The position numbers were made by a program, and so were the translations under genes. A stretch of DNA of 64,000 nt from Turneriella parva DSM 21527 (GTDB lineage: Bacteria > Spirochaetota > Leptospiria > Turneriellales > Turneriellaceae): the NCBI RefSeq assembly GCF_000266885.1, contig NC_018020.1, positions 1,240,001 to 1,304,000 of the forward strand, given 5' to 3'. Under the pieces are notes generated by a model, which made no database searches, was not told where the DNA came from, and saw nothing but the letters and a program-made list of their open reading frames with translations. Shown here piece after piece: positions 1 through 64,000 of the stretch (the first letter of the stretch is position 1; every line of letters starts with the position of its first letter).

Positions 1-19
1 AATGCGTGAGCGCCGGTTT

Positions 20-3000
20 TCACGGCGTGTACGGGTCAAATAGTGGATCACACACCCCACCAGAACCCGCAGAGGGGGTGTCCACACAATCGAGGTTGAT
101 ACGGCCCACTCTACCATTAAATACTGAGGTTAGGTACAAGTACGTCCTTTTTGTGTTCTTCGCCGCCGAAGTCACAAGTGCAAGTCCGTGTGGTTGAGCA
201 TAATAGTCGGGGGGATAATAGCTGACACCCGCATAGGGGTCTGACCCCGGGGCGGATTGCTGGTTTTCCCATGACACTTTACCGTGACCGAGCCATCCAC
301 AATAAGATTCGCTGCGCGCGGGCGCTGCGCAGTTCGACCCATCGATACGCCATTTGACAATTCGGTTATTGAGGCGGTCAGCCACGTAAAGATAAGTGCC
401 ATCGCTCGCGACAGCCGAAGGGTTTCTAAAATACTTGTTCGCGCTCTGCCCAATGCCAGTTGGCACAGTCGCCATCGAGTTCCAGGTAGCAGCACCATCA
501 CCCAGCCAGCCGGTTGACGCGCCAGTCGTTACATTGACGCGCACAATACGGTGATTGCCTTCGTCGGCAATGTAAAGAAACCCGCCCGCCAGCACAATGC
601 CACGTGGGTCACGAAAAAAGCCTGCTGCGCTGCCGGCATTACCTGGCTGTGGGGTTGTACTGGTTATCCAGCCGTCATTGCCGTTGCCAATGTAGGAGTG
701 AAAGGCGCCGGTTGTGCGGTCGCGGCGCAGAATTCGGTTCGCTCCGTAATCCACAATGTAAAGATACGTCGCATCAGAGGTGAGACTCCAGGGTAACAGC
801 ATCATGCGCGGGTTGTCGGTTGCCCCGGCGTTGTAGAGCGTGAGCGGCGTCTGCACCGTGGTTGCATTCTGCCAAAGATCATCGCCGGCCACCCAGGGGT
901 TCTGGCCATACCCTATCCAGGCGACAAAGTTGCCTGCGCTGTCATATTTGACGATGCGGCGATTACCCGAGTCAGCCACATAGACATTGTGCGCGCTGTC
1001 AGCATGCACGCCCTGCGGCGAATCAAACGTGTGCGCGCAGTGGTTGTTCACGTAGCGATCTGAGTTCGTGCTCCAGGGCGTGCCTGTCGTCGGGCAGCTG
1101 GTCGAGGTGCTGCCGAGGCGGCCCAACGGGTTGCCGTTATCGAGGTTCACCCGCTGCACACTCATGTTGTTGTAGTCGGTAATATAAAGATAGTTGTTCG
1201 GGTACCCGCCGCCAGCAAACGCTGCAATGCCACCCGGGCGATAATAGGCGCCATCTTGATTATTACGCCAGACCGCACCTGTATCGCTCTGCCATTCGAA
1301 ATCGGGTGAAGGCTGCGTGCCATACGAGCTCGAACCAATCCATTTTGTGTGGTTGCGTTTAGAAATCAGCGTTTCGTCAAACGGCCTGCAACTACCCGTC
1401 TTGTTGGGATTGTAAACGAGCACGTGCACGTTATCCCACAATGCGAGACCAAAACCACCACTACCGAACGGCAGAGTCTGGCCTGCATCGTACGTGCGCA
1501 GCGTAATCGTTGTCGGCGGGGTCGCCGAGATCATGCTGTTTTCTGAACGGGTGTTGATAACGTATTTCAGCGGCAGCTCGCCCGCTACCACGCCCGTGGC
1601 ACCGGCAGCATTCGTCGTTGTCTTGTCGCCACCATCGAATCGGTGCCTGAAATAAACATATGAATTCGGTTTCAAACCCACCGAGCCGTCGGCGCACTTA
1701 GGACCTTCAAAGTTAAACGGTATGTTATTTGAGTATTTTGATTTAATCGTCGTGCCGTTAACAGTCGCCGCTGAATTGCCGATCTGCACGTTAGAAAAAC
1801 TGAAACGGGTCTGTGAGGCTGCGCCATTGTTCAGACCCGTTGTCGGGTCAATGGGTATACCCAACAGACTCAGGTAGTGGGTGATGACAAAGTCGCCATA
1901 AAGAGATGAAAACGTCTCGCCGGGTATTCGCGTCTGCAACAGTGTATCAAGCCCATTGATCGTTTGGTCGGTCTGCGTCATGAGCTGCGTCATGAACGTC
2001 GTCGCATTGCCGCCGCTCACCATCTCTGCCCTGTGCCGAAGATAGTTAAAGAACAGATTACTTTGCAGGTAAGCGATCACCTTTGACGCCCACCCCAAGA
2101 AGTCTGTCAGCTGCGGGGCATCTTGATAATAGTCGATCACCGACGGCGATGCCAGCTGCGTCAGCCGCAACTGCTGCACGTTTGCCGTCGCAATCGTGAC
2201 ATGCGGGGCATTCTCAGCGATGCCTTCGGCAATCCACAGGTCGTGATTCAAGAGGCGATGCGTGATGACGCGCCTGCTGTAAGTGAAAAGGTGTGAGAGT
2301 TCGTGTATAACGATATCGTTCACCTGCGCCGCGTTGGTCGAATAGCCGGGGTTAAGGTCGTAGTGCACGATGCTCATTTCATTGCTATATCCGCCTAAGG
2401 CACCTATCTGCCCCGAATATTGCTGTAGCGCGACCGGGTCAGTAAAGAGGGCTTTGGTAAAATTATTCGAATAGAGATCACGCGGTGAAAAATAGCCGCC
2501 AACATAATTGCCGGTCGTGGCATAGTCGTCTTGAATATTGTATGCAAGAATCACGATGCGGGCATTGTTGTTGGCATAGGGGTGCTCGCCGCTGCCATAT
2601 ATGCTTTTCAAGTTTGCGTATGCTCGCTCCATGGCGCACAATACCGCATCCCCACCGGGATGGAATGACAAAGTACTCGCGCCTAAATTTGTTGCACCTT
2701 TGTTGAGCACAATAGTACTTCCGTTAGTAATGGTCAGGATGCATGCGCCATCGGGAATACCTGCTCCGGTGACTTTCATGTCAACTGCGAGATCGGCTGT
2801 TGAGGATAACCCATTTATAACAGCGCTTGAGACCGTCAAATTACCGTCTCGGACTCTTATCGCCGAAAATGTCAATACAGCAAACCCATCCGTGACTGTG
2901 GCCGGTTTCGTCAGAGTTACAGTTGATGCGTCAGTAATCGTGGCAACTGCTGTATCTGCCGGGATACCAGAGCCGGTGACTCTCATGCCCTGAGCAAGAT

Positions 3001-3406
3001 CAGACGTTGAGGGCAATCCCGAAATGGTAATGCTTGCGGCCGTGATACTGCCGACTTTGACCGAGGATGCGGGAATGAGAGCATTGCTCGACTGTTCAAG
3101 GTATAATGCAAAATTCTCTGAAACTGAAATCCTGCGAGCATCCAACTTATAAAACGGATTAAAACTGCCGAGCATCGCATCTGCCGCCGCGGTGCGCGTC
3201 TTCACCCAGAACGACCACGTAATCGGCCCACCGCTCGCACCCATTCCCGGTTTCACGACCGAACTCGGTTCAATCGGTTGCGCCGGCAGAATATTCATCT
3301 CGGTGAACGTGACCGGCGCTTCGCCGAGGCGCGCGCAATTCACCACAGCCATGAGCGCCGTGATGATCAGAGGCAAAGTGAGGATATAGCGTCGGTTATG
3401 TGACAT
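20..3406 (-). CDS. Large lipoprotein with HExxH metallopeptidase-like domain and C-terminal NHL repeats
   Basis: About 1128 residues. The N-terminus is a lipoprotein signal with a hydrophobic stretch ending VVNC, so the mature protein is probably membrane-anchored outside the cytoplasm. Residues about 120-250 hold two copies of an Ig/adhesin-like repeat (DLAxxMxVTGxGIP). A zinc-peptidase motif HELSH follows near residue 370, with a downstream EGIAE glutamate about 25 residues later, the gluzincin arrangement. From about residue 700 to the end there are repeated GPxG/VADSGNRRIVK-like NHL blades forming a beta-propeller. I prefer the ATG at 3406 over an in-frame TTG at 3415. Substrate is unknown. 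Family assignment is by motif only. Confidence 0.85.
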   Translation of the reverse strand: MSHNRRYILTLPLIITALMAVVNCARLGEAPVTFTEMNILPAQPIEPSSVVKPGMGASGGPITWSFWVKTRTAAADAMLGSFNPFYKLDARRISVSENFALYLEQSSNALIPASSVKVGSITAASITISGLPSTSDLAQGMRVTGSGIPADTAVATITDASTVTLTKPATVTDGFAVLTFSAIRVRDGNLTVSSAVINGLSSTADLAVDMKVTGAGIPDGACILTITNGSTIVLNKGATNLGASTLSFHPGGDAVLCAMERAYANLKSIYGSGEHPYANNNARIVILAYNIQDDYATTGNYVGGYFSPRDLYSNNFTKALFTDPVALQQYSGQIGALGGYSNEMSIVHYDLNPGYSTNAAQVNDIVIHELSHLFTYSRRVITHRLLNHDLWIAEGIAENAPHVTIATANVQQLRLTQLASPSVIDYYQDAPQLTDFLGWASKVIAYLQSNLFFNYLRHRAEMVSGGNATTFMTQLMTQTDQTINGLDTLLQTRIPGETFSSLYGDFVITHYLSLLGIPIDPTTGLNNGAASQTRFSFSNVQIGNSAATVNGTTIKSKYSNNIPFNFEGPKCADGSVGLKPNSYVYFRHRFDGGDKTTTNAAGATGVVAGELPLKYVINTRSENSMISATPPTTITLRTYDAGQTLPFGSGGFGLALWDNVHVLVYNPNKTGSCRPFDETLISKRNHTKWIGSSSYGTQPSPDFEWQSDTGAVWRNNQDGAYYRPGGIAAFAGGGYPNNYLYITDYNNMSVQRVNLDNGNPLGRLGSTSTSCPTTGTPWSTNSDRYVNNHCAHTFDSPQGVHADSAHNVYVADSGNRRIVKYDSAGNFVAWIGYGQNPWVAGDDLWQNATTVQTPLTLYNAGATDNPRMMLLPWSLTSDATYLYIVDYGANRILRRDRTTGAFHSYIGNGNDGWITSTTPQPGNAGSAAGFFRDPRGIVLAGGFLYIADEGNHRIVRVNVTTGASTGWLGDGAATWNSMATVPTGIGQSANKYFRNPSAVASDGTYLYVADRLNNRIVKWRIDGSNCAAPARSESYCGWLGHGKVSWENQQSAPGSDPYAGVSYYPPDYYAQPHGLALVTSAAKNTKRTYLYLTSVFNGRVGRINLDCVDTPSAGSGGVCDPLFDPYTP

Positions 3407-3461
3407 AATCTGCAATCAACGGTCAGCGCGCTCACATACGCAAAGCGGCAGACAGTTGTAT

Positions 3462-3489
3462 ACTATAATACACTTTTAGACGAACGCAA
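3462..3489 (-). promoter_or_regulatory. Candidate sigma70-type promoter of the NHL lipoprotein gene
   Basis: On the minus strand TTGCGT (3489-3484) is followed after 16 bases by TATAGT (3467-3462), about 55 bases before the lipoprotein start. The -10 matches five of six consensus bases and the -35 only three. Motif inspection only. Confidence 0.35.
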
Positions 3490-3544
3490 CGCCAAATTTA
3501 TGACAAGCCGCAATAACGGATATATGGACTCAAACTGCGAGAGC

Positions 3545-3618
3545 TGTAGAGACGCCCATCTCGGGCGTCTCCTTGAATTGCTTTTTTTTTGAGACGCGCA
3601 TAAAGCGCGTCTCTACGG
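3545..3618. repeat. Dispersed palindromic repeat, GTAGAGACGC family, two-hairpin copy
   Basis: Two hairpins in tandem: GTAGAGACGCCC pairs with GGGCGTCTC, then after a T-rich spacer GAGACGCGC pairs with GCGCGTCTCTAC. The outer ends (TGTAGAGAC and GTCTCTACGG) are complementary. The same ends recur at 25019-25095 and 26224-26255, always between genes. It lies between the lipoprotein and icd and could also act as the icd terminator. Confidence 0.85.
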
Positions 3619-3642
3619 AAGAACCGACATGAAACGTCGCCG

Positions 3643-5907
<2,265 letters not shown>

Positions 5908-5956
5908 TCAATTAAGGCGCAGATCGCTGCGAGTGACTCGGCGAAAACTCGCTGGT

Positions 5957-6108
5957 GCGATTTTTTTCCGCAATTTTCGGCGCTAATCGGCGCAAATTCC
6001 CCCGCGAATCGGTGACGATTCGCTCTGCAAGTGGCGAAGACGCCAGAATTCACGCCGATTTTTCGCCTCGCGGCGAAACCGCCCCGAAAATTGCGAAAAA
6101 AAATCGCC
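5957..6108. repeat. Nested inverted-repeat element upstream of icd
   Basis: A 24-base arm at 5957-5980 (ending CAATTTTCGG) is matched with one mismatch by its reverse complement at 6084-6107. Inside it, a second imperfect pair (GGCGCTAATCGGCGC versus CGCCGATTTTTCGCC) and two small hairpins (GCGAATCG-GTGA-CGATTCGC at 6004-6023 and TGGCG-AAGA-CGCCA) are nested. The interval from 5872 to about 6180 has no convincing gene, so this is either a miniature mobile element or a structured leader of icd. Confidence 0.6.
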
Positions 6109-6164
6109 CAAGGTTATAGCTTCGCAAGTTCCCGCCGAGCCACCGAGGCGGCGAAAGTAAGCCC

Positions 6165-6214
6165 TGACACAAAAAATCCCCCTGGGCGCCGCGTTACCGC
6201 AAGCGCCAGGAGGA
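6165..6214 (-). terminator. Rho-independent terminator of the small secreted protein gene
   Basis: On the minus strand CCTGGCGC and GCGCCCAGG form an imperfect stem around a 13-base loop, followed by GGATTTTTTG. It lies 35-80 bases after the stop of the gene at 6248-6535. Confidence 0.55.
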
Positions 6215-6247
6215 CTCAATTCGTTCAGGCACTGAAGCTTTCGGCGA

Positions 6248-6535
6248 TTATTTGTCGCATTTCCAGGCTGCAGCTTTTGCTGTATACTGCTTGCCGAGTT
6301 TGCCGTGCACCTGCGCTGTAACATTCACGAAGACCTTGTCGGCGTTCATGGCTTTTGCCTGCGCCTTCACTGTCTGAATCGCAGTTTCTTTGTCCATGGT
6401 CGAGAACAGGTTACCCGCAGAGGTTTCGCCGAGGCGCTCACAGCCCTGTACTTTGTCTTCATGGTGTACGACCTGTACTGCACCGAGTGCTGCCACAAGG
6501 CCCATTGCTGCGATAAGTGATACGATCTTTTTCAT
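6248..6535 (-). CDS. Small secreted protein of unknown function
   Basis: 95 residues with an N-terminal signal peptide (MKKIVSLIAAMGLVAALGAV). The start at 6535 is preceded by GGAAGG at good spacing, so longer in-frame starts are rejected. The mature part has two cysteines, the segment CERLGETSAGNLF, and a helix-rich KAxxMxADKVFVNV stretch that recalls DUF4156/RcsF-like small envelope proteins. That comparison is tentative. It has its own terminator and lies at the edge of a cluster of secreted and ankyrin proteins. Confidence 0.75.
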   Translation of the reverse strand: MKKIVSLIAAMGLVAALGAVQVVHHEDKVQGCERLGETSAGNLFSTMDKETAIQTVKAQAKAMNADKVFVNVTAQVHGKLGKQYTAKAAAWKCDK

Positions 6536-6669
6536 GTTGTCCTTCCTTACCAGAGCCCTTGTTGCTGCTCTGATACCGTGAATATCGCACATATCTGGGC
6601 AAAAGTCATCAGCCCCGATACGGAAAAATCTGCGTGGTACTACGGAAAAATACCGGAACCAGTCTGAGA

Positions 6670-7719
6670 TTACTTCCGATAAACCTTATCGCCTTTCTTG
6701 AGACGTACTGCTGCAGCCGGTGACGCTTTTGCTTTCAGTTTTGTGTGCATGTTTTCTCCGGCAACCAGTGTATAGCCTCCCTGTGCTGTCCTGACAGTGA
6801 GCTTTTGGCCGCTTTTAACCTTACCAATACCTTTTCCCATAATATCAACCTGTGCCTCACTGGCTGAGAAAATTTCTCCTACTTCGATCAATTTCGGTTT
6901 GTTCGCAGATCTGCGAATCAACTTGGCAAGATGCTGCTCATAACCCGGCGTTTCTGAGATCCCCTTTTTGCGCAAAGCCAGATCAACCGGTGTCTTGCCT
7001 TCGTTATCTTTGCGGTCGATACGTGGCTTGTATTTAAGTATCTGCTTCAGTGCGGCTTCATTACCCGATTCGGCAATATAGTGCAAGGGAGTTCTGTCGC
7101 GCTCATCCGGCGTATCGAAATCAACACCCGCGTTGATGAGAATTTCCAGGGCTTTGTCGACACCTCGCTTATCCATATCGAGGCGGGCCGCCAGGTGTAC
7201 ATAGTTACGTCCCTCGGGTAAGACCGGATTCATTTCGGCGCCAAGCGCTATGAGCTTTTTCATTGTATCGAGATCGACTCGCTGGATCGCGCGACTCATC
7301 GCTGTACTACCGTCTTTTGAGCTTGCGTTCAGATCTGCACCGGCAGCTGCCAGAACTTCGATGATTGCCCGGTGCTCCTCTGTCCGATCACTGTACGGAG
7401 AGATGAGGCTCAACAACGGCGTGTTCTGGTCGCTAAACGCACGCTGGTTGACATCGGCTCCTGCGCTGATCAGCAGCTTTGTGCATTTCAAAAGGCGGTC
7501 ATCACCTTTGGATTCCTGACCGATGACGAGAAAGAGTGCCGTTTGTCCGTACTCATCGAGCGGCGCATTCACATTCGGCTTCTTCTTAAGTGCTGCTTCG
7601 AGAGCAACGGGATCCGCCGCTTCTGCAGCGGCACGCAGCGCCTCTTCGGGGGCGGCGAAGAGTGACGGCGTTATCAAAACGGCCATCGAATAGACACAGT
7701 GAAGCAAACTTACTCTCAT
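6670..7719 (-). CDS. Secreted ankyrin-repeat protein
   Basis: A signal peptide (MRVSLLHCVYSMAVLITPSLFA) is followed by five to seven ankyrin repeats; clear cores are YGQTALFLVI, KDGSTAMSRAI, GRNYVHLAARLD, RDRTPLHYIAESGNE and NEGKTPVDLALRKKG. The last 70 residues are basic (VGEIFSASEAQVDIMGKGIGKVKSGQKLTV) and look like a small beta-barrel of the FlgA/SH3-like kind, possibly cell-wall binding. Ankyrin repeats mediate protein-protein binding, and the partner is unknown. Start is uncertain: ATG at 7719 or 7734, TTG at 7803. A second ankyrin protein lies at 9469-10515. Confidence 0.85.
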   Translation of the reverse strand: MRVSLLHCVYSMAVLITPSLFAAPEEALRAAAEAADPVALEAALKKKPNVNAPLDEYGQTALFLVIGQESKGDDRLLKCTKLLISAGADVNQRAFSDQNTPLLSLISPYSDRTEEHRAIIEVLAAAGADLNASSKDGSTAMSRAIQRVDLDTMKKLIALGAEMNPVLPEGRNYVHLAARLDMDKRGVDKALEILINAGVDFDTPDERDRTPLHYIAESGNEAALKQILKYKPRIDRKDNEGKTPVDLALRKKGISETPGYEQHLAKLIRRSANKPKLIEVGEIFSASEAQVDIMGKGIGKVKSGQKLTVRTAQGGYTLVAGENMHTKLKAKASPAAAVRLKKGDKVYRK

Positions 7720-7848
7720 GCACCGCAGCAGCATTTTCTGAATACGCGACAACTTATTTAACGCCAGCCCAAGGCAAATAGAATGCAGAGGCCGCAAAGC
7801 CAATACGCCGGCTAATTGTGGTCCCGGTGGGTGGGGCAGGCCTCTTTT

Positions 7849-8547
7849 CTATTCCAGGCCGGCCATGCGGCGAAAACCTTTTAGTCGCTGCATATGGTCG
7901 GGCTTGAATCCCCCTACTGACAAGACTTCTTTGGCAACTGTAACCGTGGCCTGGGGTATTGCGAATTTGTCGGTTTCTGCCGCCAAAAAAAGAAAACCAT
8001 AATCGTGTTGTATGTCTTCGCCGATAGCATCTGCGGCTCCCATGTACCTAAGGTTATAGCAGGCCGTAACGCCACGCACATTTTTTTCGGAGATGTTCTG
8101 CATGAGCATTGCCGCTCTGAAGAAGTTTCCCGCTGTTACGTGATTTTCTGGTGTGGAGTCTTTCTTCTCATTCAGCAGGTTCCGCATGTGTGCAATTGGG
8201 CCACGCGTATCAGGGGGCACATGTGAATCCCATTTCATTATTACGTTGCATAGGGGTGAATTTCCCGAGGGTACAGGCTGAAGCAATTGGCCAAGTACCT
8301 GGTTCAGGGCATTACCAGATTTCATTCGTTTTATGAGACTGACGAGCGTGGCTTCATCTAATTCGCTCGGTACGTCAGAATTTGCCACGCAAAGAAATAT
8401 TTCCTGAACTTGCTGCGCCGTTTTTTTTGCCATTTGTCGGCAATTACTTTCTTTGACTGCGGCAATTTCTGGTTTTTCGGAACCACAGGCGGCCAGAACC
8501 ACAGCGTAAATCGCAAGCGAAGTTCCCAACGCTACCCAGCGGCTCAT
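7849..8547 (-). CDS. Lipoprotein of unknown function
   Basis: About 232 residues. The signal MSRWVALGTSLAIYAVVLAAC ends in a lipobox (LAAC), so it is an inner- or outer-membrane lipoprotein. The mature part is helical, has five or so further cysteines and matches no family I recognise. The start is either ATG 8547 or ATG 8583 (MPQSKSIISCLRM...), the latter with GGCGAG upstream. It is divergent from the small secreted protein at 8651. It has no paralog in the window. Confidence 0.75.
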   Translation of the reverse strand: MSRWVALGTSLAIYAVVLAACGSEKPEIAAVKESNCRQMAKKTAQQVQEIFLCVANSDVPSELDEATLVSLIKRMKSGNALNQVLGQLLQPVPSGNSPLCNVIMKWDSHVPPDTRGPIAHMRNLLNEKKDSTPENHVTAGNFFRAAMLMQNISEKNVRGVTACYNLRYMGAADAIGEDIQHDYGFLFLAAETDKFAIPQATVTVAKEVLSVGGFKPDHMQRLKGFRRMAGLE

Positions 8548-8650
8548 TCTCAAGCACGATATGATTGATTTGGATTGTGGCATTTTTTTACTCGCCGCCC
8601 CACTGCTGGCATTACAGATGCACGGACATTCAAATTTCATGGAGGCATCA

Positions 8651-8929
8651 ATGATCAAAGTATTTTTTTTCCTGTTTGTCCTGGCCATGGCAGGCCAAAT
8701 ACATGCGAAAGATTGCCAGATCACTTTGGCAGGTGGTGGCTGCCTCAAAGGTATTTGTACTGATGTGTTTACAGTGAATGGCAAGAAATGGGCTTACGAC
8801 AAAGATCCCGGCGATCGTAGCGCCAACAGGCGCATTGAGGAGAAACTCAAGGCTGCCTGCGCCGCCGGTGCTTCGGACGCAGATTTTCGCGGTCGCGGAT
8901 TCAGGACACCGAGCGCCGGCGAGTATTAA
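8651..8929 (+). CDS. Small secreted cysteine-containing protein
   Basis: 92 residues. The start at 8651 has GGAGG at 8641-8645. A signal peptide (MIKVFFFLFVLAMAGQIHA) precedes a mature domain of about 73 residues with four cysteines (DCQIT, GGCLKGIC, AAC), which may form disulfides. Function unknown. It is the only plus-strand gene in the 6-18 kb region and reads divergently from the lipoprotein gene at 8547. Confidence 0.7.
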   Translation: MIKVFFFLFVLAMAGQIHAKDCQITLAGGGCLKGICTDVFTVNGKKWAYDKDPGDRSANRRIEEKLKAACAAGASDADFRGRGFRTPSAGEY

Positions 8930-8959
8930 TCGGGAAGATAGTGCAGCCGACAGGGTAGG

Positions 8960-9409
8960 TCAGGGACAGAATTGCCCACCCTCTTCCTGCAGTTTCGCGC
9001 AAATCGTCTTAAGGTTCTTGCGCGTGAACTTCAGCGCGACACGACAGTGCAACATGCCTGGCGACCCCGCCTCTTCGATGCATTCACTGCCAACAACTTT
9101 CGCACCCCGGCCCAGTGACATGACTTCTTTCAGATCGGCTGTCATTTCGCGGCAGTGCCCGCCAGCACTCTTTGGTGCAATGCAGGCATCGGCAAAGCGG
9201 GCTTCCGCAATAATGCGCGCAGCCTGTTTCGCAGAAGCTTCTTTCTGAACAGGGCGTGTTTCGCCCACTTTTGACGTACCTTCGCCTACAGCGATATAGA
9301 CATCGTCGCCGTCAAAGCCTTCTTGATACTCCAAAGCAATCAGCGGGAGCGTTGCGAGCAAGCAGAGTGCACCTAGCCAAAGCAAACGGTAGCTCATACG
9401 GAATTGCAC
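8960..9409 (-). CDS. Secreted protein of unknown function, LPP20/DUF-like
   Basis: 149 residues with an N-terminal signal peptide (LLWLGALCLLATLPLIAL). The mature N-terminal region (VYIAVGEGTSKVGE...EASAKQAARIIAEARFADAC) has the GxGxS...A...A pattern of LPP20/FlgT-N-like envelope proteins, a loose resemblance. It has six cysteines. The start is GTG 9409, with AGAGGG ten bases upstream, or ATG 9397. It follows the ankyrin lipoprotein gene by a few bases, so the two are probably co-transcribed. Confidence 0.7.
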   Translation of the reverse strand: MQFRMSYRLLWLGALCLLATLPLIALEYQEGFDGDDVYIAVGEGTSKVGETRPVQKEASAKQAARIIAEARFADACIAPKSAGGHCREMTADLKEVMSLGRGAKVVGSECIEEAGSPGMLHCRVALKFTRKNLKTICAKLQEEGGQFCP

Positions 9410-9412
9410 GGC

Positions 9413-9708
9413 CTATTTGCCCTCTAGAATCTTGTTATACTCTTCTGCCAGTCGGTCGTACTGCCTTACTAGGTCAGAGCGTTCAGACCGCAACTTTCGT
9501 ATGCGCTCTTCCCGGTCCTTGCGGCCGATGTAGCTGCTGCCCGTTTCACCGCCGCCCTGGTACTTGTTACGGCAGTTCTGGTTCTGCCTGTCGCAGTCAA
9601 TGCCCGTAACAGTCGGGCTGCTATAGCCGGTGTTGCCCACCTGTGCGCCCAGGGCTGACATTTCATTTTCGATCGCATGGATCTTGGGTGCGAGGTAATC
9701 ATCGTGGC
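9413..9708 (-). pseudogene. Frameshifted 3' part of the ankyrin lipoprotein gene
   Basis: Immediately after the coiled-coil linker of the upstream ORF the sensible reading continues in another frame: HDDYLAPKIHAIENEMSALG, then a Gly/Cys segment and a charged helix (RKDREERIRKLRSERSDLV) ending EEYNKILEGK. The frame switch is near 9704-9712 (AAAGGCCAC on the minus strand). One base appears lost or gained, or a frameshift is used. An internal ATG at 9661 would allow an 82-residue separate product. Confidence 0.6.
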
Positions 9709-10515
9709 CTTTATACGGTCGAGTTCGCGCTGTTTCTCGCTCTTTGCCGTCGAATGGTTAAATTTACTGCTTTCCGCCTTAGGCGGAACATACTCTGATT
9801 TGCCTCCGAGTGACTTTATCTTTGCACTCAGTTCGGAATTCTTGTGCTTCTCCGCCCAGTACAGGGGACTTCCATTGCCGCAATGCGTCTTGACATCTGG
9901 TTTGGCCGCAAGCATTGCCAATGCGATTTCGCTTCTGTTCTGAGCTAAGGCAAGACAAAAAACTGTAGCGCCGCGTTCGTCTTTGAGATTAGGATTCGCA
10001 CCTGCATGCAATAGCTTTTTGGCAGATTCGGTATCGTTCTTATCGATCGCGACAGCCAATGGAGGCGCATAACCTGGTGTGGCATTGACCGGAAAGCCAG
10101 CGCCGATCAGATATTCAACGATCTCTGGCCGACCAGAGCGAATTGCCACAACTAATTTTGTGCCCTTGTCTGACTTTGGATCAAATTTTCCGCTAGCCAC
10201 GAGCATTTTAACGATTTCGAGATCTCCCGCGTATATGGCAACAGTCAGCGCATCACTGACGGTATTGCTCACAGGAGCATCCGCTTTCAGCAGTCGCGCT
10301 ACCATTTCTCGGTTCTTATGCTTAATCGCATGCTCCAGAGCCGTGAGCGACTTGCCGCCGATCATGTAAGGCGTCGGCTTTGCCCCATCTGCGAGGGCAC
10401 TTTCAACACCTGACAAATCATTACCGACAACTGCCTTTTCAAATCTTTTTTGGGGCGATGCACACGCAACAAGCATGAAAACTAAGAACGAACTAACAAC
10501 AGGTATCTCTTTCAT
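9469..10515 (-). CDS. Ankyrin-repeat lipoprotein, C-terminus out of frame
   Basis: 348 residues as read. The signal MKEIPVVSSFLVFMLVAC carries a lipobox. About six ankyrin repeats follow (for example KSLTALEHAIKHKNREMVARLL, DALTVAIYAGDLEIVKMLV, ERGATVFCLALAQNRSEIAL). Up to about residue 270 the protein is normal. After KQRELDRIKAT the reading turns into Arg/Ala/Thr-rich sequence without family character, while the adjacent frame gives a plausible coiled-coil tail. The true gene probably spans 9413-10515 with a one-base shift. It is followed closely by the secreted protein at 8960-9409. Confidence 0.8.
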   Translation of the reverse strand: MKEIPVVSSFLVFMLVACASPQKRFEKAVVGNDLSGVESALADGAKPTPYMIGGKSLTALEHAIKHKNREMVARLLKADAPVSNTVSDALTVAIYAGDLEIVKMLVASGKFDPKSDKGTKLVVAIRSGRPEIVEYLIGAGFPVNATPGYAPPLAVAIDKNDTESAKKLLHAGANPNLKDERGATVFCLALAQNRSEIALAMLAAKPDVKTHCGNGSPLYWAEKHKNSELSAKIKSLGGKSEYVPPKAESSKFNHSTAKSEKQRELDRIKATMITSHPRSMRSKMKCQPWAHRWATPAIAARLLRALTATGRTRTAVTSTRAAVKRAAATSAARTGKSAYESCGLNALT

Positions 10516-10557
10516 CTTTATTCCTCAAATGTTTACATGGATATCATTACTCAACCA

Positions 10558-11115
10558 TCAAAACACACCCTCATAAATCTCCGCTGACGCCAGCTCTTCG
10601 CCCGCGATTTTCACCGCAACCGTCTGATCACCGTAGCTGCGCTCGACCCAGGCACCGTCGTCTTGCTTCTGAAAGATGGTGATTGCCTTCACACGACTGT
10701 CAATCAGCACCAGCTCTTTGAGTGACGGTATTTGTTTGTAAGCTGCCGCCTTTTCGTTTTGGTCAAATGATGCGGTGGAGTCAGAAAGAATTTCGATCAC
10801 GATCTCAGGATTTTTCCAGTTATTTTGTCCGTCGACATCCGGCGTACCGCAAATAATGCTGACGTCAGGGTAGAAGTATTTGGTGTCACTGACATAGACG
10901 CGCGTGTCAGAACCAAAAGGCCGGCAAGGCCTATTCTTGTCGCGAAAGAGATTCGTTAGACCGGTCAGCAGATTTACCTGGATAATGCCATGTGAGGTGC
11001 TACCCCCGGCCATCGCGATGATGTGCCCGTCATAATATTCATGGCGTTCTTGCGAGCGCATCTCGATTTCGAGATATTCCTCGGGTGAAAATACTGCCAA
11101 TGCCGGTAAACCCAT
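10558..11115 (-). CDS. Uma2-family (PD-(D/E)XK fold) protein, copy 1
   Basis: 185 residues, the standard Uma2/DUF820 length. Family hallmarks are FSPEEYLEIEMRSQERHEYYDGHIIAMAGGS at the start, VYVSDTKYFYPDVSIIC with the acidic residue of the nuclease fold, PEIVIEILSDSTASFDQNEK containing the ExE/K-like catalytic region, and LIDSRVKAITIF. These proteins have a restriction-endonuclease fold, but their biological substrate is not established. A paralog of identical length lies at 11935-12492, with the slipin gene between them. Confidence 0.92.
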   Translation of the reverse strand: MGLPALAVFSPEEYLEIEMRSQERHEYYDGHIIAMAGGSTSHGIIQVNLLTGLTNLFRDKNRPCRPFGSDTRVYVSDTKYFYPDVSIICGTPDVDGQNNWKNPEIVIEILSDSTASFDQNEKAAAYKQIPSLKELVLIDSRVKAITIFQKQDDGAWVERSYGDQTVAVKIAGEELASAEIYEGVF

Positions 11116-11155
11116 GACTCTCTCAATCAGTTAAATTCGCCCCGTAAAGCCCAAT

Positions 11156-11896
11156 CTACCGCCCCTTCTTAAACCACTCCAGCACCTCGACGGGCAGCGC
11201 CATCACAACCGTGTTTGAAGAAGTCGGCCCGAGGCCGTCGAGTGTCTGCAGAGTGCGCAGCTGCATTGCGCCCTTCGAGCGCTCCATCATCTTTGCGGCG
11301 TCGGCAAGATTTTTCGCGGCTTCTTTGTCGCCTTCGCTCTTGATGATGTTGGCGCGCTTCTCGCGTTCGGCTGCGGCCTGCCGGCTCATGATGCGCTTGA
11401 GATCGTCGGGCACTTCGATATCCTGAATCTTGATCGCCTGCACGTCGAGGCCCCAGCCGTCCGTTTCATTGTCGACGAGCTTTTTGATCGCGTCGCCAAT
11501 CTCTTGCCGTTCGACGAGCAGCGTATCGAGAGTTTTACCGCCAATGACGTCACGCAGCGCGGTTTGAGCATACTGCGCAATCGCGTACTGGTAGTCTTGT
11601 ACCTGAATGATCGCCTGCTCGGGGTTTTCTACTTTGAAGAAGATCGCGGCGTTCACATGCACAGGCACATTGTCTTTGGTCATGATCTGTTGTTTCATGA
11701 CGTCGAGCGTGCGAATGCGCATGTCAACGCGCACCATACGCTGCACAATCGGGATAATCAGCCGAAGGCCTGGCTGCTTAATGCCGGTAAATTTACCGAG
11801 GGTAAACACGAGCCCCTGTTCGTACTGGTTGATGACCTTCAGGGTCAAGATGGCGACAAGAAGCGCGGGTATGGCCAGGGCAATGAATTGTTCCAT
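11156..11896 (-). CDS. Slipin / SPFH (stomatin-prohibitin) membrane protein
   Basis: 246 residues. One N-terminal membrane segment (ALAIPALLVAILTLKVI) is followed by the SPFH domain, with the characteristic NQYEQGLVFTLGKF, GLRLIIPIVQRMVRVDMR and KDNVPVHVNAAIFFKV segments and the slipin motif ALRDVIGGKTLDTLL. A charged helix (QAAAEREKRANIIKSEGDKEAA) then precedes the tail. Slipins form oligomeric membrane scaffolds and usually pair with an NfeD protease, which is absent here. Flanking by two Uma2 paralogs is unusual. Confidence 0.95.
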   Translation of the reverse strand: MEQFIALAIPALLVAILTLKVINQYEQGLVFTLGKFTGIKQPGLRLIIPIVQRMVRVDMRIRTLDVMKQQIMTKDNVPVHVNAAIFFKVENPEQAIIQVQDYQYAIAQYAQTALRDVIGGKTLDTLLVERQEIGDAIKKLVDNETDGWGLDVQAIKIQDIEVPDDLKRIMSRQAAAEREKRANIIKSEGDKEAAKNLADAAKMMERSKGAMQLRTLQTLDGLGPTSSNTVVMALPVEVLEWFKKGR

Positions 11897-11934
11897 GGAA
11901 TGAAACCGCCCGACCGGTGGCCGGCGTCAATTAA

Positions 11935-12492
11935 TTAGAGTGCTGACTCGTAAATCTCTTCGAACGCGATGTCTTCGTCGGCAATTGAGATTTGAGAAGT
12001 CGCCGCGCCGTACTGCGTCTCAACCCATGCCCCATCACTATTGCGTAGGTAGATGGTGATGTGCTTCTCACGACTATCAACCAGCACCAGCTGCTTAAGC
12101 CCGGGCATCTGCCGGTAAGCGGCTGCCTTCTCGTTCTTGTCGAAAGAAGCAGTTGAATCAGACAATATTTCAATGACAACATCGGGGTTTAAGGCATTGT
12201 CCCATTTGTCTTCGATGGCTTTACCGCAGAAAACTGTCACATCTGGGTAGAAATAGCGTCCGTGCGAGACGTAAACACGCGTATCTGAGGCATAGGGAAT
12301 GCATTCACGGCTCTTTGCCTTGAAGCGATTTCCAAGCGTAACAATCAAGTTGGTCTGGATGCGTCTGTGTGGTTGCTGGGCACCCGCCATGGCAATGAGG
12401 TACCCATCATAGAGTTCGTGTTTTTCAAGAGACTTCATCTCGAATTCGAGATACTCTTCTGGCGTAAATAGTGCAGGTGCTGGCAATGCCAC
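11935..12492 (-). CDS. Uma2-family (PD-(D/E)XK fold) protein, copy 2
   Basis: 185 residues and clearly paralogous to the gene at 10558: FTPEEYLEFEMKSLEKHELYDGYLIAMAGA, DTRVYVSHGRYFYPDVTVFCG, PDVVIEILSDSTASFDKNEKAAAYRQMPGL and LVDSREKHITIYLR align without gaps. The nuclease-fold acidic residues are kept. The two copies differ at many positions, so the duplication is not recent, or came in as separate transfers. Same orientation as the slipin and copy 1, with 38-40 base gaps, suggesting one transcript. Confidence 0.92.
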   Translation of the reverse strand: MALPAPALFTPEEYLEFEMKSLEKHELYDGYLIAMAGAQQPHRRIQTNLIVTLGNRFKAKSRECIPYASDTRVYVSHGRYFYPDVTVFCGKAIEDKWDNALNPDVVIEILSDSTASFDKNEKAAAYRQMPGLKQLVLVDSREKHITIYLRNSDGAWVETQYGAATSQISIADEDIAFEEIYESAL

Positions 12493-12530
12493 GTTTGACT
12501 ATGCCATGGGGCGAAAGCTGTACGTAAAGC

Positions 12531-12983
12531 CTATTGCATATTCAACACAATCCCCACACCCAGATTCAAAACATTTTCAGTTGAGGAGTGAAAATTAAAC
12601 TGGTAGCCTAATCTGAGTTCGGGTGCCAGCGCTGCACGGCCCAGAGGCAGCGATGTACCGAGCCAAAGACCCGTCGTCGTCACCGACCCTGTTCTGAGAG
12701 TAAAATCCGCATGCAGCATGTAATAAGCAATACCGAAGCCAGATCCCAAACGGCTCACCGTCGCGCCGTCTGCGGGCCGCACTGCGAATGCTGCGCGCAG
12801 CTGGTAGCTCGCAAACGAATATCTGCCATAAAGGTATGCAGCCCCGAGATGAGGATTTATACCACTACTCGACCATTCGGCCGTAGCGACAGGGCCCGAC
12901 ACCGAGTCATAAAGCACCTTACCCGCAGACAAAGACTGCGCGCCTGCCAGGCAGACAATGAGGCACGCTAACCGCGCTCGCAT
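12531..12983 (-). CDS. Small predicted outer-membrane beta-barrel protein
   Basis: 150 residues starting at MRARLACLIVCLAGAQSLSAG, a signal peptide. The rest is a series of amphipathic strands ending LNLGVGIVLNMQ, with alternating aromatic and polar residues typical of a small outer-membrane barrel. No specific family recognised. Longer in-frame starts would read through the end of the enoyl-CoA hydratase gene and lack a signal peptide, so they are rejected. Confidence 0.7.
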   Translation of the reverse strand: MRARLACLIVCLAGAQSLSAGKVLYDSVSGPVATAEWSSSGINPHLGAAYLYGRYSFASYQLRAAFAVRPADGATVSRLGSGFGIAYYMLHADFTLRTGSVTTTGLWLGTSLPLGRAALAPELRLGYQFNFHSSTENVLNLGVGIVLNMQ

Positions 12984-13035
12984 GGCTGACCGTTTCTGAG
13001 AACGATGCGCCGTCGAGCGCGATTGGCGGCTGGGG

Positions 13036-13854
13036 TTAGGGGTTCTGAAACTTCGGCCGGCGCCCTTCGACACCGGCGCGCAGTGCTTCTTCGAAATTTT
13101 CGCCCATGAGTTCGACGAAAGCGTCGAGACTCGGGTCATTATCGAAGAACTTCAGGTTCTCGCGGCGCAGGTTGCGCTTCACTGCGCGAATACCCGCGAG
13201 CGGCTTTAGAAACAGCCGGCGCATGAACTTTTCGCCATGCGTCTGCAATTCTGCAGGCGGCACGAGTTCATTCACAACACCGTAACGCAGACAGTCTTCT
13301 GCCTTAAACATATCACCGGTCTGAATCAGCGCCGACATGTTATGTTCGCCCACCTGCGAAGCGATCATGCGTATCATCGCCTCGGGCATCGAAATGCCAA
13401 GCATCACTTCGGGAAAAGCCATGCGGCCTTTGCCCTCAGCCATGAAGCGCCAGTCAGCAGCCATGGCGAGCACCGCGCCCGCGGCAAACGCATGGCCCGG
13501 CAACAGCACCAGCTCGGGCTTTGCGAAAGCATAGATACGCCGCGTCGCCGCAAATAGCAGCCGAAACATGTCGAGCTTCTGCTCACGCGCAAGGCTCAGC
13601 ATGAAGCCAGCATCGAGGCCTGTTGAAAAGACCGTCTCGTTCGCCGAGGTGAAGATCACACCCCAAACATCGGGGTCTTTTTCCATGAGGTCGTGTGCGG
13701 CAATGATCTCTTCAAGTGAGCGGTCATTGAACGCGTTCTGTTCGCCGCTTTGCAGCCTGATGTAACCGATGTGGTCTTTGACGGCCGTGGTCAGGCACGT
13801 GAACACCCCTGCTGGCCTACCAGTATCTATGACAGCACTCATTCCTGGCCCCAT
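13036..13854 (-). CDS. Enoyl-CoA hydratase/isomerase family protein
   Basis: 272 residues of the crotonase fold. The acyl-CoA oxyanion-hole regions are visible as NETVFSTGLDAGFM and GHAFAAGAVLAMAADWRFM, followed by GRMAFPEVMLGISMP with a glutamate at the catalytic position. The PEVxLG pattern and the lack of the second hydratase glutamate fit a delta3,delta2-enoyl-CoA isomerase better than a hydratase. That is inference. The likely role is fatty-acid oxidation or modification. The start is at 13854 or the second methionine at 13842. A dispersed palindromic repeat pair lies immediately upstream. Confidence 0.9.
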   Translation of the reverse strand: MGPGMSAVIDTGRPAGVFTCLTTAVKDHIGYIRLQSGEQNAFNDRSLEEIIAAHDLMEKDPDVWGVIFTSANETVFSTGLDAGFMLSLAREQKLDMFRLLFAATRRIYAFAKPELVLLPGHAFAAGAVLAMAADWRFMAEGKGRMAFPEVMLGISMPEAMIRMIASQVGEHNMSALIQTGDMFKAEDCLRYGVVNELVPPAELQTHGEKFMRRLFLKPLAGIRAVKRNLRRENLKFFDNDPSLDAFVELMGENFEEALRAGVEGRRPKFQNP

Positions 13855-13856
13855 CG

Positions 13857-13925
13857 GTCATTCCCGCGAAAGCGGGAATCTACCTTTGTGACGACGAATA
13901 GATACCCGCTTTCGCGGGTATGACC
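13857..13925. repeat. Inverted pair of dispersed palindromic repeats (dRS3-like)
   Basis: Two copies in opposite orientation: ATTCCCGCGAAAGCGGGAAT (13860-13879) and ATACCCGCTTTCGCGGGTAT (13902-13921), each flanked by GGTC/GACC-type bases. The first matches the pattern ATTCCC-N8-GGGAAT known as dRS3 in Neisseria. The A/T difference between the copies is compensated within each hairpin. Confidence 0.8.
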
Positions 13926-13963
13926 GACACTGGGTACATGGGTATTTGTTGCGCTTATGCTCA

Positions 13964-14839
13964 TTAGGCAATATTCTGGTGCCGAATATCAAAGCTTTCG
14001 GCCAGGCGAAAGGCTTCTTTGTTTCGTGCCATAAAATCGGGTACATGGTTAAGCCTGTCTTCTTGCCAGACAGAGTCGCCGACCACGTTGATGATGCCCT
14101 TCGCGTTGGGCTCGAGCGCCGCGCCGATCGCGCCCACGAGGTCTTTTTCTTCAGTGCCACGGTACGGCGCGGTGAGGTACTGTGCTAGATCCTTCTTTTC
14201 ATAACCTTGCGCAAACTGTGTAAAATAGTCGCTGAAACTGAGCCCAGAGGCCTTCCAGTCGGTTTTGAGCTGCGTTGCGCCAGGAAAGTTCTCTTTCTGC
14301 ACGCCGCGCTGAATCAGCAGGCAAATGCCCCGCAGCGACTTTGAAGGGAAAAGGCCCGCACGCACGATGCGAATATGGTTGGGGTTTTCAACCGCGAGTT
14401 TTTCAAGCGCATACTTTGCGAACGCCATTGAACCATAAGCAACCTCGAGCGAATGCAGCCAGTAATAGCTCGAAAAGCCAATCGTGAGACCAGGGTTCAG
14501 TTCGTCGATCAGCGACAAGACCGGGCGCACCGAAAAGTCAAAGCACGCTTCGACATCCTCAATCGGCGCAAGCTCTGCCGGGTAACCGACCATACCGAAC
14601 GCGGGGCAGAACACGAGCACATCGACCGGCGCCGAGAGCGCAGGGCGTATATTGCGTATCGAGTCTGGTTTTGAAAGATCGACGCCATAGATGGTGTCTG
14701 CTGCCGGGTTTTCTGCGGGCAGCACCTTCGAGGTAGTCACGGTGATCTTCGCATTCGCGTCTTTGCCGCGAATTGCTTCAATCGCCTTTTGGCCGGCGAC
14801 GCTCGAAGCGCCGACGACGAGATAGTGTTTTGGTTTCAT
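13964..14839 (-). CDS. NAD(P)-binding Rossmann-fold (SDR-like) protein
   Basis: 291 residues. The N-terminus HYLVVGASSVAGQKAIEAI is a GxSSxxG dinucleotide-binding loop after a first beta strand, followed by VDLSKPDSIRN and VLVFCPAFG, the SDR layout. A Y-x3-K equivalent (YGSMAFAKYALEKLA) is present around residue 145, with SSYYWL before it. Substrate is unknown. The last 100 residues look like an extended substrate lid. A TetR gene lies upstream in the same direction, and a TetR-type site at 14911 resembles one in the tetR promoter, which suggests regulation by that repressor. Confidence 0.8.
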   Translation of the reverse strand: MKPKHYLVVGASSVAGQKAIEAIRGKDANAKITVTTSKVLPAENPAADTIYGVDLSKPDSIRNIRPALSAPVDVLVFCPAFGMVGYPAELAPIEDVEACFDFSVRPVLSLIDELNPGLTIGFSSYYWLHSLEVAYGSMAFAKYALEKLAVENPNHIRIVRAGLFPSKSLRGICLLIQRGVQKENFPGATQLKTDWKASGLSFSDYFTQFAQGYEKKDLAQYLTAPYRGTEEKDLVGAIGAALEPNAKGIINVVGDSVWQEDRLNHVPDFMARNKEAFRLAESFDIRHQNIA

Positions 14840-14855
14840 GTGATTCTCCTTATTT

Positions 14856-14903
14856 GCAATAGCGATGCAGAGACTGCGTACGCAGTCTCTGCATCGCTAT
14901 TGC
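14856..14903. repeat. 48-bp perfect palindrome in the SDR leader
   Basis: Two 24-base arms without a loop: it starts GCAATAGCGATGCAGAG, has GCGTACGC at the centre and ends CTCTGCATCGCTATTGC. It lies 17 bases upstream of the SDR-like start codon, just before the TTCTCCTT (AAGGAGAA on minus) ribosome site. It could act as the tetR terminator, as a leader hairpin or as a mobile palindrome. Confidence 0.9.
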
Positions 14904-14910
14904 CAGTGTA

Positions 14911-14925
14911 TGACCAATCATTCAT
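14911..14925. promoter_or_regulatory. TetR-type operator candidate upstream of the SDR gene
   Basis: TGACCAATCATTCAT matches 13 of 15 bases of TGACCGATCGTTCAT, the complement of 15554-15568 in the tetR promoter. TGAxCGATCGxTCA-like sites are typical of TetR-family repressors. Confidence 0.5.
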
Positions 14926-14958
14926 GTTCAGGCTGTGAAAATCCATAGCTAGCTCAAT

Positions 14959-15543
14959 TCAGACGGGGACGAATTTCTGCAGAAAAAATTCTTCTAAGAT
15001 TTCAATCGGCCGCGTGCTGCGCTGCGTCTTTGCGCGCAAGATTGCACCTTCGGTGCTGTTGAGAATAATCTCGGCGAGCGTCTCGGGGTCTTCTCCTTCC
15101 GCGAGCGAGCCATTTAACTGCGCGTCTTTGAGCGCATCGGTCAGGTATGACTGCATGCGGCGAAAAAATTTTTCGCTCTGCGCGGCGAACTTCTCGCTCG
15201 CACCCGAAAGCTCTTGCGCGAAATTGCCAACGAGCGACCCCTGCGTGTATTGCATCGTCGCGGCCATCTCTTTCATGCGCTCAAAATATTTCTTGAACTG
15301 CGCACGCGCCGAGAGTTTTTTCTCACGAAAGATCGCGACGACGTTTGACTCCCAACGCTGCGCGTACGAATCGAGCACAGCGCCGACGAACTCTTCTTTG
15401 CTCTTGAAATAGTTATAGAAAGAACCTTTGAGAATTGCGGCCTTCTCAGCGATGTCAGACATACTCGTGCCGTTGACGCCATTTTTCCAGAGCAGTTGGA
15501 TGCAATCGTCGATAATCTTTTCGCGCGTGGTTTTTGCCTGCAC
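14959..15543 (-). CDS. TetR/AcrR-family transcriptional regulator
   Basis: 194 residues. The helix-turn-helix is in the first 50 residues: TREKIIDDCIQLLWKNGVNGTSMSDIAEKAAILKGSFYNYFKSKEEF, the standard TetR pattern with the FYNYFKSK recognition helix end. The C-terminal ligand-binding domain is helical and resembles the YxAF/TetR_C_16 group (short motif ILNSTEGAILRAKTQRS). It probably represses its own promoter (site at 15554) and the downstream SDR gene (site at 14911). Confidence 0.95.
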   Translation of the reverse strand: MQAKTTREKIIDDCIQLLWKNGVNGTSMSDIAEKAAILKGSFYNYFKSKEEFVGAVLDSYAQRWESNVVAIFREKKLSARAQFKKYFERMKEMAATMQYTQGSLVGNFAQELSGASEKFAAQSEKFFRRMQSYLTDALKDAQLNGSLAEGEDPETLAEIILNSTEGAILRAKTQRSTRPIEILEEFFLQKFVPV

Positions 15544-15553
15544 GCTGCCTTAT

Positions 15554-15568
15554 ATGAACGATCGGTCA
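15554..15568. promoter_or_regulatory. TetR-type operator candidate in the tetR promoter
   Basis: ATGAACGATCGGTCA is a 12-of-14 inverted repeat centred on CGATCG, located 11 bases upstream of the tetR start, where a repressor would block transcription. A near-identical site is at 14911-14925. Confidence 0.55.
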
Positions 15569-15573
15569 GATCG

Positions 15574-15972
15574 TCAAATAATTTTACCGATGATGATCCC
15601 GAGAACAATCGACACACCACCCATGAGCGGCACCAGAAAGAAATTCACCAGCATGCCGAATTCAACCGGCCTGCCGCCCATCAGCAAGGCCGTTCCCAGG
15701 TGTGCTACCAGCACAAAGATCGCCGAAAACATGACAGCCTTATGCTGGCGCAATTCTGGCAGTGTGTGAATGCCTTTGGAAACCATCATGAGAAATAGAA
15801 CCAGGCATGCCGGCGCATGGGGCAAAATTCCGAAAATCAAGACACCCGTCGAAAACTGGCCAGCTGTTTCTGTATTCCATACATCGGGTCGCGAAAACGC
15901 ACCGCCGAGTAGCATGACAGGCACGAGAATATAAACCGCGATCAGAATTGCCGTAAGCTTTAGCGTTTTCAA
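15574..15972 (-). CDS. Four-helix integral membrane protein of unknown function
   Basis: 132 residues with four predicted membrane segments (LTAILIAVYILVPVMLLGGAF; STGVLIFGILPHAPACLVLFL; AVMFSAIFVLVAHLGTALLMG; LVNFFLVPLMGGVSIVLGIII). No signature motif is recognised. It lies 30 bases upstream of the TetR gene in the same direction, so it shares a transcript with it or carries the operator between them. Confidence 0.75.
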   Translation of the reverse strand: MKTLKLTAILIAVYILVPVMLLGGAFSRPDVWNTETAGQFSTGVLIFGILPHAPACLVLFLMMVSKGIHTLPELRQHKAVMFSAIFVLVAHLGTALLMGGRPVEFGMLVNFFLVPLMGGVSIVLGIIIGKII

Positions 15973-16041
15973 TCCGTGAGCCCTGAGTGTCGCTATACCT
16001 TTTTGGTAAATACCGGTGGTAAAGCCAAATCTGTCAGGGCT

Positions 16042-16860
16042 TCATTCTACCAGCACGCTTACCGCCGAAAAATCATCAGTGACTTCGCCCGCAGATTCGA
16101 CGCTGGCAAAAATGCTGCGCAGCGAGCCATCGCTGCGCTCGACGAGGCGACAGAACAGCGATTCATCCTCATTGTAGACTTTGCCGCTGGCACCCGAAAG
16201 CAGAATATCATCGCGACCGTCTGACGCCAGAATCAGCAGATCGCCCGGGGCGAGCATGAGCCTCGTGACCGCGATCTTGTCGCTCGGCATATCGTCGCGG
16301 GTCGAACCCAGCTTGGGTAGTTGCGCCACGTTGACGAGTCGCGCCTTGCCTTTCGCAAGCAATACCGGATCAGGGTGTTCCGCTGAAATAAGGTAGGCCG
16401 ATCTGTCGGGCGAAATGACAGCCATCGTGAGTGAGATCATCATGCGGCCGTCGAGCGACAAGAAGACTTCGTTGAGGCGTCGATAGATACCGGCAAGAAA
16501 GGCTGCGGGTGTAGCGTTTGCCTTTGTTACCGGCCGTGCGAGCAGCACTTTCAGAATGGCACCCAGAATGAGTGCACCACCCGCACCTTGAATTGATTTG
16601 CCCATCGCATCGCCGTTGAAAAGAAAGAGGTGCGTTGCGTCACCAATCGTCACCGTTTCAGCGATATTAAAATCACCACCCAGCTGGTAGACGCGATTCT
16701 TGAACACAAACTGCTTTTTCTGCACCAAAAGGCTCTCTACCCTGACTTTGGGGCTATTGACCTGCACTGTCGCGAGAGGGTTTAGTAACAGGCTGGTCAG
16801 ATAATAGTCGGCGTCTTGCTTGTCTTTGAGCGCCTGCACCTGCGTTAGGCTGGCCTGCAA
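16042..16860 (-). CDS. SpoIIE/PP2C-type phosphatase domain, 3' part of a frameshifted gene
   Basis: The PPM-type serine phosphatase motifs are intact: GGDF, NGDAMGKS (in place of DVSGHG), SDGRDD and TDDFSAV, which carry the metal-binding aspartates. Coding sequence in this frame continues upstream of the first ATG to about 17000 as a charged coiled coil (AEARHKAQEELRKANELLEQ). That shows it was once the C-terminal half of the GAF protein at 16946-17461. The join fails at a run of seven G (16999-17005); six would restore a single protein of about 473 residues. Whether this half is expressed is unknown. Confidence 0.8.
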   Translation of the reverse strand: MQASLTQVQALKDKQDADYYLTSLLLNPLATVQVNSPKVRVESLLVQKKQFVFKNRVYQLGGDFNIAETVTIGDATHLFLFNGDAMGKSIQGAGGALILGAILKVLLARPVTKANATPAAFLAGIYRRLNEVFLSLDGRMMISLTMAVISPDRSAYLISAEHPDPVLLAKGKARLVNVAQLPKLGSTRDDMPSDKIAVTRLMLAPGDLLILASDGRDDILLSGASGKVYNEDESLFCRLVERSDGSLRSIFASVESAGEVTDDFSAVSVLVE

Positions 16861-16945
16861 TTCACGTGTGCGCTCTTCGACCTTTTGTTCGAGTAGCTCA
16901 TTGGCCTTGCGCAGCTCTTCTTGTGCTTTGTGGCGGGCCTCGGCT

Positions 16946-17461
16946 TCAAATGCACGAGAAATCAGATCGGCAAGAGAACCGGAAAAATTTTGCTCTTCGG
17001 GGGGGCCAGACGCGGGCTTCGCCGACCTGTTCGTTGCATAGCACCCCCATCATGAGGCCCGAACGGCGAAAAGGTGCGTCGAGCATTGAATTGATGTTGA
17101 GCGGCCTTAAGTAGACTTCAGAGAACTCGCATGTCGATTCATCAGTGTGAGCATCGTGCGCTGCGAGAAATCTCTCTTCGCCCAGGTATTTAAAATAGGC
17201 GGGAAAGTCTTTAGCCATCAAGGTCAGGCCCGAAGAGTGCTGGTTCTTTTCGGCCTCGTAAAGGTCGAGGCAGACGATACCGTCACGCTGCTCGTTATAA
17301 GACCAGACACTGCAACGTTTGACGTCGAGAGTCATCGACCCGGCTTCAGTTATCTCACGTAAGGCCTGTTGAATGTCACCGCTGTCGATAGCAGTGCTCT
17401 TCGCAAGCTTAAGCAACGCAGCATTTTGCCTGCGCAGCTTTTCGAGTGAAAGTTCTTGCAT
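16946..17461 (-). CDS. GAF domain, 5' part of a frameshifted GAF-SpoIIE phosphatase
   Basis: The start at 17461 (MQELSLEKLRRQN) follows GGGGAGG. A short coiled coil leads into a GAF sensor domain (IQQALREITEAGSMTLDVKRCSVWSYNE ... INSMLDAPFRRSGLMMGVLCNEQ). After ARVWPP the frame is lost at a C7/G7 tract and ends about 20 residues later in Arg/Phe-rich sequence. In the restored frame it continues PEEQNFSGSLADLISRAFEA into the coiled coil and phosphatase. Candidate slipped-strand phase variation, mutation or sequencing error. Confidence 0.8.
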   Translation of the reverse strand: MQELSLEKLRRQNAALLKLAKSTAIDSGDIQQALREITEAGSMTLDVKRCSVWSYNEQRDGIVCLDLYEAEKNQHSSGLTLMAKDFPAYFKYLGEERFLAAHDAHTDESTCEFSEVYLRPLNINSMLDAPFRRSGLMMGVLCNEQVGEARVWPPRRAKFFRFSCRSDFSCI

Positions 17462-17574
17462 AAAACCTCCCCGGGTATTGTGAAATTCGAAGCGAAACAC
17501 ATTTGAACCCGGCACGGGCAATGGGTCAATCGAATTGCAGCTTTCGCGGCGACGAGGGGCTGGTAGACTTTTAA

Positions 17575-18132
17575 TTAGTTAATGAAAAGCACAACTTTAC
17601 TTATTATATCTTCAATCGAGCCGTTGCTGCCGTAGGGCGACGAAACAAACAGATAGTTATACTTTTTGCCAATCAGTATGAAATGGTCGAGCCGGGTCTT
17701 GCCAGCCTGAAAGCGCCAGCGCACCACCCTATGCTTGCCAATCGTGACGGTTTCGAGACGAAAATTGCGCACATGCTTGCGGCTCTCGGCCGCATGGGCA
17801 GTCTCTACCAACTTCAAGATTTCGCGCTCGTTCTTCGCGGGCAAGATATGCAGCTCGCACAAAAAGCCGCGCTCAGGGCGCGAGACCTGCTGCACCTCGG
17901 GGGGCGCGGGGTACCATTTGCAAAAATCAACGGTCTGTAAGGGTTTCGCAAGAAGTTGAGGATATAAAGTTGCACCGGGTTGGTCACGCACCGCAAACGG
18001 GCCCGCGAAATCTATCGCAACCTCTTTGCTGGTGAAACTAGCGGGCTGTGCTGCAGCTTGTGATAGACTCAATGCAAATATGGCAGCTGTTATGCTTCTT
18101 GCGCTCTTGGTGTTTCTCACTGAAAAGTGCAT
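17575..18132 (-). CDS. Secreted protein of unknown function
   Basis: 185 residues. An N-terminal signal peptide with a basic n-region (SVRNTKSARSITAAIFALSLSQAAAQ) is present. The mature part contains two cysteines (FCKWYPAP, LCELHI), a conserved-looking HRVVRWRFQAGKTRLDHFILIGKKYNYLFVSSP segment and a helix at the end, reminiscent of small periplasmic proteins that sense or bind. No family recognised. It reads with the GAF gene downstream and the TetR gene upstream but has its own spacing. Confidence 0.7.
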   Translation of the reverse strand: MHFSVRNTKSARSITAAIFALSLSQAAAQPASFTSKEVAIDFAGPFAVRDQPGATLYPQLLAKPLQTVDFCKWYPAPPEVQQVSRPERGFLCELHILPAKNEREILKLVETAHAAESRKHVRNFRLETVTIGKHRVVRWRFQAGKTRLDHFILIGKKYNYLFVSSPYGSNGSIEDIISKVVLFIN

Positions 18133-18173
18133 TACGCGGTCTTGAGAACAGATTGCATATTTCGAGCGCCTGT

Positions 18174-18824
18174 CTACATCTTTACACCCCTAGTAAATAA
18201 TTCAACTATTGTTTGTATTTCAACCTCTGGGTTAAGATTCAATTCTGGCGCGAAAACAAATTGAGTCAGCAAAAAACCCCCGCCAAGGCTAAACGAAGCA
18301 CGGACAATCGCACTCGCGTCTAGGTCTGCCCTGACTTGTCCTTTGGCCTGAAAATGGCAAATTGCCTTTACCGAAGTTTCGTACAGGTTTTCGCGCCATA
18401 ACTTGCCGAAGATAACTGAAAAATCAGGTGAGAACAGCAAGGCTCCCCAAAGTAGCCGAAGTCTGAAGGGCTCTGCGGCAACTGCCTGATAGCGCGCCAT
18501 CAAAATAGCGGCATACCATTCTCGAAAATCAGGTTTAAGATCAAGAAGTCGTGACCTGAGATCGGCCATGTGGCCCGGAATAATCGCCGCGAACAACAGA
18601 CCAGAAAGAACGCGCTTATACAGGTGCGCTTTGCCCGGAAAATACTTAAATAATGTGCGCTCTGTGACCCCGCCCCTACGAGCGAGTTCGGCGGTGGTGG
18701 CGCCATCATAGCCAAGTTCGGCAAAGACCCTCTCTGCTGCTTTAACAATCTGGGCCTCTTTGGCCGTTTGAGGATTCTGGTAGCGCCTGAATTCCGCTAA
18801 CATGCCCTGTTCTTTTAGCTTCAC
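18174..18824 (-). CDS. TetR-family transcriptional regulator, probable repressor of the adjacent PhlG-like gene
   Basis: 216 residues. HTH: IVKAAERVFAELGYDGATTAELARRGGVTERTLFKYFPGKAHLYKRVL, a classic TetR domain. The C-terminal ligand domain is helical. It is divergent from the PhlG-like hydrolase gene at 18982, with two operator-like inverted repeats between them. In pseudomonads TetR proteins (PhlF, PhlH) control phlG, so this pairing fits an established arrangement. The ligand is unknown. Confidence 0.93.
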   Translation of the reverse strand: MKLKEQGMLAEFRRYQNPQTAKEAQIVKAAERVFAELGYDGATTAELARRGGVTERTLFKYFPGKAHLYKRVLSGLLFAAIIPGHMADLRSRLLDLKPDFREWYAAILMARYQAVAAEPFRLRLLWGALLFSPDFSVIFGKLWRENLYETSVKAICHFQAKGQVRADLDASAIVRASFSLGGGFLLTQFVFAPELNLNPEVEIQTIVELFTRGVKM

Positions 18825-18910
18825 ACACCCCTCTCAACCGCTCGAGCAGCTTTACTGTTCGACTATAATGTAATTAAGCTTATTGGCCACTTTTGATTCA
18901 ATAGGTCAAG

Positions 18911-18960
18911 GTATAGTAAAGGCTATACAAAAAATAGCCAATGTATAGTGTTTACTATAC
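18911..18960. promoter_or_regulatory. Tandem operator-like inverted repeats between tetR and the PhlG-like gene
   Basis: Site 1 is GTATAG-N6-CTATAC (18911-18928). Site 2 is GTATAGT-N4-ACTATAC (18943-18960). Their starts are 32 bases apart, about three helical turns, so two dimers would bind the same face. Site 2 ends 21 bases before the hydrolase start codon. Confidence 0.7.
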
Positions 18961-18981
18961 TTTAACTTCAGAGGAAATACG

Positions 18982-19665
18982 ATGAAAAAAGTTTCTTTAA
19001 AATTGCCCGAAAAGCTTGTAATCGAATGGAGACCGAAACCTGTTTCAAGCGGCAAGTCTGGCACGCGTACGCTTGCCGATGGGCGAATACAGTACTGGAT
19101 TGAACACGATACAATAAAAGGTGTCTCTCCCGATATGCTCGCCTGGTGGTTCCAAAACCTCGAGGGAGATATCGAATTCCAGGGAAAAAACTACAGCCGG
19201 TATCGGGTATGGCATCCCGAAGATCATGTTCATGTGAGTTACGAACGAAAGCTTCCCGACGGAACAGTGGGGCCTGGCGCAGCTATACGCATTGTCGAAT
19301 ACCTGGGACGCAATCGCAGATACCTTGTGAATGTCGTAAGCCCGATCGAAAAGCTAGACACCTCTGGTTTCATTCACAATCCGCGTGCATTCGGCTGGCT
19401 GCCGATTGTAAGAATGGAATATGCATTCGAGAAAGTTCCCGGAGGCACTCGCTATAGAAACAGCCTCATTATTGGTTGGCGCCATTGGTCTTTTCGGTTG
19501 CTACGGCCCCTTATCAGGGCATTCATATTTAATGACGAACATGGATTTGCCTGGATCAAGCACAATATCGAAGAAGTCGGACAATTCGAAGCTTTCTTGC
19601 CCACTCTTTACGCACGCGAGACAAAGAACCGGCCTGTGCTAAAAGGAAGTAACGCCAAATATTGA
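18982..19665 (+). CDS. DAPG hydrolase (PhlG)-like zinc hydrolase
   Basis: 227 residues. The segment SPDMLAWWFQNLEGD followed by YRVWHPEDHVHVSYE, and later a C-terminal HNIEEVGQFEAFLP, match the PhlG/DAPG-hydrolase family, whose zinc site uses His and Glu residues including a HN(I/E)EE helix. The family cleaves carbon-carbon bonds of acylated phloroglucinols. The substrate here is unknown. The gene starts at an ATG preceded by AGAGGA, and is controlled from the two inverted repeats at 18911-18960. Convergent with the MFS gene at 19668. Confidence 0.8.
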   Translation: MKKVSLKLPEKLVIEWRPKPVSSGKSGTRTLADGRIQYWIEHDTIKGVSPDMLAWWFQNLEGDIEFQGKNYSRYRVWHPEDHVHVSYERKLPDGTVGPGAAIRIVEYLGRNRRYLVNVVSPIEKLDTSGFIHNPRAFGWLPIVRMEYAFEKVPGGTRYRNSLIIGWRHWSFRLLRPLIRAFIFNDEHGFAWIKHNIEEVGQFEAFLPTLYARETKNRPVLKGSNAKY

Positions 19666-19667
19666 AA

Positions 19668-20846
19668 CTACTTCAACTTTCTCAACGGCTGCAGCAACAA
19701 ACACGCCCCGGCCCCCGCGATAATCAGCCACCCACCTACCTCGAACGCATACGCGGGCGAGGTCTGTTTCGCGAGCGCCGAAAGCCCGACCGCAGCCGAA
19801 GCGACCGATGTCTGAAACACGATGTTATAGATACTCATGACTCGGCCTCGCGCCGCGTCGACGGTTGCCTGCTGTATAGCGGCGGGTATGAGTGTGCTCA
19901 TGAGGCCGCCGAAGATGCCGGAGAGGCCGAGGCTGATTGCGACCGGCACCGGTGCGGCGAGCCAGGGTATCATCAGCATCGAAAGGCCGGCAGCGAGCGC
20001 GCCCGCGATGATCATGAGACCGCGCGGCATCTTGTGAGACAGAGCCTGTGCGAGGCCGCCGCCTGCCAAAAGGCCGACACCCAGAACGGTCATGAGCGAG
20101 CCGCGTTCGGCTTCACCGAGGCCAAGGCGTGTCTTTGAGAACTCCGGCAAAAGAACCTGCAGCGGCCCGACGAGAAACAGGCCCACAAACGTGGCAGCGA
20201 GCAGCGACAAGATCAGGGGCTCGCGGCGTACATATCTGAGGCCTGCCTTGAGGCTGTGCCATGCCGACTCTTTGTCGCCGCGCAGCTGTTTTGGACGCGT
20301 TTTGAGTGGCAACAGTAGCAGCATCGCAAAGGCGTACATAATACCAATGGTCCCGAAAACGATGTACCAGTCGAAATATTTGCGCAAGAAACCGACGACA
20401 AAGGGCGCAAGGCCGAAGCCGACCATGATCATGATCTGCACCTTCATGCTCTCGCGCGGTATGTGCTCTTGGTCGAAGAGATCGCCCAAAAGAGCCATGC
20501 GGCCCGGTATAATGAAACTGAGGCCGATGCCGTTGACGAGCATGACCGCGATGAGCATTACATCACCCACTACAAAAAACTGCTGCGTGGTGAGAAAAAC
20601 CATCGCGGCGCTGGTGTAGATGAATGTCGTTTGAGCAATCATGACGACACGTTTGCGGGTGAAGCGGTCGATCACGGTACCGGCATACATGCCGAGCACG
20701 AGCGGCGGCACGAGGTTGCCTGCGTAGACGAGACCGGTGACGGCGTCAGAACCGGTGACGGCGCGCGAATAGATGATCATCGCGTAGGCAAACATGTTGC
20801 CGATGAGCAGGGTGAGAAACGAGTTGAGGTAGAACCAGATCAGCAT
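19668..20846 (-). CDS. MFS transporter
   Basis: 392 residues with about 12 predicted membrane helices. The loop after helix 2 reads GTVIDRFTRKRVVMIAQ, the MFS motif A variant (G-x3-D-R-x-x-R-R/K). Typical of the MFS_3/enterobactin-exporter type of drug or metabolite exporters. The start codon overlaps the stop of the upstream vapC by seven bases (ATGCTGA), indicating translational coupling. The C-terminus is convergent with the PhlG-like gene, suggesting export of a substrate linked to it. That is inference. Confidence 0.92.
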   Translation of the reverse strand: MLIWFYLNSFLTLLIGNMFAYAMIIYSRAVTGSDAVTGLVYAGNLVPPLVLGMYAGTVIDRFTRKRVVMIAQTTFIYTSAAMVFLTTQQFFVVGDVMLIAVMLVNGIGLSFIIPGRMALLGDLFDQEHIPRESMKVQIMIMVGFGLAPFVVGFLRKYFDWYIVFGTIGIMYAFAMLLLLPLKTRPKQLRGDKESAWHSLKAGLRYVRREPLILSLLAATFVGLFLVGPLQVLLPEFSKTRLGLGEAERGSLMTVLGVGLLAGGGLAQALSHKMPRGLMIIAGALAAGLSMLMIPWLAAPVPVAISLGLSGIFGGLMSTLIPAAIQQATVDAARGRVMSIYNIVFQTSVASAAVGLSALAKQTSPAYAFEVGGWLIIAGAGACLLLQPLRKLK

Positions 20847-21244
20847 TCAATACATTTCAGATTTTTTTGTATGCTGGCAAGATGAATAAAATCCCGGTCT
20901 GAGTGCAATAGGCTTAGCTTGTTTTCAATCGCCGTTTGCGCGATCAAGAGGTCAGCACCACGACGAATCGTCAACCCTGCCTTTTGGCAGTCGAAAAACA
21001 TGCGAGCCGCAGCAGCAAACGATTCGAGTCCCTGCGTCAGGTCATAGATGCGCTGCGTTTCGAGATATGCCTTGAGCAGGCTAAACTCTGCTGGAGTCTT
21101 AACGCCTTGCAAAAGCTCTTGGTAAGTGTAAGGAGAAATACCGAACGGTATTTTGTCTTCGATTATTCGATCAAGCGCTCTGGTTTCGGGTGTGTCTTGA
21201 TTCTTGAGAAATGGTATAAATACCGACATGTCGACAAGCACCAT
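20840..21244 (-). CDS. vapC: VapC-like PIN-domain toxin (RNase)
   Basis: 134 residues. The PIN catalytic acids are visible: VLVDMSVFI (first Asp), YTYQELLQG (Glu), RRGADLLIAQTA (Asp) and LHSDRDF (Asp). PIN toxins cleave tRNA or rRNA. Preferred start is ATG 21244; a TTG lies at 21250. It follows the antitoxin gene by two bases and overlaps the MFS start by seven. Confidence 0.92.
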   Translation of the reverse strand: MVLVDMSVFIPFLKNQDTPETRALDRIIEDKIPFGISPYTYQELLQGVKTPAEFSLLKAYLETQRIYDLTQGLESFAAAARMFFDCQKAGLTIRRGADLLIAQTAIENKLSLLHSDRDFIHLASIQKNLKCIEC

Positions 21245-21246
21245 GG

Positions 21247-21438
21247 TCAACGCAGAGATTTGTAATCATAGTCCTCACGAAACGAGATTTTACCCTTCAG
21301 TTGGCGCAGATCTTTTCGGCGATGATTCTCGACGAATTCACGCAAAGCCTGCTCAACAAGGTCACGCTTCGTCTTGCTGTGAGAATACTTGAAGGCCTCT
21401 TTGACGAGGCCGTCGTTCAGCACGATATTGGTGCGCAT
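21247..21438 (-). CDS. vapB: VapB-like antitoxin (ribbon-helix-helix)
   Basis: 63 residues. MRTNIVLNDGLVKEAFKYSHSKTKRDLVEQALREFVEN is the DUF2191/VapB type N-terminal DNA-binding ribbon-helix-helix. The C-terminal tail LRQLKGKISFREDYDYKSLR is the usual flexible toxin-binding region. The ATG at 21438 is preferred; three further upstream ATGs give only MCMPMC. Coupled to the PIN gene directly downstream. Confidence 0.9.
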   Translation of the reverse strand: MRTNIVLNDGLVKEAFKYSHSKTKRDLVEQALREFVENHRRKDLRQLKGKISFREDYDYKSLR

Positions 21439-21560
21439 ACACATCGGCATACACATCAGACCGGTCCGTAAAGCACTTTTACGGCATTCTATGGGTTTCC
21501 ATAGCCACCCTGACTAAAAAATCTTGACGATTTGTTCAACTTTATTTCGGGTTGCCGACT

Positions 21561-22202
21561 ATGGAAAAACAAGACATCGCCGAGAGCATCAAAGAACTAT
21601 TGGTTTCTGAAACCGACATGAGCTACCTGGCCGAACTGCCAGAAAAGCCGCTGCAGCAACTTTATACCGATCTGCAGACGTACATGAAGCGACTCGATGA
21701 AAACCAGAAGCCGGTTTTCAAGGCGATCGCGATTTCAACCAGCTTTATTCCCAACTTCATTATTGCGAAACTCGCGCATGACTATTTCACACCGTACATT
21801 GTCGCCCAGGTCTGCGAATACATGGATCCAAAAGCGGCTGCTAAAATCGGTAAATCGTTGCGTGTCGATTATATGGGCCAGGTTGCAGTGAACGGCGACC
21901 CGAAGGTAACTGCCAAGATCGGCGACTGCATGGAAGTGGATATCGTGGTGAATGTCGTGCGCGAAATGGTCAAACGCTCATTCTTTATGAAGCTGGGCGA
22001 ACTCGCCGACCTGTTGAACGAAAACCAACTGAAGAACGTGATGCTCAAGATTAACGACAACAACGCGATTCTGCAGGTGGGAATTCATATGAAAGACGAG
22101 GGCAAGATTATTCGCCTCTCCAAAGCCTGGCCCGCCGGCACCCGCAGTTATGTCTTGGCAGAGCTCGAAAAGATGAACCACCCGCTCGCGAAAAAGCTCT
22201 GA
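21561..22202 (+). CDS. Conserved hypothetical protein, repeated helical domain
   Basis: 213 residues. No signal peptide or membrane segment, so cytoplasmic. The centre has two similar units (MDPKAAAKIGKSLRVDYMGQVA and GDPKVTAKIGDCMEVDIVVNVV), giving an alpha-helical repeat reminiscent of MgtE-N-like folds. No family is recognised confidently. The ATG at 21561 is preferred over TTG 21552. It stands alone between vapBC and convergent genes. Confidence 0.7.
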   Translation: MEKQDIAESIKELLVSETDMSYLAELPEKPLQQLYTDLQTYMKRLDENQKPVFKAIAISTSFIPNFIIAKLAHDYFTPYIVAQVCEYMDPKAAAKIGKSLRVDYMGQVAVNGDPKVTAKIGDCMEVDIVVNVVREMVKRSFFMKLGELADLLNENQLKNVMLKINDNNAILQVGIHMKDEGKIIRLSKAWPAGTRSYVLAELEKMNHPLAKKL

Positions 22203-22223
22203 GGCAATTTCGCGTTTTGCCCG

Positions 22224-22925
22224 TCAGGGTCTCATGGCGGTTTTGAAGATTTTATCCCAAATTGTCGTGTAGAAGCCGAGATTGACCGTTTCATCGCGGT
22301 GGTGATGCAGATGAAAATCGGGATCAGAAATACAGAGAGCCGACATCACCCTCAGGGTCCATTTTGGGTACGGGGTAAATCCGCAGTGCGCGGCGATACC
22401 GAAGTAGAGATTCAGCTGCAGAAAAATGACCACGGCTTCGACACTGAATGCATGCAGCGTGAGGGTGATCACCCATAACGAACCAAAACCGAGCGCCTCA
22501 AGCGGATGCATCACGAACAGGGTGAGCATGCGTGTGTCGCGGTGTTCGTGGTGCAGGTAATGCGCCCAATTGTAAAACCATCGCAGATGCGCGATGCGGT
22601 GCAAAACGTAGAGCACGAGATCCATAACGAGCACGAGCAGCAGCGTATCGCCGAGTACCGTGGGTGCAGTGGCGCTGCGGTTAAGATGTAGATACCCGTG
22701 CTGCCAGAGCAGCCAACCCGCGACCGAAATGACAGTGTTGATCGTGACGGTTGCGCTTGCGAGCAGCAGCTCTGCGGGGCTGGCTTTTGTTGGCCGTGGC
22801 GCTGCGGTAAAGAGACGGGCCGCCATTTGCTCGGCAAGAAATGCGCCGAGCAAAATGAGAATGTTCAATGCGAAGAAGAAGGCCGATGCCTGCGAGAGTG
22901 AAATCGACCAGAGCCAGTCGATCAT
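22224..22925 (-). CDS. Fatty-acid hydroxylase / sterol desaturase family membrane protein
   Basis: 233 residues with about five membrane segments. All histidine boxes of the di-iron family are present: HRIAH, HYLHHEHRDT, the segment HCGF and HLHHHRDETVNLGFY. These non-heme di-iron enzymes hydroxylate or desaturate lipid substrates in the membrane. The product is unknown. The start overlaps the stop of the upstream EamA transporter gene by four bases (ATGA), a sign of an operon. Confidence 0.93.
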   Translation of the reverse strand: MIDWLWSISLSQASAFFFALNILILLGAFLAEQMAARLFTAAPRPTKASPAELLLASATVTINTVISVAGWLLWQHGYLHLNRSATAPTVLGDTLLLVLVMDLVLYVLHRIAHLRWFYNWAHYLHHEHRDTRMLTLFVMHPLEALGFGSLWVITLTLHAFSVEAVVIFLQLNLYFGIAAHCGFTPYPKWTLRVMSALCISDPDFHLHHHRDETVNLGFYTTIWDKIFKTAMRP

Positions 22926-23788
22926 GCTTGTTCACGCTTACTTCGCTGCTCTAGCCCACGCAGCAGGCTCGAGATGACTACCGCAACGACCAAACCTGCC
23001 AACACGAGTAACGCTCCCCACAGCACACGCGTCGGCAGGCGCTCGCCGAGAAAGAGAGCATTGCTACCGAGGCCGAATACCGGTACCAGAGTACCAAAAG
23101 GCATGACCTTGCCTGCGGGCAGTTTGAGCATCATCTTGCTAAAGAGCGAAAATGCCAGCTGCGTGGCGAAGAGAGCCATGAACGCCAGCGCAAGCCATGA
23201 GCGCAGCGATGCGGATTGAATTTGTTGCAGCATCTGGCCCGGCCCTTCGACGCTGAGCGCGAGCACGAACAAGGGCAGCGACGAGAGAAAACTTGTCCAC
23301 GCGATGAAGCCGGCAAAGTCTTGAATGCGAAAGGTTTTCAGAAGAATGTTGCCTGCCGACCAGAAGAGTGCCGATAGCAATATCAATATGAATCCCACTG
23401 CTTCGGCGCCGCCGAAATAGTCGTAGCCGATGACCAGAAGGCCCAGCGCAGAAATCACGAAGCCGGCGATCTGCAACAGGCTCACGCGCTCGCGAAAAAT
23501 AACCCACGCAAGAAATATTGTGATGTAAACCTGCGTTTGAATCAGCACCGACGACATGCCTGCAGGCAGCCTGAGGTAGATGGCCCAGAACATGAGGCCA
23601 TACTGCAGCACGCCGATGAAAATGCTGTAAGCGACGAGCCGGCGCCAGTCAAGCGGCGGAAACTTATAGAGCAGAATCAGCGGAAAGCCCGCGAGGAAAA
23701 AGCGGATGGCACAGAGCGTGAAAGGCGCGAACGATTCAAGGCCAATGCGAATCGCCACAAAGCTGAGGCCCCAAAACATGGGCGGCAC
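22922..23788 (-). CDS. EamA/DMT-family transporter
   Basis: 288 residues with ten predicted membrane segments in two EamA repeats. The N-terminus FWGLSFVAIRIGLESFAPFTLCAIRF and the half-way ERVSLLQIAGFVISALGLLVIGY are typical of the drug/metabolite transporter superfamily. The start is a GTG (23788); no better start is available because an in-frame stop lies about 40 bases upstream. It is in one operon with the hydroxylase downstream and the surface antigen gene upstream. Confidence 0.9.
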   Translation of the reverse strand: MPPMFWGLSFVAIRIGLESFAPFTLCAIRFFLAGFPLILLYKFPPLDWRRLVAYSIFIGVLQYGLMFWAIYLRLPAGMSSVLIQTQVYITIFLAWVIFRERVSLLQIAGFVISALGLLVIGYDYFGGAEAVGFILILLSALFWSAGNILLKTFRIQDFAGFIAWTSFLSSLPLFVLALSVEGPGQMLQQIQSASLRSWLALAFMALFATQLAFSLFSKMMLKLPAGKVMPFGTLVPVFGLGSNALFLGERLPTRVLWGALLVLAGLVVAVVISSLLRGLEQRSKREQA

Positions 23789-23827
23789 GAGAACTCGAAA
23801 CCAGTCTGCGGCGGTGATGTGAAACGA

Positions 23828-24952
23828 TCAAAAAGCTTCTTTGAACGTAAAATAGAAATTGGCATCGCCTTGGTTGGTAAAGCCCATGTCGAGCCGCATG
23901 TTGATCTTCTGCTCTCTGTCGACGAGTATTCGAAGGCCCATGCCATACGAGAACTTGAAGTTCGACGACAGCGGTGCCGCAAGATCGTTCGTCACATCGC
24001 CCACACCGGTAAAAAGCACCAGACCAAAGCGCCACCACACCGGCAGCCGGTAGTCGAACTGCGTTGTCCAGAGGTGGCGGTCGAGATACCGGCCGTGAAA
24101 AAAGCCGCGCATCTGAAACTGGCCGCCGAGGCGGGGCATCGCATACCACGCGACATCGCCCGCCGTCTTCGTGATGAATGCATTCAGCGCAATCACATGA
24201 CCAAACCAGATCTTGTGAAACCAGCGGTAGTCGATGGTCGACTGCGTGAAGTCACCTTTTGCCGCAAAAGTATCGTTGCTGTGAAAGATCCTCATTTCAA
24301 ACCAGTGGCCGCGCTCGGGCGAAAAGGCATTGTCTCGCGTGTCGACGAGCAGGTGCACACCGGGGCCGTTCGCGCGCGTGCCATCAAAACCCGCCGGGCG
24401 CACTGTCTGCAGGTAACCCAACGACGAATCGGCTTTGATGTCATCGAACTGGCTCTGCCACATGCCACCCAAATAAATATCGGGTGCAATCAGCCACAGC
24501 GCACTCGTGCGGTTCGCAAAGCCGCGCGCTTCAAACTTGTCTTCGAGAGTCACAGGCGTCGTCGCGCCCACACCCCACATCTGGTAGGGCTGCCTGTAGA
24601 CGTCGAGATTCTGCATGACCTTCAGCCGGTGCTGCAAAAAATACGCCTCGGCGATGAGCCCGAAACTGTACTGCTGATTTTGCGACGCTGTGAAAAAGGT
24701 TGTGAGTTCGCTGATGCGCTTTCTCGGCGCGCCGGGCCACGGGTTGTACCAAAATATGCCGCCACCCGCAACCATGAGCCGCGTCTCGGGTGTGTAGAGC
24801 GGTACGAGCAACGGAAACATACCCCAGGTTTCTTCTTTTTTCTCAGGTTCGCTGGGTTGCGCCTCGGCCTGCGCGGTAAGCGGTGCTGAGGCATACATGG
24901 CAATGAGGGCCATGCAAATATGTTTTCGAAGATGAGGATTTATAAATGTCAT
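23828..24952 (-). CDS. Omp85-type bacterial surface antigen (D15 domain)
   Basis: 374 residues with a signal peptide (N-terminal basic region then CMALIAMYASAPLTAQA). The body is a 16-strand-type barrel ending FYFTFKEAF, with C-terminal aromatic Phe. The segment MRGFFHGRYLDRH is the VRGF/Y loop motif of Omp85 proteins. No POTRA domains are visible before the barrel, so it is the POTRA-less 'surface antigen' subtype rather than BamA. Function unknown. It reads with the EamA and hydroxylase genes downstream. Confidence 0.9.
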   Translation of the reverse strand: MTFINPHLRKHICMALIAMYASAPLTAQAEAQPSEPEKKEETWGMFPLLVPLYTPETRLMVAGGGIFWYNPWPGAPRKRISELTTFFTASQNQQYSFGLIAEAYFLQHRLKVMQNLDVYRQPYQMWGVGATTPVTLEDKFEARGFANRTSALWLIAPDIYLGGMWQSQFDDIKADSSLGYLQTVRPAGFDGTRANGPGVHLLVDTRDNAFSPERGHWFEMRIFHSNDTFAAKGDFTQSTIDYRWFHKIWFGHVIALNAFITKTAGDVAWYAMPRLGGQFQMRGFFHGRYLDRHLWTTQFDYRLPVWWRFGLVLFTGVGDVTNDLAAPLSSNFKFSYGMGLRILVDREQKINMRLDMGFTNQGDANFYFTFKEAF

Positions 24953-25018
24953 AGGTCGGCGAATGTGCTGCGAACGGTCACGAAATTGAAACGTCGCGAA
25001 AAGCCCTTGCGCAAATCT

Positions 25019-25095
25019 GTAGAGACGCCCTTCATGGGCGTCTCCGTCTTGCGGCGGTCAATTTAGAGAGACGCCCGTGAAGGGCGTCTCTACGG
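25019..25095. repeat. Dispersed palindromic repeat, GTAGAGACGC family, two-hairpin copy
   Basis: TGTAGAGACGCCC-TTCAT-GGGCGTCTC, then a 20-base spacer, then GAGACGCCCGTGAAGGGCGTCTCTACGG. The organisation equals the copy at 3545-3618, though the second hairpin arm differs there (GCGC/GCGC). It sits in the 300-base gap before the barrel gene at 25260. Confidence 0.85.
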
Positions 25096-25129
25096 TTTTT
25101 CCGTGATTGCCGCATTGAATAACGCCGAC

Positions 25130-25159
25130 GACGGTTTTCGTGTGTTTGTGGCATATAAT
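25130..25159 (+). promoter_or_regulatory. Candidate promoter of the barrel gene at 25260
   Basis: A perfect TATAAT -10 (25154-25159) about 100 bases upstream of the start; the -35 (about ACGGTT) is weak. The 5' leader of roughly 95 bases ends in TCAGGAGACAACATG, the ribosome site also found before the gene at 43142. Confidence 0.4.
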
Positions 25160-25259
25160 ACCGTACATGGTTTTGCACCCTTCTTCTTGACGCGGCGCAC
25201 ACAAAACACCTCTTGCCCAACCGCACGCAACCCGTGCGCAATCTTTCTCAGGAGACAAC

Positions 25260-26129
25260 ATGATCAGAAATACAATCATTCTGCTCGTTGCTATGGTAAG
25301 CTTCTCTGGCGTATTGAACGCGCAGGTGAAGAAAAGGCCAACAGCACAAGAAGCAGCAGCAAAGGCAAAAGCCGACGCTGACGCGAAAGCAAAAGCAGCT
25401 GAAGAGTCAGCGAAAAACAAAGCAGCCGATCTACAGAAAAATGCAACCGATAAACTCGCCGCGGCAACAGCCGTCGACGAAAGCAAATTCAACATCAGCG
25501 TTTGGGGCGGTTACAGCTTCAGCATGAAAAGCGACTACACGAAGAATGTGGAAGGCATGTTCGAAGGTGTGTCGAACATTACCAACAAATCAAACGATTC
25601 GAAGCTCGGTGGCATTGCCGGTGCAGCTGAATTCTACTACGGTGGTAATTTCCAGTTCGGCGCAAGCGTAGGATACCTGAAAGGTCATGATATTACGCGC
25701 AAAGCTACCAACAGCGGAACCGAGTACACCTTGAACGCGAAAATGGACTATACTCCGATTATGGGCGCGGTTCGTTATTTCATCATGCCTGGGCTTTACG
25801 CTGGCGCTGGTCTGGGCATTGCACCAGTGACAGGTGGCACTGAAACCTTTAAAGATCCGGCTGGAAACTACGTGCAAGGTGGTACTCCGAACGTCGCGTG
25901 GAATCTCAGCTATTCTGGCCAGGCAATCATTGTCCAGGGCCGCGTGGGGTATGACTATGCGTTGAGTAACAATGTGTCTATTGGTATTGCGGGCATATTC
26001 TCTTACCTGCAGCTTGAACTCGAATCATTCAAACAAGTTACAGATTCGACAACAAACACCAAGTTAGAAAACATCAGCAACAGCCAGCTGCTGATTACTC
26101 CAGCTCTTGTCATTACTTACAAACTCTAA
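25260..26129 (+). CDS. Predicted outer-membrane beta-barrel protein
   Basis: 289 residues. A signal peptide (MIRNTIILLVAMVSFSGVLNAQ) is followed by an Ala/Lys-rich charged linker of about 50 residues, then from residue 75 a barrel domain with strands such as NISVWGGYSFSMKSDY and C-terminal LLITPALVITYKL. The linker plus barrel plan is shared with the gene at 43142. No specific family known. The ribosome site is AGGAGA. A strong terminator follows. Length and composition fit a spirochaete outer-membrane porin-like protein, function unknown. Confidence 0.8.
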   Translation: MIRNTIILLVAMVSFSGVLNAQVKKRPTAQEAAAKAKADADAKAKAAEESAKNKAADLQKNATDKLAAATAVDESKFNISVWGGYSFSMKSDYTKNVEGMFEGVSNITNKSNDSKLGGIAGAAEFYYGGNFQFGASVGYLKGHDITRKATNSGTEYTLNAKMDYTPIMGAVRYFIMPGLYAGAGLGIAPVTGGTETFKDPAGNYVQGGTPNVAWNLSYSGQAIIVQGRVGYDYALSNNVSIGIAGIFSYLQLELESFKQVTDSTTNTKLENISNSQLLITPALVITYKL

Positions 26130-26154
26130 TCTCCGATCATTATTAGATTTTGAA

Positions 26155-26180
26155 AAGAGGGCTTCGGCCCTCTTTTTTTT
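26155..26180 (+). terminator. Rho-independent terminator of the barrel gene
   Basis: AGAGGGC-TTCG-GCCCTCT followed by eight T, 26 bases after the stop. Confidence 0.9.
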
Positions 26181-26223
26181 GTCTTCTCTGCGATAGCGGT
26201 AAACCATGCCTGCGGTTTTCTTC

Positions 26224-26255
26224 TGTAGAGACGCCCTTCATGGGCGTCTCTACGG
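26224..26255. repeat. Dispersed palindromic repeat, GTAGAGACGC family, single-hairpin copy
   Basis: TGTAGAGACGCCC-TTCAT-GGGCGTCTCTACGG in one hairpin; third member of the family (others at 3545 and 25019). It lies downstream of the barrel gene. Confidence 0.85.
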
Positions 26256-26295
26256 TTTTATGCAGATTTGTAGGTAAATGAGCGCAATGGGCGCG

Positions 26296-26514
26296 TTATC
26301 TGACGACGGATAATATCTCGACGCCATTCTTGATCTCTGACGCGATGCGTCCCTTTTCGATCTGAAACGCAATCACCTTCTCAACCGCTGCCGTCGTCGC
26401 TTCGCGCTGCGCAGCCCCCTCGCGCGCGACAATCACCTCAATCAGTTTCGACCGGGCCATTCGCCCGTCACGCGCCTGCCGCAAGATCGGGTGTACGTCG
26501 GTAACTGCAGCCAT
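26296..26514 (-). CDS. Possible small helical protein, doubtful
   Basis: 72 residues from an ATG at 26514 (MAAVTDVHPILRQARDG), ending in a helix AAVEKVIAFQIEKGRIASEI. It reads opposite to the antiporter gene, with which it does not overlap. Composition is natural for this genome, but there is no ribosome site and no family recognition. Upstream the same frame stays open without any sensible start, so it may be a fragment or a chance ORF. Confidence 0.35.
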   Translation of the reverse strand: MAAVTDVHPILRQARDGRMARSKLIEVIVAREGAAQREATTAAVEKVIAFQIEKGRIASEIKNGVEILSVVR

Positions 26515-26610
26515 GGGGGTAAGTGTTTGGCCCAGTTGCAGTGTCGAGTCGAATGGGCGAAATATCCTTGCAAAAACACGGCTGGCAATGTATATTTCAC
26601 GTACATTCCC

Positions 26611-28344
26611 ATGCACAATATCGACCTCATACTCACACTCGTCGGTGGCTTCAGCGCCGCTCTCGTGCTCGGGTTTATCACGCATAAACTCGGCTTGTCC
26701 CCCATTGTTGGCTATCTGATTGCCGGCATTGCCGTCGGGCCGCAGACTCCGGGATTTGTGGCGAACCGCGAGATGGCCGACCAACTTGCCGAAATTGGCG
26801 TCGTGCTGCTCATGTTTGGCGTGGGTCTGCAGTTCCACTTCAAAGAGTTACTGGCCGTTCGGCGCATTGCTATTCCCGGTGCAATCGTGCAAAGCGCCGT
26901 GGCAACGGGCCTTGGCGCGCTCGTCGCGCACGCCTTCGGCTGGAGCTGGGCCGCAGGGTTCATCTTTGGGCTCGCGATTGCTGTTGCGAGTACGGTTGTG
27001 CTGACCCGGGTGCTCGTCGACAACAACGAACTGCACACGCCCACAGGGCACATCGCGATCGGCTGGCTGGTGATGGAAGACCTGTTCACGGTTTTCGCTC
27101 TCGTCATGCTGCCGGCGATATTTGGCGAGAACGCTCAGCAAAACCTGGTGATGTCGTTTGCTGTCGCAGGTATCAAGATCGTCGCACTGGTGCTTGTCAC
27201 CATTGTCGGCGGGGGATTTATAATTCCACGATTCTTGACGTACATCGCGCACACCGGCTCGCGAGAACTCTTCACGCTCGCCATTCTTGCCACTGCGCTG
27301 GGCATTGCGGTCAGCTCGACGCTGCTCTTCGGCGTGTCGATGGCGCTCGGCGCGTTTCTCGCCGGCATGGTCGTGGGGCGCTCAGACTTTAGCTTGCGGG
27401 CGGCGAATGAAGCGCTGCCGATGCGCGATGCTTTTGCCGTGCTCTTTTTCGTCTCGGTGGGCATGCTTTTTAACTTCAACAGCCTGCTCGATAACCCATT
27501 GCTCGTGATCGTCACGGTCGCCATCATTGTGGTCGGCAAACCGCTGGCCGCATTTCTGATTATCGTCGCGATGAAATACCCAGTTCGGGTGGCGCTGGCG
27601 GTATCCGCAGCACTCGCGCAGATTGGTGAATTTTCGTTTATACTCGCGGTGCTCGGCGAAAAACTGAAAATTCTGCCTCCGCAGGCTGCGAATATTCTGA
27701 TGGCCGCGGCAATCATCACGATCACGATGAATCCGCTGATATTTCGCAGTGCAGCGCCGCTCGAAAAATGGCTGCGCCGGTTCGCGATTTTTCGCAGCAT
27801 CTTACGGTTCGCAGAACCCGCCGACATGCAGTCGGCGCTCGAAACGGGTGTTGACCCTGACAAGCGTGAGGCAATCGTGATTGGTTATGGCCCGGTGGGC
27901 CGTACCGTCGCCAGGCTACTTGCCGCGAACGGCTTCACTCCGATGGTGATTGACCTGAACCTCAAGACGGCGAGAGAACTGAAGAAGAGAAACCTGCCCG
28001 TCGTCTATGGCGATGCGAGCCATGCAGAAATTTTGAAGAAAGCAGGTGGAGAGACTGCAGACATCTTGATTCTCAGCTCGTCGAGCATCACGGGCGGCAA
28101 AGAAATCATTCGCGAAGCCAAAGCCATGAACCCGAAAATACGCATTCTGGCGCGCACCGCATATTTGCGGGAAATTCACGATTTACGTGCGGCGGGTGCT
28201 GATGCAGTTTTTGCCGGCGAAGGTGAGGTAGCCTTATCGATCACCGAATATATCATGGCGGCGTTTGGTGCAACACCCGAACAGATAGAGCGCGAACGGG
28301 AACGCGTACATACCAAACTCTTCGGCGCCGGCGAAGAAACGTAA
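26611..28344 (+). CDS. CPA2-family monovalent cation:proton antiporter with RCK domain
   Basis: 577 residues. The first 380 form a 12-13 helix transporter (start MHNIDLILTLVGGFSAALVLGFI); GYLIAGIAVGPQTPGF and LLMFGVGLQFHFKEL are CPA2 signatures. From about residue 415 a TrkA-N/RCK nucleotide-binding domain follows (IVIGYGPVGRTVARLLAANG), then PVVYGDASHAEIL. The layout fits YbaL/KefB-type proton-coupled transporters. The ion is unknown. ATG 26611 is chosen because the N-terminal helix starts there; an upstream in-frame start adds an unlikely Cys-rich stretch. Confidence 0.94.
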   Translation: MHNIDLILTLVGGFSAALVLGFITHKLGLSPIVGYLIAGIAVGPQTPGFVANREMADQLAEIGVVLLMFGVGLQFHFKELLAVRRIAIPGAIVQSAVATGLGALVAHAFGWSWAAGFIFGLAIAVASTVVLTRVLVDNNELHTPTGHIAIGWLVMEDLFTVFALVMLPAIFGENAQQNLVMSFAVAGIKIVALVLVTIVGGGFIIPRFLTYIAHTGSRELFTLAILATALGIAVSSTLLFGVSMALGAFLAGMVVGRSDFSLRAANEALPMRDAFAVLFFVSVGMLFNFNSLLDNPLLVIVTVAIIVVGKPLAAFLIIVAMKYPVRVALAVSAALAQIGEFSFILAVLGEKLKILPPQAANILMAAAIITITMNPLIFRSAAPLEKWLRRFAIFRSILRFAEPADMQSALETGVDPDKREAIVIGYGPVGRTVARLLAANGFTPMVIDLNLKTARELKKRNLPVVYGDASHAEILKKAGGETADILILSSSSITGGKEIIREAKAMNPKIRILARTAYLREIHDLRAAGADAVFAGEGEVALSITEYIMAAFGATPEQIERERERVHTKLFGAGEET

Positions 28345-28403
28345 TTTTTTTCCAATTCGATGAGAAAAAACGCCCGTTCTCTGGTATTTAATCTTTAGAG
28401 GAG

Positions 28404-28436
28404 TTCTATCGCGGCCGCTGAGCGGCGGCGATAGAA
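28404..28436 (+). promoter_or_regulatory. Hairpin in the recA leader
   Basis: TTCTATCGC (28404-28412) pairs with GCGATAGAA (28428-28436), and inside it CCGC-TGA-GCGG forms the top of the stem. It lies 22 bases before the recA start. A LexA box (TTTG-N5-CAAA type) was not found. The role is unknown. Confidence 0.5.
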
Positions 28437-28457
28437 TGGAACTAAGGAGACATAATA

Positions 28458-29603
<1,146 letters not shown>

Positions 29604-29610
29604 TGCAGCA

Positions 29611-29639
29611 ATTAGTTGCGGGCAATGCACGCAACTAAT
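29611..29639. terminator. Bidirectional hairpin terminator of recA and the convergent gene
   Basis: ATTAGTTGCG (29611-29620) pairs with CGCAACTAAT (29630-29639), with loop GGCAATGCA. It directly follows the recA stop and contains the stop codon of the opposing gene. No strong T-run is present, so termination efficiency is uncertain. Confidence 0.6.
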
Positions 29640-30147
29640 CGCTTATCTTTAACGGCAGCCTTTTGGGCAACGCCTCTCTTGTCAAAATAGGATCAGTCGT
29701 CTTGTCGCCCGGCCAGTCTTCGAGGCGCGGTCGGGCGGGCGCATTGCCCACGGGTGCGACAAGCACCCGCTCTTTCACGATTCTTTTGCCATCTAGTCCA
29801 ACAGCCATCACTCCATTGTTGCGCAGAAAAAGGTTCATAGCTTCAAACTTTTTCGCCGCCTCGGCGAAGGTTTTGAACGCGAAGTGGATCGGGTAGTTTT
29901 GGTCTTTGTAGTTGTAAGGATATTCTTGCATCATGAGCAGCGTGACCCGGTATTCATCACTTTGGAATTCCATGACGAGGTGTGAAACTTTGCGTTCCCA
30001 CACGATTTTTTCAAACAGGGTGTCATAGATAGGGTATTTATAACCTGCGGCGAATTCTTCTTTGTAGTACTGGTATTCGTCTTTGAAGGTTGGTTTGTCG
30101 GCAAAAACTGCCACAGAAATCAGCACGACAATCAAAGGTGTCTTCAC
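29635..30147 (-). CDS. Secreted protein of unknown function, last gene of an operon
   Basis: 170 residues with a short signal peptide (MKTPLIVVLISVAVFA). The mature part begins DKPTFKDEYQYYKEEFAAGY and has no recognised domain; a proline-rich tail ends KRLPLKISD. The start as read is GTG 30147; a TTG (30135) with AAAGGTG upstream is possible. It follows the CcmB-like gene by 15 bases. The start codon sits in the stem of an 18-bp hairpin (30122-30163), which may limit translation. Confidence 0.7.
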   Translation of the reverse strand: MKTPLIVVLISVAVFADKPTFKDEYQYYKEEFAAGYKYPIYDTLFEKIVWERKVSHLVMEFQSDEYRVTLLMMQEYPYNYKDQNYPIHFAFKTFAEAAKKFEAMNLFLRNNGVMAVGLDGKRIVKERVLVAPVGNAPARPRLEDWPGDKTTDPILTREALPKRLPLKISD

Positions 30148-30163
30148 CTTTGATTGTCGTGCT
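30122..30163. repeat. Perfect hairpin across the start of the secreted-protein gene
   Basis: AGCACGACAATCAAAGGTG (30122-30140) pairs with its complement at 30145-30163 around the loop TCTT. The stem covers the GTG start of the gene at 30147 and the last bases of ccmB. In RNA this would bury the initiation region. Confidence 0.85.
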
Positions 30164-30822
30164 TATTCTTCAAACAGATAACCAAAAAGCAGATTGCCGG
30201 CACCGATGAATACCAGGGCCGCCGCCGCCATGAGCGCGTCGTAGCGAACCGTTTCGATGCCGGCAAGCAGCGCGCCGAGGCGACCCGTGGCAGCAATGAA
30301 GACCGGCAGACAAAGCGGCAGAAAGAGCGCAATTGCGAGAAAATTCTTTTGCGCGCTGTGCTGTGCAATTGCCGCGATCAGTTGGCCCGCAGGTGCCAGA
30401 GCGAGGCCCAGAGGCAGCGCCGTCAGCAGAATCAGCAGAGTCGTCTGCGCATCAGGGGGCGTGGCGGGAAACAGCAGAAAATATCCGATTACGCTAAATA
30501 TCCACAAGGGAATTTGCACCACAAAAGAGACTGCCGACTTCGCGAAAAAAAGACTGCTGAGCGAAACCCGATGCATCGCATAGTAGCGGTACGCAAAACC
30601 TTCGCTTTCCCAGTCGATCGCCATGAGCAAGAGCTGCAAGCTGGCGATGCAATATGCGACCACGGGAAACACTTCGAGCGCCGAGCCGACCCCGACCTCG
30701 TTGCTGAGGCCGAAGCGAAACATCGCGAGCAGCGCAAGCGTCAGCACGAATGCGAGTTGCAACCCGCGCTGCGCGCGGTAGAGTTTAAACTCATTCTTGA
30801 CGAGCGCCCACCAGACCCTCAT
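30163..30822 (-). CDS. ccmB: CcmB-like heme/ABC exporter membrane protein
   Basis: 219 residues with six membrane segments. The N-terminus VWWALVKNEFKLYRAQRGLQLAFVLTLALLAMFRFGL and the DWESEGFAYRYY region match CcmB, the permease of the cytochrome c maturation ABC transporter. CcmC, CcmE and others are not in the window. Start overlaps the ATPase gene by four bases. The pair may export a heme-related or other substrate. Confidence in the family is good, in the pathway moderate. Confidence 0.85.
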   Translation of the reverse strand: MRVWWALVKNEFKLYRAQRGLQLAFVLTLALLAMFRFGLSNEVGVGSALEVFPVVAYCIASLQLLLMAIDWESEGFAYRYYAMHRVSLSSLFFAKSAVSFVVQIPLWIFSVIGYFLLFPATPPDAQTTLLILLTALPLGLALAPAGQLIAAIAQHSAQKNFLAIALFLPLCLPVFIAATGRLGALLAGIETVRYDALMAAAALVFIGAGNLLFGYLFEE

Positions 30823-31445
30823 CGCAATCTGCCTTTTTCCAGAAAGTAGGATCTATCAGCCAAACGGCGCGCGCGGCCGGCGTCGTGCTCTGAGATGAGT
30901 ATCGCGGCGCCGCGCGCTGACTCATGGCGTATGAAATCCACAAGCAGGCCTTCGCTGCGCGCATCTAAACCCGTGAAGGGTTCGTCGAGCAGCAGAATCT
31001 GCGGCCGCGCGAGCATCGCTCGTGCGAGCAAAAAGCGCTGCATCTGCCCGCGCGAGAGTGTGTTGAGTGGCTTATCGGTAAGATGCCGAATTTTCCAGTA
31101 ATCGAGCGCTGCCGTTATTTCTGCCTCGGCCCTGTCGTGCAGCGACCTCGTCAGCGAAAGATTGTGCCCAACCGAAAGCTGCATGTACGCCATCGGATGG
31201 TGCGCTATCAAATGCGATTCGGCGCCAGCGCGAAAGACCACTTTACCTGCATGCGGTTTAAGAATCTGCGCGAGGGTCAAAAGCAATGTCGACTTACCCG
31301 AACCGTTTTCACCTAGAAGCGCGACGACTTCACTACTCAAGAGTTCTCCGTCGACGCCGTTCAGGGCCCAATGTGCCCCATAACGCCGGCCGAGGTTCTG
31401 GTAGGTGACGAGCGCTTCTGTTACAGATTTGGCCCCGCGCTTCAT
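30819..31445 (-). CDS. ccmA: CcmA-like ABC transporter ATP-binding protein
   Basis: 208 residues. Walker A GENGSGKST, signature LSRGQMQRFLLARAMLA, Walker B ILLLDEP, and ISEHD as switch His. Short size and immediate position before a CcmB-like permease fit the cytochrome c biogenesis heme exporter CcmA. It overlaps meaB upstream by four bases and ccmB downstream by four bases, so these are co-translated. Confidence 0.92.
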   Translation of the reverse strand: MKRGAKSVTEALVTYQNLGRRYGAHWALNGVDGELLSSEVVALLGENGSGKSTLLLTLAQILKPHAGKVVFRAGAESHLIAHHPMAYMQLSVGHNLSLTRSLHDRAEAEITAALDYWKIRHLTDKPLNTLSRGQMQRFLLARAMLARPQILLLDEPFTGLDARSEGLLVDFIRHESARGAAILISEHDAGRARRLADRSYFLEKGRLR

Positions 31446-32380
31446 AGTGCCCCGAATTTTTGGCTGAGCTTCTGCGTCAGCTGCAGGCGGCGGGCTTCGA
31501 AACCCTGCGCTGCGTTTTCAGACGCCAGCAGAGCGAGGGCCTTAATACCATATTCACCAAAGTAATACCGGACTTCTTTGCGCAAAAAATAGTTCTCGCG
31601 TTCGAGATCGCCCATTGGGGCGAGGGGTTCGGCAGCCGAGACAAACTCTGCTAGCTCGTTGAACCCCATTTTACGCACCGAGCTGGTTTGAAAGATTTCG
31701 GGCGGCTTGACGCTGCCGTCGACCTTCTGCATAAAATCGAGACTCGACTGCAGCTGGTAAAGACTGCGCTTCGCGAGATCTTCGGCGTCGCACTTGGTGA
31801 TTACGAACGCCTGCGGAATTTCCATAATACCTGATTTCATAAATTGTATATGGTCACCGCTGAAAGGTTGAAGCGCAAGCAGCGTAACGTCGGCAAGGCG
31901 CGCGATTTCAATTTCGCTCTGGCCGACACCGACTGACTCGATGAGCACCAGATCGAAAAACGAGCGCAATACACGGCAGACACGGTAGGTGTTGCGGCCA
32001 ATGCCGCCGAGGTCGAGATCTGATGCCTGCGAACGAAAATAAGTGCGCTCGTCGTTGCCGAAATTCACACGCGTACGATCGCCGAGCAGTGAACCGCCCG
32101 AGACCGGGCTCGAAGGGTCGACTGCCACGACGGCAATACGCCAATTGGGCTGCGAGGCCAATAGGGCATCGACCAGGTGCTGAATGAGTGTCGACTTACC
32201 CGCACCGGGCGCCCCGGTCAGACCGACAAGTAGCCCGGTTTTGTGTTTGGTCTTCGCGAGCTCGCCTTCGAACGCGACGCAGGCCTCTTGGTCGCTCAGG
32301 CGGCCCGACTCGAAATAAGAGATGAGTTTAGCGACTGAAAATTTATCGCCCGCGCGCGCCGCGTGCAAGATGTCAGACAT
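31442..32380 (-). CDS. meaB: MeaB/ArgK G3E-type GTPase (methylmalonyl-CoA mutase chaperone)
   Basis: 312 residues. G1 GLTGAPGAGKSTLIQ, VDPSSPVSGGSLLGDRTRV (switch, MeaB signature), DLVLIESVGVGQSEIEIA (G3) and ITKCDAEDL in place of NKxD. MeaB protects and reactivates B12-dependent methylmalonyl-CoA mutase. No mutase gene is near; the gene sits between an EamA exporter and ccmA in a seven-gene operon. Start at MSDILHAARAGDKFSVAKLI. Confidence 0.94.
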   Translation of the reverse strand: MSDILHAARAGDKFSVAKLISYFESGRLSDQEACVAFEGELAKTKHKTGLLVGLTGAPGAGKSTLIQHLVDALLASQPNWRIAVVAVDPSSPVSGGSLLGDRTRVNFGNDERTYFRSQASDLDLGGIGRNTYRVCRVLRSFFDLVLIESVGVGQSEIEIARLADVTLLALQPFSGDHIQFMKSGIMEIPQAFVITKCDAEDLAKRSLYQLQSSLDFMQKVDGSVKPPEIFQTSSVRKMGFNELAEFVSAAEPLAPMGDLERENYFLRKEVRYYFGEYGIKALALLASENAAQGFEARRLQLTQKLSQKFGAL

Positions 32381-33305
32381 CGCTGACCACCTTGCGGCGC
32401 TTGAGCGTCAACAACGCTACGCCGGCGATCACGAGAACCGTGCCGACTGTCTGCGTGGTCGAAATCACTTCACCGAGAAACGAATAGGCTAAATAGATCG
32501 TCATGACCGGCCCCAGGGTGCTGATAATCGCTGCACGGTTCGAACCGATGAGCGCTATACCCTGCGCCACGAATAGCGACGGCAACACCGTGCAAAAGAT
32601 GGCCATACCCAAAGTCAGATAATAGACCTCTGCGGGAAACCCCAACAGCTTCTCACCAGCAATGACTCCGTGCAAGATAATTGCAACTGCCGAAATCAAA
32701 ATCGCGAAACTCGTGAACACGAGCGGCGAATAATGCCGGGCCAGTTTCTCTGTCGCGACAAGATAGACCGCATAGGTAATCGCGGCGAAGATAACGTAGG
32801 TAGCGCCGATCTGCACTCGGTTACCCGCAAGCGCCGCCTCGCTGTGGTAAGAGATGCCAATACCGACGTAGGTGATCAGCAGCGCGGCAATCTCGCGCCG
32901 ACCTGCTCGATTCTTTAGCCACACGAGTGAAATAATCAGCACAAGCGTGGGATAGATAAAGAGCAGCAGTCTTTCGAAGCTGGCTGAAATATACTCGAGG
33001 CCTACAAAATCGAACCAGCTGGCGAGGTAATAGCCGAAGAGGCCTACGATACCGATAAGGTACCAATCTCTGCGAAATCCGCGTTGCTGCTCAGGTGTCT
33101 GCTGGCGAAAGTACCAGACGAAGATGAGTGCATAGACCGGCATTGCGAAGACCATGCGCAGCGTCAGCGTGGCAAAGCCGGTTACTCCGTACCGGTAGGT
33201 CAGCTTCGCAAGAATTGCCTTCGCCGAAAAGCCGGCGGCGCCGATGACTGTGAAGAGCAGCCCGGCTATGAATCGTTTATCGCGCGGCAGAACCTCAGCC
33301 GTCAA
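32373..33305 (-). CDS. EamA/DMT-family transporter
   Basis: About 310 residues with ten membrane segments (FIAGLLFTVIGAAGFSAKAILAKLTYRYG at the start; last segment TVGTVLVIAGVALLTLKRR). Start proposed at TTG 33305, with AAGG ten bases upstream and an 11-base overlap with the phosphodiesterase gene's end. A GTG at 33338 would overlap further. It overlaps meaB by eight bases. Substrate unknown. Confidence 0.9.
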   Translation of the reverse strand: MTAEVLPRDKRFIAGLLFTVIGAAGFSAKAILAKLTYRYGVTGFATLTLRMVFAMPVYALIFVWYFRQQTPEQQRGFRRDWYLIGIVGLFGYYLASWFDFVGLEYISASFERLLLFIYPTLVLIISLVWLKNRAGRREIAALLITYVGIGISYHSEAALAGNRVQIGATYVIFAAITYAVYLVATEKLARHYSPLVFTSFAILISAVAIILHGVIAGEKLLGFPAEVYYLTLGMAIFCTVLPSLFVAQGIALIGSNRAAIISTLGPVMTIYLAYSFLGEVISTTQTVGTVLVIAGVALLTLKRRKVVSDV

Positions 33306-35076
33306 GCCTGAGATCCTTACGGGTGAGCACACCTTCAAAGAAAGGAGTGTCGTTCACGCGAATGTCGCGAATGACGCCGCGCACCGAGTCGATTGATATG
33401 TTGTGCTGCTGCATAAGTTTCTTGTTCAGCGATATCTGCCCGACCGTCATAAAATGCACAAGCGATTCGTTCTGCGCGACGTCGGGTGGTAGCAGCGTGT
33501 CAATTTCTGCCATGACCTCTTCAACCGTGAGGCGCAGGCCTCCCGATATTTCTGAGAGCGGTGCGACACCGTGGTCGGCGCTGAGCACAAACACGAAATC
33601 TTGCCCATAATTTTTTTCGAGAAACTCGACCATTTTGCCGATCTGCGTATCGATCTCTTTCACTGTATCGCGCGCCTCGAGAGATTCGAAGCCGAAATGG
33701 TGACCTACTGCATCCGCCGATTTGAAAGAGATGTACACAAGATCGGTGAAACCGTCGTTATGCTTTTTGGCGCCAATAATCTGCTCGCTGATTACCGCGC
33801 GCACGAGCTCGCCTTCGAGCTGAGTTTCGGCAGGCGTCGACATGAGCACACCCCAGTTTTCGAGCGCGGCTTTGGTATCGCGAATCTTGTAACCCTCAAA
33901 ACCCTGCGGGTAATATTTGGCATAGTTGAGCAACACATCGCTCGCCTTCGCTGCTGCCGGCAGAGAAAAGTAGCGCGTGTCGGTGATCCATTTCGATTTG
34001 GTGGCATCGAGCCAGTAGACGAAGTTGCCCTGCCGAACGGCGGTCGTGAGGCCATTGCCGTTCGCCGCCGTGCCATTGGCGGCGAGCCATTCGGCGCCAT
34101 GGCCTGCCATGCCGACCGCAGCGCGCAAAGCATAAGACTGTGCAACAATCACGCTCTTGCCGGCGTTGGTGGCATTGAGTACGTCGGCGAGTGATTCACT
34201 TTTGAGATCAAGCGTCGAAACTTTGGTCTCGTCTTTTGTGGCGTAAATTTCAGCCTTGTTGAGCTTCTGCGCGCCGGCCTTTTTTTCCATCGAGAAAAAG
34301 GTATTGCCGATGACAGAACTCTTCACAGGATAAGCGCCGGTACCGATTGCCATGTGCCCTACCGCAGTGTGCGCGTCGAGGTGCCCCACATGCGCGTCGC
34401 TGAAGTTTGCCGACTTCGCCATCAGCTGGTGTATATTCGGTGCGGCATCTTTGTGCAGGCGCAGCAGATTCATACCGCCCTGGTCGATGACGGCAACGAA
34501 AACCAGCGCAGGCTTTGCCGACTGTTGTTTGACGATGGGCAAGGCCTTTGTTTCGACACCGTTCGGGTTACGTATTTGCAACAGTGCAGCGAGCGTCGGC
34601 GCAATGTGCTGCTGGTGCACGCGCTGCCCATAGTCGCGCGGCTCTATGCCCTTGCCATAAAACACCAGCGGAATCGCCGTATCATATTCATGAGCGGTCG
34701 AATGAGAAATGCGCCCGACGCGCAATTTGATCTCGCCATTTTCTTCTTTGTATTCGTGTTCGGGGCTTTTCTGCAGATCGGCGAGAGAACGGCCATATTT
34801 CGCGAGCTCTGCTGCAAGCTGTTCTTTATTGAACCGCGCGATCGCGGTTTTTTTCATCCAGCTCGATTCAAGCAGGGCGTATTTTTTGGGCACCAGATAG
34901 AGATCGATATCGCTGCGTGCCGAACGTTTGTAGAGTTCGACCCAGGGTGCTTCACTTTTTTTGCAGGCGACGGGCGCGAGTAGTGTAGCGGTCAAAACCA
35001 GCAGGGCGACGGACGCAGAACGCGCTGAGCTCCCCTTATTTTTTTTGCCGGGTTGGGCGTCAGTGTCTGCGAACAT
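33295..35076 (-). CDS. Type I phosphodiesterase/alkaline phosphatase-family lipoprotein
   Basis: About 593 residues. The N-terminal signal region (SSARSASVALLVLTATLLAPVAC) is followed by a lipobox-like VAC, so it is a lipoprotein. The alkaline-phosphatase-superfamily metal region reads VFVAVIDQGGMNLLRL ... HVGHLDAHTAVGHMAIGTGAYP (Thr/Ala-rich nucleophile region) and FVFVLSADHGVAPLSEISGG (the His-Gly metal motif). An odd feature is an extra N-terminal domain of about 200 residues with RISHSTAHEYDTAIPLVFYGKGI, which looks like a C-terminal piece of the same fold. Start ATG 35076, alternative 35085. Confidence 0.85.
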   Translation of the reverse strand: MFADTDAQPGKKNKGSSARSASVALLVLTATLLAPVACKKSEAPWVELYKRSARSDIDLYLVPKKYALLESSWMKKTAIARFNKEQLAAELAKYGRSLADLQKSPEHEYKEENGEIKLRVGRISHSTAHEYDTAIPLVFYGKGIEPRDYGQRVHQQHIAPTLAALLQIRNPNGVETKALPIVKQQSAKPALVFVAVIDQGGMNLLRLHKDAAPNIHQLMAKSANFSDAHVGHLDAHTAVGHMAIGTGAYPVKSSVIGNTFFSMEKKAGAQKLNKAEIYATKDETKVSTLDLKSESLADVLNATNAGKSVIVAQSYALRAAVGMAGHGAEWLAANGTAANGNGLTTAVRQGNFVYWLDATKSKWITDTRYFSLPAAAKASDVLLNYAKYYPQGFEGYKIRDTKAALENWGVLMSTPAETQLEGELVRAVISEQIIGAKKHNDGFTDLVYISFKSADAVGHHFGFESLEARDTVKEIDTQIGKMVEFLEKNYGQDFVFVLSADHGVAPLSEISGGLRLTVEEVMAEIDTLLPPDVAQNESLVHFMTVGQISLNKKLMQQHNISIDSVRGVIRDIRVNDTPFFEGVLTRKDLRLDG

Positions 35077-35935
35077 GACTGCCATGTTTGCCGGCGACGG
35101 CACGACGCAAACTTTTTTCAACAAACCCGGTCAATGCGCGCGCCAGCGGCTCGGCGGCCGAAATCTGCACATTGTGACCGCTTTTGGGCAGCACCACAAC
35201 CTCTGATTTTGCGAAATGCGGATTTATAGCGTCGGCATGCCTTGCAGGCGTGAGCGCATCACGTTCGCCATAGACCAGCAGCAATGGCACTTTGATCTTG
35301 CCATCGGGCCACTTTACTTTGCCGGTGAGAAAAGCGCGCATGTACACGCGCGAACTGGCGACACTCAGCGTGTGGTTCTTGATCTGCGCATAAGCCATGC
35401 GGCCCGGCTGCAGAGATTGAGGCATCGCTCCATAGAGATGCAGCCGATCACCGTACGGAAACAGCGCGAGCGCCGCCTGCAACCGGTAATATAGACCCGT
35501 GAGAAACCCCGGCACCCAAAGCGCCTGCTTCAACCGCCGCACGTACGGCGCATAGTCGTCGATCGCAGAAATCGCGACGGCTGCATCGATGGCGACGTTT
35601 TGCCGGGCGATAATGTCGAGAGTGGCGAACGCGCCGTATGAATGGCCGATCAATATGACTTTCTTCAGTCGGTACGACTTGCGCGCGTGCTCAACAAAAC
35701 TTTCGATCAGCTGACTGTTGTTTGCGATCGAAAAATTGGGCGAGACATCATCGCTCAGCCCGTGGCCCGGCAGATCAGGCAAAAAAATTCTGTAACCGGG
35801 TTTCAGATTTCTCGCCAGGGAAATCCACGCCTCTGAGCCTGTCTGGTACCAGCCGTGAATAAAAATAAGGCCGGTCGCGCCGGCGCCCGAGGTACGGTAA
35901 TAAATCGAAGCATCGCGGTTCTCGAAATAGGGCAT
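35060..35935 (-). CDS. Alpha/beta-hydrolase
   Basis: 291 residues of the alpha/beta-hydrolase fold: LIFIHGWYQTG (oxyanion strand), DLPGHGLSDD, nucleophile elbow GHSYG, DALTPARHADAINP (acid) and SGHNVQIS (catalytic His). Substrate is unknown; typical of esterases and similar hydrolases. It is the first gene of the seven-gene minus-strand operon running to 29635 and overlaps the next gene by 17 bases. Confidence 0.93.
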   Translation of the reverse strand: MPYFENRDASIYYRTSGAGATGLIFIHGWYQTGSEAWISLARNLKPGYRIFLPDLPGHGLSDDVSPNFSIANNSQLIESFVEHARKSYRLKKVILIGHSYGAFATLDIIARQNVAIDAAVAISAIDDYAPYVRRLKQALWVPGFLTGLYYRLQAALALFPYGDRLHLYGAMPQSLQPGRMAYAQIKNHTLSVASSRVYMRAFLTGKVKWPDGKIKVPLLLVYGERDALTPARHADAINPHFAKSEVVVLPKSGHNVQISAAEPLARALTGFVEKSLRRAVAGKHGSHVRRH

Positions 35936-36152
35936 CGGTGCCCGTTTCGGTGGCTGAGACGGGCCGGGTATTACTTAAGGGTGCGTAAGGCTTACCAGGC
36001 AGGTCGCAAAAAGACAAAATTCCGGAAAGGTTCTTCGACTAGCAAGGCAAGCCCTATAGGACATTTTTCGGAAGCCTTTGCATAGAAACTGGTTGCCGCG
36101 AAAAACTGGTGCAATGGGCTGGCCGGCCCTCTGGGCAAAGGAGTTCAAAGAA

Positions 36153-36548
36153 ATGAAGACAATGAAAGTATTGGTGCTGGCAACAGCCATGGCATTTTTC
36201 GGCTCACAAATCTGGGCAGATGAGTGCGCGGCGCTCGATCGCGATATTCAAGAGATGAATCTCGCCATCAGCCACATTAAAGAGCACGGTGAAATAACCA
36301 AAGAAGATGCAAAAGAAGCGGCACGCGATCTGAAACAGACCAAAAAAGACCTCAAGGCGATGATCGCTTCGGGTGAAGCAGACGCCGAAGAAGCGGCGAT
36401 GGCTCAGCGTGCGGTTGATGGCATCGACGAATGCATCAAAGGCCTCAGAAAAAATGACATGTCACGCGTCGTCGGCGGCATGGAACAAATCGTCTCTGTC
36501 ATGCACGAATACCGCGCGCATGCACACTGCGGCGAAGCGAGTCACTAA
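36153..36548 (+). CDS. Small secreted helical protein
   Basis: 131 residues. Signal peptide (MKTMKVLVLATAMAFFGSQIWA). The mature part is charged and helical (AALDRDIQEMNLAISHIKEH, TKKDLKAMIASGEADAEEAA) with a pair of cysteines (DECAAL, DECIKGL) and one near the end. No family known. The start at 36153 has GGAG upstream. Between a convergent alpha/beta-hydrolase operon start and a tRNA gene on the other strand. Confidence 0.7.
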   Translation: MKTMKVLVLATAMAFFGSQIWADECAALDRDIQEMNLAISHIKEHGEITKEDAKEAARDLKQTKKDLKAMIASGEADAEEAAMAQRAVDGIDECIKGLRKNDMSRVVGGMEQIVSVMHEYRAHAHCGEASH

Positions 36549-36556
36549 GAGGTTTC

Positions 36557-36578
36557 GGTTCGCGCTTAAGCGCGAACC
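36557..36578. terminator. Perfect palindrome between the secreted-protein gene and tRNA-Ser
   Basis: GGTTCGCGCTT-AAGCGCGAACC, 22 bases, 8 bases after the plus-strand stop and 19 bases past the 3' end of the minus-strand tRNA. Lacks a T-run; likely a bidirectional transcription stop. Confidence 0.5.
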
Positions 36579-36597
36579 TCGCGCATCCATGCGCTTC

Positions 36598-36681
36598 GGA
36601 GAGGGGGGGATTCGAACCCCCGGTAGGTTTCCCTACACATGCTTTCCAAGCATGCACATTAGACCACTCTGACACCTCTCC
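36598..36681 (-). tRNA. tRNA-Ser (anticodon GGA)
   Basis: On the minus strand GGAGAGGTGTCAGAGTGG starts the cloverleaf. The anticodon arm CATGCTT-GGA-AAGCATG is a clean stem; a long variable arm (TGTAGGG/CCTACC) is as in serine tRNAs; T-arm GGGGGTTCGAATCCCCC; acceptor 5' GGAGAGG pairs with 3' CCTCTCC. CCA is not encoded. Confidence 0.97.
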
Positions 36682-36721
36682 AAGAATTAGAAATCCGGCT
36701 GCGCCGGATTTCTAATTCTTG
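36681..36721. terminator. 19-bp perfect inverted repeat between the PiT-like gene and tRNA-Ser
   Basis: CAAGAATTAGAAATCCGGC pairs with its complement around TGC. The arm touches the 5' end of the tRNA gene. For the upstream minus-strand gene it is a plausible terminator, though the arm is longer than usual. Confidence 0.65.
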
Positions 36722-36752
36722 GGATTGGGACGCCTCGTCGAGCGCGATATGG

Positions 36753-37826
36753 TTACTTCGGGTAAAAGTACGATGACAGCACAAAGATGAAAATGCTCAC
36801 GGCAATGCCCAGAGAGGCTAACACGACATCTTTGCCAACTTTGCGAAAGGTGTCGAGGTACGGTTGGTCGCGTGATGTCATGGTGTGCAGAACGATCTCG
36901 CGGCCTGCAAGCAGACCGAGAAAGACCCAGGTCGTCGACATCGGCATCTTGCTCCACTGCTGAAAGATTAGCAGTACCGTGGCGTAGACCAGATCGACTA
37001 TCGTCGCCGCCTTAGACCATTTGATATCCGACTTTTCGCTGACGACTTCTTGAATTGTGCCGCCATTCGTGCGCACAATGATCATGAGTGCGAGCGATAT
37101 GATCGCGAGCGCGGCGGCTAACTCGGTGACGCTGAGCTGTCTCGGCAAAAAGACCGCAATATTCGCGGTGTCTTGCAAGAGCCACGCAATCCACAAATAC
37201 AAAGTCGAAAACCACTGCAGCGAGCTCCAGTAGCGTTCTGTTTTTTCGTCGGGCACATGGTCGTCTTGGTATTCATGCGGGTCGAGACGCGCGAGAATGC
37301 CCCATACCGCGATGCCGCAAACGAAGGCGATGCCATAACCGACAAAAGACTTCACGAGCCTCTTTTCAATGTTCTGGCTTCCGAATAACCCGAGGATCAA
37401 GAACGTCGTCGAAACCGGTGCCTTAGGACGCGTAATCACCACCAGCACTAACGGGGCCAAGAGCTGTATCAGGTTGAAGTTCTTCACTTCGGGAAACGAA
37501 TTCAGGCGCTCGAAATGTATTTCGCCTGCATGCTTCTGCCAGGCATAAATATGCACGGCAACGAGTATGCCGCAGAGAAACAAAACTTTGGGCAGCCAGT
37601 GCAGCTCTTCTTTGCTTTCAATAAAGGTGCCGACGGTTTGAATCGCATCGTTGCCAGCCACAGAAAATGCCGCGACTGCAAAGGCGAGCCAGCCCAGCCA
37701 GTAAGGGTTTAGCCCGCCGAAGTATGCCGCGGCGATACCCACACCGATTGCGGCTGTGCCGGCAAAGAACCTCGCCTGATCGCGTGAATTGGGGTGCTTA
37801 TAATCGACAAGGCTCCTAGGGCTCAT
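36753..37826 (-). CDS. PiT-like inorganic phosphate transporter
   Basis: 357 residues with about ten membrane segments. The two PiT repeats are recognisable: AVAAFSVAGNDAIQTVGTFI (GANDxAN-like) and WSKMPMSTTWVFLGLLAGREIVL (second GxxxSTT repeat, including PVSTTFLILGLFGSQ between). A long soluble loop is inserted at residues 155-195. Transports phosphate or a similar anion; the substrate is inferred. Single gene; the minus-strand 3' end runs into the 36681 hairpin. Confidence 0.85.
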   Translation of the reverse strand: MSPRSLVDYKHPNSRDQARFFAGTAAIGVGIAAAYFGGLNPYWLGWLAFAVAAFSVAGNDAIQTVGTFIESKEELHWLPKVLFLCGILVAVHIYAWQKHAGEIHFERLNSFPEVKNFNLIQLLAPLVLVVITRPKAPVSTTFLILGLFGSQNIEKRLVKSFVGYGIAFVCGIAVWGILARLDPHEYQDDHVPDEKTERYWSSLQWFSTLYLWIAWLLQDTANIAVFLPRQLSVTELAAALAIISLALMIIVRTNGGTIQEVVSEKSDIKWSKAATIVDLVYATVLLIFQQWSKMPMSTTWVFLGLLAGREIVLHTMTSRDQPYLDTFRKVGKDVVLASLGIAVSIFIFVLSSYFYPK

Positions 37827-37996
37827 GAGGTCGACCTCGATTGATGCGACATTTAGCCAAATACAAAACTATATTCCGAACCCGGTCTGCTGCTGTGAAA
37901 TTCCATAGCTATTGCACTAGGCTGCCCCCGGCACGATGTGTAACCTGGATGCCCTTGCGTTGACCGCGTGTCTCAATTACCCGGCTTTTCGTCCCT

Positions 37997-39457
37997 GTGA
38001 ATAAGCTCTACTTCTCACTCACGCTGAGTCTCGCCCTGACCTCTGCCTCGGCGGCCGCACCCACCACAGCCGCCGCAAAACCCAATGCGCTCGCGACCGT
38101 CGCGCTGCCGACCTATATTGACGCCACCGGCTCGAAGAACTACGGCTACCTCGCCGGCTCGCTGACCGACGCGATCGACGCGTCGATGCAGCAGAAGTTC
38201 GACTATGCTCGCGCCGACAAGAATGCAGTCGAGCGTGAAACCAAGAAACTCTGGCGCCCCGGCAAAATTCCATTGGATGCGGATGTCAAACAGATCGCAA
38301 TCTTGACGCGCAGCGATTATGTCATCGTGGGTTCGTACTCGCTCAGCCAAAACAAAAAGGAGATCATTTTCTCTACCCGGGTCTACATTGCACCCGACCG
38401 CTTTATCACCGTACCCGAAATTTCGAATGCCGTCGACGCAACGCTGTTCGATGCAACCAATCGTGTTGCTACCGAAATTGTTCGGGCAATCGAGGCCGAT
38501 GCATTGCGCGAACAGGCCAAACTTGCTGCGGCACCGAAGCCTGAAGGCGGCAAAATTACATTGGCGAAAGCAGCCGAGAAGCCGCCTGAGCCGCAGAAAG
38601 AAGTTTTGCCCGATCTGAAGTTTGAAAGCGGCGCCACCCGCTCCACAGAAAAATCTATTGGCGTTGGCATCAACCACCACACCAACTACTTTGAACGGCA
38701 CACGCAGTTTTATCGCTATGCAAGTGCTCTGACTTCGATCGACGCCGATGTCTACTTCGGCACGATACGCCTTCTGGGGCAACTGGCTTACCCGAAAACA
38801 CCGACCGGCAATCTGATACCCACCACGTACGAGAACATCAACTCGTGGACTCTGGGTATCGAAACGGATAGCCATTCTGGCGATTCGTGGATCACCTACG
38901 GTATCAACTACCGTTCGTTCAGCAAGCCGAATCCCGCGGGACTCTACCCGCGTGAAGTACTCGATTGGTCGAGCACCATTTACTTTGATGGCGGCGTTGG
39001 CCTTTTTAACATTGGGCCAGTGCGAATCAGCCTCGACTATGCAACATACCTCGACATCATGGGCGGTAAACCCGTGGCGAAGACGACATCAGATTTATTT
39101 CTGCTATGGAACATCGAAGGTGATGTTCGCGCCAATTACACGCTGCCGGTTATTCATGCAAATCTTGGGCTCAGTCTGGGCACGTCGGTCGCCATTTACG
39201 ATCAGACGTCTGAGCTGTACGTGCTGTCATTCGGCGACTTGTCGCTCGACGGCAACAGCCGCGCGGGCAAGGCATCGGGCATGCGCATTGCCGTTGATCT
39301 GAATAAATCGTTCTATGGTATCACGCTGCGCCTGCGATATGTAAACTTTCCGAATATCACGACGGCGTTTCAACCGCTCGACAACCAGAACGTGCGCCGT
39401 TCGTCACTGAGCTATTTCACGTTCGGTGCCGAATACCGCCTGGCTTTCGGTCGGTAA
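37997..39457 (+). CDS. Outer-membrane barrel protein with N-terminal CsgG/TolB-N-like domain
   Basis: 486 residues. A signal peptide (LYFSLTLSLALTSASAA) is followed by a domain of about 140 residues with TolB-N/CsgG character (NYGYLAGSLTDAIDASMQQKFDYARA, RSDYVIVGSYSLSQNKKEIIFSTRVY). A charged linker precedes a beta-barrel of about 250 residues ending SYFTFGAEYRLAFGR. A second gene with the same plan lies at 59510. The start is a GTG. The function is unknown; it may bind or export peptides at the outer membrane. Confidence 0.8.
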   Translation: MNKLYFSLTLSLALTSASAAAPTTAAAKPNALATVALPTYIDATGSKNYGYLAGSLTDAIDASMQQKFDYARADKNAVERETKKLWRPGKIPLDADVKQIAILTRSDYVIVGSYSLSQNKKEIIFSTRVYIAPDRFITVPEISNAVDATLFDATNRVATEIVRAIEADALREQAKLAAAPKPEGGKITLAKAAEKPPEPQKEVLPDLKFESGATRSTEKSIGVGINHHTNYFERHTQFYRYASALTSIDADVYFGTIRLLGQLAYPKTPTGNLIPTTYENINSWTLGIETDSHSGDSWITYGINYRSFSKPNPAGLYPREVLDWSSTIYFDGGVGLFNIGPVRISLDYATYLDIMGGKPVAKTTSDLFLLWNIEGDVRANYTLPVIHANLGLSLGTSVAIYDQTSELYVLSFGDLSLDGNSRAGKASGMRIAVDLNKSFYGITLRLRYVNFPNITTAFQPLDNQNVRRSSLSYFTFGAEYRLAFGR

Positions 39458-39471
39458 TTTACATTCGCCTT

Positions 39472-40377
39472 TTAGGTTGAATGGCTTTTACCCCATTGCG
39501 GGTAGGTTGAGCCAGGCCCCGTGGGGAAAACTTTCTCCACAGTGACTTTTTCGCCGTCGTAACGGCCGAGGCCGAGAAAATTCTGCGGCGCCGCGATGCG
39601 TAAGATGCCGGTCAGCTGCGGTTTGTTCTGCGGCACAAACGGATTGCCGTTCAAGAACTTTATCTCTTCATCGGCCGTGACATTCAACACGGGAAAAAAA
39701 TCCAGAATTTCGAAATCCGCAATGGTGCCGGCGATCTTACCCCATTCGGCGTCGACCGCTTCGTCGCTCACCGACCATGGCCCAATCGCAATGCGTCGCA
39801 ACGCCGTGAGGTGCCCGCACGTGCCAAGCTGAGCAGCAATGTCGCGCGCGAGCGAGCGAATGTACGTGCCCGACGCGGCCCGGCACCGCATGGCGAGTGC
39901 ATCGGGCGCGAGCACGTGCAGCGAGAGAGCGTGCACTTCAACCTCGCGCGGCGACGGTTCTGCCGCTTCGCCGCCGCGCGCGAGTTCGTGGGCGCGCACG
40001 CCACGCACCCGTACGTTGGAATAAGCAGGGGGGGATTGCAGAATCTTACCGGTGAAACGGCTTTGAGTAGTTAATAAATCCTCACTATCTATTCGGGGCA
40101 CCGGAGTTTCCTTAACTAAGGTGCCCGTAAAGTCGAGGGTATCGGTTTCCTGGCCCAGCCTAATGGTGGCGGTGTAAGTCTTGGGAAACTGCAAAAAGTA
40201 TTCGAGAAACCGGGTTGAATCACCCGTGGCGGTGATAAGAAGGCCCGAAGCAAACGGGTCGAGAATACCCTCGACCCCAAAGCCCCGCCCCCTGACGTTC
40301 AGCAGATTGCGCACTGCCGAGCGCGTCGTCGGCCCGGCAGCTTTGTCAATCAGGTAGAAAATAGACGGCTTGGTTAT
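39472..40377 (-). CDS. truB: tRNA pseudouridine-55 synthase (TruB), no canonical start codon
   Basis: TruB makes pseudouridine 55 in the T loop of tRNAs. The catalytic aspartate is in GVEGILDPFASGLLI (family usually GHxGxLDPxAxG), followed by KTYTATIRLGQETDTLDFTG, SPPAYSNVRVRGVRAHELARGG and CRAASGTYIRSLARDIAAQLGT. Coding sequence begins upstream of the first GTG (40314) as FYLIDKAAGPTTRSAVR, matching the family's LLVDKPxGxTS, but no ATG/GTG/TTG exists between there and the HU stop (40408). ATA 40377 or ATT 40362 would be needed. The coordinate is therefore uncertain. Confidence 0.85.
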   Translation of the reverse strand: MTKPSIFYLIDKAAGPTTRSAVRNLLNVRGRGFGVEGILDPFASGLLITATGDSTRFLEYFLQFPKTYTATIRLGQETDTLDFTGTLVKETPVPRIDSEDLLTTQSRFTGKILQSPPAYSNVRVRGVRAHELARGGEAAEPSPREVEVHALSLHVLAPDALAMRCRAASGTYIRSLARDIAAQLGTCGHLTALRRIAIGPWSVSDEAVDAEWGKIAGTIADFEILDFFPVLNVTADEEIKFLNGNPFVPQNKPQLTGILRIAAPQNFLGLGRYDGEKVTVEKVFPTGPGSTYPQWGKSHST

Positions 40378-40407
40378 CGCTGAGCCCGAAACGGGCTCAC
40401 GATCAAA

Positions 40408-40713
40408 TTACTTCTTCGCTTTGCCAGCAATCGCTTCTTTAGCGGCTTTGCTGACGCTGAATTTAACGACTGTTTTCGCGGGAATCTTGATCTGTTCGCC
40501 GGTTGCCGGGTTGCGGCCCATGCGTGCTGCGCGCTGTACAAGTTTCAGAATGCCGAAACCAGGAAGCGTGAACTTGCCGACAGATTTTGCTTCTTTATAT
40601 GCGATCTCTGTGAGCGCTTCAAGAAATGCGTCGACGTCTTTTTTCGTGAGATTGGTTTTCTCTGACAGCGCCGAGAGAAGCGCGCTCTTAGAGAGGGGTT
40701 TTTTATCTGCCAT
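40408..40713 (-). CDS. hup: DNA-binding protein HU
   Basis: 101 residues. MADKKPLSKSALLSALSEKTNLTKKDVDAFLEALTEIA is the helical dimerisation region and PGFGILKLVQRAARMGRNPATGEQIKIPAKTVVKFSVSKA the DNA-binding arm (RxGRNPxTGE). HU bends and compacts DNA. Start chosen at ATG 40713, which gives the family's standard length. Upstream of truB in the same direction, 20 bases apart. Confidence 0.97.
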   Translation of the reverse strand: MADKKPLSKSALLSALSEKTNLTKKDVDAFLEALTEIAYKEAKSVGKFTLPGFGILKLVQRAARMGRNPATGEQIKIPAKTVVKFSVSKAAKEAIAGKAKK

Positions 40714-40764
40714 GATGCGACATAATAGGCTAGCGCATCCATGCTGTAAAGTGAAAAGTGCGAA

Positions 40765-40818
40765 AACAAAGGGTTTTCTTGCATTGGCCTGGCGGCCAAT
40801 GCAAGAAAACCCTTTGTT
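40765..40818. repeat. 54-bp inverted repeat (25-bp perfect arms) between HU and rpmB
   Basis: AACAAAGGGTTTTCTTGCAT begins the left arm, GGCC-TGGC-GGCC is the centre, and the right arm is an exact complement. It sits between divergent start codons of hup and rpmB. It could be a bidirectional leader hairpin or an immobile palindrome insertion. Confidence 0.85.
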
Positions 40819-40824
40819 CTTTAC

Positions 40825-40852
40825 GCGCCATAGAAATATAAAAAATTGGCGC
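40825..40852 (+). promoter_or_regulatory. rpmB leader inverted repeat
   Basis: GCGCCA (40825-40830) pairs with TGGCGC (40847-40852) around an AT-rich 16-base centre containing TATAAA. It may be promoter plus operator or an autoregulatory leader of L28. Speculative. Confidence 0.3.
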
Positions 40853-40869
40853 TTCACTCAGGAGAAACC

Positions 40870-41091
40870 ATGGCAAGAAAGTGCGACTTAACAGGACAAG
40901 GAACCCGCTTCGGCAATAACGTGAGCCACTCACACCGTAAGACGCGCCGCACGTTCAAATCAAACGTGCACAAGAAACGCATCTTTCTGCCAGAAGAAGG
41001 CCGCTTTATCACCTTGAACGTCTCAACCCGCGCGCTGCGCACCCTGCAAAAGAAGGGCCTCGCCGCAATGATGAAAGACGCGCAGAAATAG
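40870..41091 (+). CDS. rpmB: 50S ribosomal protein bL28
   Basis: 73 residues. [32 protein letters not shown] is the L28 start, and [18 protein letters not shown] the family C-terminal. The ATG at 40870 follows CAGGAGA. Zinc-type cysteines are absent (single Cys), so this is the C-minus form. Component of the large ribosomal subunit. A terminator follows directly. Confidence 0.98.
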
Positions 41092-41115
41092 CCCACTGCA
41101 CCGGTGATAGTCAAG

Positions 41116-41141
41116 AAAACCGGGCGTTGCCCGGTTTTTTT
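41116..41141 (+). terminator. Rho-independent terminator of rpmB
   Basis: AACCGGGC-GTT-GCCCGGTT followed by seven T, 25 bases after the stop. Confidence 0.93.
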
Positions 41142-41220
41142 ATGCTCTGGCCCTCAATCAGTCTGCATTATTTATGCATATTAATATTGACATACTGTGC
41201 ATATGAATACAAGGTCTAGC

Positions 41221-41421
41221 ATGCGAACGACATTGAATCTTTCAGACGAACTCATCACCAAAGCGATACGTGAAACTGGCGTGACCGAAAAGACTAAACT
41301 GATTCATATGGCGCTTGAAGAATTGGTGGCCAAAAAGGGGCGCGAGCGGTTAACGAAGTTCTTTGGTGCAGACACGAATGCAACGGTCGCGCCACGCCGA
41401 CGCTATGAGAACCCTGATTGA
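41221..41421 (+). CDS. vapB: VapB-like antitoxin
   Basis: 66 residues from MRTTLNLSDELITKAIRETGVTEKTKLIHMALEELVA, the ribbon-helix-helix VapB/DUF2191 family, followed by a tail ending APRRRYENPD. The ATG 41221 follows AAGGT; ATG 41203 and GTG 41197 are possible earlier starts. An AT-rich stretch with repeated TGCATA (41175-41205) upstream may be promoter/operator. It overlaps the next gene by 17 bases. Confidence 0.88.
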   Translation: MRTTLNLSDELITKAIRETGVTEKTKLIHMALEELVAKKGRERLTKFFGADTNATVAPRRRYENPD

Positions 41422-41782
41422 TAGCAGCGTCTGGATTGCGTACTTTCGCAAGACGATCGATTCAACCATTCTGAATGAATTAATCGCCAACGATGAAGCT
41501 CTGACCCACATTCTGGTCGAGGCTGAGCTCAGGGCTGGTAACTTGTCAATCGACCGTGAAGATTTCTTTTCGGCTTTGCACTGCCTCAATTATGCCCCGA
41601 TGATTGCCTTTGATGAGGTCTTTCAATTCATTGAAGGCAAGAAACTCTTTGCAAAAGGCGTGTCTTTTGTTGATGTCATGTTAATTATGTCGGCCTTGAC
41701 TGTAGGTGCCCGCATCTGGAGTCTTGATAAGAACTTAGTTCAACTCGCAAACGAACTGCAACTTGCCACCTTAAAACTATGA
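41405..41782 (+). CDS. vapC: VapC-like PIN-domain toxin (RNase)
   Basis: 125 residues. The PIN acids are LIDSSVWIAY (first Asp), VEAELRAG (Glu), GVSFVDVMLIMSA (Asp) and SLDKNL (Asp). Starts inside the antitoxin gene (17 base overlap) and ends in ATGA shared with the downstream decarboxylase start, so three genes are translationally coupled. Distantly related to the other VapC at 20840; the sequences do not align closely. Confidence 0.92.
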   Translation: MRTLIDSSVWIAYFRKTIDSTILNELIANDEALTHILVEAELRAGNLSIDREDFFSALHCLNYAPMIAFDEVFQFIEGKKLFAKGVSFVDVMLIMSALTVGARIWSLDKNLVQLANELQLATLKL

Positions 41783-42936
41783 AACACGAAACACCCGCCC
41801 TCTTTATTGACCGCAGCCGCATTCGGCAGAACTATCTTGATTTGAAAAAGGCGCTGCCTCCGTTTCGAATAGCGTACGCAATCAAATCGAATTCACACCC
41901 TGAGATTATCGAGATACTCAAGAAAGAAGGTTCGCATTTTGAGACGGCCTCAATTGCAGAAATTGAAAAATTGCTCGCGATGGGCATAAAGGCCGAAGAG
42001 ATTGTGCTCTCGAACCCGGTAAAGGCACCCACGGCAATCGCGCGCGCACTCGACCACGGCGTGACTATTCAGAGTTTCGATTCGGTCGAAGAGCTCGAAA
42101 AGTTTAAACCATATGCAACGGCTGGGTCACCCTTCGACGGCGCTCAGGGTGACAAAAAGCTACCCGCAATACGACCGCAGCTGCGTATCGTCGTGCCTAA
42201 CGAAGGTTCAATGTGGCCGCTTTCGGGTAAGTTCGGCGCCGACGAAGAACTGTGGCCGGCAATTTTTCAATACATGAAAGACAATGAGATACCACTCGAC
42301 GGCGTCACATTTCACCCCGGCTCGCAGTGCGAAACCATCGCAGGGTGGGATAGCGCGCTCTACTTGACCTGGCGCTGTATCGAAATTGCGCGCGAATATG
42401 GCCTAAACCCAACCACCATCAACATCGGCGGCGGCTTTCCCGTTGATCTGGGCCGCAAAATACCGACACCGACCGCAATCGGCAAAGTTGTACTCCGCCA
42501 CCTCAAAGAGTGGGAGAAAAAAGGGTTCAAACCCACAGACCTCATCGTCGAGCCGGGCCGCTTCATTTCAGGTTCAGCCGGGTATCTCGCGTCGCGTGTC
42601 GTCGGCGTCGCGCGCCGGGAAAAGACATGGGCGTTTCTCGACTGCGGCGTCTTTACCGGCATGATGGAAACCATCGACGGTATCAGCTACCCGATGCTGT
42701 TCTCGTCAACCGCAGAGAAAGAAACCGCGATGCTCTGCGGCCCCAGCTGCGACTCGGTCGACAAGATGTACGAAGCGCAAATACCGAAAGCCAGACCCGG
42801 CGACGCAGTCCTCTTCTTAAGTGCAGGCGCATACACGTCAGTGTATGCGTCTGAATTCAATGGATTTCTAGGACCGAAGATGGTTTTTCTCGACGAGGTC
42901 AAAGACCCCAAGAATTTATTCGAATTGATCGCCTGA
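41779..42936 (+). CDS. Ornithine-decarboxylase-like PLP enzyme (type III)
   Basis: 385 residues of the alanine-racemase-fold decarboxylase group (ODC/LDC/DapDC). PLP lysine is in YAIKSN; other motifs are HPGSQC, GGGFPVDLG, EPGRFISG and CGPSCDSVD with the ODC-specific catalytic cysteine; C-terminal GAYTSVYASEFNGF. The eukaryote-like ODC signature suggests ornithine (or lysine) decarboxylation giving putrescine. Residues about 116-126 (GSPFDGAQGDK) come from a palindromic repeat inserted in frame. The start overlaps vapC by four bases. Confidence 0.92.
   Translation: MKHETPALFIDRSRIRQNYLDLKKALPPFRIAYAIKSNSHPEIIEILKKEGSHFETASIAEIEKLLAMGIKAEEIVLSNPVKAPTAIARALDHGVTIQSFDSVEELEKFKPYATAGSPFDGAQGDKKLPAIRPQLRIVVPNEGSMWPLSGKFGADEELWPAIFQYMKDNEIPLDGVTFHPGSQCETIAGWDSALYLTWRCIEIAREYGLNPTTINIGGGFPVDLGRKIPTPTAIGKVVLRHLKEWEKKGFKPTDLIVEPGRFISGSAGYLASRVVGVARREKTWAFLDCGVFTGMMETIDGISYPMLFSSTAEKETAMLCGPSCDSVDKMYEAQIPKARPGDAVLFLSAGAYTSVYASEFNGFLGPKMVFLDEVKDPKNLFELIA
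42126..42153. repeat. Intragenic dispersed palindromic repeat in the decarboxylase gene
   Basis: GTCACCCT at 42126 and AGGGTGAC ending at 42153 flank TCGACGGCGCTC. It resembles GTCACCCTGAGC...GTCGAAGGGTGAC repeats that I recall from many bacteria. It encodes an in-frame loop absent from the family pattern. Confidence 0.6.
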
Positions 42937-43056
42937 GCGCGTAGCGCTCTGGTGATCAATTCATGAACACCCTGTTCGCCAATACCTCTTTTCTAAAAAA
43001 AACTTGCCGCATTGACTGCCTTCGGTCGTCATAGCCTATGTCTGTCCGGGTACGTA

Positions 43057-43098
43057 TTTGTTTGTAGGGGTAGGTTTAAACCTACCCCTACAAACAAA
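43057..43098. repeat. 42-bp perfect palindrome in the barrel-gene leader
   Basis: TTTGTTTGTAGGGGTAGG at 43057 is mirrored exactly, with centre TTTAAA. It lies 35 bases before the AGGAGA ribosome site of the gene at 43142. Confidence 0.92.
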
Positions 43099-43141
43099 GC
43101 AAAGCCACGGCAGGCGAAAAACAAAATTTTCAGGAGACAAC

Positions 43142-44161
43142 ATGAAAAAACTTATTAGTATTTTCGCCGCTCTGGCACTTGTTGGTTCACTGGCTGCACA
43201 GAAGAAAAAACCTGCAGCTAAGGCACCAGCAGCACCAGCGGCACCAGCAGCACCAGCTGTTAAGGCACCTGCGGCACCAGTCGTAGCTGCACCCGCAGTA
43301 CCAGCCGCAGCTTCAGGTGAGCGCCTTGGACTGACGATTATGGGCTATGGCTCATTTACCTTCGCGAACGGCTCATCTAGCTATGTGCCCGTAAGCGGAC
43401 AGTACACGGTAGCTACCGCTAGCTCAACGCAAACTTGGGAATCATCAGGTTCTAAAGGTTTTGGCGGTGGCGGGTCTATCGCATATGATCTCTTAGGCAA
43501 AGGACTCGCTATAGTGGGTTCATTCGACTATCGTTCTATCCAAAGCAAGGATATCAAGGTTGATATCAATGGTGGCGGTGCTGCCGCTGGCGGAGCAATT
43601 TCGTATACAGCAAAAGTGAAGACCGACTCTATGATCGTAGGTCTCGGTATTCGCAAGCACGCCGATATCTGGGGCGGTACGTTTTATGCAGGTGCAGGTG
43701 CGGCTCTTGCGCTGCCAAACGAAGACACGCTAACCATTTCTGGTCTGAGTGCCACAAACGGTGCCTTCGGCGCGGCCAATCCAGGTGTTGGTGGCTACGC
43801 GACAGAAGGTACATTCAAGAATAAATATAACCTTTCTAAGCCAGGCGTCTATGGTGAAATGGGTTATACTTACAGCATCACTGACAATCTCTTCATGGGC
43901 TTGGGCTTGAAAGTCATCGTTGTCACTCAAGATAACGAAGGTCAGTCTGTTCAGTATAAGGGTCTGTCAAACAAGAGCCAGAGTGCCACAGCAAACGGTG
44001 GCGCAGCAGTTGGAACCGGTGGTACGGTAACTTCACCGTATCCAATTTACACAGACATCAACTATACAGCGGAAACAAGCAATGCTATCCCGGGTCGTAA
44101 CCCAGATACGCGTGGCATTACTGACTTCGCTGCACACATTATCGTCGGTTTCCGCATCTAA
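43142..44161 (+). CDS. Predicted outer-membrane beta-barrel protein with Ala/Pro/Lys-rich linker
   Basis: 339 residues. Signal peptide MKKLISIFAALALVGSLAAQ, then a lysine/alanine/proline linker (repeated APAA) of about 35 residues, and a barrel with strands like LTIMGYGSFTFANGSSSY, ending FAAHIIVGFRI. The TCAGGAGACAACATG ribosome site equals that of the barrel gene at 25260. Long Gly-rich loops suggest surface exposure. A terminator follows. Function unknown. Confidence 0.8.
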   Translation: MKKLISIFAALALVGSLAAQKKKPAAKAPAAPAAPAAPAVKAPAAPVVAAPAVPAAASGERLGLTIMGYGSFTFANGSSSYVPVSGQYTVATASSTQTWESSGSKGFGGGGSIAYDLLGKGLAIVGSFDYRSIQSKDIKVDINGGGAAAGGAISYTAKVKTDSMIVGLGIRKHADIWGGTFYAGAGAALALPNEDTLTISGLSATNGAFGAANPGVGGYATEGTFKNKYNLSKPGVYGEMGYTYSITDNLFMGLGLKVIVVTQDNEGQSVQYKGLSNKSQSATANGGAAVGTGGTVTSPYPIYTDINYTAETSNAIPGRNPDTRGITDFAAHIIVGFRI

Positions 44162-44215
44162 TTTGTTAGAACGAAGACCAAAAGTTCGCGAGGGGCGTAA
44201 GCCTCGAGCGAAAGA

Positions 44216-44243
44216 AAGGCCCCCGGTAACGGGGGCTTTTTTT
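44216..44243 (+). terminator. Rho-independent terminator of the barrel gene
   Basis: AAGGCCCCCG-GTAA-CGGGGGC followed by seven T, about 55 bases after the stop. Confidence 0.9.
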
Positions 44244-44258
44244 ATGCCCTCTTCGCCT

Positions 44259-44292
44259 CTGCTTGCCACCGAATTAATTCGGTGGCAAGCAG
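44259..44292. repeat. REP-like palindrome 1 of the GAATTAATTC family
   Basis: A 34-bp perfect palindrome centred on GAATTAATTC with arms CTGCTTGCCACC/GGTGGCAAGCAG. It lies 190 bases upstream of the Y1 transposase. Related palindromes occur at 44381, 44877 and 45548. Confidence 0.9.
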
Positions 44293-44380
44293 GTCAGAAA
44301 GAACCTCATGAATACTCGGTTTTGGGGGGATGGCTTCAAAGGTTCTTTGCGGAGAACATGCAACAGCGGCCAGTTTTCCC

Positions 44381-44408
44381 CTTGCCCCCGAATTAATTCG
44401 GGGGCAAG
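44381..44408. repeat. REP-like palindrome 2 of the GAATTAATTC family
   Basis: 28-bp perfect palindrome, arms CTTGCCCCC/GGGGGCAAG. The A-to-C change in the left arm relative to copy 1 is compensated by T-to-G in the right arm. Confidence 0.9.
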
Positions 44409-44480
44409 CAGAAAAGTGCAGGGAATGAATTTATTGCCAAGGCAGCTGAATTGTAATCGTGACTATAGAACGAGTATTGC

Positions 44481-44897
44481 ATGGCTCACGTCACCTATCA
44501 GATATATTTTCATGTCGTCTTTGCCACTAAACGCCGTCTACCCCTGTTGACACAGCAGATGATTGCGGTAATCAATGGCATAGTTCAAGATCTTTCAGTC
44601 GAAATAGGTTTCAGGGCTATCGCTGCGGGTGGCCATGAAGACCATCTGCACATCTTGCTTTCGCTGCCCCCGCATATGACCCTCGCCACTGTCATTAAAC
44701 GCATTAAGGGCCGAACATCGCGTGAGAATGGAAACCTATACTGGCAAACCGGATACTATGTGGAGACAGTATCCGTTTCCGGAGTGGGTAACCTCGTTGA
44801 CTACATTCGGAACCAATGGCAAATGCATAGTCTGCGCAGGCTCGAAGATGCCGGTTTCTTTGAACCTGCTTTCTTACCCCCATTGCCACCGAATTAA
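44481..44897 (+). CDS. IS200/RAYT-like Y1 (HUH) transposase
   Basis: 138 residues of the Transposase_17/Y1 family. YFHVVFATKRRLPLL is the N-terminal strand; EDHLHILLSLPP carries the HUH (His-x-His) metal motif; GYYVETVSVS contains the candidate catalytic tyrosine; VDYIRNQWQMHSLRR is the C-terminal helix. Such enzymes cut single-stranded hairpin ends; those encoded alone with palindromes in the genome are called RAYTs. The stop codon (TAA) lies inside the palindrome at 44877-44914, so the C-terminal residues PLPPN are encoded by it. Confidence 0.9.
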   Translation: MAHVTYQIYFHVVFATKRRLPLLTQQMIAVINGIVQDLSVEIGFRAIAAGGHEDHLHILLSLPPHMTLATVIKRIKGRTSRENGNLYWQTGYYVETVSVSGVGNLVDYIRNQWQMHSLRRLEDAGFFEPAFLPPLPPN

Positions 44898-44914
44898 TTC
44901 GGTGGCAATGGGGG
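44877..44914. repeat. REP-like palindrome 3, right end of the transposase unit
   Basis: 38-bp perfect palindrome, arms CCCCCATTGCCACC/GGTGGCAATGGGGG around GAATTAATTC. It contains the transposase stop codon and lies 45 bases before the AAA+ ATPase start. Confidence 0.9.
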
Positions 44915-44958
44915 AGAATCGCTTTCCACCCCACCGCATCTTTTCTGACTGTTGTGTC

Positions 44959-46620
44959 ATGTTTCTCGAAAGCGTACGAGGGCTGATCGAGTCGGGCGAT
45001 ACCTCGGCGGTCATGCTCACAGGCAATGTGCGCGATGTGTATGCCTTTGACGGCAAGTTCGGCACGCTGACAGAACTGCTGCGTAGCCAGGTTTTTTCTG
45101 GTTACGATACCGTGGCAGAGTACGATCCGCAGGGCGGCATTCAATTTGCCGACCCGAAGCAGCGCGAGAACTATCTGCGTGCGCTCAGCGGCTACGATGC
45201 GTACCACAAGACGAGCTATGCGCAGAACCCGCCGAAAGACCCGGTGCAGGCGTTTTCGATTCTCGACAACTTTGCGCGGCTGCACCTGATCGACAAGAAG
45301 TCGTTCTGCGTCATTATCCATTATCTCGACCAGATAATTCCGACTGGGCTGAATAACAATAACGAACTGCGATATTTGGTTATAGCACTCGATAAGTGGG
45401 CGCAGAATTTGGATTTCAGACGAAACAAGATCCGTTTCGTGCTGATCGCGCCCGAGGTCGCGCGGCTCGAGAGTTTTATCGCGAAGAATGCGTTTATTGA
45501 GCATGTGACTATTGCGAGGCCTGGTCTTGAAGAGCGGCACAATACTATCTCCATTAGCCACCGAATTAATTCGGTGGCTAATGGAGAAGAGCAAAGTCAC
45601 AAGCTAGCAGAACTGACAGCAGGCCTCACAAACCGCCAGGTGCTCGAGATTCTGAGCAAGAAGCAAACCGACGAAATTCAACTGCGCGCCATCAAGAAAG
45701 AGCTCATCAGCGCTGAGTGCAGAGGTTTACTTGAAATCGTCGAGCCGAAACATTCGCTTTCGGTTGTGGCAGGGCATGAAAAGGTAAAAGAAATTCTTTC
45801 GCTGACAGCTGAAGCGATCAAGCTCGGCAAGACACAGTACCTGCCGATGGGTTTCTTGATTTGTGGCCCCGTAGGTACGGGCAAAACATTTATCACCGAA
45901 TGCTTTGCGCACGACGCGGCGCTGCCGGTGGTGAAGTTTCTGAATTTTCGCTCACAGTGGCAGGGCGAAACCGAAGCGAACCTCGAAAAGATTTTTAACA
46001 TTTTGAAATCCATCTACCCGGTTGCAGTCATGATCGACGAGGCCGATGCGTTTCTCGGCAATCGCGACGCACAGGGCGACAGCGGTGTGTCGATGCGAGT
46101 GTTTGCTTCGCTGGCGGCGCTGATGAGCGACACGAGTTATCGTGGCAAAATCATCTGGTTCTTGATGACCTCGCGGCCCGACCTCTTGCCGGTTGATATG
46201 AAACGCCAGGGCAGGGCTGAAGAGCACCTTGCATTATTTCACCCGCAGAGTGGGGCTGAAGTAGACGCGCTCTACACGAGTGTCTGCAAGCGGCTCAAGA
46301 TCGCGTCGCCGCTGAAAGAACTGCATCAGCTTCTCGACAAAAAGCGTTCGTATTCGGGCGCAGACATCGAAGCGATGATGACGCGCGCTGCGCTTTCAGC
46401 ATCGGTCAGGCATAAAACTGAACTCAACGCAGAGATCGTCAAAGAGACAATTACCAATTTTCGCAGCCCTGAATATCCGCTCGCGATTGAGCTGCAGACC
46501 CTCGTCGCGGTGCGCGAGTGCACACACCAGGACATGGTGCCCGAAAAATACCGCGGGCTTGCCGCTGCAGACATCGAAGCGCGTATCAATGAACTTCTGG
46601 GTATGCTGAGGCAGCGATGA
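44959..46620 (+). CDS. AAA+ ATPase with an intragenic palindromic insertion
   Basis: 553 residues from MFLESVRGLIESGDTSAVML. An N-terminal domain of about 300 residues (DVYAFDGKFGTLTELL..., second region FARLHLIDKKSFCVIIHYLDQI) is followed by one AAA module: Walker A GPVGTGKTFITE, Walker B VAVMIDEADAF, sensor region WFLMTSRPDLLPVDMKRQGRAEEHL and a C-terminal helical lid (SYSGADIEAMMTRAALSA). The fold resembles CDC48/proteasomal ATPases; the role is unknown. Residues about 199-208 (SHRINSVANG) come from palindrome 4. No clear ribosome site is visible. Confidence 0.85.
   Translation: MFLESVRGLIESGDTSAVMLTGNVRDVYAFDGKFGTLTELLRSQVFSGYDTVAEYDPQGGIQFADPKQRENYLRALSGYDAYHKTSYAQNPPKDPVQAFSILDNFARLHLIDKKSFCVIIHYLDQIIPTGLNNNNELRYLVIALDKWAQNLDFRRNKIRFVLIAPEVARLESFIAKNAFIEHVTIARPGLEERHNTISISHRINSVANGEEQSHKLAELTAGLTNRQVLEILSKKQTDEIQLRAIKKELISAECRGLLEIVEPKHSLSVVAGHEKVKEILSLTAEAIKLGKTQYLPMGFLICGPVGTGKTFITECFAHDAALPVVKFLNFRSQWQGETEANLEKIFNILKSIYPVAVMIDEADAFLGNRDAQGDSGVSMRVFASLAALMSDTSYRGKIIWFLMTSRPDLLPVDMKRQGRAEEHLALFHPQSGAEVDALYTSVCKRLKIASPLKELHQLLDKKRSYSGADIEAMMTRAALSASVRHKTELNAEIVKETITNFRSPEYPLAIELQTLVAVRECTHQDMVPEKYRGLAAADIEARINELLGMLRQR
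45548..45587. repeat. REP-like palindrome 4 inside the AAA+ ATPase coding sequence
   Basis: 40-bp perfect palindrome, arms TCTCCATTAGCCACC/GGTGGCTAATGGAGA around GAATTAATTC. Read in the ATPase frame it encodes about 13 residues including HRINSVANGE, without a stop. Confidence 0.93.
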
Positions 46621-46651
46621 TGCACGAGGTATCTGGTCGACACCGCACACG

Positions 46652-48772
46652 ATGTGCGTCTGGGTGGCGACCGTGATTGCACCGCTGTTGCAGGCATACC
46701 GCTCGCTGACGCGGTTTGCAACCTGGGTCGTCGGGTTTTATGCAGCACCCCTGCTGCATGTGGTGTTCACGAGCGTTATTGCCGCTGCAGGATTTGCGTA
46801 CGGTTTTGCGCGCGGTCACCTGCCCGAGTTGAATGTTTATATTACCGAATCTCTGCTGCTCGGGCTCGTGATCATTGTCATTATCGAGGTCTACCTTAAC
46901 GACGGCTTTCACCGCTTAGGCATAAGGACTTTTATTCCACGCGTGCGCTTCGTCAACAGCATGTTCGAAGACGGCCGCCTGAAAATCGATCGCGAGGTGC
47001 GGGATTACCAGAAGCTGCTCAACTACCTGACGGATTTCGGCAAGAACCGGGCACTTTACGGCCCGTTTCATGTGGCCGTCGTCATTGCAACAGTGCTCGT
47101 CGCCGAATACTTTTTCGTGCACAGCGGTCACGGAGGTCTCTACCTGCAGACGGCAATTGTCACTCTGCCGATACACGTGCTCTTTGTCTATGTCACCGCA
47201 GACCTGCACATGGGCAAGTATCGATCGCTCGTCAAACGGCAGCTATTCTTCATGGGCCATGAACCGCCGAATGAATATTCTATTTCGTTGAAGTTGAAAT
47301 TCGCGAGCATTCTGCTGGTCATTGCACTCAGTGATTATATTCTTATATCACTGCTGCGCAGTGAGATGGCAAAATCAACGGGGGGATATACCTACATCAT
47401 CGGTTTTTCAGCCTTTTCGCTGGCTCTGCTCATGGTGCTGACCGTGCTTTTCTTCTCGAGCATCTTCGCGTCGATCAAAGAGTTGCAGCTCGCTGCGACG
47501 AGCCTTCAAGAAGGTCATGATCCTGATTTTTATTCGCAGACTTCAGACCAGGAACTCGCGACTCTATCATCGGGTTTCTTTCACGCAGCGCAAAAAGTTC
47601 TGAATTACCGCCGCGATCTTGAACAGCAGATACGCGAAGCGACGGCACACCTCAGCGAGGCGAATGCCGAACTGCAACAGAAAGACAAAGAGATCCAGAC
47701 CGAGCTTGATTTTGCCGCTGAAATTCAGAAAGAAATGATTCCGCACCGGCACGCGCCCTGGAATGCTCTGCAGTTTGGTATTTTGTACGAGCCTATGCAA
47801 AAAGTATCAGGCGATTTTTTGAACATCTACAAAAAAGATAAGGCGATTTTTGCACTGCTGGCAGACGTTTCAGGCCATGGTGTGCCTGCGGCTCTGATAA
47901 CGATGGCGGCCAATGACGCATTCGGCGCCGCGATTCGCCACAGTGAGTCACCCGCAGCAGTATTCAGAGAAGTCAACACACAACTGAGCGAACAGATCAA
48001 GACACAAGATTACCTCACGGCTTTTCTCGTGCGTATCGACGACAAACTGCGCATCACCTACGCCAACGCTTCGCACCAGAAAGCGCTACACTACCGGCGC
48101 AAGCGCAATACCATTGAAGCCTACGACACTAACGGACTCTTTATCGGAGCAATGGCCGATGCAACCGACACGTACGAAGAGAAAACGTCTAAGTTGGAAT
48201 ACGGTGATATGCTGGTAATTTTCACCGACGGTATCACTGAACAGGTCAATGAGGCCGGAGAAGAATTCGGTCTTGCGCGATTGCAAGAAATTGTGATGCA
48301 AAACCATGAACGCTCGGCGCAGCAGATCGCCGACGCAGTGCGCGATCAGCTGCACAGCTTTGCGGGAAGCTCGCGTATTCGTGATGATGTTTCGATGCTC
48401 ATTATCAGCGTTCACCCACAGTACCGGCAATTCATAGAAAAATTCAACGAGACTGTTGGTGCAATGAAAAAGCGCATGGTCACCGATTCTGCCCGCCTGC
48501 TCGAAGACTTGTGGAAAATGTATCCTGAATTTCCCGCGCTGCCGTTTCTTTCTGCCAGAATATATTACCAGCTGCAAGAGTACGAGTTGGCCGAAAAGCA
48601 CGTGAAGCTGCACCTCGAGAAAATCCCCGGTGATGTGCGCGCCACGCAGCTATTGGCCGCGATCGCGATCAAAACTGGCAATCGGTCGCGCGCTGCAAAT
48701 CTGGTGAACCGTCTGACAAAAGCCAATGCCGAAGACAAAATTACCCAGCACCTGAGCAAGAAGTTGCAGTGA
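46652..48772 (+). CDS. Membrane-bound SpoIIE/PP2C phosphatase with TPR tail
   Basis: 706 residues. About six membrane helices (VVFTSVIAAAGFAYGF, LLLGLVIIVIIEVY, FHVAVVIATVLVAEYFF, IVTLPIHVLFVYVTA, ILLVIALSDYILISLL, FSAFSLALLMVLTVLFF) then a HAMP/coiled coil (QQIREATAHLSEANAELQQKDKEI). The phosphatase domain (VSGDFLNIYKKDKAIFALLADVSGHG, FTDGITEQVNEAG, RDDVSMLI) has all metal aspartates. A C-terminal TPR-like region (ALPFLSARIYYQLQEYELAEKHV) follows. SpoIIE-type proteins dephosphorylate anti-anti-sigma factors; the target is unknown. Starts directly after the AAA+ gene. Confidence 0.9.
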   Translation: MCVWVATVIAPLLQAYRSLTRFATWVVGFYAAPLLHVVFTSVIAAAGFAYGFARGHLPELNVYITESLLLGLVIIVIIEVYLNDGFHRLGIRTFIPRVRFVNSMFEDGRLKIDREVRDYQKLLNYLTDFGKNRALYGPFHVAVVIATVLVAEYFFVHSGHGGLYLQTAIVTLPIHVLFVYVTADLHMGKYRSLVKRQLFFMGHEPPNEYSISLKLKFASILLVIALSDYILISLLRSEMAKSTGGYTYIIGFSAFSLALLMVLTVLFFSSIFASIKELQLAATSLQEGHDPDFYSQTSDQELATLSSGFFHAAQKVLNYRRDLEQQIREATAHLSEANAELQQKDKEIQTELDFAAEIQKEMIPHRHAPWNALQFGILYEPMQKVSGDFLNIYKKDKAIFALLADVSGHGVPAALITMAANDAFGAAIRHSESPAAVFREVNTQLSEQIKTQDYLTAFLVRIDDKLRITYANASHQKALHYRRKRNTIEAYDTNGLFIGAMADATDTYEEKTSKLEYGDMLVIFTDGITEQVNEAGEEFGLARLQEIVMQNHERSAQQIADAVRDQLHSFAGSSRIRDDVSMLIISVHPQYRQFIEKFNETVGAMKKRMVTDSARLLEDLWKMYPEFPALPFLSARIYYQLQEYELAEKHVKLHLEKIPGDVRATQLLAAIAIKTGNRSRAANLVNRLTKANAEDKITQHLSKKLQ

Positions 48773-51700
48773 TGACGATTCGGGTGGTTCTTCGTTCGCT
48801 TTTTCTGGTTCTGGCCCTCGGGGCCTGCCAGAACAAACGCTCTTTTCAAACTGCAGAAAAAGGTTCTATTGACCTGTCTCAGGCTCAGTTTGACGACGGT
48901 TCCGTGTATGAACTCGATGGAGAATGGGAGTTCTACCCAAACCGGATTCTGCCTCCGGAAAGTCTGAAATCCCACCTAGCTGCGAAGCGGTTCGCACCCG
49001 TGCCGCTTAGCTTCAATCGCTATAGCGACCTTACCCTGCGTTTACCTGCAGAAGCGAGTGCAACTTACCGGCTGACGCTGACTTTGCCGGCGCAGATCGC
49101 CAGTTACACCTTTCGGTTTCCCTCAGGGCAGACTGCCTCGCGCTTTTTCGTGAACGGCCACAGCGAAGTACAAAACGGCATCGTATCAGAACTCATGGAC
49201 CAGGTTCGACCGGGGTCGCGCATGCGCTACGTTCAGCTACCACTGGCGGGAAAAACAGAAATCGTCGTTCAGGTCAGCAATGCCGACTCGCACCGGGGAG
49301 GTATCAATCGTTCGATCAGCGTGGCATCGGTACGCGCGATGGACCAGTTCAGGCTAAAAGCGCTGATGCTCGATATCGTGGTCAGTGTGGCCCTGATGAC
49401 TTTCGCCTTCTACCACATTCTGCTGTTCTTACTGCGCCACCCTGAACCATCGTCGGTGTATTACGGCATCTTTTGTCTGCTCGTGGGCACGAGCCGCCTT
49501 TTTGTGGGCGAACAGATTTTTGACGACGTTTTCACCACTGTTCCATGGACCTTACGCTTACGGCTCGAATACGTTGTGAATCTTCTGGATGCTGCATTCT
49601 TTATCATTTACATTCGAACTTTTTACGCGCAGCTGGGTAACAAACTTGTCTTCAGACTATTAGTGGGCATGTCATTCGTCTTTGCCTCAGCGGCAATATT
49701 GCTGCCGCAGGGTATCGTTCGCTATTTGCGGGAACCTTTTCAGCTGGGCATTGCGGTGATGGCTCCGTTTGCGCTGTACTATCTCGCGCAGCTGGCCTGG
49801 TTGAACGTTTATGGTGCACGCGTCCTGACAGTCGGTGTTTTTGCCATTGCAGCCGCGTTCTTCAATGACGCGCTGAGCGGTGCTGAGGTCATATCGACCC
49901 CGACGATATTCTCGATTACGATTCTGGGATTCACATTTTTACAGGCTATTCTGATTTCGGGGAAATCAGTTTCGCTTTTTTACGAGAATGCCGAGCTGTC
50001 GCAGAAGCTGCTGCGATCAGATAAACTGCGCGACGAGTCTCTCACACAAACTTCGCAAGAACTGCGTACTCCCGTGCAGGCGATGGTGCAAACGGTAGAG
50101 AACGTCAGGCGGGGTGTGGCCGGGGCTGTCAGTGAACAGGTGCAGCGCACGCTGTCGGTCATCGAAGAGAACGGTCGCAGACTTATGTACCTGATCGACG
50201 ACCTCACAGATTTTGTCCGGTTGAAGCACAGCGATATTCGCCTCAACATGCAGACTGTGGCTCTGAAGAAAATTGTGCACCCTATTCTGAAGCTGTGTCT
50301 GGGTTTGTCAGACAACAAGCAGTTGGCGCTGATCGACGAAATACCCGAAGGTCTGCAAGATATACACACAGACCCGGCCCGACTGCAGCAAATTTTGCTG
50401 AACCTTGTGAGCACGGCTATTCGCTATTCGCACTCGCCGGCGATTACGGTGAAACTGGGCACCATGCACGGCCAGCTGGCGATCAGCGTGCTCTATTTCG
50501 GCAGCGACCCCGATGCGCGCTTTTCAGAAGTGAATGATTTGCCCAACGGAGATGTGGGCCCTCTGGTGACGCAAAAACTTGCACAGCTTTTGGGTGGGCA
50601 CTATCACTACCAAAAACTGGCTGAATCGCACCACGCTTTAACGGTCACTTTGCCTTATCAGCAGATGTCGGCACTCGAGGTCTTATTGGCCGGCACCCAT
50701 GCCCGCACCGAATACCGAAAAGGAAATGAAGATTCAACCCTGTCTCTGCCTGAACGGGGCATCGACGCTGCAGCAACGCCCGGTGGCAAAGTTCTCATCA
50801 TTGGCGACAACGTCAGCCAGAACCGTCTGTTACAAGACCAGCTGGCGACGTTAGGCAAAGAAAGCCAGATTGCGAAAAATGGCGCCGAGGCAATGCTTCG
50901 ACTGCAAGACAGCGAAGATATTGCTCTCGTCATCAGCGATGTTCTGCTGTCAGATGTTTCGGGTATTGAGCTTGCCATGAATATTCGCGCGAGCTTCGAC
51001 ATCGGCATTCTTCCGATAATACTTTTGATCGACAATAACCAGGCCGGTGTTGCTGCCAGTGCTTTTTCGGCGGGGGTGAATGACCTGATTCGCAGGCCGT
51101 TTGAAAAAGCAGAAGTGGTCGCGCGCGTGCGAAACGTACTCTTGCAGCGCGAGGCGAGCCTCGCCCGTGAGAACTATCGTGCGCTGAACCGCGAACTCGA
51201 AATCGCGCGTTCGATTCAAGAATCGATTTTACCGCGGGCAAACCCGGGCAACGAAAATTTTCAGATCGAGGCAGTCTGCCTGCCTGCGCGCAGCATAGGC
51301 GGTGACTTCTACGATTTTCTTGAAGAAGACAGCTTTATCGGCGTGCTAATCGCCGACGTCGCCGGGCATGGCATACCAGCAGCGTTATACGCGGCGATGC
51401 TCAAGATCGCGCTGCATAACCTGCGAGACCAGGCACGGTTTCCCGAGAAGCTGTTGAAGAACCTGAACGACGTGATGGTCGAAAGGGGCGAACGCACTTT
51501 TATCAGTTGCGCCTATACGATGGTGGATTTCAAAAACCGAAGGTTGCTGCACGCCAATGCAGGCCACCTGCCGCTGCTGCTGCAAGAGCCCGGTAAGAAG
51601 CACGTGAAGCGGGTGCACCCACCCGGTGGGGTTCTCGGTGTCAGAAAAGCCGCAGCGATCACTGTCGAGATGCAGCATTTTCTGCCAAAGACCAGATTGG

Positions 51701-51900
51701 TGCTATTCACCGACGGCGTCATCGAGCTGACGAATAAGGCGGGCAAATTCTTCGAAGAGGCACGACTGGTCTCGCTGCTCGAAGACATGCGAGAAGAACC
51801 CATCGTTGCAGTGCGCGATCGCCTACTGGCTGAAATGCGCGGCTTCTCTGAGGGCGGCACCTTTCTGGATGATGTGACCTTCATCATTATTGACCTGTAG
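48772..51900 (+). CDS. 7TMR-DISM hybrid with degenerate histidine kinase, receiver and SpoIIE phosphatase
   Basis: 1042 residues. Signal peptide with LGAC lipobox-like end, DISM extracellular beta domain (residues about 35-195), seven membrane helices (about 200-405), then a kinase-like core, a receiver (about 673-790) and a SpoIIE phosphatase (IGGDFYDFLEEDSFIGVLIADVAGHG, FTDGVIELT, LDDVTFI). The H-box reads TSQELRTP: the phospho-accepting His is Gln (residue 429). The N-box has Thr in place of the essential Asn (NLVSTA, residue 548), and no GxG ATP lid is visible. The receiver keeps Asp 723 but has G-D instead of D-D (678-679) and Arg in place of the conserved Lys (775). Confidence 0.9.
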   Translation: MTIRVVLRSLFLVLALGACQNKRSFQTAEKGSIDLSQAQFDDGSVYELDGEWEFYPNRILPPESLKSHLAAKRFAPVPLSFNRYSDLTLRLPAEASATYRLTLTLPAQIASYTFRFPSGQTASRFFVNGHSEVQNGIVSELMDQVRPGSRMRYVQLPLAGKTEIVVQVSNADSHRGGINRSISVASVRAMDQFRLKALMLDIVVSVALMTFAFYHILLFLLRHPEPSSVYYGIFCLLVGTSRLFVGEQIFDDVFTTVPWTLRLRLEYVVNLLDAAFFIIYIRTFYAQLGNKLVFRLLVGMSFVFASAAILLPQGIVRYLREPFQLGIAVMAPFALYYLAQLAWLNVYGARVLTVGVFAIAAAFFNDALSGAEVISTPTIFSITILGFTFLQAILISGKSVSLFYENAELSQKLLRSDKLRDESLTQTSQELRTPVQAMVQTVENVRRGVAGAVSEQVQRTLSVIEENGRRLMYLIDDLTDFVRLKHSDIRLNMQTVALKKIVHPILKLCLGLSDNKQLALIDEIPEGLQDIHTDPARLQQILLNLVSTAIRYSHSPAITVKLGTMHGQLAISVLYFGSDPDARFSEVNDLPNGDVGPLVTQKLAQLLGGHYHYQKLAESHHALTVTLPYQQMSALEVLLAGTHARTEYRKGNEDSTLSLPERGIDAAATPGGKVLIIGDNVSQNRLLQDQLATLGKESQIAKNGAEAMLRLQDSEDIALVISDVLLSDVSGIELAMNIRASFDIGILPIILLIDNNQAGVAASAFSAGVNDLIRRPFEKAEVVARVRNVLLQREASLARENYRALNRELEIARSIQESILPRANPGNENFQIEAVCLPARSIGGDFYDFLEEDSFIGVLIADVAGHGIPAALYAAMLKIALHNLRDQARFPEKLLKNLNDVMVERGERTFISCAYTMVDFKNRRLLHANAGHLPLLLQEPGKKHVKRVHPPGGVLGVRKAAAITVEMQHFLPKTRLVLFTDGVIELTNKAGKFFEEARLVSLLEDMREEPIVAVRDRLLAEMRGFSEGGTFLDDVTFIIIDL

Positions 51901-51953
51901 TGGGCGCAGCATTTTTTTCTGGACGCGATCATTGATTTTGTGCGCGCGTAACC

Positions 51954-52370
51954 ATGAAACTATCTATCCACATTGTTGCGGCGCTACTCGTCGCCGGGGC
52001 AGCTTACGCTAAAGGCCGCATGACAAAGAGTGATGGCCTCGAATACGAGGTCGTCAAAGAGGGCAAGGGACAAGCCGTGATCTCTGGCCAAAGGGTGCAG
52101 GTACACTACACTGGTTGGCTCAATGCCGGTGGGGGAAAAAAGGGAAAGGTCTTCGATTCATCGCGTAAGAAGAACCGTCCGTTTGTTTTTGCCCTGGGCG
52201 AAGGTCATGTCATTCGGGGTTGGGATGAAGGTGTTGCTGGTATGAAGCGCGGTGAGAAGCGCATATTGTACGTGCCGGCGATGCTCGGCTATGGCCCGAG
52301 GGGCGCCGGTGACGCCATACCCCCGAATAGTGATCTCATATTCGAGGTCGAGCTGCTCGATTTTGAATAA
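51954..52370 (+). CDS. Secreted FKBP-type peptidyl-prolyl isomerase
   Basis: 138 residues with a signal peptide (MKLSIHIVAALLVAGAAYA). The FKBP core is canonical: VQVHYTGWLNAGG, KVFDSSRKKNRPFVFALGEGHVIRGWDEGVAGMKRGEKR and the aromatic pocket LGYGPRGAGDAIPPNSDLIFEVELLDF. It accelerates proline isomerisation in folding of periplasmic proteins. Followed by a related cytoplasmic FKBP, giving a tandem pair. Confidence 0.95.
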   Translation: MKLSIHIVAALLVAGAAYAKGRMTKSDGLEYEVVKEGKGQAVISGQRVQVHYTGWLNAGGGKKGKVFDSSRKKNRPFVFALGEGHVIRGWDEGVAGMKRGEKRILYVPAMLGYGPRGAGDAIPPNSDLIFEVELLDFE

Positions 52371-52466
52371 AACCTTCGCAGGTGCACTTGCTTCAGGTCA
52401 ACGGAGACAAGGCCGAAATTCGATTGACGAACAGTGTAAAACTTGTCGCGATTTGGGCGTACAAAT

Positions 52467-52799
52467 ATGTTAAAAACGGAAATTACGAAAGAAGGCACTG
52501 GCGCGGTAGCCGCTAAGGGCCATAACGTCAGGGTGCACTACACCGGCTGGCTGAATGCTGCGGGCGAGCGCGGCAAGAAATTCGATTCGTCTGTTGACCG
52601 CGGCAGTCCATTCGTGTTTGGTCTTGGTCAGGGGCAGGTAATTCGCGGGTGGGATGAAGGCGTCGCCGGCATGAAAGTCGGTGAAAAGCGAACCCTGTTT
52701 ATACCGGCCGATATGGGGTATGGCTCGCGTGGTGCCGGCGGGGTCATACCACCCAATGCCGATCTGATTTTTGACGTCGAGTTGCTCGGCATCGATTGA
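52467..52799 (+). CDS. Cytoplasmic FKBP-type peptidyl-prolyl isomerase
   Basis: 110 residues, a single FKBP domain (VRVHYTGWLNAAGERGKKFDSS, PFVFGLGQGQVIRGWDEGVAGMK, MGYGSRGAGGVIPPNADLIFDVELLGID) without a signal peptide. Clear paralog of the gene at 51954, with complete active-site aromatics. An upstream in-frame start (52443) adds eight residues and is less likely. The next gene begins five bases after its stop. Confidence 0.95.
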   Translation: MLKTEITKEGTGAVAAKGHNVRVHYTGWLNAAGERGKKFDSSVDRGSPFVFGLGQGQVIRGWDEGVAGMKVGEKRTLFIPADMGYGSRGAGGVIPPNADLIFDVELLGID

Positions 52800-52804
52800 C
52801 AACC

Positions 52805-53455
52805 ATGACGACCACGAGAAGCATCTTACCCTGCCTCGCAGTGACGATGCTTCTGGTACGCTGTTTTGGTACAATCGTCGTACCACCGGTGACGATTACC
52901 GGCCAAAAGACGGCAACGGAACGGCAGATTATCGGTGAACAGACCGAGCTCGAAAAAGATGTTTGGATGATTTCATCGGCAAAAACTTCTGAGCATGCCG
53001 CGCTGGATGCGAAACCCAAAGAAATACGCAACAGCATGGAACAAGAAAACGCGAATACATACCGCGCGTTTCTCAAATTTGATCTTTTTTCGGCGCATTT
53101 GGCGCAGCTCAAGAAAGACCGCGTGGTGGGCGAAACCAACAAGGGCTTTGTGGCCAATCTATTGCTCGAGAATGCCGAAGTGCCTGCCGAAGCCAAGAAG
53201 AAATATGACTCTGAACTGGCCGACGAACCCGATCTTGGGCGCCCTTATCGTACTCTCATTCAGACCGTGAAAGAGATCAATGAGGCACGCGTTCTCGCAG
53301 CGCGTGGTTATGTCGAGAGCCAGAAACGCGCAAACAAAGAATTCAAGGCTACTGAGAAAGAGATACTCGCGTCACAAAAGAATAAATACCAGCAGTCTGC
53401 CCTGAAGGGCGAAATGATACAGGCAGACGACGGCAGCTGGGCGGCCAAAGAATAA
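52805..53455 (+). CDS. Lipoprotein-like DUF1318/YdbL-type protein
   Basis: 216 residues. The N-terminus (RSILPCLAVTMLLVRC) looks like a lipoprotein signal. The mature sequence TGQKTATERQIIGEQTELEKDVWMISSAKTSE recalls leptospiral DUF1318 (YdbL-like) proteins, and the C-terminal half is helical (YRTLIQTVKEINEARVLAARGYVESQKRANKEFK). Function unknown. It lies between the FKBP pair and zapA, in the same direction. TTG at 52796 is an alternative start. Confidence 0.75.
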   Translation: MTTTRSILPCLAVTMLLVRCFGTIVVPPVTITGQKTATERQIIGEQTELEKDVWMISSAKTSEHAALDAKPKEIRNSMEQENANTYRAFLKFDLFSAHLAQLKKDRVVGETNKGFVANLLLENAEVPAEAKKKYDSELADEPDLGRPYRTLIQTVKEINEARVLAARGYVESQKRANKEFKATEKEILASQKNKYQQSALKGEMIQADDGSWAAKE

Positions 53456-53459
53456 TCAT

Positions 53460-53792
53460 ATGTCACAAGAAGAGCGCCGGGTTAATGTCGAACTCATGGG
53501 TAAAACCTTCACCATTAAAGGTGATGCCGACCCTGAGTATATGGCGAACGTCGCAAGCTATGTTAACGCCAAAATTCTCGAGATGAAGAAGCTCACGTCT
53601 AACGACCAAACGAAGATGTTGCTGCTCACCGCTCTGAATATTGCCGACGAACTTTTTCAGGCCCGGCGCGGCATACAGGTGGCGCCGGCTGAAGCGCAGC
53701 AGATCGAAAAGCGCACGCAGGCCCTGCTGCGCATGCTCGAAACCGGGCTCGTCGGTCAGTTCACGCCGACTCGCGACGAATCAGATCTCTAA
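53460..53792 (+). CDS. zapA: Cell-division protein ZapA
   Basis: 110 residues. VELMGKTFTIKGDADPEYMANVASYVNAKILEMKK and LLLTALNIADELFQARRG are the ZapA pattern. ZapA bundles FtsZ filaments and stimulates division-ring assembly. It is four bases downstream of the DUF1318-like gene, an operon with it. Confidence 0.93.
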   Translation: MSQEERRVNVELMGKTFTIKGDADPEYMANVASYVNAKILEMKKLTSNDQTKMLLLTALNIADELFQARRGIQVAPAEAQQIEKRTQALLRMLETGLVGQFTPTRDESDL

Positions 53793-53797
53793 AATCA

Positions 53798-54379
53798 TTA
53801 CTGCTGGCGGCCTTCGATAACCTGAAGCAGCACCACTGCAGCAAGGCCCAGGCGGCGATCAAGTTTCTTGCCAGAATCAGCAGAAAAGTCGACGCGCATC
53901 TGCGGCACAAACGGGTTCCATGTTTGTTTAACTTCACCTACAGCGGTTTCACCCAGAGTAAAATTAAACTTTTGAGGAATTATATTCGCGAGATAACGGC
54001 GCACGAGCGCGAGAATCCAGCTGTCTTCTTGAATTTTGCCGATGACCTGATCTTGCGTGTCGAGAATTTCCCAGGCGTCCATAACAAATGACGACATCAT
54101 GCCTTTTCTGCGCAGAGCACCAATCTTTGCTCCCGTCGCGGCATCGGTGACATCGTACGCAGCGCTGAAATCAAGAATGCTACGCGCATTGACTTTGAGC
54201 ACGGGGCGTGTCTGTGCTTCATCAGCGAAAATGGTGATGTCTTCTTTAAGCTTGAATGCCTTCTGCTTCACGTAAAGCAGCAGGTTCTCGTTCGATTCAT
54301 CGAAAATTCTTATAGTGTTGCCGAAGAGCTTGAAGAACTTTATTTTGGCAAAATACGTGTCTCTCTCAAAAGGATTCAT
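53798..54379 (-). CDS. LURP-one/scramblase-like protein
   Basis: 193 residues. The ATG at 54379 follows GGAGG. The pattern YFAKIKFFKLFGNTIRIFDESNENLLLYVKQKAFKLKEDITIFADEAQTRPVLKVNARSILDFSAAYDV, with DSWILALVRR and GEVKQTWNPFVPQMRVDFS, fits the LURP-one/Tubby-like membrane-binding fold (DUF567 group). A hydrophobic segment ends the protein (LGLAAVVLLQVI). Convergent with zapA; just downstream of mlaC. Function unknown. Confidence 0.8.
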   Translation of the reverse strand: MNPFERDTYFAKIKFFKLFGNTIRIFDESNENLLLYVKQKAFKLKEDITIFADEAQTRPVLKVNARSILDFSAAYDVTDAATGAKIGALRRKGMMSSFVMDAWEILDTQDQVIGKIQEDSWILALVRRYLANIIPQKFNFTLGETAVGEVKQTWNPFVPQMRVDFSADSGKKLDRRLGLAAVVLLQVIEGRQQ

Positions 54380-54416
54380 AAGACCTCCGGGTTGCAATGA
54401 TGCGTGCCGATTTCGA

Positions 54417-55001
54417 TTATTTCTTATACTTACCGAGCAATCTGTTCAGTTCAAGCATCAGGCCATCAAACCCTTTTTCTTTGAGTACTTTGGCGAATTG
54501 CGAGCGATAGGTGCTTGAGAGCCGAACACCCTCTACCTCGAAATCAAAGACCAGCCATTTGCCGTTTTTTGAGTTCATGGAGTAGTTGACCTTCGCCATC
54601 TTGCCCTGGTACTCGAGCAGGGTAAAGACCGTTGCGCGCTGTCCCTTGATCTCTTCGCCCTCGAACTCAATTTTATTGCGGTTGTACTTGTCGATCTTAT
54701 CGAGATAGAATTCAAGAACAAAGCGTGCAAATTTTTCATTGAAAGATTTCTTCTGGTCGTCGGTTAGTTTCTTGTAGTCACTCTTCAAGGTATTCGAACC
54801 CAGCTTTTCGAAATCAAAGTTGGCTTCATAAATTTCAGAAATCGCCGCACGCTTGTTTTTTTTATCTTTCTTGCTGTCGAGAATCTGCAGCACCTCGCTG
54901 ACTGCCTTTTTGAGGTCTTGCTGCGGGGTACCAGCGCTCAGAATCGTCGTTGCGTATAGAAACGTGAATGTGAGAAATCCACCTTTTGAAAATATGTTCA
55001 T
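54417..55001 (-). CDS. mlaC: MlaC-like phospholipid carrier protein
   Basis: 194 residues. Signal peptide (GGFLTFTFLYATTILSA). The Ttg2D/MlaC domain is recognisable: AISEIYEANFDFEKLGSNTLKSDYKKLTDDQKKSFNEKFARFVLEFYLDKI, GQRATVFTLLEYQGKMAKVNYSM and YRSQFAKVLKEKG. MlaC shuttles phospholipids across the periplasm to keep the outer membrane asymmetric. It follows the mlaA stop without a gap. Confidence 0.94.
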   Translation of the reverse strand: MNIFSKGGFLTFTFLYATTILSAGTPQQDLKKAVSEVLQILDSKKDKKNKRAAISEIYEANFDFEKLGSNTLKSDYKKLTDDQKKSFNEKFARFVLEFYLDKIDKYNRNKIEFEGEEIKGQRATVFTLLEYQGKMAKVNYSMNSKNGKWLVFDFEVEGVRLSSTYRSQFAKVLKEKGFDGLMLELNRLLGKYKK

Positions 55002-55838
55002 CTAGTCTGCTACGTTCTTTCGCGTATTCTGTAAATAAATATCGCGCAGAAAAGCGTACGGGTCAATTGAGTCTTTCATCAGGTTGTCATAGGCATCGGG
55101 GTCGAGCGAGGTTTGGTTCACTGCGCGCACCGAATAGGTGGTGGCAATGATCGCACCCTGAACCCAGATATTTTCAGGTTGAATATAGACCGGCACGATG
55201 ACAGCCTGCGGCTGCAACATCAGATCACCGGCGAAACCAAAGGTGCCTCGAACGGTACGCGGTCCGATAAACGGCCAGACAATGTATGCACCTTCGGAAA
55301 TACCCCATTTACCCAACGTTTGGTCGCTGTCTTCGACAGTCTGGTCCAGTGCGAAAATTTCACGCGACGCATTGTAGACACCGAGCCCGCCCATCGTGCC
55401 ATTAATCGCAAAACTCAGCGTCTCTTTACCAGCACGCGCGAGCTTTGCCTGCAGCAGATTGTTGATCAGTCTGCCCGGCGTGTAGGCCCAGGTGATAAAG
55501 TTGTCGAGTCCGACGCGCAGAAAGCGCGGGGTGATGAAGTTCCAACCGCTCGCGAGCGGGTAGATGCCATAGTGAAAGAAGAAATCGTTGAAGGCGTGTA
55601 TCTTGCGGTTGTAACCCTCGTACGGGTCGTGCACCACGAGCTCAGGCTCGCTGTCAGCATCGTCATCAGATTGCTCGCCCAAGGCGGCAACATTTGCAAC
55701 AGAGGGGGATTTCTCAAGCGGCGAAGCCTTTTGCTGTGACGACGAGCATTGCACACACCAGACCGAGAACAACAGCAGCACGATGAAATGCAGACGCACA
55801 GACAGCGATTCAGACGAATGCGGCCGACCGTAAATCAA
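55002..55838 (-). CDS. mlaA: MlaA (VacJ)-family outer-membrane lipoprotein
   Basis: 278 residues. A signal ending VWCVQC is the lipobox. DPYEGYNRKIHAFNDFFFHYGIYPLASGW, GLDNFITWAYTPGRLINNLLQ, SREIFALDQTVEDSDQTLGKWGI and GPRTVRGTFG are MlaA signatures. MlaA removes phospholipids from the outer leaflet of the outer membrane. The start as read is TTG 55838; GTG 55799 gives a better signal peptide (RLHFIVLLLFSVWC). Directly upstream of mlaC; MlaD/E/F are not nearby. Confidence 0.96.
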   Translation of the reverse strand: MIYGRPHSSESLSVRLHFIVLLLFSVWCVQCSSSQQKASPLEKSPSVANVAALGEQSDDDADSEPELVVHDPYEGYNRKIHAFNDFFFHYGIYPLASGWNFITPRFLRVGLDNFITWAYTPGRLINNLLQAKLARAGKETLSFAINGTMGGLGVYNASREIFALDQTVEDSDQTLGKWGISEGAYIVWPFIGPRTVRGTFGFAGDLMLQPQAVIVPVYIQPENIWVQGAIIATTYSVRAVNQTSLDPDAYDNLMKDSIDPYAFLRDIYLQNTRKNVAD

Positions 55839-55924
55839 AAGCCGACTGGGGCTGTGCAGCCCGAACTCTAGCTACCCTGTAAGCCACCACCTCTCAAATA
55901 GTTTTCAGCCTGTCTCGACGGCTC

Positions 55925-58033
55925 GTGCTGGTGCCAGTGCAGAACGCCTTTACCAACCCCCTCGTCGCGCTTCACGAAGTGACGTTGTCGCTCTTGACGC
56001 AAGACTCGAGTGAACAGCTCTTGAACGCCCTGCTCGACCGGGCCGTCGAATTCACAGGAGCCGACTCGGGCACGATTTCGATTCTTGACGAGTCGCGCAA
56101 ATTTCTCGAAATTAAAGCCTTTCGGGGCTTTGAGCAAGATTTGCCGAAAACCGTAAAGCTTAAGATCGGCGAAGGTGTTACCGGCCGCTGCATCGTCACC
56201 GGAAAACTGCGCAACGTGGGTGATACAGCCCAGGACAAGTATTACATCGCCGTCAGACAAGATATTCGTTCAGAACTGGCCGTACCACTCAAGGTCGGCA
56301 ACAAGAACTTTGGCGTAATTTCGGTCGATTCGAAGCGACTCGATGCCTTCAACGCCGAACATGAAGAATATCTACAGATGCTCGCTGACTATGCGGCACA
56401 GATTTTCACGACGACAACCTCGGTTGAGTCACTGAGCCATCGCACACACCTGCTTGAGGTTCTGTTGCAGATTAGCGGTGCACTCGGCAAGTATGCCGAC
56501 ATAAAACTTTTTTTTGAAGAGGTTATTCAGGTACTTGCAGAGAAGCTCGGCGTGAGACGCGCCGCGATCTATCTCTACGACGGCGTTACCAATGAACTCG
56601 CCGTTTCAGCCTCTCTCAACTATTCGCCTGAAGAAATTCAGCGCGGCCGCTACACACCCGGTGAGGGGGTAACGGGTAAAGCGTTCAAGCAGCGCAAAGC
56701 CATCGCGATCGCAGATATTTCGCAAGATAACCAGTTTCTGAATAAGACAGGCCACCAGCGCGAAGAGGTCATGAGCTTTTTCGCTGCGCCATTCTTCGAG
56801 GGCGGTGAACCCCGTGGTTCGACGGCGCTCACCACAAGTGGCGTCTTCGACATGGAAATCAAGTTTCAATCGCAATCACGGTTTGAAGATCATTCGTTTC
56901 TGGCTCAGATTCTTTCGTCACTCTTTGGCCAGGCGCTGCAGATTGAGAAGCTTGTGCAGCAGAGCTCGCGCGAGACAAAAGAAGAAAACATCATTCTGCG
57001 CCGCCAGCTCAAAAGCACTTTTGAATTTGAAAGCATCATTGGTGCACACCCGCGCATGGCCGAACTTTTTGCGCGCATGAAAATGGCGGCCGACTCGGCA
57101 AGCGCCGTGCTCGTGACGGGTGAATCAGGCACAGGTAAAGAGCTCATCGCGAGCGCGCTGCACCAGAACAGCATTCGCTCGGCAAACGCGCTCGTGAAAA
57201 TCAACTGTGCAGCGATACCTGCAGACCTGCTCGAAAGCGAACTTTTTGGTTATGCACGCGGCGCTTTTACCGGTGCCGTCGACGACTATAAGGGCAAAGT
57301 TCTTTCGGCACATAAAGGCACCCTGTTTCTCGATGAGATTGGCGAGCTCGATCTGAAATTGCAGGCGAAACTCTTGCGTGTACTGCAAGAAAAAGAGTTT
57401 TCACCGCTCGGCAGCAACAAGGTGATCAAGGTTGACGTGCGTATTATCGCCGCGACGAATGCAAACCTCGAGCAGGCAGTGAAAGATAAGACCTTTCGTG
57501 AAGACCTGTTTTACCGGCTCAACGTCGTGCGGCTGTCGATTCCCCCGCTGCGCGAGCGCCTGACCGACCTGCCGCTGCTGATTCAGCACCTGCTCGAGAA
57601 AATCTGCGAGCGCAACAACAAACCCGCGATGGGGCTCAACGAGGCCGCACTGCAAAAGCTGCAGACATATGCTTTTCCCGGCAACATACGCGAGCTCGAA
57701 AACATTCTTGAACGGGCCGTGGTACTCAACAGCAAGAAAGAAATCGATGCAGGCGATATTCAGCTGGGCGATGGCCTGGTAACGGCAACACCTGCAACGC
57801 CGGCGGCCGGGCCGGCAGGGTCGTTCGACCTGCGCTCATACCTCAAAGAGGCGGCGGCTGACGCGGCGCCAGGGCAAATTTTTGATACCGTGGTCAATGC
57901 CGTAGAGAAAGAATTAATCCGCATTTTGCTAAACCAGAATCAGTTCAATAAGAAGAAGACTTCTGAAGCCCTCGGTGTCAACCGCGTGACGCTCGACAAG
58001 AAGATACAGCAATACGGCCTTTTTGAAATTTAG
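55925..58033 (+). CDS. GAF-containing sigma54-dependent transcriptional activator
   Basis: 702 residues. Two GAF domains (about 15-160 and 180-340) precede the AAA+ sigma54-activation domain: Walker A GESGTGKE, GAFTGAVDDYKG (the sigma54-contact loop), Walker B GTLFLDEIGEL, ENILERAVV, and a Fis-type HTH at the end (KKKTSEALGVNRVTLDKKIQQYGL). The architecture is NifA/NorR-like, with ligand sensing by GAF. The start is one of several GTG codons (55925, 55931, 55937). Targets unknown. Confidence 0.95.
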   Translation: MLVPVQNAFTNPLVALHEVTLSLLTQDSSEQLLNALLDRAVEFTGADSGTISILDESRKFLEIKAFRGFEQDLPKTVKLKIGEGVTGRCIVTGKLRNVGDTAQDKYYIAVRQDIRSELAVPLKVGNKNFGVISVDSKRLDAFNAEHEEYLQMLADYAAQIFTTTTSVESLSHRTHLLEVLLQISGALGKYADIKLFFEEVIQVLAEKLGVRRAAIYLYDGVTNELAVSASLNYSPEEIQRGRYTPGEGVTGKAFKQRKAIAIADISQDNQFLNKTGHQREEVMSFFAAPFFEGGEPRGSTALTTSGVFDMEIKFQSQSRFEDHSFLAQILSSLFGQALQIEKLVQQSSRETKEENIILRRQLKSTFEFESIIGAHPRMAELFARMKMAADSASAVLVTGESGTGKELIASALHQNSIRSANALVKINCAAIPADLLESELFGYARGAFTGAVDDYKGKVLSAHKGTLFLDEIGELDLKLQAKLLRVLQEKEFSPLGSNKVIKVDVRIIAATNANLEQAVKDKTFREDLFYRLNVVRLSIPPLRERLTDLPLLIQHLLEKICERNNKPAMGLNEAALQKLQTYAFPGNIRELENILERAVVLNSKKEIDAGDIQLGDGLVTATPATPAAGPAGSFDLRSYLKEAAADAAPGQIFDTVVNAVEKELIRILLNQNQFNKKKTSEALGVNRVTLDKKIQQYGLFEI

Positions 58034-58140
58034 ATTTCGAAATCCCCATGAGGATTTACCCCGCAGGGCAGCCATACCCCGTGCGGCGCGATTTTCGCTC
58101 GACCCCGAGACAGAAATTGGCCGATACTTGAAGAGGTAAC

Positions 58141-59115
58141 ATGGCCACCAAGATTGTCGTATTTGAGCCCGATGGCATTTACCGTACCATCATCGAAAAT
58201 ATTCTGCTGAAGAATAACTACCAGCCGTATTTTGTCGAAAACTCTGCCGAATGTAAGGTGGTCGTCGATGAAGTGCGGCCCGAAATTATCATCGTCGACA
58301 CCAAGGCCGCCAAACCGCACGACTTTCGCCTGCTCGCAGACCTCAAGGTGCTCAGCAAAGCCCCGATTGTTCTGACGACCGACGAGAACGTCGACGACTA
58401 CATGACTGCACTCAACAGTAAGAACATTACGATCGTGCTACCCAAGCCGATTAAGAGCGCCGAGCTCTCTCGCGTGCTCGATAACCTGCTCAGCGTCGAT
58501 GCCCGGGTTTGGTTCGGAATCCACAACTACATTCCAGAACTCAGAAAACTGAGAAAGATAGAACTCAAGAGATCAACGCAGGTGCGTACGTGTATCAAGA
58601 CGATTCTCACCGAGATGCGCGCCTGGGGCTTTAACTTCAGCCAGGAAACCGAAATGGACCTCGTCTGGCAGGAGATTCTGATCAACGCCGTTTACCATGC
58701 GCACGGCTATACGCAGCAGAAGAAAGACCGCGTCGCCATCGAGCTGCCCGACCCCTACCGGGTAGAAGTTGCCTACGGGGCGAGCGAAAGCGCTTTCGGT
58801 ATTGCGGTGAGAGACAACATGGGCACGCTGACACCGCGCATCATTATTGAGGCGCTCAACCAGACGATTGAGCAGCAGCGCATGATCATGAGGGCCGCCG
58901 AAACCGGCGACGATATCTCGCAGGTGCTGCTCGACCGCGGCCGTGGGCTCGACCTCATTCGCCAGCTTTCGGGCGAGTATTATTTCATAATTGACCCCGG
59001 TGTTTCAACCGAAGTTATAATCATCTATGATCGATATTACGAAAAAGACGACGCTGTCGGCTCTCTCAAGATATTTGATCTTTCTTATCATCTCAGCACC
59101 AGCGCTTCAGCTTAA
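58141..59115 (+). CDS. Receiver domain fused to an HATPase (anti-sigma-kinase-like) domain
   Basis: 324 residues. The first 125 residues form a receiver fold (KIVVFEPDGIYRTIIENIL, IIIVDTKAAKPHDF with the phospho-acceptor Asp, VLPKPIKSAE with the Lys). From residue 170 a GHKL ATPase of the RsbW type follows: WQEILINAVYHAHGY (N-box), FGIAVRDNMGTL (G1), DRGRGLDLIRQLSGEYYF (G2). The pair suggests phosphorylation-controlled partner switching with the SpoIIE phosphatases. ATG at 58141 follows AGAGGT. The last 89 bases overlap the next gene. Confidence 0.88.
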   Translation: MATKIVVFEPDGIYRTIIENILLKNNYQPYFVENSAECKVVVDEVRPEIIIVDTKAAKPHDFRLLADLKVLSKAPIVLTTDENVDDYMTALNSKNITIVLPKPIKSAELSRVLDNLLSVDARVWFGIHNYIPELRKLRKIELKRSTQVRTCIKTILTEMRAWGFNFSQETEMDLVWQEILINAVYHAHGYTQQKKDRVAIELPDPYRVEVAYGASESAFGIAVRDNMGTLTPRIIIEALNQTIEQQRMIMRAAETGDDISQVLLDRGRGLDLIRQLSGEYYFIIDPGVSTEVIIIYDRYYEKDDAVGSLKIFDLSYHLSTSASA

Positions 59116-59422
59116 CGGCGCCGACAAGGCTGGCACGAGCGGCACGGCAAAAGAACCGATACCCGTCACCTTCTCGGGTCTGCGCGACGAACGCACGGCG
59201 ACAAGCTGCCTCAACGCGATAAACCGCAACAGACAACGCCAGCTGGTGATTCCCGAAAAAGGCGACGGCGACTACCAGATTGTGATCGAAAAGAAGCGTC
59301 CGGGTTATCAGGTGCGCGTCGAGCGTATGGGCACTGCCCTCAAAACCGGACGGGCCCTTTTCGATTATGAAGTCTGTATTGCGGCAGCCGCCATTGCGCG
59401 CGAAGCAATTGCCGACGAATAA
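59027..59422 (+). CDS. Small secreted protein overlapping the receiver-HATPase gene
   Basis: 131 residues with an N-terminal signal peptide (TTLSALSRYLIFLIISAPALQL). The mature region has an IVIEKKRPGYQVRVERMG and a CIAAAAIAREAI stretch; no family is known. The signal peptide is encoded in a different frame inside the 3' end of the upstream gene, which is unusual but plausible, because the receiver-HATPase domain ends before it. Function unknown. Confidence 0.7.
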   Translation: MIDITKKTTLSALSRYLIFLIISAPALQLNGADKAGTSGTAKEPIPVTFSGLRDERTATSCLNAINRNRQRQLVIPEKGDGDYQIVIEKKRPGYQVRVERMGTALKTGRALFDYEVCIAAAAIAREAIADE

Positions 59423-59509
59423 AGTCGTAGAATCGTCGTTCTTACCGTCAGATTTGCCATAGGGTTAAAGAATGCCCTTTTGCCATTATTTACAGGTTTT
59501 TGAAGCAAT

Positions 59510-60571
59510 ATGAAATACTCGTTATTTTTTCTCGCGCTTGCGGCGTCGGCCCCACTTTTCGCGCAGGCGACACCCGCGCTGCCTGCCACTGTCGCCACGA
59601 TCGAGCCACCTAGAGGATGTACCGCCGAACTGCAGGGAAATCGCCCAAAGGTCTATATTGCCAACTTTTACGTAACTTACGGCAAAAAAGATATGGGCAA
59701 AGCCATCGGTGACTTCATCGCCGAAAAATTTGAAGCCGACGGCCGTCTCGAAGTCATCTCGCGCAGCATGATCAACGAAGAGATGAAAACGCTGCTGAAC
59801 AACAAGAAGCTGAAGCCCGAAAAGTACCTGGCACAGACGCTCGCCTATGCGGCTGGCAAAAATGCGGATTGCGTAATCTTTGGGCGCATCTCGAAGAACA
59901 AAACCAAAGTCTCATTTCTCGTGCGCATGGCTGCAGTTGAATCGGGCGAAAATCTGCGCAAGGTCGATACCGAGGTTGAAGTCTCCGAAGCGCTGAAATT
60001 TCTGGAAACCGTCGGCGACTCATTCGTCACCTATTTCAAGACGGCGCCACCGAAAGTCATAGCCCAGCCCGTTGAAAAAGAAGAACCCCGCGCGAAGCCA
60101 AAAGGGTTTTATGCAGCAACATCGGGCATCGGGCTCATGCCCTATGGTTTCGTCAAAAACGGCTTCACCTATGCAGCTGGCGGCAGCGCCGAATTTGGGC
60201 ACAAGGGTAAGTTACACAAAGATATTTTCTTCGGCGTCAACCTCGAGTACCTGCACTATATTCCCAAAGACGAAACTTTTGTCAGCCTTTATGGCGCGGC
60301 AAGTTATGGCCTTGCGGGTTATGAATACCTCACATACGATTGGCTGCACTTTCAGCTCGTGCTCTACGGCGGCTACCAGTTTGGCCGCCTCGTCGGCGCG
60401 GTCGAAACCGTAAACTATGGCTATGGCATGTTCATGGCAGGCACGCGCGCCGTGATCGACTTCAACAATAAATTTTCGCTGACACTCGAGCCACGCTACG
60501 TGCTCGCGATCGCCGGCACAACCATGATTCACTCAGCAGCCGCAAGTGTCGGCTCACTCTGGAGGTTCTAA
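59510..60571 (+). CDS. Outer-membrane protein with CsgG/TolB-N-like domain and barrel
   Basis: 353 residues. Signal peptide MKYSLFFLALAASAPLFAQ, then a CsgG/FlgT-type domain (PKVYIANFYVTYGKKDMGKAIGDFIAEKF, VISRSMINEEMKTLL, ADCVIFGRISKNKTKVSFLVRM), a Lys/Glu/Pro linker and a C-terminal barrel of about 150 residues (LTLEPRYVLAIAGTTM ... AASVGSLWRF). The organisation equals the gene at 37997. Its stop overlaps the next gene by one base (TAATG). Confidence 0.82.
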   Translation: MKYSLFFLALAASAPLFAQATPALPATVATIEPPRGCTAELQGNRPKVYIANFYVTYGKKDMGKAIGDFIAEKFEADGRLEVISRSMINEEMKTLLNNKKLKPEKYLAQTLAYAAGKNADCVIFGRISKNKTKVSFLVRMAAVESGENLRKVDTEVEVSEALKFLETVGDSFVTYFKTAPPKVIAQPVEKEEPRAKPKGFYAATSGIGLMPYGFVKNGFTYAAGGSAEFGHKGKLHKDIFFGVNLEYLHYIPKDETFVSLYGAASYGLAGYEYLTYDWLHFQLVLYGGYQFGRLVGAVETVNYGYGMFMAGTRAVIDFNNKFSLTLEPRYVLAIAGTTMIHSAAASVGSLWRF

Positions 60572-61638
60572 TGCGCAATGTGAGGATATATACGGTACTG
60601 CTGGGTTTAACTCTGCTCATGGCTGCCTGCACCTCATACGAAGAGGCGTTCAACCGCAACCTCGACAGCACTGGCCTTTACGTGACTAACTCCTCATCGA
60701 ACAGCGTGTCGCAATTTGCCGCCGACCCCAAATCAGGCATCTTAAACGATCTCGGCACTGTGCCGGCGGGAACCACGCCAGTCTACGTCGCCGTCAACTC
60801 CGCAGGCACATTTGCGTATGTCGTGAACAGCGGCAGCAACGATGTGTATGTTTATTCGATCAATAAGAAGACGCGCAAGCTCGCGTTCACCAGTTCGGTA
60901 GCGACAGGCACACTGCCGCGGATGATTGGGCTACATTCGGGTGGTAAATTTGCGTATGTGGTGAATGAGACAACGGATAATATTTCTAGATACTCAATTG
61001 ATTCAAGTACTGGTGCGCTCACTTCTATAGGGACAGTAGCCGCCACAGGGGCGACGACACCAAGAGCAATTGTAGTTCACAAGAATTTGATATTCTTGGC
61101 CGACGCAGGTGGTACGCAAGTGCGCCTCTACAATATCGATAGTACGACTGGAGCCGTAACCGATCACTCTGCTCTCGGTGGGGATTTGGCGTCAACGTCA
61201 TGCGCCGGATTATTTCATATCAGTTCAGGGAATGCGCCATATGTTTACTTGCCGTGTGCTGATGGCAATATTGAATATTTTCCCGTTTCCGGTTGGCCGA
61301 CATTTCCATCGACAACAATCTCATCAAAGGCAACCATAGCGGCGGGTAACACAACGTCGGCAATTGCGCTGACCGCAGATCAGAGCGCTGCGTTTGCCTC
61401 CAACAGCGGCGCGGCATCTTTGAGTGCCTACACATTGTCTAACGGTGTGCCAACAGCAGCAGGCACGATATCCACCTGCACGACGCCCGGGCAGATGCTG
61501 ATCAACAGCTCGGGGTTCGGCTATCTCGTCTGCAATGGTGACAACACGGTGCGCGCGTATTCGGTATCGGGTGCGAATCTTTCACTCATCAAGAGCTATC
61601 CCGTGGGTACCGCACCGACCAGCATCGCGGCTTATTAG
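60571..61638 (+). CDS. YncE/lactonase-type beta-propeller lipoprotein
   Basis: 355 residues. Signal with lipobox LLMAAC. Repeated blades such as TFAYVVNSGSNDVYVYSINKKTRK, KFAYVVNETTDNISRYSIDSSTGALTSIG and FGYLVCNGDNTVRAYSVSG form a YncE/lactonase-like seven-bladed propeller. It is translationally coupled to the preceding outer-membrane protein gene. Substrate or partner unknown. Confidence 0.9.
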   Translation: MRNVRIYTVLLGLTLLMAACTSYEEAFNRNLDSTGLYVTNSSSNSVSQFAADPKSGILNDLGTVPAGTTPVYVAVNSAGTFAYVVNSGSNDVYVYSINKKTRKLAFTSSVATGTLPRMIGLHSGGKFAYVVNETTDNISRYSIDSSTGALTSIGTVAATGATTPRAIVVHKNLIFLADAGGTQVRLYNIDSTTGAVTDHSALGGDLASTSCAGLFHISSGNAPYVYLPCADGNIEYFPVSGWPTFPSTTISSKATIAAGNTTSAIALTADQSAAFASNSGAASLSAYTLSNGVPTAAGTISTCTTPGQMLINSSGFGYLVCNGDNTVRAYSVSGANLSLIKSYPVGTAPTSIAAY

Positions 61639-62213
61639 GCCGCGAGCGGAAACATGAAATGCACCAGGCCCGCTCGCGGCCACCACTCTTGCGGCTTGAA
61701 GTTGCTGAAGGTGTATGTGCGTAAGGTGGGTATTCCGAGTGTGTTCATTGCGCTGCATCGTATTTGTGCCCAGCGTTTGATACCGCGCCAGAAAAGGGCG
61801 TAGTCACTTACTGACCTTAGGCTATGTTTTTCCATAGCTATGCGCGGCAGATAGAGCCATAGCGCCAGACGAATAAATGCCGAAACGGTGATGCCTAACC
61901 TCATCGCAGCCATTCGAATCAAAACCTCATCTTCTCCGTACAGGCACACCACGTGCCGATGTTTAGTCGGCGTCTGACGCATATCATCCCGAATCTGATT
62001 CAAGACATTTGTATATAAGGCTAGGCAGCGCAAATTCTGCTGCTCTGCCAGACGAAAGACGCAATACCGTGTTATCGTCGAATAGGAGCATCGCCGCAAT
62101 TTCGCGAGGCTTGCCAGACTTTGCCACAACTTCTGAGAAAGGTGCACCTCCCAAAGATTTGAAATCTTGGCCGGTTTATTTGTCAAGAAAGCAGGTTGTT
62201 TCGAACATTTCAT
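61635..62213 (-). CDS. Hypothetical protein, basic, possibly DNA-binding
   Basis: 192 residues, Arg/Cys-rich and basic. The centre (DEVLIRMAAMRLGITVSAFIRLALWLYLPRI) resembles a small ribbon-helix-helix-like or membrane-associated domain; N-terminal residues TITRYCVFRLAEQQ. Its composition and codon use differ from neighbouring genes, which suggests recent acquisition. Convergent with the propeller gene. No family recognised. Confidence 0.6.
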   Translation of the reverse strand: MKCSKQPAFLTNKPAKISNLWEVHLSQKLWQSLASLAKLRRCSYSTITRYCVFRLAEQQNLRCLALYTNVLNQIRDDMRQTPTKHRHVVCLYGEDEVLIRMAAMRLGITVSAFIRLALWLYLPRIAMEKHSLRSVSDYALFWRGIKRWAQIRCSAMNTLGIPTLRTYTFSNFKPQEWWPRAGLVHFMFPLAA

Positions 62214-62262
62214 AGATCCTCTAATAGATAAATACCAGAAAACCCCGAGATTTTCTCATCCG

Positions 62263-62311
62263 AATGCAATTTTTTCCTAGCTATGGAAATCCGCAGCCAT
62301 AAAATTGCATT
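62263..62311 (+). promoter_or_regulatory. Structured inverted repeat in the purM leader
   Basis: AATGCAATTTT (62263-62273) pairs with AAAATTGCATT (62301-62311); inside lies TTCC-TAGCTAT-GGAA. This resembles no purine riboswitch core that I know. The inner CTAGCTATGGAAAT is complementary to a motif that recurs at 14931 and 37891. Confidence 0.4.
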
Positions 62312-62342
62312 TTCGCCCTGTCTCGATTGCTCATGCGAATCC

Positions 62343-63359
62343 ATGGATTACAAAGCCGCCGGCGTCGACACCCAATACGCGCACAAACTAATCCACAACC
62401 TCAAAGACCGCATCAGCGCCACGCACAAGGTTCCCAATGTCGGCGAAGTCGTCGGCCAATACGGCGGTTTCGCGGGCCGTTTCACCATGCCGCAGATTCC
62501 AGGTTTCGACGTCGTCGCCACCACCGACGGTGTCGGCACCAAAACCCAGCTTCTGCGCCGCTTTGACTACCTCGATGGCATCGGCCAAGACCTTGTCGGC
62601 ATGTGCGTCAACGACCTCTATTGCGCAGGCGCAACCCCCGCATTTTTTCTCGACTACATTGCCTGTGGCAAGCTCAGTGAATCATGGTATGACCGAGTAC
62701 TGGGCAGCATCACCGCAGCCTGCGCTGCAACGCCGATGGCGCTGATGGGTGGCGAAACGGCTGAGCACCCAGGTGTTATGCCCGATGATGATTTTGACTT
62801 AGCCGGCTTCGCAGTGGGATTTATCCCGAAAGACCGCCGGCTCCCCGTTCCAGAGCTGCAACGAGAGGGTGACATGCTCATTGGTCTGCCATCCAGTGGC
62901 CTGCACTCCAATGGATATTCTCTCGTGCGCAAGATATTTGCAGCTATGGAAAAACAGAGCCCGGCAGAATTTCAAGCCATAACTGCCAATCGTAAAGAGC
63001 TGATCGCCTCCTGGCTCACCCCAACCCGCATCTACAGAGAAATTCCGGCGCTCTTGCAGTCTGCCACGATCAAAGGCATCGCCCACATCACGGGTGGCGG
63101 CATTCATGAGAACCTGCCACGGGCGATCGTCGCGGGCCTGGCTGCGGAAATCCATAGCCCAGAGCCGTTCAGGCTCGCTGCGGCGCCTGTGCTCGAGAAA
63201 TACGTCGAGCGTGAGAAACTCTTTCACACGTTCAACATGGGCACGGGGTTAATCCTCATCGCTGAAGAAAACCAGTTACCGGCGATAAAACAGCACTACC
63301 CCGACGCAGCGGTTATGGGCCATCTCGTTAAAGGCAGCGGCGTCGCGTTGAAGCTGTAA
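62343..63359 (+). CDS. purM: Phosphoribosylformylglycinamidine cyclo-ligase (AIR synthase)
   Basis: 338 residues. [24 protein letters not shown] is the standard start; [66 protein letters not shown] and [13 protein letters not shown] are diagnostic. It closes the imidazole ring of AIR in purine synthesis. The ATG at 62343 is preferred over 62283, which would add an unlikely Cys-rich extension. Confidence 0.97.
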
Positions 63360-63414
63360 GCCACGTCTTGAATCGTGGTTTACACCCGCCGCGTTCGCCC
63401 CGCTTACGCGTAAG

Positions 63415-64000
63415 ATGAAACAAACTCAAACTCTCTTTTTGGGGGCGACCGTTGCCCTGTTGGCGCTTGTCGCATGCGGCAAACCCGACGTCACCTCACC
63501 CAAAGGCAAGGCCAGCTACGCGATTGGCTATCAGGTCGGCCGCGCGATGAAGGCGCAGGGTATAGAAATTGATGTAGCAACGCTTTCTGCGGCGATCACC
63601 GAAACGATGGCCGGCAAAGAGCTGCGCATGAACGAAGCTGAAATGCGAGAAGCAATACAGGCGCTTTCGGCGCAAAAGGGTGCGGGCGGCGACCCGGCAG
63701 CAGCGGCGCAGAATACGGCAAAAGGCAAAGAGTATCTCGATGCAAACAAGGCAAAACCCGGCGTTCAGGTTACGGCTTCTGGCCTGCAATACAAAGTCAT
63801 CAACGCGGGCAGCGGCCCGTCGCCCAAGGCAAGCAGCACGGTTAAGGTACACTACCGCGGTACATTGATCGACGGTACTGAATTTGACAGCTCTTACAAG
63901 CGCGGTCAGCCTGCGGAATTCGGTGTGGGCCAGGTCATCAAAGGTTGGACAGAAGCATTGCAGCTGATGAAAAAAGGGGCCAAGTACCAGCTGACAATCC
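63415..64000 (+). CDS. Mip/FkpA-like lipoprotein FKBP, truncated by the window end
   Basis: At least 195 residues. Signal with lipobox ([21 protein letters not shown]). The N-terminal helical dimerisation region [26 protein letters not shown] is Mip/FkpA-type; the FKBP domain begins [16 protein letters not shown], with [17 protein letters not shown] and [19 protein letters not shown] before the sequence stops. A periplasmic foldase, the third FKBP of this window. Confidence 0.93.

Follow-up and report, generated by a model that had tools for sequence, protein, structure and literature searches.

The window analysed here is a stretch of 64,000 nucleotides from the genome of Turneriella parva DSM 21527 (hereafter G000; 4.4 Mb in two contigs, the main contig of 4,384,015 bp). 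It carries a short transposase gene of the Y1 type accompanied by four palindromes of one family (family 1), and one palindrome of another (family 3):

43057..43098, no strand: family-3 palindrome (GTAGGGGTAGGTTT^AAACCTACCCCTAC, arms TTTGTTT/AAACAAA), genome position 1283077
44259..44292, no strand: family-1 palindrome copy 1 (CTGCTTGCCACCGAATT^AATTCGGTGGCAAGCAG), 17-bp arms, upstream of the Y1 gene
44381..44408, no strand: family-1 palindrome copy 2, 14-bp arms, immediate 5´ flank of the Y1 gene
44481..44897, + strand: Y1 (HuH) transposase, 138 aa plus stop codon, motifs DHLH, WQ and YIRNQ..H, subclass 1.2-like
44877..44914, no strand: family-1 palindrome copy 3, 19-bp arms, 3´ flank, overlapping the 3´ end of the Y1 gene
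44959..46620, + strand: AAA+ ATPase gene carrying copy 4, predicted start codon
45548..45587, no strand: family-1 palindrome copy 4, 20-bp arms, inside the AAA+ ATPase gene

All four family-1 palindromes share the core CCGAATTAATTCGG, have perfect arms with zero loop and begin where an earlier note on this DNA had placed them. The Y1 transposase which that note saw among them is a real gene (44481-44897), its HuH/single-tyrosine core being confirmed by Pfam PF01797 (Y1_Tnp, 75 bits). Copy 2 lies 73 bp ahead of the start codon of this gene, the left arm of copy 3 encodes its final codons (PLPPN) together with the stop codon, and copy 4 is placed in frame (SISHRINSVANG) in a variable linker of the AAA+ ATPase. 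Since this linker is hypervariable, it cannot be aligned, and the AAA+ gene was dropped as an empty-site test. Inverted repeats with perfect arms of at least 11 bp occur 11 times in the window and not once in its Markov shuffles. The window also harbours four perfect hairpins with arms of 19-25 bp and loops of 0-4 nt (14856-14903, 30122-30163, 36680-36722 and 40765-40818), which show no kinship to the palindrome families. Similar hairpins are found in the sister species used for site comparison (genome G003, about 90% identical to G000), several of them with a TGC/GCA triloop.

Next, we examined the class of the enzyme. The IS200 transposase model of NCBIfam (NF033573) scores 73 bits, above the cut-off of 55, and the nearest solved structures are transposases, ISHp608 among them. 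With the NCBIfam model REP_Tyr_transpos, the score is 28 bits, far below the cut-off of 80, and the RAYT motif Y---NP is absent from the protein, which has YIRNQ..H instead; judged by motif, it is not a RAYT. Short proteins with the motifs DH[LVI]H, WQ and YIxNQxxHH constitute TnpA_Y1 subclass 1.2 (Quentin et al., PMC6006769), and on these motifs the window enzyme appears to belong there. Its own tyrosine motif, YIRNQWQMH, retains one of the two final histidines, and its relatives have the full YIxNQxxHH. Members of subclass 1.2, described from Cyanobacteria and Bacteroidetes, have been described as generally without REPs or typical hairpins (PMC6006769). The earlier note had read the locus as a RAYT-REP system; the relation between enzyme and repeat stands, the identification of the enzyme as a RAYT does not. 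G000 contains three Y1 genes, the other two being 31-41% identical to that of the window. A plain IS200 element was considered and rejected, as near-identical copies of a whole element are absent.

Our census of palindromes in the genome consists of pattern and covariance-model matches. The family-1 core is present in 15 exact copies. With up to two mismatches allowed it occurs at 39 places, as compared with five for the reversed control pattern, and the covariance model added further diverged copies. Among 19 aligned family-1 copies, 14 of 20 base pairs vary on both sides, not a single one-sided (G-U type) change is found in the 14 innermost pairs, and the covariation score of 0.453 compares with 0.141 in shuffled alignments and with 0.075-0.127 when the partners are slid. 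The matching of every change from arm to arm, reported earlier for the window copies, is thus total across this alignment. Shuffles, the reversed-pattern control and the covariation score together rule out a chance origin of the palindromes.

Two places in the G000 genome deserve mention in their own right. At G000:C1:1154049 (L011), a single palindrome supplies the last codons and the stop (LLPPN*) to both of two converging genes. Another locus (L019) has a trio of like palindromes (GCTATGGGCTT^AAGCCCATAGC) at G000:C1:3409673, 3409800 and 3411003, all inside 1.4 kb, and no Y1 gene was detected there; this trio is possibly a remnant of a lost enzyme locus.

Each of the three Y1 genes of G000 is flanked on both sides by palindromes with a private core (GAATTAATTC, GGGTTTAAACCC and GTAGGTTTAAACCTAC). 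The genome search for the core and for its proximity to Y1 genes, which the earlier note had called for, therefore does not leave four copies and unlinked enzymes, and the enzyme-repeat relation proposed there holds. While the enzymes are single-copy, their repeats are many and dispersed; the family-3 palindrome of the window, for example, has its cognate Y1 gene elsewhere, at genome position 4295927. The association extends beyond this genome. Palindromes on both sides were found at 11 of 19 spirochaete Y1 loci, with the same core on either side in ten of these 11, and at 2 of 218 control placements. Among Y1 relatives from other phyla, one of 22 was flanked on both sides, with shorter hairpins. 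The published absence of REPs and terminal hairpins in subclass 1.2 accordingly fails for these spirochaetes. Moreover, similarity of the stems tracks similarity of the enzymes (Mantel r=0.55, p=0.0003, n=12 enzyme-palindrome pairs).

In a further genome of the same genus (G006), short half-arm repeats (TCGTTGCC / GGCAACGA) surround a Y1 gene (L068, 1391-1480 and 1921-2000); they are perhaps partial insertions or guide-like sequences. Duplicated Y1 genes in genome G017 were rejected as an instance of clean transposition, the copies being about 80% identical and the duplication extending well beyond the palindromes, so that it defines no element ends.

The palindromes have a common architecture. 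Among the perfect palindromes of the collected loci, 63 of 71 have a T[A/T]G foot that ends exactly 10 nt short of the axis, as do 21 of the 27 stem types; in the same 71 it was never found at offsets 8, 9 or 11. A check for GTAG or GTGG tetranucleotides on the 5´ side of the hairpin revealed an NT[A/T]G foot at both ends, exact GTAG being limited to some families, such as family 3, where all 13 copies have it. The element is therefore a symmetrical 28-bp double-foot REP-like unit, composed of NT[A/T]G, a 10-nt half-stem, the axis and the mirror image of both. The earlier opinion that these elements stand apart from the usual GTAG-type REPs is not supported, in view of the two feet, each at 10 nt from the axis, and of the exact GTAG of family 3.

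Outside this unit, copies differ. In family 3, the 14-nt half-core is invariant, and the outer arms are copy-specific and matched over 1-11 bp. Most comparable palindrome sites are not common to G000 and its sister species, which points to recent movement of the palindromes. Copies that are common to both (813433, 1383992 and 2124817) carry unmatched substitutions, and so does a duplicated palindrome copy in G017. Since shared copies decay without matching, the matching of the arms is not maintained and dates from the birth of each copy.

These observations bear on the possibility that the palindromes act as RNA or DNA hairpins, two-way terminators for instance, in whose arms changes have been compensated over time. 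Such selection would agree with the position of many copies directly behind or between genes and with the tendency of some hairpin to persist at the sites in both species. It does not agree with the lack of one-sided intermediates in the 14 innermost pairs, as RNA should tolerate G-U, nor with the copies placed in frame within genes, and none of the four copies in the window adjoins a T-run or is scored as a terminator. As copies common to two species decay uncompensated, the matching of the arms is not due to selection for it. We consider this explanation improbable and, because of the unmatched shared copies and the missing inner intermediates, reject compensatory evolution under structural selection as the main cause.

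Comparison of the non-shared sites revealed what stands there in the other species. Another perfect hairpin (arms of at least 11 bp) was present at 6 of 16 such sites, versus about 3% of random stretches, drawn from intergenic and other DNA alike. At two sites, 3950111 and 1553248, the hairpin found in the sister species agrees in its outer stem and differs in its apex. At site 1283077 (window position 43057), the family-3 palindrome of G000 is replaced in the sister by a family-1-like palindrome. The family-3 copy at G000:C1:408827 (L089) sits on top of the variable stem in a cobalamin riboswitch, and the two strands of this stem are the outer arms of the copy. The cobalamin riboswitch of the sister has another perfect hairpin at this position. 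The riboswitch match in G000 scores 31.3, just under the Rfam gathering score of 31.5 (E 3.7e-6). Finally, G000 and G003 each have a family-1 palindrome with a 26-bp REP-like repeat (CCCTTCGACTAAGCTCAGGGCAAGTA / variant) situated at most 1 nt from its axis (G000:C1:1144176-1144243, L137; G003:C372:6085-6152, L141).

On these grounds we find it somewhat probable that the palindromes are REP-like non-autonomous elements, each type with its own single-copy Y1 enzyme, which settle in the tips of hairpins. Because the element is symmetrical, either strand can form a hairpin, and this hairpin would be what the enzyme recognizes. The foot might act like the GTAG guide of REPs, by analogy with studies of REP cleavage (PMC8266576). 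We infer that, after recognition and cleavage, the enzyme would move or copy the element as single-stranded DNA and transfer this strand into a hairpin already present, at its exposed tip; terminators, riboswitch stems and other palindromes could all serve as such hosts. From the host hairpin, the stem would remain as the copy-specific matched outer arms, sometimes shortened or perfected in repair, and after insertion the arms would drift uncompensated. Insertion into hairpin tips has a precedent, since REPs located within other palindromes have already been reported (PMC3733652). The earlier note had left two explanations for arm compensation: either the hairpin is made by copying one strand, or its structure is under selection. 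This choice omits an origin from the stem of a host hairpin, which is a better fit to the sister comparison, and the uncompensated decay of shared copies speaks against its second half.

Several facts stand against tip insertion. The outer arms of family 3 (1-11 bp) are shorter than typical local hairpins (18-25 bp), and part of the host hairpin must for this reason be lost. The one clean empty site (L143 in G003, compared with L185 in G000) holds no more than a weak quasi-palindrome, whereas the occupied copy has perfect 11-bp arms. Besides, two of the supporting sites resemble terminators or belong to a riboswitch, and one would expect a hairpin there in any case.

The main rival draws on the same facts. 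In fold-back copying, the palindrome would join the 3´ end of the target and fold on itself. Its own 3´ end would then prime synthesis along the neighbouring target, which would leave one outer arm as a new inverted copy of its partner; a hairpin target is not needed. Arms of arbitrary sequence and of 1-11 bp in family 3 agree with such copying, and so do the perfect arms of the occupied copy where the empty site (L143) has a weak quasi-palindrome. At 3950111, the match between the two arms extends further than in the sister, where the left arm is conserved and the full right arm is not; one arm thus looks copied. However, both outer arms are already found in the riboswitch stem and in two hairpins of the sister, and at 6 of 16 sister sites a hairpin is found at the same place. 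As the full explanation, fold-back copying seems to us rather unlikely; it may contribute alongside tip insertion.

It could also be supposed that general template switching in replication makes or renews perfect hairpins, the Y1 genes being incidental. Both the window and the sister genome do contain perfect hairpins without kinship to the palindromes, with small loops and arms of 18-25 bp. Furthermore, there is one palindrome whose site and arms (TCATTAGGCAGGG) agree between the two species (L181 in G003; L183, G000:C1:1319221-1319352) and whose apex differs, being AATTAATT in one of them and GTTTAACC in the other. Nevertheless, template switching leaves unexplained the private cores flanking each Y1 gene, the correlation of enzyme and core, and the 10-nt spacing of the foot, and we regard it as very improbable.

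Returning to insertion into hairpin tips, a more general proposition is that Y1 enzymes of subclass 1.2 target structure and not sequence, placing double-foot palindromes into hairpin tips where each copy adopts the stem of its host. We hold this to be plausible, if just short of probable. If insertion is indeed directed by structure, it would be one route by which bacterial terminators and riboswitch stems are rewritten, and REP-like elements could spread in this way with little damage to genes. One enzyme class would then link scattered palindromes, turnover of hairpins at gene ends and variation of riboswitch stems. For a Y1 subclass so far described without REPs, the results also provide a repeat partner, together with a search rule for more such elements (T[A/T]G, 10 nt, axis) and many independent enzyme-palindrome pairs in which the reading of hairpins by HuH enzymes can be studied.

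A literature search found no published account of palindromes of this kind in Turneriella. Rickettsia palindromic elements are longer than the palindromes described here, and no cognate enzyme is known for them. The two resemble each other as short palindromes placed in frame within protein genes (PMC3733652). TIRYT genes and TIRtrons are similar in that inverted repeats, some self-complementary and some belonging to repeat families, lie on both sides of Y1 genes; they differ in being mostly of subclass 2.1 with an extra C-terminal domain, and no fixed distance from foot to axis has been described for them (PMC3733652). With IS200/IS605 elements (IS608, ISDra2) our system shares the closest solved structures, the fit to the NCBIfam IS200 model and hairpins near both gene ends, whereas repeated whole-element copies are absent here and the hairpins are symmetrical, dispersed alone and provided with copy-specific matched arms. 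TnpA_Y1 subclass 1.2 agrees in its motifs (DH[LVI]H, WQ, YIxNQxxHH), short protein and low copy number, but is described without REPs (PMC6006769), while its spirochaete members have palindromes on both sides. The REPtron unites RAYT/TnpA_REP with GTAG REPs, among which are the double-foot REPs of subclass 2.4 (PMC6006769, PMC2817692). It resembles the present system in the single-copy Y1 enzyme flanked by its own short dispersed palindromes, in the GTAG-like foot, and in repeats which sometimes lie in frame in genes and give them stop codons. It differs in that the enzyme here lacks Y---NP and the palindromes, of perfect symmetry and without a loop, have a 10-nt half-stem and copy-specific matched outer arms. 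Layout and foot are thus already known as being of the REPtron kind; new, as far as the literature searched shows, are the enzyme class, the symmetry without a loop, the fixed 10-nt rule and arms that are specific to the site.
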